Source: an uncultured Bacteroidota bacterium (GTDB lineage Bacteria; Bacteroidota; Bacteroidia; Chitinophagales; LD1). Taken from it: a DNA stretch of 52,946 nt. Shown here piece by piece: positions 1 to 52,946 of the stretch (position 1 is the stretch's first letter; each line of letters begins with the position of its first letter). The position numbers and the translations under genes were made by a program. The stretch is taken from contig CAIOTH010000090.1 of assembly GCA_903861145.1 (NCBI GenBank), positions 1-52,946 on the forward strand, in the 5' to 3' direction. The notes under the pieces were generated by a model. That model was not told where the DNA came from. It saw nothing but the letters and a program-made list of their open reading frames with translations, and did no database searches.

Positions 1-312
1 CTTATGTTCGATGCGGTGTACCCAGTAGCCGGTTAAGTCAATATATACAAAGCAGAAAAAATAGATCCAAACAGGTGGGGAACTCCAATGAAATAATTGA
101 ACGTACTTAAGAAGGAATGAATATGAAATGATAGAGACCGAGAGCTTAAGAGTGTCTTTTAAAATGTTGGTCATGCCGGAACTGAGACTGGCTACTGAGT
201 CAATCATACGGACCTGTTCGCCTTTATAGCGGGCATATATGACTTCAAGAAGCATTGAGATGGTGAAATAAGGGAAGGCGTAATATAGCAGCAGCTTACC
301 GTAACTTTCCAT
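1..312 (-). CDS. Sterol desaturase / fatty acid hydroxylase family protein (partial, 3' end off the window)
   Basis: The first 104 codons of a minus-strand gene that runs off the left edge, read directly by translation from the ATG at 312. The protein has hydrophobic stretches near residues 7-25 and 80-95. It reaches the sequence YWVHRIEH just before the edge; HRxEH is the first histidine cluster of the membrane di-iron hydroxylases (sterol desaturase/fatty acid hydroxylase superfamily), which hydroxylate or desaturate lipids in the membrane. The later histidine clusters lie outside the window, so the substrate cannot be judged. It follows the kinase genes on the same strand after 97 nt with no obvious terminator between, so cotranscription is possible. 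The family call rests on one motif plus topology. Confidence 0.72.
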   Translation of the reverse strand, partial: MESYGKLLLYYAFPYFTISMLLEVIYARYKGEQVRMIDSVASLSSGMTNILKDTLKLSVSIISYSFLLKYVQLFHWSSPPVWIYFFCFVYIDLTGYWVHRIEHK

Positions 313-409
313 AGATATCAGGTTTGAGAATGGAATTTAGGATATGTTACTGACAATATAAAACGAGGAAAAGTTGAGCGCGTAAGGATTATAGCAATGA
401 TGCCATCTA

Positions 410-1597
410 TTAAACTATTGCTTCGTTAAGTTTAATCTTTCCTTTCTCAATGGGTACACCCGGCAGTGTAAAGTAAAAAGTAGCGCCACCATTTACCTTT
501 CCTTCGGCCCATAGTCTACCACCATGTTTGGAAATAACTGCGTGAACCATTGCCAGGCCGACACCGGTGCCCTCAAACTCGGATGGCTTATGCAGGCGTT
601 GAAAGACGCCAAACAGCTTGGTGTAATATTGCATATCGAAGCCTACGCCATTATCCTTGATGTAATAAACATCTTCACCTTCCAATTTCCGGGTGCCGAT
701 TTCTATTACGGGATTTAATTCGTTTCGGGAGTATTTGATTGCGTTTGAAATGAGGTTAACCCACACCTGGTACATTAATCCTTTATCGCCAAAGCCGGGC
801 TTTAACTCCTGGAAACGGAAACGGGCTTTTAGTTGCTCGTTGGCAAGGCGCAATTGGCTTATGGCGGCTTGAACGAGTTCATTCATATCTAACTGCTTTT
901 TAACCGGCTCGGTGCGGCCCAGCCTTGAGAAATCGAGCAGGTCATCGATAAGCTGGCCCATTTGACGGGTATGTTCTTTAATGCCGTGAAGCAACTGTTT
1001 ACCATCCTCATTTAAAACCTCGCCGTATTTTCTGCTTAAGATTGAAGCATAGCCAATAATTACCTGAAGAGGTGAGCGGAGATCATGGGATACTGTTGAA
1101 GTAAAAGACTCAAGTTGCTTATTGGCAACTTCAAGTTCGGCAGTTCTTAATTGCACACGCTCCTCCAGTTCGGCATTTAGTTTTAAAATCTCTTCCTGCG
1201 CTTTAATCTTTTCGGCTTTATCCTGGGCCTCGCGGATAGCGCGAAGGATTTTGGATGGCAATGAGATTATTCTGTCCTTAACCAAATAATCGGTTACCCC
1301 GTTCTTGATTAGTTCAACGGCCCTTTCTTCGCCTATAGTACCTGAGACGATGATGAAGGGTGTGTTAGGGGATATTTTTTGCTTAAGATGAAACGCATCG
1401 ATGCCGGTGAACGAGGGCAACGAGAAGTCGGAGAGAATTACATCGGGAACGAAATTTTTAAGGGCGTTTTCATAATCTTCTTCGGTCAATACCAGCTCGA
1501 CGGTATAATTAATACCACTCTTTTTAAGATTATAAAGAACCAAATCCCTATCGTTGGGGTCGTCTTCAAGAATCAGTATTTTTAATTTTGTGTCCAT
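410..1597 (-). CDS. Receiver-histidine kinase hybrid (REC-HisKA-HATPase)
   Basis: A 395-residue soluble signalling protein with the receiver domain first. Residues about 5-125 form a REC domain with acidic pocket E11-D12-D13, phosphoacceptor D57 and conserved K107. A coiled linker (about 125-165) leads to a HisKA domain with phospho-acceptor H171 in SHDLRSPL, then a HATPase domain with the N-box NLISNAIKYS, DNGVGF and GTGVGLA boxes. No membrane segment is present. It is the third gene of a minus-strand set, 10 nt after the single-domain receiver, so it probably takes phosphate from the upstream sensor kinase and passes the signal on. Domain architecture is clear; the signal and target are unknown. 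Confidence 0.9.
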   Translation of the reverse strand: MDTKLKILILEDDPNDRDLVLYNLKKSGINYTVELVLTEEDYENALKNFVPDVILSDFSLPSFTGIDAFHLKQKISPNTPFIIVSGTIGEERAVELIKNGVTDYLVKDRIISLPSKILRAIREAQDKAEKIKAQEEILKLNAELEERVQLRTAELEVANKQLESFTSTVSHDLRSPLQVIIGYASILSRKYGEVLNEDGKQLLHGIKEHTRQMGQLIDDLLDFSRLGRTEPVKKQLDMNELVQAAISQLRLANEQLKARFRFQELKPGFGDKGLMYQVWVNLISNAIKYSRNELNPVIEIGTRKLEGEDVYYIKDNGVGFDMQYYTKLFGVFQRLHKPSEFEGTGVGLAMVHAVISKHGGRLWAEGKVNGGATFYFTLPGVPIEKGKIKLNEAIV

Positions 1598-1607
1598 AAC
1601 GCAATAT

Positions 1608-2045
1608 TTAGTAAGGGCTTTTATTTACTATTATCCAGTAGAGGCCTAAGTTTGAAATTGCTTTAAAGAATTCTTCGAATGCCACGGGCTTAACTACATA
1701 ACTGTTAACCCCCAACGAATAGCACGTTTGAATATCGGGGTCCTCGCTTGATGAGGTAAGAACCACCACGGGTATTTTGCTTGTCCGCTCATCGGCACGT
1801 ATAGTACGCAACACTTCAATACCATTTACTTTAGGCATTTTTAAATCGAGCAATATTACCTTGGGCTTAAAGCTTATTTCGCGACCCGAATAATCACCTT
1901 CGGCAAATAAAAAATCAAGGGCTTGCGCACCATCTTTAAGGTGGACCAATTTGTTAGCCAAGCCGTTTTTTTTCAATGCCCTGATGGTCATTTCAGCATC
2001 GCCATCATTATCTTCAACAAGTAGTATCTCTATGTCTTCATTCAT
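1608..2045 (-). CDS. Single-domain response regulator (Rcp1-like receiver)
   Basis: A 145-residue stand-alone receiver with no output domain. The acidic pair E11-D12, phosphoacceptor D67 in LLDLKMP, T/S in VVLTSS and K in YVVKP are all present. The long insertion before the D67 strand is typical of the Rcp1 family of phytochrome and kinase partners. The start is placed at the ATG at 2045: an open frame continues upstream, but only inside the kinase gene. The kinase stop and this start share the 8-nt ATGAATGA overlap, which implies translational coupling and fixed stoichiometry with the kinase. Confidence 0.9.
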
Positions 2046-4224
2046 GATTATTCTTTTTGGGTAATGAAAAATAAAAAGTGGCCCCTTCGTTTTTTTTTCC
2101 TTCGGCCCATACCTTTCCACCATGCCTTGTTATAATGCGATGAACGATTGCAAGACCTACACCAGTGCCCTCAAATTCCGTATCTGAATGCAACCTTTGA
2201 AAAACACCAAACAACTTACCGACATAACGCATATCGAACCCTACTCCGTTATCTTTTACATAGTATATAACTTCTCCTTCGGTGAGAGATGAACCGATTT
2301 CGACCTGTGCGGTTTGCTTTAATCCGGAATACTTTACGGCGTTAGAAATTAGGTTTATCCATACCTGCTTAATGGCAACGCTATCGGCCTCAACGGGTAC
2401 TAAATCATTTATTTTAAACTCCAGTTTATGCCCGTTCTTTTCAGTTTTTAAATCATTGCAAATGCCCGCAGCCATGTGCTGCATTGATAAGTTCATTTTC
2501 ACTAATTCTTTTCGGCTGAGGCGCGAAAAACTGAGCAGGTCATCAATTAACTGGCCCATCTTTTGGGCATTGCTCATAATGTTATTCATTAGCCTTTGGG
2601 CCTCGGCATCCAATTGGTGACCGTAGTCTTCCATTAATATTTGCGTAAAGCCATGAACGCCGCGCAGTGGCGCGCGCAAATCATGCGACACAGAGTATGA
2701 AAACGATTCCAGCTCTTTATTAGCTGCTTTTAAACGTTCCTCGGCCTTTTTGCGCTCGGTGTGATTGAAAACTGTGGAACGGCTTTTTACAAAGTTTCCG
2801 TTATCATCAAAAACTGCTATTGAATTAACCAGCGCCGGGAAAGTTGTACCATCTTTTCTTTGAAACTCATATTCAAGGTCGTTCACGTATCCGTTTTCAA
2901 GATAGCTGGCAAAAACTTCGTTAAATGTACTTAAGTGAGCCGCCCTGCTTTTAGGTGTGAGCAAATCCTCGTACTTCATTTTCCCTACAACCTCATTGCC
3001 GGAATAGCCCAGCCAGTGCAAAAGAGTTTGATTAATGTTAACGATAAAGATGTTCGAGTCTACCGAAAAGTACCCGCAAGGTGCCTGGTCATACAATTCT
3101 TTTATTTCGTCATTGGCTCTTAGTATTTCGCGCTCATTTCTAATGAGCTGCGTTACGTCAACCACGCTGTTAATGATGTATATCAATTCGCCTTTTTCAT
3201 CTATCACCGGCTTATTAAAGGGACTCCAGTATCTTTCTTCAAAAATACCATCAGGCCTGCGGATGTCGTATTTCAGAACGGCCATGGCATGGGCTGTTTT
3301 TGTCTCAATTACTGTATTAAACGAAGTACGGAGATTTGAAATTCCATCCGTCCCAGGATCGTCGGGATTTTCGGGGAAAACTTCGAACAGTGGCTTGCCC
3401 ACGATTTCATTCCTCTTTGTCATGGTAGCCTGCAAATATTCATCGCTAACGGCATCAATAATTAAATTGGGTAAAAGGATAAGATAGAGCCCGGGAGCAG
3501 ATTCGAACATGGCTTTGAAATCGGAAAGCTCCTTTATTCTTTTATCCAATTCATTGTTCCATTTGGTAACCTGCCGACTATGTTCTTGCTGCTGGCGCAG
3601 GTAACTACCAGCGATAAAAAGCAACAAGAAGGTAAGTAATATCAATAACACAAACAAAGCAACCAAAGCGCTATTAAAGGTTGCTATGTTTTGTTCATTA
3701 GTCTTTTGCCTTTGCTTAAGCAGCGCACTTTCCTCTTGTTGAAGGTTATCGGTAATTTGCCGAATATGATCAGTAATTCGCTTTCCCTGGCCAGTTGCCA
3801 CTAACGCAGACGCAGCGGCTAGTCCGTGGTTACTTCTTAATTCGACCGATTTAAATGAAAAATCGAGCCGCTGTTTCATATAAACATTGAGCGAATCGAT
3901 GCGAAGTTGCTGACGGGGATTATCGGAGGTGAGCGATTTTAATTGTGAGATGTTAGTGGAGAAGGCTTTATCTGCTGCCCATAAAGGTTGCAGAAAGGTG
4001 CTATCATTTGAAATAATGAATCCGCGTGAGGCGGTTTCAATATCCTTGGCCAGCAATAAAATATTGCCGGATTGATACAGTACCAGTTGGGTATGCTGTA
4101 CCCACCGAACCGAATTGGCCAATTTTTGATTGCTTTGATAAACTACATACCCTGTTAATCCTATGCCTGCTACAATGATGCAGGACAACGCCAGTAACTT
4201 TTGATTGAGGGGAATTTTAGTCAT
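2038..4224 (-). CDS. Membrane sensor histidine kinase, CHASE3-PAS-PAS-HisKA-HATPase
   Basis: A 728-residue sensor. Transmembrane segments near residues 8-28 and 183-206 bracket an extracytoplasmic region of CHASE3 type, recognised by the [10 protein letters not shown] signature. A coiled region and two PAS/PAC modules (about 235-365 and 370-495) follow, then HisKA with phospho-acceptor H514 in SHDLRAPL and a HATPase domain with [16 protein letters not shown] and GTGVGLA. CHASE3 domains sense unknown extracellular cues. It is the first gene of the three-gene phosphorelay set and overlaps the next gene by 8 nt. Its C-terminal kinase core closely resembles that of the downstream hybrid, suggesting duplication within the operon. 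Confidence 0.92.
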
Positions 4225-4540
4225 GGTCTTCTTTCGGATTCAAATACAGCACATCCAGGCAGAATTACCTGTGCAACTAAAAAATGTAGCCAATAAACCC
4301 ATTCAAGTATTTATTGTTATGTTAATTTTTTAATCTTTGAATTAAATATAGCGAATTAGGTTGGTAAAGTCGCTCACCCGAAAGAGTGAAATTTGTTAAA
4401 TTCTTGTCTTTCGAGTCAACTTTCTAATTCTAAATGATTCATTTTGAATCAATTTACGAAATTGTATTATATCGCAATATGCTGAATATCAAATGACTCC
4501 TTTTTACAGATAGCGGTTTTCCGTTTGGCAATTGGTCAAT
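4225..4540. other. AT-rich intergenic region upstream of the kinase operon
   Basis: About 316 nt with no open frame worth reporting. It must contain the promoter of the kinase operon on the minus strand, but I found no full TAnnTTTG match; the nearest is a 7/8-type box (CAAATACA on the plus strand) close to the kinase start. The stretch is strongly AT-rich. No repeat or RNA structure stood out apart from the terminator that follows. Confidence 0.4.
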
Positions 4541-4571
4541 AAAAAAAACCATCAGAGATGGCCTTTTTTTT
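4541..4571 (-). terminator. Intrinsic terminator after the SprB-repeat gene
   Basis: On the minus strand a CCATC/GATGG stem with a 3-nt loop (TCT), preceded by A/G-rich sequence and followed by a run of eight T. It lies about 17-47 nt past the stop of the giant secreted protein gene and is oriented to end its transcription before the kinase operon promoter region. Confidence 0.75.
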
Positions 4572-4587
4572 CTGATAAGGGTCTTTG

Positions 4588-7500
4588 CTAGCGCGTAATC
4601 ATTATAGATTTGGTAGAACTGCTGCCCAAAGTAATTACACGGATAATATATAGGCCGGTTGCATACTCGCTCAAATTGTAACTTTTTTTCAAACTCTGCA
4701 CATTCGTAACCTCATCAACCTGCAACCTTTCCCCTAAAGTATTATACCATTCAATTGTTGCATTTGCCGGTTGAGGTATTTGCAAATCGATAAATACCTG
4801 ACCTGTACTTGGATTTGGATAAAGATTGAGGCTGATAGCCTGATCCATGATTGAGACGCCAGTTGTACCCGCAACAACTATACTGCCTGCTGATTCGCAA
4901 TTATTTCCGTCGGTAACTGTTACGTAGTAGGTTCCCGGAGCAAGATTATTAATAACAGCAGTTGAGGCACCGGTATTCCAATGATAAGAATAATTACCTA
5001 TGCCGCTTACAGTGGCAGTTGCCGTGCCATTATTGTTTGCCCCGGTAGCCGGAGTTGACGACATTGTTAGTGATGGCCCCCCTATATTGCTAATAGATGC
5101 AGAACCGGTGGCCGAACAACCTTTACTATCGGTTATGGTTAAATTGTAATTACCTGCAGCCAGGTTATTTGCAGAATCGGCAGTTTGTACGGGTGAGGTG
5201 CCCCATGCATAATTATAAGGCGGATAACCACCCAACACCCATGCTAATGCGCTACCCTGGGCCTGCCCGCAAGGCGAGGGTGTTGGAATTGCAGAAGCAA
5301 ATAACCCACCGGAACTGTTTTGAGGTAAAGTGTCAGACTCAACCACTGAACACCCAATGGCATCAATAATAGTTACCGTATAAATACCGCTTATTAGGTT
5401 GCTGATGGCAGAGGCCGTAGAGCCGTTACTCCAGCTATAGGCATAGGGCGATGTACCGTTAAATGGCAATAAATTAATTGCACCACTACTATCGCTGCAT
5501 ACAGGATACTGACGAATCCAAGAGCCGGTGCCTATTGGTTCGGGATTATTAATTACTGTAACCGTAGTTGAAGAGCTGCATCCGTTTTGGTCGCTTATTG
5601 TAAGATGGTAGTTTCCGGCATCTAAACCGGTTAAACTGCTTAAGGTGCTTGAGTTGCTCCAGGCATAAATATATGGAGTACTGCCACCGTTAGCCATAAC
5701 ATTAATAGTGCCGATATGGCTGTTGCAAATGGTTGCAGTTGCGATTGCATTTATGCTAACACTATTATTAGTAATAGTTAAAGGTAACGAAGATGATGTA
5801 GTACAACCTGCAGCATCCGTAACTGTTACAATATATAATCCGCCCTCCAAACCATTAAGTGTAGATGTGGTTGCTGTATTGCTCCAGGAATAAGAATACG
5901 GCGGACTACCAATACCGGGAAAAGCAGTAATTATACTACCGTTGTGTTGTGTACAAACCGGTGATGTGCCCGATAGCCTAATGTTCAATCCATCATTTGC
6001 AGTGTGCACATAACCGGTAGCGGAAACGATGCACCCATTAGCATCGGTAATTGTTACTTTATAAGTACCGGCAGCAAGACTATCAATAAATGCCAGGCTT
6101 CCACCGGTGCTCCACTGAAATTGTAATGGGAATTGAGCACCATGAACGGTTGCCAAAAGCACTCCATTATGAGCCGCACAAATGGCGTTGGTAGCGCTTA
6201 TTACTGTGGTTAAACTATCGGGAGAAGAAGTTACCATGATTGTATCCTTTATTTTGCAACCATTATTATCAGTTATAGTAACTGCGTAGCGCCCTGCAGC
6301 GATATTGTTTGTTGAGTCGTGGGTGCTGCCGGTACTCCAGGCATAGGTGTAAGGTGTAGCACCACCTGCTGCAAACGCCGTTGCTGAACCATTACTTGCA
6401 CCGCATGTGGGTTTATGGATAGAGACAGAATCATGCGTATTGCTGGTGCCTACCCATGCCCTTCCATCGGCAGTACAGCCATTGACATCGGTTACTACAA
6501 GATCGTAAACTCCTCCTTCAAGATTATTAATGGCTGCCGTTATATCACCGGTGCTCCAGAGAAACGAATAAGGGGGGGCGCCGCCGGCCGGGGCACTGGC
6601 GGCTGAACCGTTATACAGATTGCAGCTTGCCGAGACCGTAGTAATGTTAGTAGCGATGTTGGCAGTATTATCGAGAATGATGGCTATGCCATGACCAACA
6701 CAACCATTATTATCATAAACATTTACCGTATAAATACCGGGTGCCAAACCATGTATGGTGGCTGTGGTTGCGTCATTGCTCCAGTAGTACTTGTAAGGAG
6801 CTTCACCACCCGTGGCCGCGGCTGTTGCCCAACCTGTATCTTTATCGCAAAGGGCATTAGCACTTGTTACATTAACAGTTATTGGTATGCTAACATTAGT
6901 TACTACTACGTCAGCATTTGCAACGCATCCGTTTATATCTGTTACGGTAAGTAAATAATCACCGGCACTTAACCCATTTATCGATTCGCTGGAGAAACCG
7001 TTACCCCAGTCGTAATAGTAAGGCGATGCTCCACCGGTAGCTACAACACTTGCTGAGCCCTTAAATCCATCGCAGGTATCGGGTTTTGATGAACCATTGA
7101 CATAGATGATAGAATCGTTCCGTGCAATGTATGCGCTCGCGCTTGCACTGCACCCCCGAGAGTCGGTAGCGGTTACGTAGTACGTACCTGTGACACCTAC
7201 AAAGTTAGAGCTTGATATATTGTCTGAAATTATGTCTCCTGCCCCACTCCAAAGATAATTGTAAGGCGCTTGACCGCCATATGCTACTGCCAGAATATGT
7301 CCTTCGCTTTTGCAAATAATTGCCGAAGTTGACATTCCGATGCGAATGTTTTCAGTGCTATCGCTTATGGCACGGCTGGCCACAGCAGTGCAGCCGTTAG
7401 CATCGGTTATGGTTACAGCATAATTGCCTGCCGCAAGACCAACGTTGTAGCATAAAGCGCCGTGGCTATTTACTCCGTTGCTCCAGGTAAATAAATAAGG

Positions 7501-9078
7501 TTCTGTTCCTCCAGTGGCAATTCCTACAAGTACGCCATTGGCCCTGCCGCAAAATGGAGGTGATACTGTATTGAGATAGGGAACTATTGCATCAGTAGTA
7601 AACGGAATGATTGTGAAATAGCAATAAGCTACACAGCCACGTGAATCTGTTACGGTTACCGAATAGTTGCCGGCTGCCATATTTATGGAGGTATCTTTTG
7701 TAAAACCGTTGCTCCAATCAAAAGTATATGGAGGTACACCACCGGTGGCAGTAGCAACAGCCCAGCCGTCGGGTACACAGTGGCTGTTGTGTGTTTCTAC
7801 ACTAATCATAAGCGATGATGTGGTATCGGGTAGTGTAAAACTGGTGTCAGCGGTGCAACCCAACTGGTCAACTATGTGTAGCTTATACACTCCCCCCGCT
7901 AAAGAAAAAATTTGATTGGACGTAGAGCCGGTATTCCATGTGAATTCATAAGGGGCGATGCCACCAAACGGATTAGAAGTGGCAGAGCCTCCGCCCTGGC
8001 AAGTTGCGGGAAATACCGACACATCGGGTATTATATTACTGGTAGTTTGGGTGTTTACGGTGCCGCTGGCTGTGGCAACACAGCCTTCAACATCAGTAAC
8101 GGTAAATGAATAAACACCGGCACTTAAACCTGTTATATAACTGGCATCGCTGCCATTGCTCCACTCAAAAGATTCCACAGTATAAAAGCTGGAATAGTTA
8201 GCAGTTGCGGTGCCGATTGGGATACAACCGGTGGGCGTGGTTGTTACAAAAGCGGGTATAGTATCGGTTGATTCAACAATGGTAAAACTATCAACCCGAT
8301 GGCAGCCATTGATGTCTGTAGTAGTAACAAAATAAATTCCCGGTGTAAGGTCAGTATCTTCATAGCCCGATTGTCCGTTACTCCATTCAAAACTGTTCTC
8401 TATTCCATTCAGCACCTCACCAATGATCACATAACCATTATTTTGATGACAGAAATCAGGGCTTACTTCATTATATGCTAATTGCAAAGGGTCGGTATCA
8501 ACCCCTAATGTCCACGTGCGATAGCCGTGGCAACCGGCGCTGTCGGTAATAGTCACGCTGTAGGTTTCAGATAAAAGATGGTAATCTGTCCAACCTGTTT
8601 CTCCATTGCTCCATTCAAAAGTAAACGGCGGCAAACCGCCTGTAAATATTGTGGCAATTTGAATATAGCCATTATCATTCAGGCATATAGGATTAATAAC
8701 CCGGTCCGAGAATCCAAGGTTGGCGGTATCGGCTACCACAGTAATATTATATGATACCGTGCACGCCCGAAAATCAGTTGCTGTTACACTGTAAACACCG
8801 GGTGCCAGGTTATTGATGCCTACGCCAGCGCGGCCCACAGTTGTTGCCCCTGTGCTCCATTGATAAGTAAGGTCGTTTACAAGGGGGTTGGTGACTACAT
8901 TTACTATAATCTCACCATTGTTCAATTTACAATGAGGTGCTGTTATATCTACCTCAAAGCCCGCACTATTGCCGGGGCAGTTAGCACCGGTTTGAACGGC
9001 CTGGCCAAAAGCAATGAAACAAAAAAATGAAACGCAGCCGGTAATGACGGCCTTAGCGAATGAAGGGGAACCTATCAT
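4588..9078 (-). CDS. Giant SprB-repeat secreted protein with T9SS type A sorting domain
   Basis: A 1496-residue predicted secreted surface protein. Residues 1-26 form a signal peptide ending at about FGQA. Eighteen repeats of about 75 residues follow; each has a GGxxPYxYxWSNG core and ends LxxGxYxVTVTDxxGC, the pattern of SprB repeats (known from the Flavobacterium gliding adhesin SprB). The last about 80 residues start LYPNPS and match the type A C-terminal sorting domain used by T9SS for export and attachment. No catalytic domain is visible, so adhesion or surface-layer roles are likely (inference). The gene stands alone with its own terminator. Seventeen of the 18 repeats carry a Cys pair; the last lacks the first Cys. 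Confidence 0.92.
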   Translation of the reverse strand: MIGSPSFAKAVITGCVSFFCFIAFGQAVQTGANCPGNSAGFEVDITAPHCKLNNGEIIVNVVTNPLVNDLTYQWSTGATTVGRAGVGINNLAPGVYSVTATDFRACTVSYNITVVADTANLGFSDRVINPICLNDNGYIQIATIFTGGLPPFTFEWSNGETGWTDYHLLSETYSVTITDSAGCHGYRTWTLGVDTDPLQLAYNEVSPDFCHQNNGYVIIGEVLNGIENSFEWSNGQSGYEDTDLTPGIYFVTTTDINGCHRVDSFTIVESTDTIPAFVTTTPTGCIPIGTATANYSSFYTVESFEWSNGSDASYITGLSAGVYSFTVTDVEGCVATASGTVNTQTTSNIIPDVSVFPATCQGGGSATSNPFGGIAPYEFTWNTGSTSNQIFSLAGGVYKLHIVDQLGCTADTSFTLPDTTSSLMISVETHNSHCVPDGWAVATATGGVPPYTFDWSNGFTKDTSINMAAGNYSVTVTDSRGCVAYCYFTIIPFTTDAIVPYLNTVSPPFCGRANGVLVGIATGGTEPYLFTWSNGVNSHGALCYNVGLAAGNYAVTITDANGCTAVASRAISDSTENIRIGMSTSAIICKSEGHILAVAYGGQAPYNYLWSGAGDIISDNISSSNFVGVTGTYYVTATDSRGCSASASAYIARNDSIIYVNGSSKPDTCDGFKGSASVVATGGASPYYYDWGNGFSSESINGLSAGDYLLTVTDINGCVANADVVVTNVSIPITVNVTSANALCDKDTGWATAAATGGEAPYKYYWSNDATTATIHGLAPGIYTVNVYDNNGCVGHGIAIILDNTANIATNITTVSASCNLYNGSAASAPAGGAPPYSFLWSTGDITAAINNLEGGVYDLVVTDVNGCTADGRAWVGTSNTHDSVSIHKPTCGASNGSATAFAAGGATPYTYAWSTGSTHDSTNNIAAGRYAVTITDNNGCKIKDTIMVTSSPDSLTTVISATNAICAAHNGVLLATVHGAQFPLQFQWSTGGSLAFIDSLAAGTYKVTITDANGCIVSATGYVHTANDGLNIRLSGTSPVCTQHNGSIITAFPGIGSPPYSYSWSNTATTSTLNGLEGGLYIVTVTDAAGCTTSSSLPLTITNNSVSINAIATATICNSHIGTINVMANGGSTPYIYAWSNSSTLSSLTGLDAGNYHLTISDQNGCSSSTTVTVINNPEPIGTGSWIRQYPVCSDSSGAINLLPFNGTSPYAYSWSNGSTASAISNLISGIYTVTIIDAIGCSVVESDTLPQNSSGGLFASAIPTPSPCGQAQGSALAWVLGGYPPYNYAWGTSPVQTADSANNLAAGNYNLTITDSKGCSATGSASISNIGGPSLTMSSTPATGANNNGTATATVSGIGNYSYHWNTGASTAVINNLAPGTYYVTVTDGNNCESAGSIVVAGTTGVSIMDQAISLNLYPNPSTGQVFIDLQIPQPANATIEWYNTLGERLQVDEVTNVQSLKKSYNLSEYATGLYIIRVITLGSSSTKSIMITR
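4857..8961 (-). repeat. Eighteen tandem SprB-like coding repeats
   Basis: The coding region holds 18 diverged units of roughly 225 nt. At protein level each ends with a TD-x-x-GC-like signature (DFRAC, DSAGC, DINGC, DVEGC and so on to DGNNC). DNA copies are too diverged to be recent duplicates, but WSNG and VTITD segments are similar between units. Boundaries are approximate. Confidence 0.85.
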
Positions 9079-9246
9079 ACATTATGATTTTACAATGCCT
9101 TTAAAACAGGAAGGCCGGGCAAAAACGCAAAGCGAACATGACAGCAGATATTTCGGTCGTCCAGAGGAATGCAAGATAATAATATCGGCAAAAATTGAAA
9201 GTGAAATTTGCGCGACCTAATGGCGTAAACCTTGCCACCACCCAAA

Positions 9247-9278
9247 ACAAAAAGGGCCGTAATAAAACGGCCCTTTTC
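9247..9278 (-). terminator. Intrinsic terminator after atpC
   Basis: A strong hairpin with an AAGGGCCGT/ACGGCCCTT stem and a short AT loop, followed on the minus strand by TTTTTGTTTT. It begins just past the atpC stop and closes the atpD-atpC transcript. Confidence 0.85.
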
Positions 9279-9300
9279 AATATTATAAAATAAATAGCGA

Positions 9301-9549
9301 CTATTCGGCAGTTCCACCTTCGGCGCAAACAATTACTTTGTTATTGAGACATTCAACAAAGCCACCGGTGATGGTAATTTTCTTCTCGCCCTGGGCGGTT
9401 TTAAACTTGACTATACCGTTTTTAAGTGCCGAAATAATTGGCGCATGGTGATTCAAAATTTCGAACGAACCATCTACACCGGGAAGCTGAACCAAAGTTG
9501 CTTCGCCGCTGTAAAGCTTTTTTTCGGGCGTTAATATATCAAGGGTCAT
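9301..9549 (-). CDS. atpC: ATP synthase F1 epsilon subunit (short form)
   Basis: An 82-residue protein starting MTLDILTPEKKLYSGEA, the N-terminal beta-sandwich of the F1 epsilon subunit that couples the gamma rotor to the c-ring. It ends after the sandwich (around VIVCAEGG), so the C-terminal helical hairpin of the about 135-residue E. coli protein is absent. That hairpin mediates epsilon inhibition elsewhere, so this enzyme should lack that control. Short forms are usual in this phylum. It lies 8 nt after atpD and is followed by a strong terminator. Confidence 0.95.
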   Translation of the reverse strand: MTLDILTPEKKLYSGEATLVQLPGVDGSFEILNHHAPIISALKNGIVKFKTAQGEKKITITGGFVECLNNKVIVCAEGGTAE

Positions 9550-9557
9550 GTAGCTTA

Positions 9558-11231
<1,674 letters not shown>

Positions 11232-11304
11232 TTAGTTGGCATTGAAGAAACCCAAAGGGGACTTGAGACATCTATATTATATTTCAGATGGCACACTACT
11301 CTCT

Positions 11305-11328
11305 AAAAACCAACCAGTTACGCTGGTT
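11305..11328 (-). terminator. Probable terminator after the metallophosphoesterase gene
   Basis: AACCAG/CTGGTT stem with a 5-nt loop beginning 5 nt past the stop codon, followed on the minus strand by GGTTTTTAG. The stem is short, so termination may be partial. Confidence 0.5.
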
Positions 11329-11332
11329 ATCG

Positions 11333-12658
11333 CTATTCGTACACCACATCAATCGCCGCATTTACTTCTTCAGTATTACCAAGGCCATGCTTTGCCCGGT
11401 AAATGTTTTGAATGCCATGCCGTAGGGTTGATATATTTAAAGTATCGAAACACGAGCGGATGGAGGTGCCTTGAGGACAGCCGAATTCGGTTTTGAAATC
11501 GAAGGACTGGTTGCCCCAAGCCACCACCTTTTTATTTGGGAAAAAATCCTGGTATAAAGTGGTGAAATTTTGCAGTTCGAAGTTAACTGGGTTATAACTC
11601 ACAATTTTAAAGGCCGGATTGTTGCCATGGCCGGGGGTGATACCGGGAACGGAAATATCAACTGCCGTTAGCTTTCCGCTGCGGTTATAAAGTTTTCGAA
11701 GACCATCCATATGTGTGTGGCTACTTAGCAGGCCAACTATACGGTCCTGGTATTTATCTATCAAATCAAGAAAAGCATTTTGAACGGGTGTATCATTATC
11801 CATTACCACTTTGCGCCAAAAATCCTTTTTCTTGTAGCCATCCATACCGGGTGGCACATGCATGGCTATCAGCACAAATCGATTTTCGGCTTTAGCCTGC
11901 TCCAACTGGGTTTGAAGCCACTTTATTTGTGCAGTAGCATCGGCCCGTTGGTTTTGCGTGTCGGTATATTTATGAGAGAGAATAGTAGAGTTTAACACAA
12001 TTACCCGCAATTTACTTTTTAGGCCCAACGGCAATACCGAATAGTAGCCCATGTTTAAGGTGGTCTGCTCCTGCACTTCCGTAACATCGCGGCGTGGGGT
12101 AATGATTGGCCAGTACGTTTTACAAGCATCCGTATCCTGAGTAAACATTTTTAGTGAAAAGGGGTGGTAATCACCAACCCACGGGTCGTTATTACCGGGT
12201 ACGTATATTAAGGGAACGTCCGCCTTTTCGGCCATCAATCTTAAATCGTGCAATACCTGTCCGCTATTTTCATGTGCGCTTTCAAGCTCGCTACCAATTA
12301 CTGCATTTGCATGCCATGGCAAGTCGCCCAACACAATAATAAATTTGGGTTTGCTAAAGCCCGCCTCGCCGGCAAGCACCTTTCTTATTTTGTTCTGAGC
12401 GGTGTCCCATAAATCATGTCCGGTATCGGCTGCCCCAGCGGACGTAATATCATCCTGAAGGAGCGAGCTGTGCAAGTGAATATCAGATATAACGAGGAAT
12501 GTGGGCAGACTATCGGCTCCTCCCCCATTTTGAGATACAGGTGGGGTTGCCCCCAGTAGCTTACCGCAACCCGGGAAAAATATCGTGCATGCTAATACCA
12601 TAAAAACTGCAGCGGTCAGTGCTCCAAAAATAAAAACCGGGTTATCTCTCTTTTTCAT
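11333..12658 (-). CDS. Secreted or anchored calcineurin-like metallophosphoesterase
   Basis: A 441-residue exported hydrolase. The N-terminus is basic then hydrophobic (about 8-30), with C24 (VLAC) and C31 (FPGC) as possible lipidation sites; neither is a perfect lipobox. The two-metal phosphoesterase motifs appear in order: DIH with D59 and H61, GD in VLGDLPW, GNND in YVPGNNDPW, the HVPPG histidine and the final SHTH. The order and the N-terminal DIHLHS block recall the acid sphingomyelinase-like phosphodiesterases (SMPDL3-type), which cleave phosphodiesters or nucleotides outside the cell. The substrate is unknown. Divergent from the DUF2071 gene, sharing a 141-nt promoter region. Confidence 0.88.
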   Translation of the reverse strand: MKKRDNPVFIFGALTAAVFMVLACTIFFPGCGKLLGATPPVSQNGGGADSLPTFLVISDIHLHSSLLQDDITSAGAADTGHDLWDTAQNKIRKVLAGEAGFSKPKFIIVLGDLPWHANAVIGSELESAHENSGQVLHDLRLMAEKADVPLIYVPGNNDPWVGDYHPFSLKMFTQDTDACKTYWPIITPRRDVTEVQEQTTLNMGYYSVLPLGLKSKLRVIVLNSTILSHKYTDTQNQRADATAQIKWLQTQLEQAKAENRFVLIAMHVPPGMDGYKKKDFWRKVVMDNDTPVQNAFLDLIDKYQDRIVGLLSSHTHMDGLRKLYNRSGKLTAVDISVPGITPGHGNNPAFKIVSYNPVNFELQNFTTLYQDFFPNKKVVAWGNQSFDFKTEFGCPQGTSIRSCFDTLNISTLRHGIQNIYRAKHGLGNTEEVNAAIDVVYE

Positions 12659-12799
12659 GATGTTGAATTACAATTGTTGGCTACTGAAGAAACTATAAGG
12701 CCACAAAATACACCTTAGCCGGCAAAATATAAGGCATAGTTAACTGCACCGTTTCTCTTTAAAAAAATAGCGTTTATTTATGGTTGCCAAACCTTATGT

Positions 12800-13534
12800 A
12801 TGAACGGAATTTCCAGCTTGCTTCAAAACACGGGCCATCGCCCCTGGCCAATTCCCGAAGGCGAATGGAGTTATTACCAGGAATGGAACAACGTTTTGTT
12901 TTTGCACTGGAAGGTACCTTATGAGGAATTAATAAAGCTGGTACCCGAAGACATACCTCTTGATATTTTTGAAAGTAATTGCTGGGTATCGTTAGTGGCA
13001 TTTACTATGCAAAAAATAAGAACTCGCAAGCTTCCATCCTTCTATCCTATTTCTAACTTTCATGAAATTAATGTGCGGACTTATGTAAAGCACGACAACA
13101 AGGCAGGGGTTTATTTTTTAAGCATTGAAGCCGAAAAAGTGGCATCTTCATTCATAGCCAGGTTATTGTCGGGCCTGCCGTACGAAAAAGCAAATATTAG
13201 TCGTATACAAACCAAAAATACACAGCAATATAGCTCGGTAAATAAACAAAAGGGCTTTAAACTTGACGCCAAATACCTTGTTGCAGAAACCTTGGTTGCA
13301 AAATCAGCCCTCGATAAATGGTTAACCGAACGTTATTGTTTGTACCAAGAGCATGGCTTAAACACATACCGCTTCGATATCCATCACAATCCATGGCCAT
13401 TAAATAGCGTTAAAGTTTCAGATTTAAACACCTGCTACAAAATCGGAAACATAAGTTTAACCCGAAAGCCCGATTTAATGCATTACTCGACCGGGGTAAA
13501 AGTTGTATCGTGGAATAGAAAGCTGCTTAAGTAA
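12800..13534 (+). CDS. DUF2071 (YqjF-like) family protein
   Basis: A 244-residue soluble protein matching the DUF2071/YqjF family: N-terminal WNNVLFLHWKVP with PEDIPLDIF, the WVSLVAFTM strand, FHEINVRTYV, GVYFLSIEAE and a C-terminal about 60 residues ending near ISLTRKPDLMHYS. The family has a lipocalin-like or acetoacetate-decarboxylase-like fold and no established reaction. It starts at an ATG with no clear Shine-Dalgarno sequence and is followed after 82 nt by the YghO-like gene on the same strand, so the two may be cotranscribed. Confidence 0.82.
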   Translation: MNGISSLLQNTGHRPWPIPEGEWSYYQEWNNVLFLHWKVPYEELIKLVPEDIPLDIFESNCWVSLVAFTMQKIRTRKLPSFYPISNFHEINVRTYVKHDNKAGVYFLSIEAEKVASSFIARLLSGLPYEKANISRIQTKNTQQYSSVNKQKGFKLDAKYLVAETLVAKSALDKWLTERYCLYQEHGLNTYRFDIHHNPWPLNSVKVSDLNTCYKIGNISLTRKPDLMHYSTGVKVVSWNRKLLK

Positions 13535-13616
13535 TGTATCTAAATTTTAAACAAGTGCATACATGTATAAAAGTAAGTTTGATTTTTAAAAACCTATTTT
13601 ACTTTCACATTAAGAA

Positions 13617-14783
13617 ATGAACCGTGTAATAGAAGTTAAGGATAAGGTAACTACAGTTGAATTTATTCAACTTCCTTTCGCTATTTACAAAGATGACCCT
13701 AACTGGATTTCGCCATTAAAACAGGATATTGAAAAAGTATTTGACCCGGCTAAAAACAAGTTTTTTGAGGACGGGGAATGTACCCGTTGGATATTAAAAG
13801 ACGAGCAGGGCAAAACCATTGGCCGCATAGCTGCTTTTATTAATCGTCGTACCGCTTTTACCGAAGACCAACCTACAGGGGGCTGCGGTTTTTTTGAGTG
13901 CATCGACAACCAAGATGCGGCAAACTTATTATTCGATACTGCCAAACAGTGGCTACAAGAGCGCAAAATGGAGGCTATGGATGGACCCATAAATTTTGGA
14001 GAGCGCAATGCATGGTGGGGTTTGTTGGTAGACGGTTTTACACCCGCTACTTACGAAATGAACTATAACTCGCCTTATTATAAGGAGTTGTTTGAAAACT
14101 ATGGCTTTAAAGATTATTTCCAGCAATACTCCTATGCGCTACACGTAAATGACGCGCGGCCTGATAGATACCGAGCGATTAACGAAAGATTAAAACGTAA
14201 TGGAGAGTATACCTTCAGACATATAGAAAAAGATAAGCTAAAAAAGTATGCTGCGGATTTTAGAAGTATATACAACCGCACATGGCACTTTTTGCCAAAC
14301 TTTAAAGAGATGAGCGAGGAGCAGACCTGGAAACTGTTTAAAACATTTAAACCGGTAATGATTGATTACCTGGTTTGGTTTGCTTATCACAACGATGAGC
14401 CGGTTGCGCTATTTGTAATGCTACCCGAACTGAACGGCTGGTTTAAACATGTGCGCGGTAACCTGAATGCATGGGGGCTTATAAAGTTTCTATGGCTTAA
14501 AACTTTCGATACTTCAAACAGGAAAATATTCGGGTTGATATTTGGTGTGGTGCCTGAATACCAGAAGAAAGGATTGGAGAGTGCCATTGTAATGGCTGCC
14601 GATGAAGTGGTGCGCGAAAAAAAGCGTTGGGACGAAATTGAATTGGTGTGGGTGGGCGATTTTAATATACGCATGTTGCGTACCTGCGAGGTGTTAGGTG
14701 GCAAAATAGTTAAAACCCATATTACCTACCGCAGACTGTTTGACGAAACGAAGCCGTTTAAAAGGCACCCTGCAATTGAGTAG
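13617..14783 (+). CDS. YghO-like protein with acetyltransferase-like fold
   Basis: A 388-residue protein resembling the E. coli YghO family: N-terminal LPFAIYKDDPNWISPL, a central MDGPINFGERNAWWG block and a C-terminal GNAT-like portion (about 240-370) with VALFVMLPE and GVVPEYQKKGLESAIV, the latter corresponding to an acetyl-CoA-binding turn. It may transfer an acyl group, but no reaction is established for the family. It lies downstream of the DUF2071 gene on the same strand; its 3' end is followed by a perfect palindrome shared with the convergent DUF4838 gene. Confidence 0.75.
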   Translation: MNRVIEVKDKVTTVEFIQLPFAIYKDDPNWISPLKQDIEKVFDPAKNKFFEDGECTRWILKDEQGKTIGRIAAFINRRTAFTEDQPTGGCGFFECIDNQDAANLLFDTAKQWLQERKMEAMDGPINFGERNAWWGLLVDGFTPATYEMNYNSPYYKELFENYGFKDYFQQYSYALHVNDARPDRYRAINERLKRNGEYTFRHIEKDKLKKYAADFRSIYNRTWHFLPNFKEMSEEQTWKLFKTFKPVMIDYLVWFAYHNDEPVALFVMLPELNGWFKHVRGNLNAWGLIKFLWLKTFDTSNRKIFGLIFGVVPEYQKKGLESAIVMAADEVVREKKRWDEIELVWVGDFNIRMLRTCEVLGGKIVKTHITYRRLFDETKPFKRHPAIE

Positions 14784-14801
14784 AGCGTTGTGCAACATTA
14801 T

Positions 14802-14834
14802 AGATTTGACAACTTTTGAAAAGTTGTCAAATCT
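14802..14834. repeat. Perfect 33-nt palindrome between convergent genes
   Basis: Two 16-nt arms (AGATTTGACAACTTTT and its exact complement) around a single central G. It lies 18 nt after the YghO-like stop and 18 nt before the DUF4838 stop. The arms end in TTTT or AAAA, so a hairpin could act weakly as a bidirectional terminator; the perfect symmetry also suggests a dispersed palindromic repeat. Confidence 0.8.
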
Positions 14835-14852
14835 GCGTTAAACAAAATCAAC

Positions 14853-16670
14853 TCACCGTTTCACTTTACAATCTTCTTCAAAAAGTTTATTAATCTCCTC
14901 ATCGGTTAAGGGAACAACCGAGGCGTATTTCATACCAGGGGCACTTGCGTTAAAGGTGCTCCAATGCTTACCAATAAAGGCATTGACATGGGTAAATTCA
15001 TTGGCCCATTCGTTAACCGCGGTGGGATGAATTTCTTTTCGCATATATGTGGCATATACGTATTGCATCAAATTATCGGCAGCAAGGGTATCGCCGTATG
15101 CCTCTGTTTGTTGCATTTCGTATAGTAGCTTTAAGTAGTGGGTATACGATTTGAAATCGGTTAGCCGCGCTTGCTGTTCGGGTTCGAGCTTTAGCTTTGC
15201 GGTGCCGTTTTGCAAGAAATGAATGGCGTTGTTGAGTGTTTGAAATTTGCCCAGCGTATCATCAATTAAAGTTGCCTGTGCCTGCCAAACGGCATCGGCT
15301 GCTTTGCCGTAACAAAAGCCATAATAATCTTTTAGCAGGTGCGGCACATCTTCATTTACATTCCAGCCCAAACGGGCAAAAAGGTACAAACCCACGCCGG
15401 TGCAGCCAATGCTATATGAGCTTTCGAGCGTTATCCCCTTTATATTTTGACTATGCCAGTATTTAATCCTGTTAGCGTAGCGCCAAGGCGCCAAAACATT
15501 ATGTACAGGCATATCGACATTTAAAAGTGGTAAGCCGTAGTAATCGTAAATAAAAAGATGATTACTCTTTTTACCCCACGCCTCAACCATTTGCTCAGGC
15601 GGAGCATAGTAGTTTTGATATTTGTAGGGAATAATCTGCACAATAACGTTTGGCTCTAAATTTAAATCGGGCACGGCAGCGTGGGTATTATAGGCATAAA
15701 GGTTAACGTAAGCCTTCGGCGATATTTTCTGAAATTCGCGCGCTACAAGGTTCGCCATATAAAATACCCGGGTGCTGGGGCTGCCCAGTTTTTTACAAGA
15801 GTCGCACTCGCAATCTCCATCACCATCTGAAGGTTCAACAGACACGATATACCTTAACTGACCGGGGTTATCCTTCATGGCCTGCTTTAACTGGCGAACC
15901 ATGTGAAAGATGAATACCTTCTGAAAATCATCATTGCTCAGGCAAAATTTAGCGTTGTCCGCATCGGGGCTAACGCGCTTACCATTAACCAGGGCCATTT
16001 CATTCGGCCTTTCGCGTAAATAATCGTGCCATTGGGCTAAAACATCTCCCCAAGCGTGCCCATGCAGCTGGTAATTACCACCCAACCGGTTTCGCCTGTA
16101 CCACATATCCCAGTCGTGTTCTACGGAATAGTTTTTATCAATTACCCGGTTGCGCGGAAAACCCCAGGTGCCAAAAAACGACCGGAGAATAAAATCGGGC
16201 CTGTATACATTATCACATTTCAGGCGTATGTCTTTAAGATGGGGAATACAAGCCCATTTATCGCCTGGATGATACCATCTGAAACCGAGTGTATCAAGGT
16301 AAGTATAAATACCATCGATGAGACCCTGGGCTGCGTAGGCTGCTATTATTAAATTATGCTCACCGTCGGATTGTATTAAAACATCCTCGTCATTATCGGG
16401 ATTAAGGCGCTTGTCGTAGTTTAAGTTTGTAATAGGATCGAGCTTGATAATTTGGATGCTGGCGCCTTTTATTGAGTCGTGGGTATCTATAGCAAAATCC
16501 TTCCCGGTGGCCTTAGCCAATTGAAACTGAAGGTCCCAAATGGCATCTTTTACGAGTTCGAATGTTTTAGCGTCAGCCTTTATCACCTTTCCGTAATAAG
16601 CCTGGCCAAACGCGGGCTGAAATGTTATGCACAAGGTTGAAAGAAAGGCAAGGGCGATTTTGAACTTCAT
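14853..16670 (-). CDS. Exported DUF4838 family protein (alpha-glucuronidase-like)
   Basis: A 605-residue secreted protein from the ATG at 16670; the start is chosen because it begins a clear signal peptide ending FQPAFGQA, while the 29 codons upstream do not look like an export signal. It contains the DUF4838 hallmark SVEPSDGDGDCECDSC, with a four-Cys-like cluster, preceded by FCLSNDDF and followed by NLYAYNTHAAVP and IFDYYGLPL-like strands. The family is related to GH67 alpha-glucuronidases and is common in polysaccharide-degrading Bacteroidota; its catalytic role here is inferred. It is convergent with the YghO-like gene and divergent from priA. Confidence 0.82.
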   Translation of the reverse strand: MKFKIALAFLSTLCITFQPAFGQAYYGKVIKADAKTFELVKDAIWDLQFQLAKATGKDFAIDTHDSIKGASIQIIKLDPITNLNYDKRLNPDNDEDVLIQSDGEHNLIIAAYAAQGLIDGIYTYLDTLGFRWYHPGDKWACIPHLKDIRLKCDNVYRPDFILRSFFGTWGFPRNRVIDKNYSVEHDWDMWYRRNRLGGNYQLHGHAWGDVLAQWHDYLRERPNEMALVNGKRVSPDADNAKFCLSNDDFQKVFIFHMVRQLKQAMKDNPGQLRYIVSVEPSDGDGDCECDSCKKLGSPSTRVFYMANLVAREFQKISPKAYVNLYAYNTHAAVPDLNLEPNVIVQIIPYKYQNYYAPPEQMVEAWGKKSNHLFIYDYYGLPLLNVDMPVHNVLAPWRYANRIKYWHSQNIKGITLESSYSIGCTGVGLYLFARLGWNVNEDVPHLLKDYYGFCYGKAADAVWQAQATLIDDTLGKFQTLNNAIHFLQNGTAKLKLEPEQQARLTDFKSYTHYLKLLYEMQQTEAYGDTLAADNLMQYVYATYMRKEIHPTAVNEWANEFTHVNAFIGKHWSTFNASAPGMKYASVVPLTDEEINKLFEEDCKVKR

Positions 16671-16807
16671 ACAGAAGCGATGCGTTTTATAGGAGCTAAA
16701 GTTGCAGAAACAAGCCCTCGATAAAAAATAAAGCACGTTAAAAAATACGCGGCCCACTCACAAGGCTGTTTCTTGCTTCTTGATTTTAACTTACGTTAAT
16801 TTGCGCG

Positions 16808-19303
16808 GTGTCGAGTTTAGTAACATATGTTGATGTAATCCTTCCGTTGCCACTTCCACGGCTGTATACATACATAGTGCCTATTGATTGGGTTGACTTT
16901 GTAAAAACAGGCCAGCGGGTAATTGTTCAGTTTGGAAAGAATAAATTTTACTCGGCTATTGTACAGCGCATTCACCATCTTAAACCAGTTTTTGAACCAA
17001 AGCTAATTGAATCGATTGCAGAGGAAGAAGCTATTGTTACCGAAACACAATTGAAGTTTTGGAAATGGATGAGTGATTATTATATGTGCACTGAAGGCGA
17101 GGTGATGAACGCAGCACTGCCCAGCGGATTAAAGTTATCGAGCGAAACAAAAATACGCTATAACGAAAATTACGACGGTGATTTTGAGTCGCTTACCGAG
17201 GAAGAGTTTTTGATTGTGCAAGCGCTTAGGGCGCAGGATATGATTGATATTAAGCAAGTGCAGGATTTGCTTAAGAAACGGAATGTATATCCGTTATTAA
17301 AAACGCTTTTCAATTTAGGGATAGCTATTTCATCGGAGGAGATAATTGAGAAGTTTAAGATAAAGACCGAAAGCCACGTAAAGCTGCATGAGGATTTTGA
17401 GGATGAAGAAAAGCTCAAAGTACTTTTTGATGAATTAAGCCGTGCGCCCAAGCAGGTGGAATTGTTATTGGCCCTTACACAACTTGGAAAGAAATCGAAG
17501 TTTATTAAGAAGAGCGAATTGTTGGCACTTAGCAAAGCCGATGCCAGTGTATTGAAGCGCCTGGTCGACAAAAAAATATTTATTGAGTTTAGGGTTGAGG
17601 TATCGAGGCTGGGGACTTTTCAAACTGCAGAGGTAGAATCGGCGGAATTGAGTGTGGATCAGAAAAGAGCGCTGGGAGAAATAAATGAATGGTTTCATCC
17701 GCAACAAGGCGAAAGCACTGAAACTACCGAAGCGGTACGAACAGGTGTTAATGTGGTGTTACTACATGGTGTAACCAGTAGCGGTAAAACCAATGTTTAT
17801 ATTGAAAAAATAAAAGAGTTAATACGAGAGGATAAGCAGGTGTTATACTTATTGCCAGAAATAGCTTTGACTGCGCAAATCATTAACCGGTTAAGAAAAG
17901 TTTTTGGGGGATTGGTGGGTGTGTATCACTCAAAATTTAACCCGAACGAAAGGGTTGAAATTTGGAATAAGGTGTTGCGCAATGAGTATAAAATATTGAT
18001 TGGGGCCCGGTCGGGTTTGTTTTTGCCTTTTAAGGATTTGGGGTTGATTATTGTGGATGAGGAGCATGATAACTCGTTAAAGCAAATTGACCCTGCGCCC
18101 AGATATAATGCGAGAGACTCGGCGATTATGCTGGCGCGGTTATTTGATGCCAAAGTAATTTTGGGAACAGCTACACCGGCGATTGAAACCTATTACAATA
18201 CCGAAACCGAAAAATTTGGTTTGGTGAAATTGGAAACTCGTTACGGTGGCATGGAAATGCCGGAAATTGTGGTGGCTAACATACGTGAGCAACGCAAGCG
18301 TAAAAATATGGAGGGTAGCTTTACTGAGGCACTAACACAATCTATTCGCACGGCGCTGGGTAATAAGGAGCAGGTTATTTTGTTTTTGAACCGCAGGGGC
18401 TTTGCCAATTACCGGGTTTGTAAAACGTGCAACTACGTTTACAAATGCAAAAACTGCGATGTAAGCCTTACCTATCATAAGTTTCAGAATAAACTGATTT
18501 GCCACTATTGCGGGTATTTTGAAAATTTGAACGATAAGTGCAGAAGTTGCGGGGCGATTGATTTGGATATTGTTGGTATGGGCACCGAAAAAATTGAGGA
18601 TGAGATTGCAGAGTTGTTCCCTGCGGCGAAAGTGAGCAGGCTGGATTATGATGCTACCAGGACCAAGCACGGGCATGCTACCGTGATATCGCAATTTGAA
18701 AATAAGGAGGTTGATATTTTGGTGGGCACACAAATGGTTACCAAGGGGCTCGATTTTGATAATGTGAGTTTGGTGGGTATCATAAATGCCGACCAATTGA
18801 TAAATCACCCGGGGTATAGGTCGCATGAGCGGGCGTACCAGTTAATGATGCAGGTGGCGGGTAGAGCAGGCAGAAAAAATAAAACGGGTGAGGTGATTAT
18901 ACAGGCTTCAGACCCCGACAACGGCGTTATTCAAAATGTGGTGAGAGGAGATTTTAGAAAGATGTATGAAACGGAATTATTGGAACGCAGGCAGTTTGGA
19001 TACCCTCCCTTTACACGCATGATGGAAATTGAATTGCGGCACAAGAAGGTTTTGAATGTTGAACAGGCCGCTTTATTCCTGGCAAACGAAGCCCGAAAAA
19101 CCAACCTGGGGTTGGTTTTGGGGCCTACTATTCCTTTTATATCGAAGGTGAAGAATTATTATTTGCGCGAGGTGCTGATTAAAAGCGGTAAGCAATCGAA
19201 GGACTTAACGCAGATGAAACATGCGTTGCATGAAATTTTGGATAAGATGAAAACTATACCGGAGTTGAAAAGCGTAGATGTTAGTGTGGATGTAGATCCG
19301 TGA
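16808..19303 (+). CDS. priA: Primosomal protein N' (PriA replication restart helicase)
   Basis: An 831-residue superfamily 2 helicase that reloads the replisome at stalled forks. The N-terminal 3'BD domain begins YVDVILPLPLPRLYTY. Walker A is HGVTSSGKT (K327), the DEEH box is 417-420, and a zinc module with paired CxxC motifs starts at C538 and runs to about residue 580, as needed for primosome assembly. Motifs V and VI are VGTQMVTKGLDFD and VAGRAGR. The start is the GTG at 16808; a TTAATTTG box lies immediately upstream, so the leader must be extremely short if that is the promoter. The 3' end is followed by a short dispersed repeat. Confidence 0.96.
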   Translation: MSSLVTYVDVILPLPLPRLYTYIVPIDWVDFVKTGQRVIVQFGKNKFYSAIVQRIHHLKPVFEPKLIESIAEEEAIVTETQLKFWKWMSDYYMCTEGEVMNAALPSGLKLSSETKIRYNENYDGDFESLTEEEFLIVQALRAQDMIDIKQVQDLLKKRNVYPLLKTLFNLGIAISSEEIIEKFKIKTESHVKLHEDFEDEEKLKVLFDELSRAPKQVELLLALTQLGKKSKFIKKSELLALSKADASVLKRLVDKKIFIEFRVEVSRLGTFQTAEVESAELSVDQKRALGEINEWFHPQQGESTETTEAVRTGVNVVLLHGVTSSGKTNVYIEKIKELIREDKQVLYLLPEIALTAQIINRLRKVFGGLVGVYHSKFNPNERVEIWNKVLRNEYKILIGARSGLFLPFKDLGLIIVDEEHDNSLKQIDPAPRYNARDSAIMLARLFDAKVILGTATPAIETYYNTETEKFGLVKLETRYGGMEMPEIVVANIREQRKRKNMEGSFTEALTQSIRTALGNKEQVILFLNRRGFANYRVCKTCNYVYKCKNCDVSLTYHKFQNKLICHYCGYFENLNDKCRSCGAIDLDIVGMGTEKIEDEIAELFPAAKVSRLDYDATRTKHGHATVISQFENKEVDILVGTQMVTKGLDFDNVSLVGIINADQLINHPGYRSHERAYQLMMQVAGRAGRKNKTGEVIIQASDPDNGVIQNVVRGDFRKMYETELLERRQFGYPPFTRMMEIELRHKKVLNVEQAALFLANEARKTNLGLVLGPTIPFISKVKNYYLREVLIKSGKQSKDLTQMKHALHEILDKMKTIPELKSVDVSVDVDP

Positions 19304-19311
19304 GAAATACG

Positions 19312-19344
19312 TTTCGCACAGAGACACGGAGTTTAACAGCCGAG
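19312..19344. repeat. Short dispersed repeat, copy 1 (CACGGAG...TTAACAGCCGAG)
   Basis: Fills the 42-nt gap between the convergent priA and peroxiredoxin genes. It begins TTTCGCACAGAG and ends TTAACAGCCGAG. A second copy lies at 25205-25248, also at a gene's 3' end. It recalls widespread CACAAAGACACGGAG-type intergenic repeats. Confidence 0.55.
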
Positions 19345-19345
19345 A

Positions 19346-19978
19346 TTAGTTTGCGGACAAATAAGCCGCTACTCCTTCGTGTGTATCTTTTAAGCCTTTT
19401 TTACCTATGCTCCAGTTAGCGGGGCAAACTTCGCCTACTTCTTCGAAAAAGCGGAGGGCTTCAACTATACGTAGTGCTTCGCCGATGTTGCGGCCAAGTG
19501 GTAAGTTGTTTACTAATTGGTGCTGAACGATACCTTGTTTATCTATTAAGAATAAACCGCGGTAAGCAATCATTTCGGCAGTTGATTGGCGTTGGTTGTT
19601 TTCGTCGTAAAAATATTCACCGTTTAATACATCGTAGTTGCCGGAGATGGTTTTGCTGGTATCGGCTACAATTGGGTAGGTAATACCTTTAATCCCGCCT
19701 TTGTTTTTATCAACCTGCAGCCAACCCCAGTGCGATTGCTCAGTATCGGTTGAGCAGGCTACTACAACGGTATCTTGTTTTTCGAATTCGGTTAAGGCAT
19801 CTTGAAAAGCGTGTAACTCGGTTGGGCATACAAAAGTGAAGTCTTTAGGATAGAAAAAGAATACAACGTACTTTTTACCGAGGTATTGGTCTAATGAAAA
19901 ATTTTCGACTATTGTGTTGCCATTAATAACTGCTTGTGCTTTGAATGAAGGGGCTTTTTTTCCTACTAATACTGCCAT
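19346..19978 (-). CDS. 2-Cys peroxiredoxin (AhpC/Prx1 type)
   Basis: A 210-residue thiol peroxidase that reduces peroxides with a redox cysteine pair. The peroxidatic Cys is C51 in FTFVCPTE and the resolving Cys is C185 in GEVCPANW; a YLSAN tail follows. The length and the C-terminal VCPANW fit the typical Prx1/AhpC subfamily, probably a decamer. No AhpF reductase gene is nearby, so electrons may come from thioredoxin. A TATATTCG box about 40 nt before the start (20018-20025, minus strand) is a candidate promoter element. It is convergent with priA. Confidence 0.94.
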   Translation of the reverse strand: MAVLVGKKAPSFKAQAVINGNTIVENFSLDQYLGKKYVVFFFYPKDFTFVCPTELHAFQDALTEFEKQDTVVVACSTDTEQSHWGWLQVDKNKGGIKGITYPIVADTSKTISGNYDVLNGEYFYDENNQRQSTAEMIAYRGLFLIDKQGIVQHQLVNNLPLGRNIGEALRIVEALRFFEEVGEVCPANWSIGKKGLKDTHEGVAAYLSAN

Positions 19979-20117
19979 GTTTTCTCGTTTTTTAAATGAA
20001 ACAATTGATTCACGGCGCGAATATAAAACCAGCGTGCAATTAAACTAATGCCATACATTACATAGCCGGCTGATATTGCTCAGCAGATTCAACCAAATGG
20101 GCAAGTAAATTGGTAGG

Positions 20118-20600
20118 TTATACTATTTCCTTCAGCCTTTCTAACACATAAAAAACGGCGGGGCAGGTGGTTGAGTTTTTAAAGGTGGTATTGGGGTGGT
20201 CGAAGAATTCGCCGGAGTCGGTGTAGGGATAGTTTTTGCAATCGCCGGGGCGTACATCGTAAATGCCGCAAAAGTTATCGGCACCTAAAAAGGGGCAGGG
20301 GCTTTTCTTAACTACGTAATCGCCATCTTCATCCAGGCGCAGATAAGTTTCGATAAAAGCAGATTGCTTCATACCCATCCATTTTGAAATGCGAACGATA
20401 TCGGGCGTTTTAAACCGGGGCGAGATGGTTTTGCAGCAATTAGCGCACTTGAGGCAGTCTATTTTTGAAAAGGCTTCGTCATGCAGGTCGGGCAGGTGTT
20501 TTTCGAGGCCACGCATGCGCTTGGTTTTGTCGAGAAACTGTTTGTTCTCTTTCTTTTTCTGCTCCGCATCGCGTTGCCAGGTATGTTCGTTATAACGCAT
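20118..20600 (-). CDS. YkgJ family cysteine cluster protein
   Basis: A 160-residue cytoplasmic protein with a conserved Cys cluster C49-x2-C52-x2-C55-C56, then CPFLG, CGIYDVRPGDCKNYP and a last Cys in TTCPA, the YkgJ/Fe-S-oxidoreductase-like pattern (PF03692). These proteins probably bind zinc or an iron-sulfur cluster; no reaction is established. The basic N-terminus (about 10-30) is helical and charged. It is divergent from carA with an 87-nt gap holding both promoters. Confidence 0.87.
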   Translation of the reverse strand: MRYNEHTWQRDAEQKKKENKQFLDKTKRMRGLEKHLPDLHDEAFSKIDCLKCANCCKTISPRFKTPDIVRISKWMGMKQSAFIETYLRLDEDGDYVVKKSPCPFLGADNFCGIYDVRPGDCKNYPYTDSGEFFDHPNTTFKNSTTCPAVFYVLERLKEIV

Positions 20601-20658
20601 TGTGAATAAGCTGTTAAGTACAAAGAAAAGAAATCAGCCCATAAAACACTTTTAAGGC

Positions 20659-20666
20659 TATATTTG
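20659..20666 (+). promoter_or_regulatory. Candidate -7 box of carA
   Basis: TATATTTG is a full match to the Bacteroidota TAnnTTTG box, 21 nt before the carA ATG. No TTTG is found at the expected upstream spacing, so the promoter call rests on this box and its position. Confidence 0.55.
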
Positions 20667-20687
20667 CCGCTCGAATAACCTCATTCG

Positions 20688-21797
20688 ATGATAAAAACCT
20701 TCACACCAGTACCCGCAGTTTTAATTTTACAGGATGGAACCGTATTTACCGGCAAATCGCTGGGTAAAATAGGCACTACCACAGGTGAAATTTGTTTCAA
20801 TACCGGGATGACCGGCTACCAGGAAATTTTTACCGACCCTTCGTATTTTGGGCAAATCATTATTATGACCAATAACCACATTGGTAACTATGGTGTAAAG
20901 GCTGACGAGGTAGAATCGGGCAACATTAAGATTGCCGGGATGATATGTAAACGGTATTCGGCGCAAACGCATTCGAGGTTGCAGGCTGAATCGTCGTTAC
21001 AGGATTACTTTGAAAAGAACGGGCTGGTAGGTATTAGTGATATTGATACGCGTGCCCTTACTATACATGTGCGCCAAAAAGGAGCCATGAATTGCATTAT
21101 CAGTTCGGAAACTACCGATGTTGAATCGTTGAAAAAGAAACTGAAAGAAGTGCCCGATATGAACGGCCTTGATTTGGCGATAAAAGTTACTACGGATAAA
21201 CCATATGAATACGGCAGCCCGGATTCGAAGTTGAAAGTAGCGGTGCTGGATTGTGGCATTAAGGAAAACATATTAAAATGCTTAACCAGCCGCGGCGTTC
21301 ATGCCAAAGTGTTTAACGCAAAGACCTCGTTTAAAGAAATGGAGGCATTTAAACCAAATGGCTATTTTATTAGTAATGGCCCCGGCGACCCGGCGGCGAT
21401 GGATTATGCTGTAAAAACGATTCGTGAAATACAAGCAGCGGGTAAACCCTTTTTTGGCATTTGTTTAGGCCACCAGTTATTGGCTTTGGCAAATGATATA
21501 CCTACTTACAAAATGCACCATGGCCACAGGGGTATTAACCATCCTGTTAAAAACCTGTTGACTAACCGCAGCGAGATAACCTCGCAGAACCACGGTTTTG
21601 AGGTTTCGCGCGAGGCGATTGAAAAGTCGAAAACAGTAGAGGTAACGCATATCAATTTGAACGATAATACCATTGAAGGAATAAGGATAAAGGGCAAAAA
21701 GGCGTTCTCGGTGCAGTATCACCCTGAGTCATCACCGGGCCCGCATGATTCGAGATATTTATTCGATCAGTTCATAGAGCATATGAATTCGAATTAG
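20688..21797 (+). CDS. carA: Carbamoyl-phosphate synthase small (glutaminase) subunit
   Basis: A 369-residue subunit that hydrolyses glutamine and delivers ammonia to CarB for carbamoyl phosphate, the precursor of pyrimidines and arginine. The N-terminal CPSase domain contains LQDGTVFTGKSLG and CFNTGMTGYQEIFTDPSY; the class I glutaminase domain has nucleophile C259 in GICLGHQ and the YHPESSPGPHDS His/Glu pair. carB is not in the window. In many Bacteroidota carA follows rplQ; here it lies about 20 kb away on the other strand but still two genes before eno. Confidence 0.97.
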   Translation: MIKTFTPVPAVLILQDGTVFTGKSLGKIGTTTGEICFNTGMTGYQEIFTDPSYFGQIIIMTNNHIGNYGVKADEVESGNIKIAGMICKRYSAQTHSRLQAESSLQDYFEKNGLVGISDIDTRALTIHVRQKGAMNCIISSETTDVESLKKKLKEVPDMNGLDLAIKVTTDKPYEYGSPDSKLKVAVLDCGIKENILKCLTSRGVHAKVFNAKTSFKEMEAFKPNGYFISNGPGDPAAMDYAVKTIREIQAAGKPFFGICLGHQLLALANDIPTYKMHHGHRGINHPVKNLLTNRSEITSQNHGFEVSREAIEKSKTVEVTHINLNDNTIEGIRIKGKKAFSVQYHPESSPGPHDSRYLFDQFIEHMNSN

Positions 21798-21824
21798 TGC
21801 AATAAAAAAACAGTAAGGGAGTAA

Positions 21825-22472
21825 ATGAAAAAAACAGCGGCCATAGCATTTATAATTTCACTGCTGTTATATTCCTGCAATCAAAACAAACCCACCAGTA
21901 AAATTCCTGAAGTAGGCGAAGCCGTTGATTCGGCTTCTATTGCGTTGGATACTATTCAACAAAAATCGCTGGAAGAATCGTACGAGTATGCACAAACAGT
22001 AGTGGCTTCACCCAAACTGGTTTATGATGTAAGGGCTTATGGTGGGCCGCCGTCTCACGGAGAATATTGCATTATTAGAAGGGGTGCAGATAATAGACCT
22101 GATACCGTAGTGCAGGGAGAGCGATTCGGGGTTATAGTGAGCGCCTTTACCGCTGATTTAAATGATAACGGCAACGAGGAGATATACATAGTATCGCGAA
22201 AAACCACACCGGGTACATCTAGCTATGTTACGGCTTATGAGTTTGATGAAAAAGGAGTGCCAAGTGCACTTATATTCGGCGATTCGAGTAAGACTTTTAC
22301 CATTAATACACAAATTCCTTATGAGCGGATTCAAACAAACATTGATTCGATTTTTGTGCGTGGCAACATGCTATTAAAATACTACGCAACAAACCCGGTT
22401 ACCAAATCGAGCGCATTAACGCATGGTTGGAAACTGGAGGGGAATAAGTTTGTGTTGGTGCGTAACCACTAA
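21825..22472 (+). CDS. Predicted lipoprotein of unknown function
   Basis: A 215-residue protein with a lipoprotein signal peptide: basic MKKT, a hydrophobic core and the lipobox LLYSC (C18), so it should be lipidated by Lgt and anchored facing the periplasm or outside. The mature part has an acidic, Ser-rich linker and then a beta-rich domain (about 65-210) with GGPPSHGEYCII, DLNDNGNEEIYIVS and TSSYVTAYEF. The DLNDNGNEEI stretch looks like a calcium-binding or repeat-type loop. I do not recognise the family. It lies 27 nt after carA and 42 nt before eno on the same strand, so it may be carried on the same transcript. Confidence 0.78.
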   Translation: MKKTAAIAFIISLLLYSCNQNKPTSKIPEVGEAVDSASIALDTIQQKSLEESYEYAQTVVASPKLVYDVRAYGGPPSHGEYCIIRRGADNRPDTVVQGERFGVIVSAFTADLNDNGNEEIYIVSRKTTPGTSSYVTAYEFDEKGVPSALIFGDSSKTFTINTQIPYERIQTNIDSIFVRGNMLLKYYATNPVTKSSALTHGWKLEGNKFVLVRNH

Positions 22473-23804
<1,332 letters not shown>

Positions 23805-23808
23805 ATAT

Positions 23809-23837
23809 AAAAGCGCGGCGAGAGTCGCGCTTTTTTT
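23809..23837 (+). terminator. Intrinsic terminator after eno
   Basis: AAGCGCG/CGCGCTT stem with an 8-nt loop followed by TTTTTTT, starting 5 nt past the eno stop. Confidence 0.88.
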
Positions 23838-23889
23838 ATGTCATGACTAGCTTAGAGAGGAGGGCATAATTTCTTTTAACTTAGTGCCG

Positions 23890-25227
23890 ATGGCGAAAGA
23901 TATACTGCTTACTCTTTTTTACCTGGTGCTGTTCAATTTTTTGATTGTACGGTTTGGGAGGTTGCAGTTTAGAAATTTTAAGCCGTTTGTTACAACGGTG
24001 CTTTTCAATCTTAAGTTTTTAACGGGCATTTTCATCTGGGTTATTTATACCTTTTATTATAAGGATGTGCAGAATAATGATGTCCACAAATTTTATAGCG
24101 ATGCCGTTGTATTACGCAACGTAGCCAGCGAATCGCCTAAAGATTTTATTCAAATAATTGCAGGGGTTGGTGGCAAGGATTCTCGCTTCGATAAGTATTA
24201 CAGCGAGATGAAGAATTGGAAAAGAAATTTTGATGAGGCGCCCTTTAACGAAAATCAAACTATCATCAAACTAAATGCGCTGCTGATGTTTGTATCGCTA
24301 CGGGTTTACTTTGTGCATATACTATTCATGTGCTTTCTATCGTTGATTGGGTGGGTGTTGCTTACTAACGCTATTATGAAATTTGCAGTGCCGGTGAGTA
24401 CTGTCTTTGTTCTACCGGTTTTGCTGTTGCCCTCAGTCTTGTTTTGGACCTCGGGCGTAATGAAGGAACCGGTGTTGGTTTTGGGACTGGGTGTATTTAT
24501 AGCGGGGCTGCTCAATTTGGGGACACGAAATTCCAGGCAAAACATGAAGGCACTATCGATGCTAGCGACCGGTGCCTTTATTATTATCCTGATTAAATTT
24601 TTTGTGCTGGTTTGCCTTGCGCCGGCGGTTATTGCATTTTTAATATTGAGACACAATAAAAATGCCTTCGGCATTATTTTAAAATATGTTTTGGTGAATA
24701 TGTTGCTGTTGGTTGCGGCGTTCAATATCCATTTGTTTATACCAAGAATGGATTTGCAGCAAATGCTAGTTAATAAACAAATGCACTCGGTAAAGGAGGC
24801 CAACTATTTTAAAGCGGGTAGCAGGATTGAAATACCAGCGCTCGATAACAGTGCCGCAAGTATTGTTGAAACGGCACCGGTGGGTATTTGGAATACCATA
24901 ACGCGTCCGTATATATGGGAGGGGAAAAACATTATGATAATGGCCAGCGCCGCGGAAAATTTGTTGATTGGCTTATTTATTATAGCCTGTATCGCATTTT
25001 CAGATTTCAAAAACTTAAGGCAATGGAACTTGTTTTTGTTTTTGCTGAATTTTGCGCTGGCATATTTTGCCCTGATTGGCATTTGCACTCCGGTGCTAGG
25101 TAATTTGGTTCGTTACCGGGCTCCGATACTTCCCGTATTTCTTTTTGCATTTATCCTGATTTTGAAAAACAGCGTTGGAGGTTCCCGAAAAATACATCAA
25201 TACATTTCGCACGGAGGTACGGAGTGA
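23890..25227 (+). CDS. Polytopic membrane protein of unknown function
   Basis: A 445-residue integral membrane protein from the ATG at 23890; a GTG two codons earlier is possible. It has roughly ten hydrophobic segments, with a soluble region near residues 55-115 containing FYSDAVVLRN and YYSEMKNWKRNF, and a second loop after about 285 (KEANYFKAGSRIEIP). This layout recalls oligosaccharide- or EpsG-like membrane enzymes, but no catalytic motif is visible and I do not assign one. A TAACTTAG box ends 6 nt before the ATG. The last residues (SHGGTE) are encoded by a short dispersed repeat. Confidence 0.7.
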   Translation: MAKDILLTLFYLVLFNFLIVRFGRLQFRNFKPFVTTVLFNLKFLTGIFIWVIYTFYYKDVQNNDVHKFYSDAVVLRNVASESPKDFIQIIAGVGGKDSRFDKYYSEMKNWKRNFDEAPFNENQTIIKLNALLMFVSLRVYFVHILFMCFLSLIGWVLLTNAIMKFAVPVSTVFVLPVLLLPSVLFWTSGVMKEPVLVLGLGVFIAGLLNLGTRNSRQNMKALSMLATGAFIIILIKFFVLVCLAPAVIAFLILRHNKNAFGIILKYVLVNMLLLVAAFNIHLFIPRMDLQQMLVNKQMHSVKEANYFKAGSRIEIPALDNSAASIVETAPVGIWNTITRPYIWEGKNIMIMASAAENLLIGLFIIACIAFSDFKNLRQWNLFLFLLNFALAYFALIGICTPVLGNLVRYRAPILPVFLFAFILILKNSVGGSRKIHQYISHGGTE

Positions 25228-25248
25228 AATACAGCGTTAACAGCCGAG
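25205..25248. repeat. Short dispersed repeat, copy 2
   Basis: Starts TTTCGCACGGAGGTACGGAG and ends TTAACAGCCGAG, matching copy 1 at 19312-19344. It overlaps the stop of the membrane protein gene and supplies its last codons. Confidence 0.55.
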
Positions 25249-25611
25249 TGGATTTGCCTATGTAAGTGCGGTGCCCCATGTGGCTTATTTGTTAAAAGGG
25301 GTGGGCATTTCTTTTTGTTGCGCGGTATTCAAAAGTTTTAATTTTGTGATATAGTTTCGAATTTCTGGCTTCGAGTTTCAAGTTGAAACGCCGAAAAGGT
25401 TACAAAGTGTTACAAAAGGTTACAAATCCCGGAATAGTTTCAAATTTCAGGTGTGGCTTTCAAAAACCCGACAAAACCCGACAAATTCTATTTTTTGAGG
25501 GTTTGGGGTTGGCTGCCCGTGCGGTATTGTCGCATTTACCATACTGTTGTGCAAACAAATTGCGTTAGACTATAAAACAAGCGCTTTTTTATGTTGACCT
25601 TTGGGACAGAC
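25249..25611. other. Intergenic region with degenerate short repeats
   Basis: About 360 nt without a convincing gene. It contains three GTTACAAA-like units in tandem near 25398-25430, a doubled CCCGACAAA near 25478-25494 and TTTCGA/TTTCAAG-like units near 25345-25385, the look of decayed intergenic repeats. A candidate promoter lies at 25318-25346. A 61-codon TTG-started frame here is judged spurious. Confidence 0.45.
25318..25346 (+). promoter_or_regulatory. Candidate promoter upstream of the divIC-like gene
   Basis: TTG (25318-25320), an 18-nt spacer and TAATTTTG (25339-25346), which fits the Bacteroidota consensus. It would give a leader of about 250 nt before the divIC-like start. Confidence 0.45.
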
Positions 25612-25923
25612 ATGTGGAAGAAATTACAAGCTCGTATAGACAGGCTGCCTAAGTGGCTAACGAACATCTACTTTATTTGCGGAGTAGCTTTTGTAGTTTG
25701 GATGGGTGTTATTGATGATAACAACATCATCAACCAATATCACAAACATACGGAGCTTTCGGTACTGCTGGAGAAGAGGAAATTTTATGCCAAGCAAATA
25801 ACTGAAACACAAAAGCAGCTTTCGGAACTAACCACTAACCCAGCCACCCAGGAAAAATTTGCGCGCGAACATTATTGGATGAAGCGCGGAAATGAGGATG
25901 TTTATGTGATAGTGAAGAAATGA
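25612..25923 (+). CDS. FtsB/DivIC-like septum formation initiator
   Basis: A 103-residue bitopic cell-division protein from the ATG at 25612; an ATG seven codons earlier (25591) is the alternative. Topology: a short basic cytoplasmic tail, one transmembrane segment near residues 17-33 (IYFICGVAFVVWMGV), a coiled-coil stretch (about 40-75) and the C-terminal KFAREHYWMKRGNEDVYVI, which matches the FtsB/DivIC family end. These proteins form the FtsQ-FtsB-FtsL divisome bridge. It lies downstream of eno, as in many Bacteroidota, though one gene intervenes. Confidence 0.85.
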   Translation: MWKKLQARIDRLPKWLTNIYFICGVAFVVWMGVIDDNNIINQYHKHTELSVLLEKRKFYAKQITETQKQLSELTTNPATQEKFAREHYWMKRGNEDVYVIVKK

Positions 25924-25936
25924 GTGTTAATGTGCG

Positions 25937-26038
25937 AAGGTGTTAATGTGTTAACGTTAACTACTAAGTTCCAAATAAAATAATCCTACAATCATCTTAT
26001 TACATTCGCACTTTAATGCAATAACACTTTAACACCTT
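25937..26038. repeat. Inverted repeat before the methyltransferase gene
   Basis: AAGGTGTTAATGTGTTA (25937-25953) is complemented with one mismatch by 26022-26038. The second arm ends 8 nt before the ATG, so a transcript folding here would hide the start region. The TTAATGTG units are typical of dispersed intergenic repeats. Confidence 0.6.
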
Positions 26039-26046
26039 GTAGTTTC

Positions 26047-26928
26047 ATGATTCTTTCGCTAACGCCGAGCCATTTTACCGATTACCAATTACTTGATTCG
26101 GGTAATTTTTGGAAGCTGGAGCGTTTTGGCAATTACATTACTATAAGGCCGGAACCACAGGCTGTTTGGGACCCATCGCAAAGTATGGGGGAATGGGAAA
26201 AGCAGGCGCATGTAAAGTTTGTTCCAAAATCATCGAGCAGCGGAGATTGGAAGAAGTTGAAAAACATGCCTGAGCAGTGGAACATTCGTTATGATTTTCC
26301 GGAAACATCAAAGAGTATTCAATTCAGATTAGGGTTAACCTCATTTAAGCACGTAGGTATTTTTCCGGAGCAAGCAGTTAACTGGAACTACATTTTTGAA
26401 ACCACGCAGCAACTTAAAGTTGAAAAGCCTAAGTTTTTAAACCTGTTTGCATATACCGGTGGTGCATCGCTGGCCGCAAGAGCTGCGGGAGCAGAAACAT
26501 CGCATCTTGATTCGATTAAGCAGGTGGTTAGCTGGTCGAGAGAAAATATGGAGTTGAGCAAGCTGGATAATATACGCTGGATTGTTGAGGACGCTTTGAA
26601 GTTTGTAAAGCGCGAAGTAAAGCGGGGCAATAAATACAATGGCATCATACTTGACCCACCGGCCTTTGGCCATGGTCCGACTGGCGAAAAATGGAAGCTG
26701 GAGGACAATATTAATGAAATGATGAAGGGAGTTTTGCAATTGCTGGATGAGAAGCACTTTTTGATACTGAATGCTTATTCATTGGGGTTTTCATCGCTGA
26801 TACTGGAAAACCTGGTAAAGGAAAATTTTAAGCCACAGAATTTAGAAATAGGCGAGTTATACCTGAATGATAAATTCAACAAAAAGCTACCGTTGGGGGC
26901 TTTTGCGAGGTTCAAGAAACTAAGCTGA
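26047..26928 (+). CDS. Class I SAM-dependent methyltransferase (RlmI/K-like, PF10672 type)
   Basis: A 293-residue predicted RNA methyltransferase. The central Rossmann domain has the SAM motif NLFAYTGGASLAARAAG (about 137-153), the acidic end of the next strand in THLDSIKQV-like sequence (SHLDSIKQVVSW), and the catalytic-type motif ILDPPAFGHGP (about 203-213). DPPxFG is characteristic of the 5-methylcytosine-like RlmI/RlmK methyltransferases acting on 23S rRNA. The PUA domain of E. coli RlmI is absent; instead there is an about 100-residue beta-rich N-terminal part. The exact target is unknown. It lies 123 nt after the divIC-like gene. Confidence 0.85.
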   Translation: MILSLTPSHFTDYQLLDSGNFWKLERFGNYITIRPEPQAVWDPSQSMGEWEKQAHVKFVPKSSSSGDWKKLKNMPEQWNIRYDFPETSKSIQFRLGLTSFKHVGIFPEQAVNWNYIFETTQQLKVEKPKFLNLFAYTGGASLAARAAGAETSHLDSIKQVVSWSRENMELSKLDNIRWIVEDALKFVKREVKRGNKYNGIILDPPAFGHGPTGEKWKLEDNINEMMKGVLQLLDEKHFLILNAYSLGFSSLILENLVKENFKPQNLEIGELYLNDKFNKKLPLGAFARFKKLS

Positions 26929-26952
26929 TGAATTGATGTTAAAGATGGATAG

Positions 26953-27051
26953 CTATTCGCCGGATTTCTTACCCTTGCGATACAACACTACTACTATTAC
27001 CGGTATTATAGAACAACAAGCTACAACAATGATGAGTGTGGTAGTATCCAT
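26953..27051 (-). CDS. Possible 32-residue single-pass membrane microprotein
   Basis: A short frame read by hand: ATG at 27051, stop at 26953. The peptide begins MDTTTLIIVVACC, continues as an almost uninterrupted hydrophobic segment of about 20 residues and ends with a basic LYRKGKKSGE tail, giving an N-out, C-in single-pass layout by the positive-inside rule. It lies 90 nt downstream of the large anchored protein gene on the same strand, possibly in one transcript. No family is recognised. The regular membrane-protein pattern supports it, but its length means it could be chance. Confidence 0.45.
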   Translation of the reverse strand: MDTTTLIIVVACCSIIPVIVVVLYRKGKKSGE

Positions 27052-27141
27052 GCGATTGGGGTTTTAGTTGCCGAAATGAAATTTTATTGCAACAATATAG
27101 CTATTATGCTACAAGTAATCCAGTGGTAGTGCGCTCCGCAA

Positions 27142-29766
27142 TTACCTGATTCTATAGCAGCTTATAGTACCTGTTACATCGGGCTGAATACCTATCAGCT
27201 CTTTGTGGTCGAATAAATCGCAAATGGCAAATGTAGCCGTGTTGTTTACCGGATATTCAGCTATAGGCTTAAGCGCAAGGTCGTATATCATCATCTTCTT
27301 CAGCGACTCATCTTTTACCAGTAAGTAATGGTCTTGTGAAGAAAGTGCTAGGGCGGACGCGTTTATTTCATTTCCAACAGGTATAGTAGCAACCAAAATG
27401 CCCCCAATAACCGAAGATTTAAGGCTTATGCCATTTGTAAAGCTGCCCTTTTCGTTGTAGGCCCTAACATCATGTTGGCCGCTATAAAAGTATGAGTAGC
27501 CTGAATCGGAGGTGGGGGTGGCGGCAAATGAAAATGCCGAATCGATAAGAGGCTTGATATTATCGTTGCCATCGGATGAGATTTGAATCAGTTGGTTACC
27601 GGCAGCATTCATTACCTGAAAATCATCACCGGTGCGCACAATACTAAAATTTTGGTTGGTTAACGGTAAATTATCGATGCTCCATTTTATATCGCCCTTA
27701 TTACCAAGTAGGATCAATTTGCCGGAGTTATTGAAGGCCAGCATCAACTCGCTCTTTTTGAATTTAAAGCTTTGAAGGGGTTTTGAAATGACACCAACGC
27801 CCTTCAACGGGCTCCAACCGGATAACGGCCTACCGGTGACCTCATAGCCATAAATGCTGCCATTAGTACATGGGACATAATAGCGGCACTTTGAGCCGGA
27901 ATTATTTACAACTGTTAGCCCGGTTGCAGCGGGGTAGCTTAACCGCAAAGGATAAGAACCGGCATCATTACCCAACCCATCAATCAAAAAAATATGATTG
28001 GCCGAATTGAATATATATTGCAGTTTGCCGTTGTTGTAGTAGTCTATTTGATAAACACTGCTCACAATTTTCTCACCAATGTTCCTGGTAAAAAGCACAT
28101 CGCCCGAGTTGCTGATGAGGTAAATATTGTTAGCTGTGTCCTGTGTAAATATCTCTTTGTCGCCGGTACTTATGTTCAGCACTATTTGTGGCGCGAAGTC
28201 TGAAACGGTTTGTAGTTTGGTCTTCCAAAGCAAACCACCGCCGACAGATATATTTTGACTACCTGTAATAATGCCAGCGTGCATTGTATTCCATTCTCCA
28301 TTCACGTCCGAGATAAACGATATGGCATTTAGATTTGATAGCCAGGGTTGCAATGTTGAACCCTCTTTAATTAGTCCTGAGAAAATTGCGGAGGCTTTTG
28401 CCGGATTGATGTAAACGAGGCCGGTAGCGGTTTTTAGGCGGCCAATTGACTTTCGCAAGGCATCGGACTTGTTTAGGGTTTCGCCGAGGTTAATCCGCTC
28501 CATGGTAAACTTAAGAATGTCGGGGCTATTGCAAAAAATGGCCAAGTGGTTGTTGACCACAAAGAACGAGTTTGTGAAAGCGGTAAAGCTGCTACCAAAA
28601 ACCTGGTTAATAACCGACCCATCTTTTAAATGAAATATTGCGGCGTGCATACAGGTATCAACCGGCACTGCTTTGGTTCCATCCAGCGAAACCAGGTGCT
28701 TTAGATTTTCAATCGCTTTATTCTCATCGGTTACCTGAACTATAAATATGTTATACTCAGTAAAATCTTCGCGTAAAGGCTCGAGCGTAACAAAGGCATG
28801 GGCATCGCCTATCCAATTTTTAAAGTCGGCTTTCAATAATTTATTGTCGCTACTTTTTACGTTGCCCTCATCCTTCAAATCATTTAAGCCTACGTTTACA
28901 TAAGCGGCGTCATCAGGGATGTTGTTCCAGATTGTATTGGATAGTATGTTCTTTGAGGTTTGTAAAGCACTGGTATTTAGTAATCCTACACCCGAAAAAT
29001 TTATCTTGTCGGCTTCGAATGAAATATTGTAGCCCACCCAGTTTTGGTTCTCCTTAATATCGCTAAGTAAGGCCATTTTTTGAGGTTTCAGAGAGACCGG
29101 AAAAATTACATCTGCGTTTTTATAATTGATAAACAGGCTAATTGGCCCTTCGGATTTAAACTTTTTAATGAGCCTCTTAAAGCCCTTATCACTGCTGAGA
29201 TTGTAACCGGTAGTAATTGCGGTAATTGCATTTTCGGTTAAGAAGGATGTGAAGCTTAGGGCCAACACATTTTTAATAATAGTGAAGCTAAACCTGCGGC
29301 CATCCTTCATAGTAACATCAACGACAGCCCGTTCTTTATAAGTTCGCTTAATAACCGAGGCGACATCGTGCTTTGTATTGAGCAGATGTAAAATCTCATC
29401 GGCCTCAATGCCTTTAACCGGTATTGTAAAAAGATAATCGAAATCACCGGCAGAGGTAAGGTGGGTTGAAATCGTAATTTTTCCACTGGCTAAACCAGTT
29501 GCTAATGGTGTATTAAACGCAAACAGCTTTTGCATAAACCCTATTTGCTCTTCCAGCTTAATAACGGCGGCGGTTTTACGCAAAGCAGCGTTTTCGGTTG
29601 TGCTTAGCAGATGGTCGAATTTATTCCAATCATTTATTTCGACTACAGCTACTGCTGAATCAGGGATAGCATCATAAGTATTTGCCGCATGAAAAAATAC
29701 ATAGTACAGCACAACTACCAGGGCCAATACAACAGTAATAGATATTGGTGCGATGAATTTTTTCAT
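27142..29766 (-). CDS. Large membrane-anchored protein of unknown function with C-terminal propeller-like region
   Basis: An 874-residue protein from the ATG at 29766; a TAGTTTTG box 15 nt upstream excludes the earlier in-frame ATG at 29796. It has an N-terminal anchor (residues 4-25), then an about 500-residue region beginning YDAIPDSAVAVVEINDW, the type of start seen in DUF3352-like exported proteins. The last about 350 residues contain repeated beta-blade-like units such as GDVLFTRNIGE, GSIYGYEVTGRPLSGW and GKLILLGNKGDIKWSI, suggesting a PQQ-like propeller. It should face the periplasm. No catalytic motif is seen and I do not assign a function. A possible microprotein follows. Confidence 0.7.
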   Translation of the reverse strand: MKKFIAPISITVVLALVVVLYYVFFHAANTYDAIPDSAVAVVEINDWNKFDHLLSTTENAALRKTAAVIKLEEQIGFMQKLFAFNTPLATGLASGKITISTHLTSAGDFDYLFTIPVKGIEADEILHLLNTKHDVASVIKRTYKERAVVDVTMKDGRRFSFTIIKNVLALSFTSFLTENAITAITTGYNLSSDKGFKRLIKKFKSEGPISLFINYKNADVIFPVSLKPQKMALLSDIKENQNWVGYNISFEADKINFSGVGLLNTSALQTSKNILSNTIWNNIPDDAAYVNVGLNDLKDEGNVKSSDNKLLKADFKNWIGDAHAFVTLEPLREDFTEYNIFIVQVTDENKAIENLKHLVSLDGTKAVPVDTCMHAAIFHLKDGSVINQVFGSSFTAFTNSFFVVNNHLAIFCNSPDILKFTMERINLGETLNKSDALRKSIGRLKTATGLVYINPAKASAIFSGLIKEGSTLQPWLSNLNAISFISDVNGEWNTMHAGIITGSQNISVGGGLLWKTKLQTVSDFAPQIVLNISTGDKEIFTQDTANNIYLISNSGDVLFTRNIGEKIVSSVYQIDYYNNGKLQYIFNSANHIFLIDGLGNDAGSYPLRLSYPAATGLTVVNNSGSKCRYYVPCTNGSIYGYEVTGRPLSGWSPLKGVGVISKPLQSFKFKKSELMLAFNNSGKLILLGNKGDIKWSIDNLPLTNQNFSIVRTGDDFQVMNAAGNQLIQISSDGNDNIKPLIDSAFSFAATPTSDSGYSYFYSGQHDVRAYNEKGSFTNGISLKSSVIGGILVATIPVGNEINASALALSSQDHYLLVKDESLKKMMIYDLALKPIAEYPVNNTATFAICDLFDHKELIGIQPDVTGTISCYRIR

Positions 29767-29781
29767 GATATGAGATATTTG

Positions 29782-29789
29782 CAAAACTA
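29782..29789 (-). promoter_or_regulatory. -7 box of the large anchored protein gene
   Basis: TAGTTTTG on the minus strand matches TAnnTTTG fully, 15 nt before the chosen ATG. No good -33 TTTG at normal spacing. Confidence 0.5.
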
Positions 29790-29834
29790 TTTTCATTTAC
29801 TTCGCAGGGACGGTTCACTTATAAACTCAAATTT

Positions 29835-30221
29835 GTGCAAAAGGTATTTCTTGTAGGAGCAGCCCTGGCGGGGTTAACGGCAGTAATTTTTGGGGCCTTC
29901 GGGGCGCATAGCTTAAAACCTCATATTCTACCCGACCAACTGCATGCCTGGGAAACGGGCGTACAATACCAGATATATCACGCGCTGGCGCTATTTATGT
30001 GCTACTTGTTTTTGCGCAAGGAGGGCTCAGTTAACATTCGCAATGCCGGGATTTGCTTTATGATGGGTATTCTCTGCTTTTCGGGTTCGCTCTATTTGCT
30101 CGCCACAAAAGATTTAACCGGGATACCGGGTATTGTTATTGGCCCGGTAACGCCTATTGGCGGGTTCTTCTTTATTGCAGGTTGGAGCCTGGTTTTGATA
30201 CAGGCACTGAAAAAAGATTAG
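29835..30221 (+). CDS. DUF423 (YgdD-like) small membrane protein
   Basis: A 128-residue inner-membrane protein with four predicted transmembrane helices (about 3-21, 42-60, 70-90, 98-120) and the family landmarks GAFGAHSLK near the N-terminus, WETGVQYQIYHALAL and GSLYLLATKDLTG. The function of DUF423/YgdD proteins is not established. It starts at a GTG (29835), with no better ATG nearby. It is divergent from the large anchored protein gene with a 68-nt gap, and faces the PorE-like gene across a shared terminator. Confidence 0.88.
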   Translation: MQKVFLVGAALAGLTAVIFGAFGAHSLKPHILPDQLHAWETGVQYQIYHALALFMCYLFLRKEGSVNIRNAGICFMMGILCFSGSLYLLATKDLTGIPGIVIGPVTPIGGFFFIAGWSLVLIQALKKD

Positions 30222-30270
30222 TCGCTTGCTTTTGTTATTTACGATTCCTGTTTAAGAACCCATTGGCAAT

Positions 30271-30304
30271 AAAAAAGCCCATCCTTTTAGAGATGGGCTT
30301 TCCT
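30271..30304. terminator. Bidirectional terminator between DUF423 and PorE-like genes
   Basis: AAGCCCATC/GATGGGCTT stem with an 8-nt loop. On the minus strand it is followed by TTTTTT and serves the PorE-like gene; on the plus strand the tail is T-rich but weaker. Confidence 0.82.
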
Positions 30305-30324
30305 TATTCTCTTTTTTTTAAAAA

Positions 30325-32781
30325 CTACTGGCCTTTCTTTATACCTGTAATCTGGAACTCAGTTCTACGGTTAATAGCGCGGCCTGCCGGGTCATCTTTG
30401 CCATCTTCGGTAGTATTAGGCACTTTAGGACGGGTTTTTCCGTAACCCTTAGCAACCAATCTATCTTTAGCAATGCCTTTAGTAATAAGATAGGCAACGC
30501 AACTTTCGGCACGCGCCTGAGATAGTTTCATGTTACCTTCATCCGAACCAATAGCATCGGTATGGGCGCTCAATTCGATAATGAATGAAGGGTTTTCAAC
30601 CAAAATCTGATAGAGGTTATCCAATACAGCTTTTGAGTTCTCGGTTAAAGTAGATTTACCAAATTCATACAATACGTTTTGCAGCGTATAACTTTTGTTC
30701 AACTCTAACTTGGCAATGGCAATATCCTTTCGGATGGTATCCATAGTCCCAAGGTTTGTTGTGGTTAAATCCGTGGTTTTTGCAAAATAGCCTTCTTTGC
30801 GAACAACAATTTTATAGGTTCTATCCATATCCAAATCGAATGCGTAATATGGATTACTCTTCATAAAGTTATTGGTCTTCTGCATACCGTTGGGCGATAT
30901 TTCGAGCAATTCAACACTGGCGTCGCTCACACCATCAAGTTTGCCCTCTTCCGAAACCAAACCCTTAACAGTATACATGGCTTTGTGCGCATAGATATTA
31001 TCCTTTATCGTGTCTTCTTCAGGCAATCCTCTCGTACTTACCGCTTCCATCTTAGGTTGAAAACCTTCTCTGTCAACTTCAACTATATAATCTGTTTCAG
31101 GATCCAGTTTAAAGAAGTATGCTCCGTTACTTGCTCCGTTATTGCCACCATTACCGGCATTGTTACCACCATTACCGCCAGTATTGTTAACCGCATTTGA
31201 GCCGGAATTAGATGAGGCATTGTGAGGTGCTACACCCGGCACATGTGCTGAACCTTGCGGTCCATCCTGTACGGAAACCAAAACCTTAGAGCCATCCGGC
31301 ATTTTTTTGTATAGCTTGAATGTAGCGTTGGTAATTATTCCTCCGCTCTCACCTTCTTTCATAGCAAGTCCCTCAACGGCGAGGTGGTAGTTAGCCCAGT
31401 AATAAACATCATCTGACGCCGTTTTTATTCCATTTAAAGGCACACCGCCTTCGCGATTAGAAACCATAAAACCATTGGTTTGATCTAAACCGCGCGAATA
31501 GTAAATATCGTCAGCACCGGTATTAACCTTTTTACCCAGATTTTCAGGTGTTGTCCAGCTAAGGTCAGGGTTTTCTGTACTTTTAAATATATCGTAACCA
31601 CCAAAACCCGGCAAGCCGTTCGAGCTGAAATACAAAGTTTTGGTACTGTCGTCAAAGAAAGGAGTTACTTCATCACCCGCGGTGTTTATTGACCCATTTA
31701 CATGCATTGCGGGCTTAAAGTCGCCATTTTGAAGTCTGGAGGTAAACCAAATGTCCAAACCACCGGTGCCTCCCGGACGATCGGAAACAAAGTAAATCAT
31801 TTCAGTTCCGTCATCGGCAATTCTAACTGCCGGTTGGGTAGCGGTAAATTTTTCTTTTGAATTTACCGTTTCTGGCAACCGCGTTACATTTGTAAATTGG
31901 CCGCTTTTATAATCTGCAACATATATATTGCATAATGAGCGATTATCATCTACTTCCAGACATTTGGTAAAATAAAACCTGTCCATCGCAGCATTAAAAG
32001 TTCCATTACCTATATTATAACCATCGGTATTTACGTCTTTATTAGCAATTGCCTGACCTTCACCCCAGGTATCACCGTTCTTTACGCTGTGTTTAATTTC
32101 ATACACGGCCTGGGCTTTAGGCCCGTTGACAAAAATCAAAGTGTCCTTGGCATTTCTTAAAGAAGAATAGTATAGTTCGTTTTCGTTTACTGCAAACGGG
32201 GCGCCTTGGTTATATGCTTTATTTACTCCGGGGCCTGCATTGTACAATTTAACTTTCGCCTTTGGGCCTGTTTTAGCGTACTCGCAACCAGCTACCTGAA
32301 GCATAGCGAGTTTTTTCAGCTTATCGGTAGAATCTTTGGGCGTATAACTTTGTGCGAACTTGGTTAAATGCTCAATAGCTTCATCGTATTTTCCGTTACG
32401 GTGCAATACGTCTCCAAAATAGAATTCGCCCTTGTTAAACAAAATCTTGTCTTCATCAGCCCATTTTTTGGTATTTGCTTTCTCGCCGGGCTTAATACTG
32501 TAAAATTTGCGGAAGAAAACCTCGGCATTTTCATAATCGCGTGACTGCAGAAGCGACATAGCTAAACCAAAGTTGGCAGAGCGGTTTGCTGAATCCTGGC
32601 GAACAACATCGCGATAGTGTTCGGCTGCTGTATAGAAATATGACTCGGCATAAAACTTATCAGCAATCTTCAATTCAGTTCTAGGCTGGGTATCGGGGGC
32701 AGTAAGCTTAAATTTTTTTGCAGAAACAAATGTGCAGTTCAAAATTAAAGCAGAAACTGTCAGCGCTATTATCTTCTTCAT
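30325..32781 (-). CDS. PorE-like outer-membrane-associated protein (TPR, PD40 propeller, CRD, OmpA C-domain)
   Basis: An 818-residue exported protein: signal peptide (1-21), TPR-type helical repeats (about 35-150), a WD40/PD40 propeller (about 180-450) with blades such as IYFVSDRPGGTGGLDIW and LYFSSNGLPGFGGYDIF, a carboxypeptidase-regulatory-like domain (about 590-680) and an OmpA C-terminal peptidoglycan-binding domain (about 700-818) with SAHTDAIGS and LSQARAESCVAYL. This order matches PorE, which links the type IX secretion machine to peptidoglycan. An Asn/Gly-rich linker sits at about 522-555. It follows the PorP/SprF gene on the same strand; several paralogues per genome are normal, so it need not be the core PorE. 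Confidence 0.85.
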   Translation of the reverse strand: MKKIIALTVSALILNCTFVSAKKFKLTAPDTQPRTELKIADKFYAESYFYTAAEHYRDVVRQDSANRSANFGLAMSLLQSRDYENAEVFFRKFYSIKPGEKANTKKWADEDKILFNKGEFYFGDVLHRNGKYDEAIEHLTKFAQSYTPKDSTDKLKKLAMLQVAGCEYAKTGPKAKVKLYNAGPGVNKAYNQGAPFAVNENELYYSSLRNAKDTLIFVNGPKAQAVYEIKHSVKNGDTWGEGQAIANKDVNTDGYNIGNGTFNAAMDRFYFTKCLEVDDNRSLCNIYVADYKSGQFTNVTRLPETVNSKEKFTATQPAVRIADDGTEMIYFVSDRPGGTGGLDIWFTSRLQNGDFKPAMHVNGSINTAGDEVTPFFDDSTKTLYFSSNGLPGFGGYDIFKSTENPDLSWTTPENLGKKVNTGADDIYYSRGLDQTNGFMVSNREGGVPLNGIKTASDDVYYWANYHLAVEGLAMKEGESGGIITNATFKLYKKMPDGSKVLVSVQDGPQGSAHVPGVAPHNASSNSGSNAVNNTGGNGGNNAGNGGNNGASNGAYFFKLDPETDYIVEVDREGFQPKMEAVSTRGLPEEDTIKDNIYAHKAMYTVKGLVSEEGKLDGVSDASVELLEISPNGMQKTNNFMKSNPYYAFDLDMDRTYKIVVRKEGYFAKTTDLTTTNLGTMDTIRKDIAIAKLELNKSYTLQNVLYEFGKSTLTENSKAVLDNLYQILVENPSFIIELSAHTDAIGSDEGNMKLSQARAESCVAYLITKGIAKDRLVAKGYGKTRPKVPNTTEDGKDDPAGRAINRRTEFQITGIKKGQ

Positions 32782-32811
32782 CGTTTATAATTTAATGTGT
32801 CCTTTATATTC

Positions 32812-32841
32812 AAAAAAACCCGCAGGGTGATGCAGGTTTTT
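32812..32841 (-). terminator. Hairpin between the PorP-like and PorE-like genes
   Basis: On the minus strand AACCTGCA/TGCGGGTT (one G-T wobble) with a 6-nt loop, followed by TTTTTTT. It has full intrinsic-terminator form, yet the next gene starts only 30 nt further with no recognisable promoter, so partial read-through is likely. Confidence 0.72.
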
Positions 32842-32865
32842 AATTTAGAAGCGTTTAGTATTTAA

Positions 32866-33930
32866 TTAAAATCTGCTGCTAGGTAAAGACTTGTTAGCCT
32901 TGTAAGACTTGATGCTTTCACCGATGTATGACAGAGAAAGTTCAAATGCGCCCCTGTTGGTTGTTGAGGTGCTTAAACCTGATATGTTAGCATCGTATGA
33001 AAATCCAAGATTTACATTACGGAACTGCAATTTAACCATTGGAATAACTGCATCAGGAGTGCTACCACCTGAACGGTAACGGAGGCCTACGCTAATACTG
33101 TTGTTATTTCTAAAGCCAGTATTGAAATAATAAGTTGCAGCTAAACCAGGCAAGTATTCAGCAAAAGGCTGTTGGTTCATGTAAAGAATGTCGGGAGTTA
33201 TTGACCATTTCTTTTCTTTTCCCAATGCAATTTCCAAATTCAAGTCGGCATCGAACCTGCGAGGCAGAATGGCGCTACCGGTACCTGTAAGTTGAGAAAC
33301 CACTAATGATTGATCGGGAGTTATAAGGTGGTAAGCACCGAAACCAACGCCCAATTTCACCTTGTCTTTAAAGTTTGATTTCCAGTATAAACCGGCGTTA
33401 AAATCGAATTTGTATACACCGTGAGTAAAATTCTCTCTTGAAGCTAATGAGTTGGTTTCGTTATAGCCATTGAACTGATCGGCAAACAAAGGATTTGTAA
33501 TCGTAGTTTGAAGAAAAGCGGCCTGTAAGCCTAAAGATAACCTGTGTTGTCCTTCAGCACCAAAACCCTTGTGATAAGCTACCGTAAGGTCAGCACTGGT
33601 ATTAGTTAATTGCGCCGAACCTGAACGATCGTTGAAAAAGCCTACACCAATTGCCAACTTATCGTTTTTTAAATACCCCTCTAAAAGGCAAAAATCGATA
33701 TCAGCCCCTACCGTTTGGTACCCGGCGCTTCCTAACGCGCTGTTCCATTGACTTCTGTAGATGGCCGATAGTCTATAACTGCCCTCGTAATTACCCACTA
33801 ATCCGGGGTTTACAAGCGAAGCCTGAGAGTTGTATTGCGAAAAGTGTAAGTCTTGCCCATTTGCCTGAAATGTTGCAACCACGATGGCTACCAATAAAGC
33901 ATTTTTGGCTAAAAAAGTAAAAAGACGCAT
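32866..33930 (-). CDS. T9SS-associated PorP/SprF family outer membrane protein
   Basis: A 354-residue beta-barrel protein. The start is the ATG at 33930: it opens a signal peptide (MRLFTFLAKNALL to about FQANGQ), and the promoter's -7 box at 33960-33967 lies downstream of the alternative ATG at 33981. The mature protein begins DLHFSQYNSQASLVNPGLVG, the family's signature, followed by alternating amphipathic strands and FFNDRSGSAQL. PorP/SprF proteins help deliver or anchor specific T9SS cargo; F. johnsoniae SprF serves SprB. Its partner here is the adjacent PorE-like gene; a SprB-repeat protein is encoded 24 kb away. Confidence 0.92.
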   Translation of the reverse strand: MRLFTFLAKNALLVAIVVATFQANGQDLHFSQYNSQASLVNPGLVGNYEGSYRLSAIYRSQWNSALGSAGYQTVGADIDFCLLEGYLKNDKLAIGVGFFNDRSGSAQLTNTSADLTVAYHKGFGAEGQHRLSLGLQAAFLQTTITNPLFADQFNGYNETNSLASRENFTHGVYKFDFNAGLYWKSNFKDKVKLGVGFGAYHLITPDQSLVVSQLTGTGSAILPRRFDADLNLEIALGKEKKWSITPDILYMNQQPFAEYLPGLAATYYFNTGFRNNNSISVGLRYRSGGSTPDAVIPMVKLQFRNVNLGFSYDANISGLSTSTTNRGAFELSLSYIGESIKSYKANKSLPSSRF

Positions 33931-33959
33931 AGAGTCAGGATTTGTTAATGAATGTAAGT

Positions 33960-33991
33960 CAAATTTATGAAAGGTTTTCAATTCAGCAAGA
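33960..33991 (-). promoter_or_regulatory. Promoter of the PorP/PorE-like operon
   Basis: On the minus strand CTTG (33987-33990), a 19-nt spacer and TAAATTTG (33960-33967, full TAnnTTTG match). The 12-nt palindrome AAGAAATTTCTT (33988-33999) overlaps the -33 element and could be an operator. Confidence 0.68.
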
Positions 33992-34014
33992 AATTTCTTT
34001 AGTAAGTGGATTAA

Positions 34015-35382
34015 TTATTTGTTCACAGCAAGCATCATCATTCCATGGCGTGGCCTTAGTGTTACCATGGGTTCGCCGTCCACCTCAAAGCCGGGTTTAA
34101 GCTTAAACCTGAATCGCCGGTATAATGTTATGAGTATCAGTTGCATTTCGAGCATAGCAAAGTTGTTTCCAATGCATATTCTAGGACCGCCCCCAAATGG
34201 GAAATAAACATATTTGTCAATACTTCCTCTTGTTTCGGGGGCAAATCGCTCTGGCTTAAATTTTAAGGGTTCATCCCAGTATTTTTCGCTGCGATGCAGG
34301 TAAATTAGTGGAATTAACACATTAGTCTGCTTTTCTATTCTAAATCCTCCTATTTCATCCTCTTCAATAGTCCTTCGTCCTACGCTCCAAACTGCCGGAA
34401 ACAGGCGCATACTTTCTTCAATTACCTGGTGTACATATGCAAAACTACTGACTGTATTAAATCCCAAAGCGACTCCGGCATTCAGCTTTTCATCAATTTC
34501 ACGAATCATTTTCTCCTCAATTTCGGGGTGTTGTGAAAGCAGATAAAGAGTCCAGGTTAGTGCATTGGAAGAGGTTTCATTACCGGCAATAAAGATAGTC
34601 ATCAACTCATCGCGCAGTTGCTTATTATCCATGCTTTCACCGGTCTCTTCGTCGCGCGCATCCATAAGCATAGAAAGCAAATCATCTTTTGATATACCTT
34701 CCTTTCTTCTCTTATCAATTATCTCGTATACTACATTGTCTAATATCTGTAAAGCCCTGCGTTCTTTTAAATTAAAAGGTGTTGGGAAAATGGATGGAAT
34801 CCTAATCGGGCGCCTCAATTTTTCCATTGTTATTTCATTCAAAATGGCTATCTGCTTTCCAACTATATCAGCCTTATCATCTACACCCGAGCTGAAAATA
34901 GCTTTGGATATAACATCAAGTGTTAAGGCCGTCATCTCGGGCAAAACATCAAAATATTCACCGGTGGCCGCGTATTTGGAAAATTTCGTGGCTGCTTTTT
35001 CCGCCGCTTCAATCATCATAGCGGTAAGCTCTTCAAGTTTTTTTCGATGAAATGCCGGTTGAATTAAGCGGCGTTGCTTTTTCCAAAAATCGCCCTCACT
35101 GGTTAGCAAACCATTGCCCAGTAATGATTTCAATAAATCGTAAGCGAGGCTTTTTGTATAATTTTTATTGTTATCTAGTAAAATATACCTTGCCAAATCG
35201 GGACTGGAAACCACAGCAACCTTATGTAACGGAACAGACAAACTGAAAATATCGCCGTACTTTTTGATGAAAAAATCCATTTGCACCAAAGGATTTTTTT
35301 TAATCAGATATCCGCTTCCGAAAAGCCAGTGTTCTTCTTCGGGAAAAGGGGGAAGGGGCTTTTTAACTACTGCTGTTGACAT
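34015..35382 (-). CDS. Cytochrome P450
   Basis: A 455-residue soluble haem monooxygenase. The I-helix oxygen-activation motif is AGNETS (about 265-270), the K-helix ExxR is EESMR (about 320), the meander contains FKPERFAPE, and the haem-binding loop FGGGPRICIG places the thiolate ligand at C403. It has no membrane anchor. The overall pattern is that of bacterial class P450s near the CYP4/CYP102 side, often fatty-acid or terpene hydroxylases; the substrate is unknown. Its ATG lies 20 nt inside the 3' end of lgt, so it is translationally linked to lgt. No ferredoxin or reductase gene is adjacent. Confidence 0.94.
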   Translation of the reverse strand: MSTAVVKKPLPPFPEEEHWLFGSGYLIKKNPLVQMDFFIKKYGDIFSLSVPLHKVAVVSSPDLARYILLDNNKNYTKSLAYDLLKSLLGNGLLTSEGDFWKKQRRLIQPAFHRKKLEELTAMMIEAAEKAATKFSKYAATGEYFDVLPEMTALTLDVISKAIFSSGVDDKADIVGKQIAILNEITMEKLRRPIRIPSIFPTPFNLKERRALQILDNVVYEIIDKRRKEGISKDDLLSMLMDARDEETGESMDNKQLRDELMTIFIAGNETSSNALTWTLYLLSQHPEIEEKMIREIDEKLNAGVALGFNTVSSFAYVHQVIEESMRLFPAVWSVGRRTIEEDEIGGFRIEKQTNVLIPLIYLHRSEKYWDEPLKFKPERFAPETRGSIDKYVYFPFGGGPRICIGNNFAMLEMQLILITLYRRFRFKLKPGFEVDGEPMVTLRPRHGMMMLAVNK

Positions 35383-36634
35383 GGTTTACCGGTTCAGTTT
35401 TTTTATACTTGTTATAAAGGTAAACTGTTCCGGCAATTCCGGTGGCAAACAATGCTATGGAGATTAATTCGCTTTGCTTAAACGCCATGCCCAGCACATG
35501 ATATAAATCTCTGCCTGAAAGGTCGCGCCATTGCTCGATTGAATAACGTTGCATGCCAATAAGTATCATAAACACCGCGAACAATATTCCGGGCTTGTTG
35601 GTAAGGCGTTTTCTTAAGGCCCAAAGAATAAGGAAAACAGCAGTACACATTAAGAACTCGTATATGGGCGTAGGATAAACTGCATTGGCCAAAAAATGGC
35701 AATGATCTTCGTTGCACCCCTTTATTACACTACCCGGGTCGTAGTCAACAATGTTATTCTCGTAATGGCTGCTCCATAAAAATTGAGGAACCCAATCTGG
35801 TTTGAGGTGCAAATTTGCAACGCCCCAATCACCATCGCCAGCAGTTTGACAGCCCATTCTTCCAAGGCCGTTGGCCATCATAAAGCCCGGTGCAATGGAG
35901 TCGAAAAAGGGAGCGAGATTAAACTTTTTCCAGCGGGCATATACCAAAAATCCGAGGCCAGCACAAATTAAGCCGCCATAGATAGACAAGCCACTGAAAA
36001 TTGAGCCGGCAGGATCCTGCCAAAAGTTTTTATAGTCCTCGGGGCTCTCCAAAAAATTGAAAAGATTGGAGCCTAAAACACCAAGTACCAAAGCAATAAT
36101 TAATAAGTCCCCAATGCTATCGGAGGGATAGACCATTATCTTTTTCGTAATAACCGCTGAAAGCTTTTCTTTATTGCGGGCATAGTAGTAATAAAAGGCA
36201 AGGGCTCCACCACCCAAAATGCCGCCTATATAACTGCCATATGTAAAAACGGACAGCACCTTTTGAATCAAGTTACCATCGCCATTGGCAAGCATATAGG
36301 ATGAAAATGCCAACTGCTTAGTGCGGAGCATTTCGTGAAAAACGAAGATGCCGGAGATTTTAAAAAATACTACAAAGCCAAAAAGGAAGTAAAATAATAC
36401 CTCCAAAACCTTTGGTGCTTCCCCTTCAGTTATTTCAACTTCAACGCCGGTAAGCAGGCCAAGCGCTTCTCGCCTTTTCATCTCTTTTACAGACAGCGTT
36501 GCTGCGACAAAAAAACCAACAGCCACCCAAAACCCATAGCTATAAAGAGGCAAAAACCTAAAATCGGCCCAAGGGGACTGGTGAAAGGCAAAGTATATCC
36601 AGTCGGTAATTTTAGGATAGCAGCGTAATAACAT
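35363..36634 (-). CDS. lgt: Prolipoprotein diacylglyceryl transferase
   Basis: A 423-residue polytopic inner-membrane enzyme that transfers diacylglycerol from phosphatidylglycerol to the lipobox Cys, the first step of lipoprotein maturation. The Lgt signature is NGLGRMGCQTAGDGDWG (255-271), with R259 at the essential arginine position, and IYGGLICAGLGFL precedes it. It is longer than the about 290-residue E. coli enzyme, with an extended N-terminal and middle loop (for example 53-75 and 105-125), as often seen in Bacteroidota. The last 20 nt overlap the P450 start. It lies 159 nt downstream of mtaB on the same strand. Confidence 0.92.
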   Translation of the reverse strand: MLLRCYPKITDWIYFAFHQSPWADFRFLPLYSYGFWVAVGFFVAATLSVKEMKRREALGLLTGVEVEITEGEAPKVLEVLFYFLFGFVVFFKISGIFVFHEMLRTKQLAFSSYMLANGDGNLIQKVLSVFTYGSYIGGILGGGALAFYYYYARNKEKLSAVITKKIMVYPSDSIGDLLIIALVLGVLGSNLFNFLESPEDYKNFWQDPAGSIFSGLSIYGGLICAGLGFLVYARWKKFNLAPFFDSIAPGFMMANGLGRMGCQTAGDGDWGVANLHLKPDWVPQFLWSSHYENNIVDYDPGSVIKGCNEDHCHFLANAVYPTPIYEFLMCTAVFLILWALRKRLTNKPGILFAVFMILIGMQRYSIEQWRDLSGRDLYHVLGMAFKQSELISIALFATGIAGTVYLYNKYKKTEPVNHVNSSS

Positions 36635-36691
36635 TCAGCGTTTATTTTAATATGGGGCTAAAGAGCAAAAAATATTGAAACGAATGAAATA

Positions 36692-36722
36692 GAACGCTGA
36701 TTTATTATGATTGTTATGATTT
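36692..36722. repeat. Short dispersed repeat downstream of mtaB (copy 1)
   Basis: Begins GAACGCTGATTTATTATGAT; 28 of 31 positions match the copy at 38158-38188. The two copies lie in direct orientation on either side of mtaB. Confidence 0.7.
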
Positions 36723-36793
36723 AAAGACAATGATTAAAATCAAAACATAAAACCCGGTTTAAATACTTGTTAATTGATTGTGGGACTTTCCTT

Positions 36794-38131
36794 TTATGCT
36801 ACAGAATTTTGGAGAGCCGGAATAAGGCCATTTATATATCCGAAATCGGAAACCTTAGTGAGATTAACCGTTTGAATGGTATTAACCAATTGCTCATTGT
36901 ATGGCATTGCAACCTTAATATAGTTATCAGTAAACCCATACATTATTCCTGAATCATTTTCAGATTCGAAAAGGGCTTTGCGTTCGGTATTAAGATGTTC
37001 AGCATAAAACTTGCGCTTCTTCTTTTCAGATAGAATACGGAGCATTTTGTTTCGCTCTTTGCGTTCGACCTGTGGCACTATGGGCGATATGTTTAAAGCC
37101 CGTGTATTCGCCCGTTCGCTATAAGTAAATACGTGCAGGTATGATACATCAAGGTCGTTAATAAAATTGTAGGTTTCTAAAAACTGCTCATGTGTTTCGC
37201 CGGGGAAGCCAACTATTACATCAACACCAATACATGCATGAGGCATCATTTTTTTAATAAACTCAATTCTATCCTTGTATAGTTTGCGCAGGTATTTGCG
37301 GCGCATCAGCTTCAAAATTTTATCGGAGCCGGATTGCAAGGGAATATGGAAATGAGGCATGAATTTATCGGAGTTGGCAACAAAACTGATAATGTCGTTT
37401 GTAAGCAAATTGGGTTCGATGGATGATATCCTCCAACGCTCTACTTCTTCAATTTTTTCAAGCTGTTGTACGAGTTGAAACAGATTTTCGCCGGTGCGTT
37501 CGTTCCCATCGGCTGTTTTTCCGTAATCGCCAATGTTTACACCGGTTAGCACAATTTCTTTTACACCGGTTAATGCCACTTTACGGGCGGTTATAAGTGT
37601 TTGCTCAATTGAAGTGCTGCGGCTTTTGCCACGGGCCAGGGGGATGGTACAGAAGGAGCAAAAATAATCGCAACCATCCTGAACCTTTAAAAAGCTTCGG
37701 GTGCGTTCGCCATAGCTATAAGCTTCGGAGTAAAAACCTACTTCGCTAATATCGCCGGCAATAACCAATGGCTGTTGTTGCTCCTCCAACTGCTCTATGT
37801 ATTCGTTTATCTTAAATTTCTCGTTGGCGCCAAGCACTAAATTAACACCCGGTATTTGTGCTATTTCTTCGGGCTTCAGCTGGGCATAGCAGCCAACTAT
37901 AATCACTTTCGCGTCGGGATTGGTGCGCAAGGCGGACCTTACAATCTGACGCGTTTCCTTATCGGCATTTTGGGTTACCGAGCATGTGTTAATGATGTAA
38001 TAATCGGCTACATCCCCAAACTCAACTTTCTGAAAGCCCTTTTCGACCAAAATGCGGCCAATGGCCGAGGTTTCGGAAAAATTGAGCTTGCAACCAAGGG
38101 TATGTAAGGCTATTTTACGATTGTAATACAT
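36794..38131 (-). CDS. mtaB: tRNA (t6A37) methylthiotransferase MtaB
   Basis: A 445-residue radical-SAM enzyme that adds a methylthio group to t6A37 in tRNA to give ms2t6A. The N-terminal UPF0004 domain carries C14, C50 and C81 for the auxiliary cluster, and the radical-SAM CxxxCxxC is C154-x3-C158-x2-C161 in GCDYFCSFC. The C-terminal TRAM-like part ends near NTIQTVNLTKVSDFGYING. The spacing of the Cys triad and VLTGVNIGDYG favour MtaB over MiaB or RimO. The ATG at 38131 is used; a TATTTTCG box ends 7 nt upstream, implying a very short or absent leader. It is flanked by direct short repeats. Confidence 0.92.
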   Translation of the reverse strand: MYYNRKIALHTLGCKLNFSETSAIGRILVEKGFQKVEFGDVADYYIINTCSVTQNADKETRQIVRSALRTNPDAKVIIVGCYAQLKPEEIAQIPGVNLVLGANEKFKINEYIEQLEEQQQPLVIAGDISEVGFYSEAYSYGERTRSFLKVQDGCDYFCSFCTIPLARGKSRSTSIEQTLITARKVALTGVKEIVLTGVNIGDYGKTADGNERTGENLFQLVQQLEKIEEVERWRISSIEPNLLTNDIISFVANSDKFMPHFHIPLQSGSDKILKLMRRKYLRKLYKDRIEFIKKMMPHACIGVDVIVGFPGETHEQFLETYNFINDLDVSYLHVFTYSERANTRALNISPIVPQVERKERNKMLRILSEKKKRKFYAEHLNTERKALFESENDSGIMYGFTDNYIKVAMPYNEQLVNTIQTVNLTKVSDFGYINGLIPALQNSVA

Positions 38132-38137
38132 GGGGTG

Positions 38138-38145
38138 CGAAAATA
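38138..38145 (-). promoter_or_regulatory. Candidate -7 box of mtaB
   Basis: TATTTTCG on the minus strand, identical to the atpD box and also followed by CACC. It ends 7 nt before the mtaB ATG. No TTTG at normal spacing. Confidence 0.4.
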
Positions 38146-38157
38146 CAAAATACAATG

Positions 38158-38188
38158 GAACGCTGATTTATTATGATGATTATGATTA
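38158..38188. repeat. Short dispersed repeat upstream of mtaB (copy 2)
   Basis: Begins GAACGCTGATTTATTATGAT, in direct orientation to 36692-36722. An inverted partial copy (ATAATTATCATAATAAAC) occurs near 38382-38399, so 38158-38400 may be a composite element. Confidence 0.7.
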
Positions 38189-38289
38189 AATACAGAAATA
38201 TAGATATAACCAATGTAAGAGGCCGTTCTTGTATATAACGGCTCAATACTTGAACATGCCCCTTTTGCCTCATCCCTTTGTCTTCGACA

Positions 38290-38329
38290 TTTCCCTTCTC
38301 CATTTTCGGAGCAAAATGGAGAAGGGAAA
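38290..38329. repeat. CTTCTCC-type hairpin, 17-bp perfect stem
   Basis: TTTCCCTTCTCCATTTT pairs perfectly with its complement across a 6-nt loop (CGGAGC). It follows CCTCATCCC. A shorter relative is at 39532-39552. It lies in the otherwise gene-free 38132-38509 interval between mtaB and the oxidoreductase gene, divergently transcribed. Confidence 0.8.
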
Positions 38330-38509
38330 ACCGTATAATTTGGCCTGTACCCTAAACACCAATTCCGACCCCTTAAAGCTATAATTATCATAATAAACCG
38401 GTGTGCTATCACTGTTATGCCTACTTATTCTTACAATCCACAAAAATGCATGCACATCATTTAGCGTGCTTTGGGGTAATAGTGTTGCATGGCATATAAC
38501 TTCGCTTGT

Positions 38510-39511
38510 ATGGCAAAAATGGTCCGTATTGGGGTTTTTGGTGTTGGCCACCTGGGTAAAATTCATGTTAAACTGCTGAAAGAAATTCCGGGTTACGAGA
38601 TAGTAGGTTTTTACGACCCCGATGATGCAAATGCTCAAAAAGCGATAGCTGAATTTGATATTAAGCGCTTTGAATCGGCTAAAAAACTGATTGACCAATG
38701 CGATGCGCTTGATATTGTTTCGCCAACTACCACCCATTTTGGTATAGCTTGCGATGCCATTAAAAAGTTTAAACACATATTTATTGAGAAGCCCCTTTCC
38801 ACCAACCTGGATGAGGCAAGGCAATTAGTATCGCTGGTAGATGAGGCCCGAATTAAAGCGATGGTGGGTCATGTAGAGCGATTTAATCCGGCGATTTTGA
38901 GCCTGAATAAAAAAACAATTAAGCCCCTTTTTATTGAGGTGCACCGTTTGGCACAGTTTAACCCGCGGGGAACGGATGTTTCGGTAGTACTAGACCTGAT
39001 GATTCATGATATTGATATTATCCTTAGCCTGGTTAAAGCTAATGTTAAGCGCATAAGCGCCAGTGGGGTGGCCATTTTGAGTAAGTCGCCGGATATTGCC
39101 AATGCGCGGATTGAGTTTGACAATGGCTGTGTAGCCAACATTACAGCCAGCCGTATTTCGATTAAGAACATGCGGAAGATGAGGATATTTCAGCCCGGGG
39201 CGTATATAAGCATGGATTTTTTAGCCAAGAAAGCTGACCTTTTCAAAATTGAAGATGCTCCGCCTGCGCCTATGGAGAATGGTTTGCAACACATTGAAAT
39301 AGACCTGCCCGACAACACGAAAAAGTACATCACGTTTGAAACCACTGATAAGAAAGACGTGAATGCCATTAAGATGGAGCTTGAGCTTTTCCATAAATCT
39401 ATTACCCAAAACAAAGCTGTACCCGTTAGCGTGCTGGATGGTTACAATGCTATGGATGTAGCCCAGCAAATACTGGACAAAATAAACCAGCAGCTGATGC
39501 CTGCCAAGTAG
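38510..39511 (+). CDS. Gfo/Idh/MocA family NAD(P)-dependent oxidoreductase
   Basis: A 333-residue oxidoreductase acting on a sugar or sugar nucleotide. The N-terminal Rossmann fold begins VRIGVFGVGHLGKIH; EKPLSTNLDEA carries the conserved Lys-Pro of the family, and GHVERFNPAI and MIHDIDIILSL are the usual catalytic-domain landmarks. The ATG at 38510 is preferred to the one at 38489 because a TAACTTCG box lies at 38497-38504; ATG 38519 is also possible. It precedes a lipoprotein and a sugar transferase on the same strand, which fits sugar or surface-polysaccharide metabolism (inference). Confidence 0.88.
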   Translation: MAKMVRIGVFGVGHLGKIHVKLLKEIPGYEIVGFYDPDDANAQKAIAEFDIKRFESAKKLIDQCDALDIVSPTTTHFGIACDAIKKFKHIFIEKPLSTNLDEARQLVSLVDEARIKAMVGHVERFNPAILSLNKKTIKPLFIEVHRLAQFNPRGTDVSVVLDLMIHDIDIILSLVKANVKRISASGVAILSKSPDIANARIEFDNGCVANITASRISIKNMRKMRIFQPGAYISMDFLAKKADLFKIEDAPPAPMENGLQHIEIDLPDNTKKYITFETTDKKDVNAIKMELELFHKSITQNKAVPVSVLDGYNAMDVAQQILDKINQQLMPAK

Positions 39512-39531
39512 AAAGGCATCCTCATCCTAAA

Positions 39532-39552
39532 TCCTTCTCCCAAGGAGAAGGA
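39532..39552. repeat. CTTCTCC-type short hairpin repeat
   Basis: TCCTTCTCC/GGAGAAGGA with a 3-nt loop, preceded by CCTCATCCTAAA and followed by CTTT. This is the look of a common dispersed CCTTCTCC intergenic repeat; it lies 21 nt past the oxidoreductase stop and may serve as its terminator. Confidence 0.7.
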
Positions 39553-39666
39553 CTTTGAACCAACTTCTCAAAATATTGTGCGTGCCGGTAATGCCACTGG
39601 TAAAACTTTTTACCACATATTTGCAATCTTTTAAGAATGGCAGCGTTGTATGCCCACATTTTAACT

Positions 39667-40527
39667 ATGAAATTTACTATTACTCTTTCGCTGTTTCTTA
39701 TTGCCTGTTTTTTTATCAGCTCGTGCAACAAAGGGCCTACCGGTGGCATACCATTTTACCTAAGGATGGATACTGCAGTAGTAACTGCCCCACTACATGT
39801 ATCGGCAAGTTCAAATACCCAGGCCATACAGGATGTATGGGTTGAAGATGGTGCAAACAATATGGGCGCTTACGAGTTACCTTGCAATTTTCCGGTTTTA
39901 GATAAAGATTCTGTTCGTTTTGTGATAAACCCCGGAGTATGGCAAAGTTCGGAATCTACTAACCCGGTTATTTACCCTCTTATGAATCCCGACGTTTTTA
40001 CTTTATACGCTGTTTCGGGCAGCCAATACAGGCACGTTCCCACGTTTACTTATAAAGGTGCTGACAGTGTTTTGTTTAATGAGGATTTTGAGCTGGGAAT
40101 GGATTACAATAGCAGCATGACCAGGTTTAGGGACAGCGCAAAATATGGCAACTACTGCGGTAAAATAACCGTTGGGCCTACCGATTCAAGTGTGGTTGCA
40201 GTTCAGCAACATGCTTCGCAAGGTACTGGCAGCATTTGTCCTTATGCTTTAGTCCCCGGGCAGGAAATTTGGGTTGAGCTGGATTACAAATCTGATGTGC
40301 CTTTTTGGACTGGAATAATTGCGAATTTCAGCTCGGGGTCAACTCAAACTATCCCGGTGCTTTTTTTGCTACCTACCCAAACCTGGACCAAGGAATACAT
40401 AAAGTTAACCGCTACAGTTGGGCAGGCAGATGCCAACACTTTTAACCTGTATTTTGAGGCGGATAATCCATCAGGGTTTGCGGGAGGGAGTGTTTATCTG
40501 GATAACATCAGGTTAATACACATGTAA
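39667..40527 (+). CDS. Predicted lipoprotein with C-terminal jelly-roll-like domain
   Basis: A 286-residue lipoprotein from the ATG at 39667, chosen because it opens a signal peptide with the lipobox FISSC (C21) then NKGPTGG. Residues about 40-130 form one beta-rich domain; residues about 135-285 begin LFNEDFELGM and end SVYLDNIRLIHM, the start and end pattern of carbohydrate-binding-type jelly rolls (NLIxxGxFE...YxDNxxL). I do not recognise a named family. It is 4 nt before the sugar transferase gene, so the two are almost certainly cotranscribed. A CATATTTG box (39616-39623) may be its promoter. Confidence 0.78.
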   Translation: MKFTITLSLFLIACFFISSCNKGPTGGIPFYLRMDTAVVTAPLHVSASSNTQAIQDVWVEDGANNMGAYELPCNFPVLDKDSVRFVINPGVWQSSESTNPVIYPLMNPDVFTLYAVSGSQYRHVPTFTYKGADSVLFNEDFELGMDYNSSMTRFRDSAKYGNYCGKITVGPTDSSVVAVQQHASQGTGSICPYALVPGQEIWVELDYKSDVPFWTGIIANFSSGSTQTIPVLFLLPTQTWTKEYIKLTATVGQADANTFNLYFEADNPSGFAGGSVYLDNIRLIHM

Positions 40528-40531
40528 TGCA

Positions 40532-41950
40532 ATGAAGCAGCGGAAAGGAATAATTATTTGGTACGTATTGGGCGATTTGCTGGCCTCAGCAATTACCTGG
40601 TATGGGGTATTTCTTTTCCGCAAATGTTTTATACAGGGAGAACCTTTTAGCTTATCAATTCCTTTTCACGACAACAATTTTTTTAAGGGCATAATAGCGG
40701 TGCCCTTTTTGTGGTTTTTGTTTCATTATGTTACCGGCACGTATACCGACCTTTATAAAAAATCGCGCTTACAGGAATTGGGCAAAACCCTGATTGTAAC
40801 ATTCGTTGGGGGCATAATTATTTTCTTTATACTGTTGTTGGATGACCAGGTGCGCAGGTATACTGATTATTATATCACCTTCCTGGTTTTATTGGTATCG
40901 CAATTTCTATTTACAACACTTTTCAGGCAGCTATTACTTTTCAGAGTCAGAAAAAATGTGGCATCGGGCAAAGTTGGTTTTGCTACGCTAATGATAGGAA
41001 GCAGCCAAAGGGCGAACGAATTATATGAAGAATTAAAAAAGGGGGAAAAAGCTTTTGGTTTTCACTTTACCGGTTACCTGGAATTAAACGGAAGGGAGAA
41101 GAACACCCTTACATCTGAATTAAAAGAACTTGGCCATCTTGATTCGCTCGAAACTGTATTACAGCAGCACATGGATATTGAAGAGGTTATTATTGCTATT
41201 GAGACCTCGGAGCACCATATGCTTAACGATATTATTATCAGGCTGGCAGATAAGAATGTAACCATCAGGATTATACCTGACATGTACGACATCTTATCGC
41301 GCACGGTGCGCCTGAATCACGCTATTGGAGAGGCGTTTATTGAAATACCGAATCAATTATTGACTGAATGGCAGAAAATTACCAAAAGGTGGTTTGATAT
41401 TATTGCTTCGGTATTTGCCATTATTATTACACTACCGGTAACGATTTATGTAGCAATAAGAGTTAAGCTAACTGACGGTGGCCCGGTATTTTATTTACAG
41501 GAAAGATTAGGACATTATGGTGCTCCGTTTTATATCTACAAGTTCCGGTCGATGTACAGCAATGCAGAGGATAACGGCCCGCAGCTTACAACCGAGAACG
41601 ATGCACGCATTACACCTATAGGGAAAAACATAAGAAAGTACCGTATTGACGAATTGCCACAATTTATTAATGTGATAAAGGGTGATATGAGCATTGTAGG
41701 CCCCAGGGCGGAAAGAAGATTTTTTGCAGACCAGATTATAAAAACTGCACCACACTACCGGCAGGTGTTTAAAGTTCAACCGGGTATTACCTCATTGGGT
41801 ATGGTAAAATACGGATATGCATCGACCGTTGAAGAAATGGTTAAACGGTTAAAATACGACATCATTTACATTGAGAACATGAGCGTAATGATGGACTTTA
41901 AGATTATGATTTATACAGTGCTTACCGTGGTTTACGGTAGAGGGAAGTAA
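40532..41950 (+). CDS. Polyprenyl-phosphate sugar-1-phosphate transferase (WcaJ/PglC type)
   Basis: A 472-residue initiating glycosyltransferase that moves a sugar-1-phosphate onto undecaprenyl phosphate, the first step of an exopolysaccharide or O-antigen unit. The N-terminal third has four hydrophobic segments (about 5-125), the middle (about 140-270) is a CoA-binding-like Rossmann region, and the catalytic bacterial sugar transferase domain starts TKRWFDIIAS and carries FYIYKFRSM, IDELPQFINV and GDMSIVGPRAE. Length fits the long WcaJ-like class. It follows the lipoprotein by 4 nt. Only one glycosyltransferase is present here, so the rest of the pathway must lie elsewhere. Confidence 0.93.
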   Translation: MKQRKGIIIWYVLGDLLASAITWYGVFLFRKCFIQGEPFSLSIPFHDNNFFKGIIAVPFLWFLFHYVTGTYTDLYKKSRLQELGKTLIVTFVGGIIIFFILLLDDQVRRYTDYYITFLVLLVSQFLFTTLFRQLLLFRVRKNVASGKVGFATLMIGSSQRANELYEELKKGEKAFGFHFTGYLELNGREKNTLTSELKELGHLDSLETVLQQHMDIEEVIIAIETSEHHMLNDIIIRLADKNVTIRIIPDMYDILSRTVRLNHAIGEAFIEIPNQLLTEWQKITKRWFDIIASVFAIIITLPVTIYVAIRVKLTDGGPVFYLQERLGHYGAPFYIYKFRSMYSNAEDNGPQLTTENDARITPIGKNIRKYRIDELPQFINVIKGDMSIVGPRAERRFFADQIIKTAPHYRQVFKVQPGITSLGMVKYGYASTVEEMVKRLKYDIIYIENMSVMMDFKIMIYTVLTVVYGRGK

Positions 41951-41953
41951 TTA

Positions 41954-42739
41954 CTATTTTTTGCCCAATAGCTTTTTCACCCTTTCTTTTAAAAGCCAGT
42001 ATTTTGAGGCTTTAATATCGGCAAGCTCCCTTATTTGCAACTGGTCTTTAAACAATTGCGCCTTAGTTAACTGATAACTAAATTCCAGGCACTTTACCTT
42101 ATCGCTTTCGAAGTTTTCGGCAACAAACTTGTATTTCTCTTCATCTAAAAACAAAATTCCCAAGCCGTGCGAGTGTGAGAATTCAAGACAGGTTTTATAC
42201 TTGTCCTTAATTTCAGTCCAGAATCGATAAACTTCAAAGTCATTCTTCGTCTCGTTAATGTCATGAAAGAGGATAACACCGTCTGCCTTTACTTTGCTTT
42301 TCCAGGTATTGAAATCGTTTGATACGGCCTGGTAGGTATGAAACCCGTCAATATGTAAAACATCAATTGTATGGTCTTCAAAATCTTTTACCGCATCGTC
42401 AAATGATTTCCGGATATAGTTGGCGGAAACACCGTTATAATATTTTGAAAGAATCGATTTGAAATCATTGAATACCTTATCACCAAAAAGGCCGGCATGA
42501 GTATCGCCCTGCCATGTATCAATTGCAACGAGTTTTGTTTTACTTTTTGAGTCTTTTGCGGCCTGGCAAAAAGAGTAAAACGAGGTGCCCTTCCACGAAC
42601 CCAGTTCAACTATCAAACCCGGCTGAAGGTTTCTTACAAGATTGTATCCAAAACATTTATGCCCAGACCATGGGGTTGAATTATCCTCAAACGATTCGGT
42701 GTATTCAAAATAAGGGTAAATCAGTTCCCATTGCTTCAT
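41954..42739 (-). CDS. Class I SAM-dependent methyltransferase (CmcI/Methyltransf_24-like)
   Basis: A 261-residue predicted methyltransferase. The SAM-binding loop is VELGSWKGTSFYSF (about 44-57), followed by VAIDTWQGD, the VLHIDGFHTYQAV acid-His stretch (about 124-137) and VILFHDINE (about 153-161). The IDGxHxYxxVxxD pattern fits Methyltransf_24 and CmcI-like enzymes, often found modifying sugars or glycans. The target is unknown, but it converges on the sugar transferase gene with only 3 nt between them, so a role in glycan modification is plausible. The C-terminus ends in a basic LLKERVKKLLGKK tail. Confidence 0.82.
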   Translation of the reverse strand: MKQWELIYPYFEYTESFEDNSTPWSGHKCFGYNLVRNLQPGLIVELGSWKGTSFYSFCQAAKDSKSKTKLVAIDTWQGDTHAGLFGDKVFNDFKSILSKYYNGVSANYIRKSFDDAVKDFEDHTIDVLHIDGFHTYQAVSNDFNTWKSKVKADGVILFHDINETKNDFEVYRFWTEIKDKYKTCLEFSHSHGLGILFLDEEKYKFVAENFESDKVKCLEFSYQLTKAQLFKDQLQIRELADIKASKYWLLKERVKKLLGKK

Positions 42740-42846
42740 AAACGACTATAAGTTAAATTCCATCGACCATCAAATTGGACGAGTAATGATAATTAAAATT
42801 CGGGCTTTATCGGGGATAAATATTGTTTATGCCCCTAAAATTGTTG

Positions 42847-42884
42847 AAGAAAAAAACCCATCACGATGGCTCGGATGGGTTTCT
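42847..42884 (-). terminator. Intrinsic terminator after rplQ
   Basis: AAACCCATC/GATGGGTTT stem, 11-nt loop, followed on the minus strand by TTTTTC. It ends the ribosomal cluster. Confidence 0.82.
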
Positions 42885-42908
42885 ATTTTTAATGCTTTTG
42901 TATCAAGC

Positions 42909-43418
42909 TTATTCTTCTGTTTTTTCTTCAGCAGCGTCGTCTTTTTTCGCGGCTTTCTTTTTAGGGGCTGCTGCTTTTTTCGCGGTAGTACCACCAGCTC
43001 TCCTGGTTTTCTTCTTAGGTTCAGCAGTTTTAGCTGTGTTTTTGTTCTGGGTATAGATTTCGTTGAAATCTACCAGTTCAATCATAGCCATTTCAGCTGA
43101 ATCGCCGGGGCGGAAGCCAGTTTTGATGATACGGGTGTAACCACCTGGACGGTCGCCTACTTTTGAAGCAATAGGGCCGAACAATTCATCGATGCTGAAT
43201 TTGTTTTCAAGCACGCTGAAAATTGTTCTTCTGTTATGCGTAGTATTCTCTTTTGCGCGATTAACAATAGGCTCAATATAACCTCTCAGGGCCTTTGCCT
43301 TTGCAAGCGTTGTAAAAATTCTTTTATGAAGAATAAGCGAATTGCCTAAGTTCATCATCAAAGCATGCCTGTGTGCGGTTTTCCTTCCTAAGTTATTTAC
43401 TTTATCTCCGTGTCTCAT
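42909..43418 (-). CDS. rplQ: 50S ribosomal protein L17 with extended C-terminus
   Basis: A 169-residue L17 starting [17 protein letters not shown]. The conserved core ends near residue 122 ([10 protein letters not shown]); E. coli L17 has 127 residues. The extra about 45 residues are Lys/Ala/Glu-rich ([15 protein letters not shown]), a disordered, strongly charged tail. Last gene of the cluster, 36 nt after rpoA, followed by a terminator. Unlike the common order in the phylum, carA does not follow. Confidence 0.96.
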
Positions 43419-43454
43419 GACTTAATTTTTTCTAATGTTTCTTACTTCTAATTA

Positions 43455-44447
43455 CTAGTTCTCGTCTAATTTATATTTGCTCAAATCCATTCCGAACATT
43501 AAGCCTTTTTCATGTAAAAGGGCTTCGATTTCAACTAACGATTTTTTACCGAAGTTGCGGAATTTCAAAAGGTCGTTGGTATTGAACTGAACCAGTTCTT
43601 CCAATGTATTGATTTTAGCTGCTTTTAAGCAGTTGAATGCACGAACTGAAAGATCAAGATCTTCAAGAGGTGTCTTCAACAATTTGCGCATGTGTAATAC
43701 GTGCTCATCAACCATTTCAGTTTCAGTAGCTGTAGGGCTATCGAAAGAGATATGCTCGTCAGTAATCAGCATTAGGTGCTGAATCAAAACGCGTGATGCT
43801 TCCTTAACTGCTTCTTCAGGATGAACTGTACCATCAGTTGATACCTCAAGAACCAGCTTTTCGAAATCCACTTTCTGTTCTACACGGAAAGGTTCAACAG
43901 CATATTTTACATTCTTGATTGGAGTATAGATAGCATCAACCGGAATAAAACCGATAGCGTGCTCTTTAGAATTCTCGTCAGCAGGAACATAACCACGGCC
44001 CTTAGAGATAGTTAATTCAATCTCAAGGTTAACGTTGCCTTCCATGTTGCAGATAACCAACTCAGGATTCATAACCTGGTAAACGTTGGTGTGCTTTTCG
44101 ATATGCTCAGCCTTGAATGAAGGAGAGTTTTTTAAAGCGATGTATATTTTATCGGCCGCATTTTCGTCGTCCATTACTTTCTTCAAACGAACCTGCTTCA
44201 AATTCAAAACTATTTCAGTAACATCTTCCAAAACACCTTTAATAGAAGAAAATTCATGATCAACACCGGTAATTTTGATACCGCTGATTGCATAACCTTC
44301 CAATGACGAAAGAAGAACTCTTCTTAACGCATTGCCAATAGTTACACCAAACCCAGGCTCAAGAGGTTTGAATTCAAAAGTTCCTTCAAAATCAGTTGCT
44401 TTCTGTAATGTGATTTTGTCGGGCTTCTGAAACGTTAGTAGTGCCAT
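43455..44447 (-). CDS. rpoA: DNA-directed RNA polymerase alpha subunit
   Basis: A 330-residue subunit: N-terminal dimerisation domain (about 10-235) with [20 protein letters not shown], and a C-terminal domain (about 255-325) with [16 protein letters not shown] and [16 protein letters not shown], the helices that contact upstream DNA and activators. Length is normal. It lies 70 nt after rpsD and 36 nt before rplQ. Confidence 0.98.
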
Positions 44448-44517
44448 ATTTTTAGTTTGTTTTTTTTATTAAAAAATTCCAATCAAAACCCGGAGTTAAG
44501 ACTCCAGACACAAATCA

Positions 44518-45123
44518 CTATTTAGAATACAACTCAACAATTAATTGCTCATTAATGTTTTCAGGTATTTGCTCTCTATCAGGGTAGTCAAGGAAAGTGC
44601 CTTCAACAGCCTTTTCATCCAAGGTAAGCCATACAAATTTCTTACCTCTTTTTGCCAGTGCATCTTGTACTACTGACAGGTTCTTAGATCTTTCGCGTAA
44701 ACCTACTTTGTCGCCAGGTTTTAATGAGAAAGATGGAACGTTTACAACCGCACCATTAACTACAACGTGTTTGTGAATAACCAACTGACGTGCTTGTGAG
44801 CGTGAAGCTGCAAAGCCAAGACGGTACAATGTATTGTCCAACCTTGCTTCCAATAGTTTCAACAAGTTTTCACCCTTAACACCTTTTCTGCGGGTAGCTT
44901 TTTCAAACAGGTTACGGAACTGGCGCTCGAGCAAACCATAAGTATACTTTGCTTTTTGCTTTTCCTGTAACTGTACTGAGTACTCAGAAGCAGTCTTTCT
45001 TTTCTTTGACTGTCCGTGTTGTCCCGGTGGGTAGCTTCTTTTATCGAAGTACTTGTCGGTTCCGAAAATTGCATCTCCGAATTTACGGGCGATTTTCGTT
45101 TTAGGTCCTATATATCTTGCCAT
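44518..45123 (-). CDS. rpsD: 30S ribosomal protein S4
   Basis: A 201-residue primary 16S rRNA-binding protein starting [17 protein letters not shown], with the S4 RNA-binding domain at about 92-155 ([15 protein letters not shown] and [12 protein letters not shown]). No zinc cysteine set is present in the N-terminal part (the zinc-free form). In many bacteria S4 represses this operon; a leader structure was not resolved here. Confidence 0.98.
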
Positions 45124-45175
45124 CTTTTTTTATTTCTAATTTCTAGTTTCTAATCTCCTTGGTCTACTACCTGAT

Positions 45176-45595
45176 TTATACTCTTCTCTTTTTAGGAGGG
45201 CGGCAACCGTTGTGAGGTATTGGGGTCATGTCATTAATAACTGTTACTTCAATACCACTTGTGTAAATAGTACGGATTGCAGACTCACGTCCACCACCTG
45301 GCCCTTTTACAAATACTTCAACTTTTCTAAGGCCGGCTTCGTGAGCTACCTTTGCAGCTTCAGTGCATGCCATTTGTGCAGCATAAGGAGTGTTCTTTTT
45401 AGAACCACGGAAACCTACACGACCTGCAGAACCCCAGCTAATGGTTTGTCCCTGACCGTTGGTAAAAGTGATGATGATGTTATTGAAAGTTGCATTGATG
45501 AACGCTTTACCTTCTGCATCTACCTTTACTATTCTTTTCTTTGCTTTTGCTTTTGCAACGGCTGATTGTTGCTGTGGTGTTTGCTGCTTTGCCAT
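45176..45595 (-). CDS. rpsK: 30S ribosomal protein S11
   Basis: A 139-residue S11 with a basic Gln/Ala/Lys N-terminus, [32 protein letters not shown] and the terminal [11 protein letters not shown]. It sits on the 30S platform near the mRNA exit. Spaced 47 nt from rpsM and 52 nt from rpsD. Confidence 0.98.
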
Positions 45596-45642
45596 TTTAT
45601 AATTTTCTTTTCTTGCTTAACTCCTGTTTCTAAAATCTAAGA

Positions 45643-46020
45643 TTACTTAGTTACCATTTTCTTGTTGGCTACTGTCTTACGCTTACCATTTCTTGTTCTT
45701 GAATTGGTTTTAGTTCTTTGGCCACGTGTAGGCAATCCTTTACGGTGACGAATACCGCGGTATGCGCCAATATCCTGCAAACGCTTAATGTTTTGCTGAA
45801 CCTCACCTCTTAGTTCACCTTCAACTTTCAATTTATCGGCAATGTACCTGATGATACCGTTAACCTGTTCATCATTCCAGTCTTTCACCTTCGCGGTAGG
45901 GTCAATACCGTTAGAAGTCAAAATTTTGTTTGCTGTGGTTTTACCGATTCCATAAATATAGGTAAGCGCAATGCCTCCTTGTTTATTTTTATGAAGATCT
46001 ACACCTGATATTCTTGCCAT
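45643..46020 (-). CDS. rpsM: 30S ribosomal protein S13
   Basis: A 125-residue head protein contacting the P-site tRNA and L5: [15 protein letters not shown] at the start, [14 protein letters not shown] helix-turn region and the basic [19 protein letters not shown] tail. It follows rpmJ by 32 nt. Confidence 0.98.
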
Positions 46021-46052
46021 GTTATTTGTGAATGTCTTTTTTTATAAAATGA

Positions 46053-46169
46053 TTATCCCTGACGTTGTTTGTATTTCGGATTCTTCTTGTTTATGATATA
46101 AACAACACCCTTGCGTCTTACAATTTTGCAATCCACACTTCTCTTTTTTACCGATGCTCTGACTTTCAT
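46053..46169 (-). CDS. rpmJ: 50S ribosomal protein L36 (zinc-ligand-poor form)
   Basis: A 38-residue protein read by hand between infA and rps[20 protein letters not shown], then [18 protein letters not shown]. In the zinc-binding form the ligands are three Cys and one His; here only the second Cys (C14) is kept, the others being S11, N27 and Y32. The spacing and ends ([14 protein letters not shown]) leave no doubt about identity. The C-minus form is usual in this phylum. Confidence 0.96.
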
Positions 46170-46213
46170 GACTATTCGTTTGTATTATGCTTTTATCTAA
46201 AACTTAAAACCGA

Positions 46214-46432
46214 TTACTTGTACCTAAATGTTATTCTACCCTTATTCAAATCGTATGGGCTCATTTCAACCTGCACTTTATCTCCGGGCAAAATCTTAAT
46301 GTAATTCATCCTCATTTTGCCTGAAATGTGAGAAATGATCTCATGGCCATTCTCTAATTTCACTCTGAACATGGCGTTGCTAAGCGCTTCTGTAATTGTT
46401 CCGTCTTGTTTAATCAGGTCCTGTTTTGCCAT
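46214..46432 (-). CDS. infA: Translation initiation factor IF-1
   Basis: A 72-residue S1/OB-fold protein that occupies the ribosomal A site during initiation: [17 protein letters not shown], then [20 protein letters not shown] and [17 protein letters not shown]. First gene of the promoter-distal segment; a near-ideal promoter lies 43 nt before its ATG. Confidence 0.98.
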
Positions 46433-46474
46433 TCAAAAATTGAATTCTACACACTACTCCCCAAAAAGGGAACG

Positions 46475-46505
46475 CAAATATAGAGTTTATGAACAATGCT
46501 GCAAA
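46475..46505 (-). promoter_or_regulatory. Promoter of infA-rpmJ-rpsM-rpsK-rpsD-rpoA-rplQ
   Basis: On the minus strand TTTG (46502-46505), a 19-nt spacer and TATATTTG (46475-46482): full matches to both consensus elements. The sequence after the box (TTTGCGTTCCCTTTTT) is nearly identical to that at the rplE promoter. Confidence 0.82.
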
Positions 46506-46571
46506 CTTTTTGTACAGTAATTTTTACGTATTTCGCTGCAGACAAAATCGCTACTGCCCTTTCGGGTCACC

Positions 46572-47372
46572 TTATATCTTTACTAACTCCTTATTCTCTT
46601 TAACTGCCTGCTCAATCCATTCAAAAGAGCTCAATATCTCTGCTTTTAAAGGTTTTACGAGCACTGTATGTTCAAAATGTACCGACTGCGATCCGTCTTG
46701 TGTTGCAATTGTCCAGTTATCGCGTTTGGTATAAACATCTCTTTTACCCAGGTTAACCATTGGTTCGATGGCTATTGTGCAATTTTCCGGCAGTTTCTGT
46801 CCATCCCCTTTCCGTCCATAATTAGGAACCTGGGGATCTTCATGCAATGTTTTGCCAATTCCATGGCCTACTAATTCGCGCACACATTTGTAAGGGTGCT
46901 TCCTTTCGCAGTAATCCTGAACGGCGAAACCAATGTCGCCAGTTCTTTTTCCGGCAGTTGCCTGCTCAATTCCTAAATACAGCGACTCCTTTGTAACCCT
47001 CATTAACTCCAGTACCTCGGGCTTTACGTTGCCAATACCAAAGGTGTAGGCCATATCGCCGTGGTATCCATTCATAAAAACACCACAATCGCAGGAAATA
47101 ATATCGCCGTCTTTATAAGCTTCAACCGTAGGTATACCGTGAACTACTTCATCGTTTACCGAAATACAAAGCGAGGCCGGGTACCTGTTATAACCTTTAA
47201 ATGAGGGATGGCCACCGTGGTCTTTAATAAATTGCTCGGCTAACTTATCCAGCTTTATTCCATTCGTTCCTGCTCTCACCGCTTTGGCAACTTCGGCCAA
47301 AGTTTTTGATAGCAACTCGCAGCTCTTGCGAATCAACTCAATCTCTTCCGGTGTTTTAATCTTAATAGCCAT
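46572..47372 (-). CDS. map: Methionine aminopeptidase, type I
   Basis: A 266-residue metalloprotease that removes the initiator methionine. The metal ligands are visible in order: the first Asp in SCDCGVF, the second in GYHGDMAYTF, the His in VGHGIGKTLHEDP, and Glu in AIEPMV and in VHFEHTV. No N-terminal zinc-finger extension. It sits between secY and infA, separated from both by a hairpin and a promoter respectively. Confidence 0.97.
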   Translation of the reverse strand: MAIKIKTPEEIELIRKSCELLSKTLAEVAKAVRAGTNGIKLDKLAEQFIKDHGGHPSFKGYNRYPASLCISVNDEVVHGIPTVEAYKDGDIISCDCGVFMNGYHGDMAYTFGIGNVKPEVLELMRVTKESLYLGIEQATAGKRTGDIGFAVQDYCERKHPYKCVRELVGHGIGKTLHEDPQVPNYGRKGDGQKLPENCTIAIEPMVNLGKRDVYTKRDNWTIATQDGSQSVHFEHTVLVKPLKAEILSSFEWIEQAVKENKELVKI

Positions 47373-47383
47373 GTCTATAAAAC

Positions 47384-47412
47384 AAAAAACCCTCTCCTTT
47401 CAGAGAGGGATT
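47384..47412 (-). terminator. Terminator-like hairpin between secY and map
   Basis: CCCTCTC/GAGAGGG stem with a 6-nt loop followed by TTTTTTG on the minus strand, about 12 nt past the secY stop. No promoter is visible between it and map, so read-through must be needed to express map. Confidence 0.78.
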
Positions 47413-47423
47413 TGAAGTTCGGT

Positions 47424-48779
47424 TTACATGCTTGCCGTTGCAAACCCTTGTCTTCCCTTTATTCGCCCTGAGGAGGTTAATCCATCATAATGGCGGTTAA
47501 GTAAATAAGTTTCTATTGTTTGTAATGTATCCAGTATTACACCCACCATAATCAATATTGAGCTACCACCAAAGAAAAGCGCGAAGCTTCTTTGAACATC
47601 AAACATCATTACTATAGCCGGCATAATTGAAACGATACCTAAGAAAATAGCACCCGGTAGAGTTATTCTTGATATAACTGTATCAATAAACTCTTCAGTT
47701 TTCTTACCTGGTTTAACACCTGGTATGAAGCCGCTATTACGCTTTAAATCATCAGCTATTTGAGTAGGATTAATAATCAAAGCTGTGTAGAAATATGTGA
47801 AGGCAACGATTAACAGGAAGTATACCATGTTATACGGTACAGACTTGATATCGTTAAATGCTATCAGGAATTTACCGTTCTGATCGAAGCCGGGTAAGAA
47901 CTGGGCTACAGTGGCAGGTAAAAACATAATTGCCTGTGCAAAGATAATTGGCATTACACCCGCAGCGTTCATCTTTAAAGGAAGATATTGGCGAACACCA
48001 CCGGCCTGCATCATTTTACCACCCTGAACGATGTTACGTTTTGCATACTGGACCGGAATACGACGTGTGCCCTGAATTAACAAGATACATGCACCGATAA
48101 CAACTACCAGGAAAGCTAATTCGATAACGAATACGATAAGGCCACCTTTTGCTGTAACTCTTGAAGATAATTCTTCAAGGATAGAGCCCGGGAACCTTGC
48201 CAAGATACCAACCATGATAATTAACGAAATACCATTACCAATACCTTTGTCGGTAATCTTCTCTCCCATCCACATTACAAATAATGTTCCGGCAGTAAGT
48301 GTTACTACGGTTGCAATTGCAAATATTGTTGGAGATAGAGATTGAACCACCGCGTTAGCATCAGCATTACGAAGGTAAACCACATAACCGGCGCCCTGAA
48401 AAGCAGTAACTGCAATTGTGAGCAAACGGGTGTATTGGTTTAGTTCTCTTCTTCCGCTTTCGCCTTCCTTTTGTAATTTCTGGAAATAAGGAATGGCCAT
48501 TGTTAATAGCTGAATGGCAATAGATGCAGAGATGTAAGGCATAATACCCAATGCAAATATTGATGCACGTGCAAAAGCACCTCCTGCAAATAAGTTTACC
48601 AAACCCAAAATACCACTTGAACCTGCAGACCTGATTGACTCAAGTTTAGTAGGGTCGATACCGGGGAGGGTAATGTAAGTTCCTAATCTGTAAATTAGAA
48701 TAAGACCTAAAGTAAGAAGTATCCTCTGTCTGAGTTCTTCTATGCTCCAAATCTCTCTTAGTTTCTGAATAAGTTTCAT
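47424..48779 (-). CDS. secY: Protein translocase subunit SecY
   Basis: A 451-residue polytopic channel protein with ten predicted transmembrane segments: TM1 near 17-35, the plug region with GIDPTKLESI, TM2 around ASIFALGIMPYISASI, and the cytoplasmic loop GKKTEEFIDTVISRI between TM8 and TM9. It forms the SecYEG export pore, which is required for Sec-dependent cargo including T9SS substrates. Standard position between rplO and map, bracketed by terminator-like hairpins. Confidence 0.97.
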   Translation of the reverse strand: MKLIQKLREIWSIEELRQRILLTLGLILIYRLGTYITLPGIDPTKLESIRSAGSSGILGLVNLFAGGAFARASIFALGIMPYISASIAIQLLTMAIPYFQKLQKEGESGRRELNQYTRLLTIAVTAFQGAGYVVYLRNADANAVVQSLSPTIFAIATVVTLTAGTLFVMWMGEKITDKGIGNGISLIIMVGILARFPGSILEELSSRVTAKGGLIVFVIELAFLVVVIGACILLIQGTRRIPVQYAKRNIVQGGKMMQAGGVRQYLPLKMNAAGVMPIIFAQAIMFLPATVAQFLPGFDQNGKFLIAFNDIKSVPYNMVYFLLIVAFTYFYTALIINPTQIADDLKRNSGFIPGVKPGKKTEEFIDTVISRITLPGAIFLGIVSIMPAIVMMFDVQRSFALFFGGSSILIMVGVILDTLQTIETYLLNRHYDGLTSSGRIKGRQGFATASM

Positions 48780-48836
48780 TCTGTCTAACTGATTTTTAAA
48801 GGCTGCCTTAATCTTCCTTTTCTATTTCTCTAACTT

Positions 48837-48868
48837 AAAAAGGATTCCCTTCGCCGGAAATCCTTTTT
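48837..48868 (-). terminator. Terminator-like hairpin between rplO and secY
   Basis: AAAAAGGATT/AATCCTTTTT stem with a 12-nt loop, T-rich on the 3' side. Lies about 15 nt past the rplO stop. No secY promoter was found downstream of it, so it may attenuate rather than stop transcription. Confidence 0.7.
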
Positions 48869-48883
48869 ATCATTCTGACTTCT

Positions 48884-49333
48884 TTATTTCACTATGGTTA
48901 CAGTGCCGCCTAATCCTTCGATCTTGGCTTTAGCCGATTCGCTAATGGCGTGTACCGTTACATTTACTTTTGTTTTCAGTTCGCCGGCACCAAGTACTTT
49001 TATCAAAGCACTTTTACCAAGCACTCCTCTGCCGCGCATTTCGTCAACAGTTACTTCTTTCAAGCCATGTTTTTCAATCATCAATTGAATTTGGCCAAGG
49101 TTTAAAGCCGCGTATTCAACACGATTAAAGTTTTTGAAGCCCACTTTAGGTAATCTTCTTTGTAAAGGCATCTGTCCACCTTCAAATCCAAGTTTTGACT
49201 TGTAACCTGAACGAGACTTAGCTCCTTTATGACCTCTACCAGAAGTTCCGGCATCGGTAGAACCCTGTCCGCGACCTAATCTTTTCTTTTTTCCAACAGA
49301 ACCTTTTGCAGGTTTTAGATTGTGCAATTCCAT
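48884..49333 (-). CDS. rplO: 50S ribosomal protein L15
   Basis: A 149-residue protein: MELHNLKPAKGSVGKKKRLG, the Gly/Arg-rich GRGQGSTDAGTSGRGHKG, and KVGFKNFNRVEYAALNL. It binds 23S rRNA late in assembly. Followed by a hairpin before secY. Confidence 0.98.
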   Translation of the reverse strand: MELHNLKPAKGSVGKKKRLGRGQGSTDAGTSGRGHKGAKSRSGYKSKLGFEGGQMPLQRRLPKVGFKNFNRVEYAALNLGQIQLMIEKHGLKEVTVDEMRGRGVLGKSALIKVLGAGELKTKVNVTVHAISESAKAKIEGLGGTVTIVK

Positions 49334-49384
49334 TTTTGAAATGTTTACTATCGTTTTGTCTTAATCCGTTTTACCGGGCCCAGA

Positions 49385-49564
49385 CTAAATATTTTCTACT
49401 TTAACCAGGTGAAGAACTTTTCTGATCATACCTTCAACCGAGGCATTTTTTTCCATTTCGTTGCTGCTGCCGATTTTGTTTAAACCCAGCGCACGCATGG
49501 TTCTTTTTTGACGCTCATCTTTTTCGATGGTGCTTCCTGTCTTTGTAATTCTAACCTTTGCCAT
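49385..49564 (-). CDS. rpmD: 50S ribosomal protein L30
   Basis: A 59-residue protein read by hand between rpsE and rplO: MAKVRITKTGSTIEKDERQK, then the L30 landmark RTMRALGLNKIGSS and a C-terminal VEGMIRKVLHLVKVEN. Length and context are standard. It is 33 nt after rpsE. Confidence 0.97.
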   Translation of the reverse strand: MAKVRITKTGSTIEKDERQKRTMRALGLNKIGSSNEMEKNASVEGMIRKVLHLVKVENI

Positions 49565-49597
49565 GTTTATGGTATTTTATCTAAACTACTATTTCAA

Positions 49598-50116
49598 TTA
49601 TCCTTTGAAAACTTTCTCCATTGATACTCCACGGTTCTTCGATACTGTATAAGGGTCGCGAAGTTTACCAAGTGCATCTAAAGTTGCTTTTATAACGTTT
49701 GCAGGGTTTGCACCGCCTTGCGATTTTGCCAACACATCTTTAATACCTGCACTTTCTAATACAGCACGCATTGAACCTCCGGCGATAACGCCCGTTCCCT
49801 GGCTGGCCGGACGCAACATTACTTTTGCAGCGCCGAATTTGCCAAACTGAACGTGAGGTATTGTTCCTTTAAATACGGGAACGCTAACCAGGTTTTTCTT
49901 AGCATCATCAATTGCCTTTTGGATTGCCTCTTGCACTTCCCTTGCTTTACCAAGGCCTTCACCAACGATACCGTTACCGTTGCCTACTACCACAGTTGCT
50001 GAGAAGGTGAAAGTACGGCCACCCTTGGTAACCTTAGTTACGCGGCGAATGTTCACCACTTTCTCTTTCAATTCCAGTTCGCTCGCTTTGAGCTTTTGAA
50101 CGTTCAATTTTGCCAT
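49598..50116 (-). CDS. rpsE: 30S ribosomal protein S5
   Basis: A 172-residue protein: the double-stranded RNA-binding domain begins [18 protein letters not shown], followed by [19 protein letters not shown] and the C-terminal [14 protein letters not shown] and [20 protein letters not shown]5 takes part in decoding accuracy. 27 nt after rplR. Confidence 0.98.
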
Positions 50117-50143
50117 TTTTATATATTGATATTGAATCCTTAA

Positions 50144-50497
50144 TTAAAATTTCAATCCACCTTCGCGTGCGCCTTCAGCTACAGCTTTAACGCGGCCGTG
50201 ATATAAGAAACCACCGCGGTCGAACACCACCTCAGTAATTCCTTTTTCAGCAGCCTTTTTTGCAGCAGCAGTGCCAATTGATTTGCTTTGCTCGATTTTT
50301 GAACCGGTGCGCGCAAAATCTTTATCGCGTGTTGAAGCTGCCAGCAAAGTATTTCCTGTAGCATCGTCAATCAACTGAACGTAGATTTCCTTGTTGCTGC
50401 GGAAAACGCTGAATCTTGGCCTTTCGGCAGTTCCGCTTATTTTGGCGCGAATTCTGCCTCTGATCTTTTCTCTTCTTGCTATCTTATTAACTGCCAT
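50144..50497 (-). CDS. rplR: 50S ribosomal protein L18
   Basis: A 117-residue 5S rRNA-binding protein: [37 protein letters not shown]-like strand (here [16 protein letters not shown]) and the terminal [20 protein letters not shown]. Normal length. Between rplF and rpsE. Confidence 0.98.
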
Positions 50498-50530
50498 AAC
50501 TTTTCGGTTATCTTAACTCTTTAATAAATC

Positions 50531-51088
50531 TTATTTCTTAGCGGCTGACTTACCTGCTTTTCTTCTTAATGCTTCGCCTACAAACTTGATACCTTTTCCT
50601 TTGTATGGTTCAGGCTTACGGATAGAGCGGATTTTAGAACAAACCAGGCCTAAAAGGTCTTTATCATTTGTTAATAGGGTAATGATAGGATTTTGACCTT
50701 TATCTTGTTTAGCTGATGCTTTAATTTCTTCAGGTAACAATACCACTACAGGGTGAGAGTAACCTACGCTTAATGTCAATACGTTTTTAGCAACATCGGC
50801 ACGGTAACCCACACCAACCAGCTCAAGGTTTGCAGTGTATCCTTCAGACACGCCGTGAACCATGTTATTGATTAACGCGCGGTAAGTACCATGCAAAGCT
50901 TTGTGTCTTTTTTGCTCAGTAGGTCTTTCAACCGTTACAACACCGCTATCAATCTTTACAGCGATATCGGGATCAACAGCCTGGAACATTTCGCCCTTAG
51001 GACCTTTTACCTTTACAACATTTCCGCTCATTACTTCGACCGAAACGCCTTTTGGAAGTGTGATTGGAGCTCTACCTATACGTGACAT
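50531..51088 (-). CDS. rplF: 50S ribosomal protein L6
   Basis: A 185-residue protein with two similar alpha-beta domains: MSRIGRAPITLPKGVSV, LHGTYRALINNMVHGVSEGY, and the C-terminal RKPEPYKGKGIKFVGE signature. It lies near the sarcin-ricin loop. 43 nt after rpsH. Confidence 0.98.
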   Translation of the reverse strand: MSRIGRAPITLPKGVSVEVMSGNVVKVKGPKGEMFQAVDPDIAVKIDSGVVTVERPTEQKRHKALHGTYRALINNMVHGVSEGYTANLELVGVGYRADVAKNVLTLSVGYSHPVVVLLPEEIKASAKQDKGQNPIITLLTNDKDLLGLVCSKIRSIRKPEPYKGKGIKFVGEALRRKAGKSAAKK

Positions 51089-51131
51089 AAATTAGAATTT
51101 ATTATTCGTGTTTAATTACTACAACTACGGT

Positions 51132-51530
51132 TTAGAATATTTCGCATAAAACTTCACCACCAATACCCTGAGATCTTGCTTCTTTTTCAGTCATTACTCC
51201 TTTTGAAGTAGAGATGATTGCGATACCAAGGCCGCTTAATACACGTGGCAATTCTTCATGGCCTTTGTATTGGCGTAAACCCGGAGTTGAAATTCTTTTC
51301 AGATTTTTGATAACCGGTGCTTTGCTGGTAGCATCGTACTTCAATGCTATTTTAATAACGCCTTGTTTGTCGGCGCTTTCGTCAAACTTATATTTCAGGA
51401 TATAACCATGCTCGTACATTATTTCGGTAATTCTCTTCTTCATTTTTGAAGCAGGAATTTCAACCAGTCTGTGTCCGGCTTGTTGAGCGTTTCTAACTCT
51501 TGTCAGAAAATCTGAAATTGGATCGTTCAT
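51132..51530 (-). CDS. rpsH: 30S ribosomal protein S8
   Basis: A 132-residue 16S rRNA-binding protein: MNDPISDFLTRVRNAQQAGH, KRISTPGLRQYKG and the end GIAIISTSKGVMTEKEAR. In E. coli S8 represses the spc operon by binding the rplE leader region; whether that holds here cannot be read. 43 nt after rpsN. Confidence 0.98.
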   Translation of the reverse strand: MNDPISDFLTRVRNAQQAGHRLVEIPASKMKKRITEIMYEHGYILKYKFDESADKQGVIKIALKYDATSKAPVIKNLKRISTPGLRQYKGHEELPRVLSGLGIAIISTSKGVMTEKEARSQGIGGEVLCEIF

Positions 51531-51573
51531 TTTATTTCTTTTATAATTCTTACTAATTTGTATGCTTACAATA

Positions 51574-51843
51574 CTACCAAGATGACTTAGTCACTCCAGG
51601 TATTTTACCATCGCTGGCCAAATCGCGGAATTTGATACGCGAGATACCGTATTGACGGATAAATCCTCTGCCTCTTCCGGTAAGTGCGCAACGGTTGCGT
51701 AACCTTACTTTTGAAGAGTTCTTAGGCAATTTGTCAAGTAATGACCACTCGCCGGCTTCTTTCAATGCCGCTCTTTTTTCGGCATATTGCTTAACGAGTC
51801 TTTCTCTTTTACGTTGACGGGCTTCTACTGATTTCTTTGCCAT
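51574..51843 (-). CDS. rpsN: 30S ribosomal protein S14 (zinc-free form)
   Basis: An 89-residue S14: [17 protein letters not shown] at the start and [21 protein letters not shown] in the conserved C-terminal part. The CxxC zinc pairs of the short S14 form are absent (single Cys). Between rplE and rpsH. Confidence 0.98.
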
Positions 51844-51888
51844 TCTTTTGCGGTTTTAGAGACGTTGTTATACGCCTGTATTCCTTAT

Positions 51889-52482
51889 TTAGTTATTAGT
51901 TGCTACTTCTTCTTTTTTAACGTCTTTCTTAAAAGGCATACCCAAAGCTTCTAACAAAGCATAAGCTTCTTCGTCGTTTTGAGCTGATGTTACGAACGTG
52001 ATATCCATACCATTGATTCTTGTAACCTTGTCAATTTCCATTTCGGGGAAAATGATTTGTTCTTTAATACCTAACGTATAGTTACCTCTTCCGTCGAAAC
52101 CTTTATTGTTTACTCCTTTAAAATCGCGCACACGTGGCAGAGACACAGATACAAGGCGATCTAAAAATTCGAACATTCTATCGTTACGAAGTGTAACACG
52201 AGCGCCGATAGGCATTCCTTCGCGTAATTTGAAGTTAGAGATAGCTTTTTTAGCGTGTGATGCTACAGCTTTTTGACCTGCGATAGCGGTCATTTCATTT
52301 AATGCTATATCAACAAGCTTCTTATCGGAAGTAGCGCCGTTAACGCCCTGGTTTAAACAAATCTTTTTTAAGCGGGGAACCTGCATTACCGAAGTGAAGT
52401 TGAATTTCTTCATTAGGGCAGGTACGATTTCGTCCTGATAGCGCTTCGCGAAACGCGGAGTGTATGCTGCTGCTTTACTCAT
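51889..52482 (-). CDS. rplE: 50S ribosomal protein L5
   Basis: A 197-residue 5S rRNA-binding protein from the ATG at 52482 ([15 protein letters not shown]); the frame is open 9 codons further but those codons lie in the leader. Landmarks: [36 protein letters not shown] and [16 protein letters not shown]. It is the first gene of the visible cluster. rplX, its usual neighbour, is not upstream; instead a near-ideal promoter lies about 53 nt before the ATG. Confidence 0.97.
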
Positions 52483-52534
52483 TTTAAAATATTTGTGGAC
52501 GATTCCCAACCGTCCGGTTTTTAAAAAGGGAATG

Positions 52535-52565
52535 CAAAAATAGTAGTTACCAACAGATTTCCAAA
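52535..52565 (-). promoter_or_regulatory. Promoter of the rplE-led ribosomal cluster
   Basis: On the minus strand TTTG (52562-52565), a 19-nt spacer and TATTTTTG (52535-52542), matching both consensus elements of the Bacteroidota promoter. Followed by CATTCCCTTTTT, as at the infA promoter. Confidence 0.82.
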
Positions 52566-52819
52566 TGTTTTGGAAGAAAATTGGTTGAGGGAGGTGAGAA
52601 ATTAACCACTAAGGCACTAAGAACACTTAGAAACACTGAGGTTTATGCGTTTTAACAGCCAAAATTGCATGGGAAATTAACTACTAAAGCGCTAAAAACA
52701 CGCTAAAACGCTAAGAATGCAAAAATGCAAACGGCCAAAATTGTTTGAACCATGATTTTTGTGATTAAAGGCCTGATAGCAGCCAGCATCCAAACTTAAT
52801 AATGCATTTTTTTTCTATA
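52566..52819. other. Gene-free region upstream of rplE
   Basis: No ribosomal or other gene is readable here on either strand. It holds the diverged tandem repeat described separately and a GATTTTTGTGATTAA stretch near 52752-52768 that resembles dispersed intergenic repeats. Confidence 0.5.
52595..52751. repeat. Two diverged tandem copies of an about 78-nt repeat
   Basis: Copy 1 (about 52593-52670) begins GAGAAATTAACCACTAAGGC and copy 2 (52671-52751) begins GGGAAATTAACTACTAAAGC; both run through CACTAAG-like units to a shared GCCAAAATTG block. CACTAAGGCACTAAG-type units are typical of dispersed intergenic repeats. Confidence 0.65.
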
Positions 52820-52925
52820 CTGTCCGAGAAAAAAAATAGGGGAGGCCGAAGCCGCCCCATTTTTATAGCTTAGAAGTTACCACACTTTTAAAGCTATGAA
52901 CCAAAGTAATAATTTTGTCGGACAG
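52820..52925. mobile_element. Possible 106-bp miniature element with terminal inverted repeats
   Basis: CTGTCCGAGAAAA at 52820-52832 and CTGTCCGACAAAA read inward from 52925 are 12/13 matched terminal inverted repeats enclosing 80 nt. No open frame fits inside. No flanking target duplication is evident. It contains the terminator listed separately. Confidence 0.4.
52828..52860 (-). terminator. Strong terminator with TTCG tetraloop
   Basis: On the minus strand GGGGCGGC-TTCG-GCCTCCCC (one internal mismatch) followed by TATTTTTTTT. It would stop a minus-strand transcript entering from beyond the right edge, insulating the rplE promoter. Confidence 0.8.
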
Positions 52926-52946
52926 CACATATTTGCACAGATAACC

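Follow-up and report, generated by a model that had tools for sequence, protein, structure and literature searches.

Cysteine losses and covariation point to a probable staggered chain of inter-domain disulfides along a predicted T9SS-secreted fibre of 18 Ig-like repeats

SprB-type repeats make up very long Bacteroidota surface proteins, among them the adhesin by which gliding cells are pulled along. How such fibres bear load is a question for which the parts of the literature consulted hold no account, and among the matches listed, titles and abstract openings contained no treatment of cysteine pairing in SprB repeats. The question arises at a locus of an uncultured Bacteroidota bacterium (GenBank assembly GCA_903861145.1, contig CAIOTH010000090.1), where the window, that is, the whole stretch of 52,946 nucleotides analysed, encodes a tandem array of ~75-residue Ig-like units (n = 18) with two cysteines in nearly every unit (Table 1). 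Which of these cysteines are partners?

The protein of ORF 4588-9078 fits the SprB repeat family (Pfam PF13573; 190.3 bits, cut-off 28), which it has in common with the gliding adhesin SprB of Flavobacterium johnsoniae, and ends in a Por_Secre_tail domain (57.3 bits, cut-off 27). The same genome encodes SprA, and the protein is predicted to be a T9SS type A substrate. A weak match to PF08940 (DUF1918) inside the array was set aside, as no stretch passes on its own. SprB orthologues have an adjacent sprF and a type B C-terminus (see also PMC12635249). In contrast, the present protein carries a type A sorting domain and has no adjacent SprF: the flanking ORFs are other genes as judged by eye, and the sole PorP/SprF match on the contig (32926-33861) lies ~24 kb from the array gene.

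Table 1 Features of ORF 4588-9078, in window coordinates. C1 and C2 are the first and second cysteines of a repeat.
Feature	Position	Strand	Remark
ORF, 18 SprB-type Ig-like repeats	4588..9078	-	1,496 aa; stop codon 4588-4590
Signal peptide region, aa 1-25	9004..9078	-	boundary by eye, putative cleavage site; contains Cys15 and Cys20
Repeat array, 18 units, aa 37-1407	4858..8970	-	C1 in A-B turn, C2 at F-G turn of each repeat; repeat 18 without C1
Por_Secre_tail, T9SS type A sorting domain, aa 1419-1494	4597..4824	-	Pfam; zero Cys
Cys34, lone Cys preceding repeat 1	8977..8979	-	predicted partner Cys106; cf. N-terminal ends of arrays
Cys50, C1 of repeat 1	8929..8931	-	predicted partner Cys183 (C2 of repeat 2), from other arrays
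Cys106, C2 of repeat 1	8761..8763	-	predicted partner Cys34
Cys486, extra, strand G of repeat 6	7621..7623	-	
Cys543, extra, strand E of repeat 7	7450..7452	-	
Cys1270, C1 of repeat 17	5269..5271	-	predicted partner Cys1394 of repeat 18, from other arrays
Gly1346, C1 site of repeat 18	5041..5043	-	alignment; no following repeat to bond
Cys1394, C2 of repeat 18	4897..4899	-	

Forty cysteines were counted in the protein. Their positions confirm the preliminary description, made from the sequence of the window, in that 17 of the 18 SprB-type repeats carry two cysteines about 50 residues apart (48-56). From repeat 1 to repeat 18, C1/C2 are at 50/106, 132/183, 210/259, 285/333, 360/408, 434/482, 510/563, 589/643, 669/718, 744/793, 819/868, 892/941, 967/1016, 1042/1092, 1118/1167, 1194/1243, 1270/1321 and -/1394. 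The last repeat, said to have lost its first cysteine, aligns with Gly at the C1 site, and the one extra cysteine reported for each of repeats 6 and 7 was found (486 and 543). The others are Cys15 and Cys20 of the signal peptide and Cys34. Neither this last residue, which precedes repeat 1, nor the fact that the cysteines outside the signal peptide add up to an even number, 38, appears in the preliminary description. The shortest and most constant spacing is that from C2(i) to C1(i+1), with a 5-95% range of 25-28 residues.

Cysteine states were recorded in 2,062 complete repeats, taken from this genome and others: both cysteines are present in 1,888, C1 alone is missing from 113 and C2 alone from 55, and 6 have neither. 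The two-cysteine pattern is not due to chance; in two partial ORFs of 6,138 and 6,205 aa (one genus, test set), both cysteines occur in 59/60 and 60/61 repeats. Set A comprises the own and related genomes, and set B is a phylum-wide test set of 93 arrays of at least three repeats; arrays are not all independent, because L117 and L155 are homologous (58% identity). In set B, C1(i) and C2(i+1) were lost jointly 22 times (9 arrays) against 3 single losses, a number of joint losses reached 0 times in 2,000 within-array shuffles (mean 6.5). The two cysteines of one repeat, at internal positions, were lost singly 48 times and jointly 0 times (shuffled expectation of joint losses 6.9). Joint losses of C2(i) and C1(i+1) amounted to 5, in 2 arrays, where shuffling gave 5.8. 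In the first repeat model C2 had been masked, but C1, which lies in model column 13 and not in 14, had for the most part escaped masking; set B was therefore rerun with a fully Cys-blind model. For C1(i)/C2(i+1) this gave 25 joint losses, spread over 10 arrays, and 5 single ones; for the two cysteines of one repeat it gave 0 and 50, respectively. The losses match the neighbouring repeat and contradict the within-repeat pairing implied by the preliminary description, which had itself named free loss of single cysteines in homologues as a refuting outcome. Its idea of a disulfide-like staple for every repeat survives in part: there is good inferential support for roughly one covalent staple per repeat, with a partner that would lie outside the repeat.

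Where C1 is lost, a cysteine in the linker may take its place. In set A, a linker cysteine is present and C2(i+1) kept at 38/41 junctions with internal loss of C1(i), against 1/1,051 junctions with C1; in set B this combination was found at 4/28 junctions after C1 loss and at 6/644 with C1. An apparently unpaired C2 remains after internal C1 loss in 2/41 cases of set A, 2/28 of set B and 4/33 of the Cys-blind run on set B.

Cysteine balance was counted over complete internal units in arrays of at least four, 10 arrays in set A and 12 in set B having internal losses. Most junctions contain exactly two cysteines. With the staggered grouping, C1(i) with C2(i+1) and linker cysteines included, 1/109 junctions were odd in set A and 1/105 in set B. 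Within-repeat grouping left 8 and 47 odd repeats, respectively, and grouping C2(i) with C1(i+1) left 23/109 and 37/105 odd junctions. Fully balanced arrays numbered 9/10 (set A) and 11/12 (set B) for the staggered grouping versus 5/10 and 3/12 for the within-repeat one, under which arrays with a linker cysteine in place of C1 are balanced as well. When linker cysteines were left uncounted, set A gave 38 odd junctions (staggered) versus 43 odd repeats (within-repeat); on its own, this set barely discriminates between the groupings if linker cysteines are ignored. For these main counts the C2 zone was widened by five residues, a choice made after seeing the data, because some odd cases under the narrow zone showed displaced C2 residues. 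With the narrow zone, odd counts were 50/1,180 (staggered) versus 58 (within-repeat) in set A and 67/822 versus 103 in set B. A first array-level accounting, which scored array ends, including truncated ones, for the staggered grouping and not for the within-repeat one, found all-even arrays in 7/17 (staggered) versus 13/17 (within-repeat) cases in set A and 8/19 versus 9/19 in set B.

At the C-terminal end, the last repeat lacks C1 in 27/34 closed ORFs in which no more than 140 aa follow it, ORF 4588-9078 included; the terminal loss pointed out earlier is therefore real and common in relatives. The tail contains an even number of cysteines in 23/27 arrays whose last repeat has no C1, and an odd number in 5/7 whose last repeat has it, both misses containing masked sequence. 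At the N-terminal end, 7 first repeats lack C2, and in none of these arrays does a cysteine lie in the segment that links the assumed signal peptide to the first repeat. One array (L117) has C2 in its first repeat, yet zero mature cysteines upstream.

Covariation shows the partnership of C1(i) and C2(i+1) in relatives. Their coupling ranks 1/4,890 among inter-repeat pairs (score 2.44, z 12.5), and 16/4,890 in set A alone. C2(i)-C1(i+1) ranks 1,258/4,890, and the coupling of C1 and C2 in the same repeat is 0.07 (rank 691/2,145) in one copy and 0.45 in the other. The in-domain couplings, such as 52-70, 54-68, 32-57, 34-55, 8-69 and 11-71, agree with an Ig-like sandwich. Couplings also link 14, 15 and 17, the columns adjacent to C1, to 73 and 49, and column 59, close to C2, to 28; on our reading these place C1 and C2 at opposite ends of the domain. 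As a control of the method, five of the nine extra-cysteine combinations seen at least 3 times rank among the 50 strongest in-domain couplings: 17-49 (44 times), 54-68 (15), 36-45 (4), 37-53 (3) and 22-44 (3). The other four are absent from the coupling list: three fall within columns 39-42, too close for listing, and the fourth, found 6 times, combines column 55 of one repeat with that of its neighbour. The suggested bridging of repeats 6 and 7 by Cys486 and Cys543 finds no support: column 67 with column 45 of the next repeat was counted once in 2,262 repeats, and that single instance matches this very protein. Alignment A1 excluded one of 129 listed stretches; alignment A2 left out L069 (another domain follows its last detected unit), so that 13 of 14 listed rows were used.

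AF2 models of repeats reached pLDDT 85.6 and 85.3 with pTM 0.43 and 0.39, and the strand order of the first was read as A-B-C-E-F-G. VIA matched them to Ig-like tandem proteins, the best being GhpA, the grappling hook protein of Aureispira sp. CCB-QB1 (Z 11.8, 12.8 Å rmsd over 359 residues; Z 11.5, 13.7 Å over 288), at 14-23% identity in the VIA alignments. GhpA reportedly belongs to a heptameric appendage. It is also the best PDB sequence match of alignment A1 (6e-53), and the printed part of that alignment contains seven C1-like and seven C2-like cysteines in alternation. The deposited GhpA structures (PDB 9FLP, 9FLS, 9FLU-9FLY, 9G8B) may already show such disulfides. Matches to unrelated Ig and fibronectin proteins, most with Z 8-10, were read as reflecting a common fold only.

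Overall, we give a probability of about 0.86 to inter-domain disulfides that form a staggered chain, C1(i)-C2(i+1), along a predicted T9SS-secreted surface fibre of 18 Ig-like repeats. C1, in the A-B turn, would lie at the C-terminal end of domain i and bond C2, at the F-G turn and N-terminal end of domain i+1. For this protein we infer the bonds 34-106, 50-183, 132-259 and onward to 1270-1394, Cys34 substituting for an absent repeat 0. C1 would be dispensable in repeat 18, and lost there, because the last repeat has no successor. Each disulfide would cross one domain junction, with ~25 residues, from C2(i) to C1(i+1), between successive staples on a path; the fibre would therefore contain two interleaved covalent paths that leave hardly any slack. 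These two paths should hold the domains in a set orientation to one another and protect them from being unfolded by tension.

Among the alternatives, the one that fares best, though we consider it unlikely, is that C1(i) and C2(i+1) touch across the junction unoxidised, as a buried thiol pair or a metal site. Covariation reveals interdependence, not chemistry, and four Dsb/VKOR-type families (DSBA, DsbB, VKOR and Thioredoxin_4) gave zero matches in this genome. However, the predicted extracellular location and the usual two cysteines per junction would favour a covalent partner, and replacement of C1 by a linker cysteine, at another backbone site, would suit such a partner better than a metal site. 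Disulfides are, moreover, documented in the F. johnsoniae cell envelope in the excerpts of PMC12635249, where SprF-GldK and PorG-GldK disulfides are functional in the same secretion and gliding machinery; these tie outer-membrane proteins to the periplasmic track and not adhesin repeats together. An intra-repeat disulfide, C1(i)-C2(i), agrees with the presence of both cysteines once each in most repeats, here and elsewhere, but is highly improbable given the single losses, the low coupling rank and the opposite positions of the two turns, and it leaves the losses at both array ends unexplained. A bond between the cysteines closest in sequence, C2(i)-C1(i+1), has the constant spacing of ~25 residues in its favour and is equally hard to credit in view of its joint losses, odd junctions and coupling rank.

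Covalent reinforcement of surface fibres has precedents: Gram-positive pilus and adhesin domains are reinforced by isopeptide or ester bonds. There, too, one cross-link is found per Ig-like domain of a tension-bearing surface fibre. The Gram-positive cross-links lie inside a domain, whereas those of SprB-type arrays would be made by cysteines between domains: for ORF 4588-9078, losses and covariation point to the next domain.

The staggered chain probably extends further, although we hold this with clearly less assurance than the reading for the present protein: SprB-type fibres throughout Bacteroidota, those of gliding-adhesin size included, would be two-path covalent cables built through C1(i)-C2(i+1). 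If so, the fibre would be nearly inextensible, its domains unable to unfold singly under pull, and arrays would need cysteine balance only at junctions and ends. The model predicts which cysteines matter and which end cysteines are spare, and offers a rule for locating array ends from sequence. A head-to-tail disulfide chain would be a simple, testable answer to how these fibres bear load.

A listing of the cysteines of the SprB-repeat protein (table below) bore out, in each detail checked, the pattern given in the preliminary description: two cysteines in every repeat but the last, here named C1 (in the A-B turn) and C2 (at the F-G turn), loss of C1 from the last repeat and one extra cysteine in each of two repeats. 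Cys34, which follows the signal peptide and precedes repeat 1, was absent from that pattern. The two signal-peptide cysteines excluded, the protein contains 38 cysteines, an even count. No partner is supported for Cys486 or Cys543; they could be bonded to each other or to another molecule, or be free. Elsewhere in the window, the PorP/SprF-family and TPR/PD40/OmpA-domain genes form what we take to be a T9SS-associated pair.

Features of the window, with positions on the contig
Feature	Position	Strand	Remarks
SprB-repeat ORF, 1,496 residues	4588-9078	minus	signal peptide, 18 SprB-type repeats, T9SS type A sorting domain
Cys486 of the SprB-repeat protein	7621-7623		
Cys543 of the SprB-repeat protein	7450-7452		
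PorP/SprF-family gene	32866-33981	minus	lies about 24 kb away from the SprB-repeat gene
TPR/PD40/OmpA-domain gene	30325-32781	minus	after the PorP/SprF-family gene
Two sensor histidine kinases, response regulator between	410-4224	minus	translations, by eye; downstream of the SprB-repeat gene
Overlap of response regulator and larger kinase frames, as listed	2038-2123		

Three simple pairings were compared: C1(i)-C2(i+1), where i is the repeat number (staggered pairing); C2(i)-C1(i+1); and C1(i)-C2(i), the staple within each repeat proposed in the preliminary description. Because they differ in the joint cysteine losses that they predict, counts of such losses distinguish them. Overall, 2,262 repeats were found in the 137 loci searched. 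Set A comprised the window, 29 stretches from the same genome and 40 stretches contributed by 32 of 39 searched relatives. Set B comprised 7 named loci and 60 stretches from 36 genomes; these 36 belong to the 53 additional genomes that gave a match when 296 genomes of the phylum were searched. Stretches were picked among the matches listed, which biases the sample towards strong matches. Only set A was used to train the repeat model, and in a blind run every cysteine was hidden, in the model as well as in the proteins searched.

In set B, joint losses were counted over 93 arrays of at least three repeats, at internal positions without linker cysteines. Joint loss of C1(i) and C2(i+1) was seen 22 times, in 9 arrays, versus 3 single losses (25, in 10 arrays, versus 5 in the blind run); the arrays include two homologues, L117 and L155. 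When C2 states were shuffled within arrays, the mean at this lag was 6.5 joint losses, and 22 was reached in 0 of 2,000 shuffles. In array L103, ten repeats alternate, C1 being absent and then C2 of the next repeat, five times over. The C2(i)-C1(i+1) pairing corresponds to C1(i)/C2(i-1), for which 5 joint losses were found in 2 arrays; these, together with the joint losses at lags -2 (10, in 3 arrays), -3 (3) and +3 (4), are taken as the period of alternating arrays. Finally, C1(i) and C2(i) gave 0 joint versus 48 single losses (0 versus 50 in the blind run). The within-repeat staple does not stand; the cysteine observation from which it was drawn does. Across both sets, none of the 1,703 complete internal repeats lacked both cysteines; with all positions counted, both were missing in 6 of 2,062 complete repeats.

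Plain losses at lag +1 are scarce in set A (one joint, in array L076, and two single). Here, internal loss of C1 was accompanied by a linker cysteine after repeat i, with C2(i+1) retained, in 38 of 41 cases, versus 1 of 1,051 internal cases in which C1 was retained (blind run, linker cysteine in 38/41 versus 1/1,033). The 38 cases come from 6 arrays, three of these from one genome. As the linker belongs to the same junction, the cysteine that partners C2(i+1) seems to have been relocated, not lost. In two more of the 1,051 cases (arrays L096 and L019), a linker cysteine is present and C2(i+1) is lost, as if C1 and the linker cysteine were paired with each other. The linker effect is small in set B (4/28 with C1 lost versus 6/644 with C1 kept). 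Two arrays of a single genome, L072 and L095, have lost C1 and gained a linker cysteine in most repeats, a large-scale relocation of the putative cross-link site.

Cysteine balance was computed over complete internal units of arrays of at least four repeats with any loss (10 in set A, 12 in set B). Grouping C1(i), linker cysteines and C2(i+1) left 1 odd junction of 109 in set A and 1 of 105 in set B; grouping by repeat left 8 and 47 odd repeats, respectively. With linker cysteines ignored, the staggered and within-repeat groupings gave 38 and 43 odd units in set A, and 3 and 51 in set B. Thus, the choice among the pairings is decided by set B; set A is chiefly evidence of linker replacement.

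If C1(i) is bonded to the next repeat, the last C1 and the first C2 have no partner within the array. The last C1 was absent in 27 of the 34 closed ORFs with at most 140 residues after the last repeat; the number of tail cysteines was even in 23 of these 27 (zero in 19). It was odd in five of the seven ORFs retaining the last C1, the other two having masked sequence. Over all arrays of at least three repeats, C1 was missing from 23/70 (set A) and 9/72 (set B) last repeats, and from 39/1,047 and 27/656 internal ones. C2 was missing, with C1 kept, from 9/69 and 8/74 first repeats and from 4/1,047 and 25/656 internal ones. In an alignment of relatives, all picked for a sorting-domain tail, C1 of the last repeat was absent in 13 of 13. 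Near the protein start, the first C2 was absent in 7 of the 10 arrays examined, and in those seven no cysteine lies between an assumed 24-residue signal peptide and the repeat. Where the first C2 is kept, the window's protein has exactly one upstream cysteine, Cys34, and L156 has five; L117, with zero, is an exception.

Mean-field covariation over 1,782 adjacent repeat pairs (effective number 1,483) ranked C1(i)-C2(i+1) first of 4,890 inter-repeat column pairs (z 12.5), and same-repeat C1-C2 691st of 2,145. The staggered pair ranked first of 4,755 in set B alone and sixteenth in set A alone. The top in-repeat couplings (C with F, F with G, B with E, A parallel to G) fit an Ig-like sandwich. 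Columns adjoining C1 are coupled to the E-F turn and the end of G, and a column near C2 to the B-C turn; from these couplings, C1 and C2 are read as lying at opposite ends of the domain. Two AF2 models (mean pLDDT 85.6 and 85.3; low pTM, 0.43 and 0.39) have the same strands A, B, C, E, F and G, with C1 in the A-B turn and C2 at the F-G turn. Extra cysteines in other repeats served as a control on the coupling method. Nine combinations were seen at least three times. The 50 strongest couplings include five of these, all in-domain (columns 17-49, in 44 repeats; 54-68, in 15; 36-45; 37-53; 22-44). Three more fall within columns 39-42, too close for the coupling list, and the ninth, seen 6 times, joins column 55 of one repeat with column 55 of its neighbour. 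Some repeats thus carry a second, in-domain cysteine pair, at columns 17-49 or at 54-68, both matched by strong couplings.

Fold comparison and profile search both gave GhpA, the Aureispira grappling hook, as the closest solved protein; it was not among the matches at E up to 1 in a single-sequence search with the whole protein. In the aligned part listed, C1-like and C2-like cysteines alternate as in SprB-type repeats, and the deposited GhpA structures may already contain the proposed bonds. The window's genome has SprA and 17 PorP/SprF matches. No match to DSBA, DsbB, VKOR or Thioredoxin_4 was found in this genome (98.65% complete), which encodes many cysteine-rich SprB-repeat proteins. SprF-GldK and PorG-GldK disulfides are reported in the accessible part of PMC12635249; the accessible parts of PMC12618676, PMC7073777 and PMC10994853 make no mention of cysteines in SprB repeats.

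We infer that the bond itself is a disulfide. Each bond would tie the C-terminal end of a domain to the N-terminal end of its successor. From C2(i) to C1(i+1) there is a median of 25 residues, so that successive bonds on a path would be separated by about 25 residues, strand G and then strand A of the next domain. Extended, this segment would be about two Ig domains long by our own estimate, leaving hardly any slack in the fibre. Two bonded paths would run side by side, one domain out of register, which should prevent both stretching and domain-by-domain unfolding of the fibre. The staggered inter-domain chain looks like a general property of these SprB-type repeats, and would be the reason why the last cysteine is lost.
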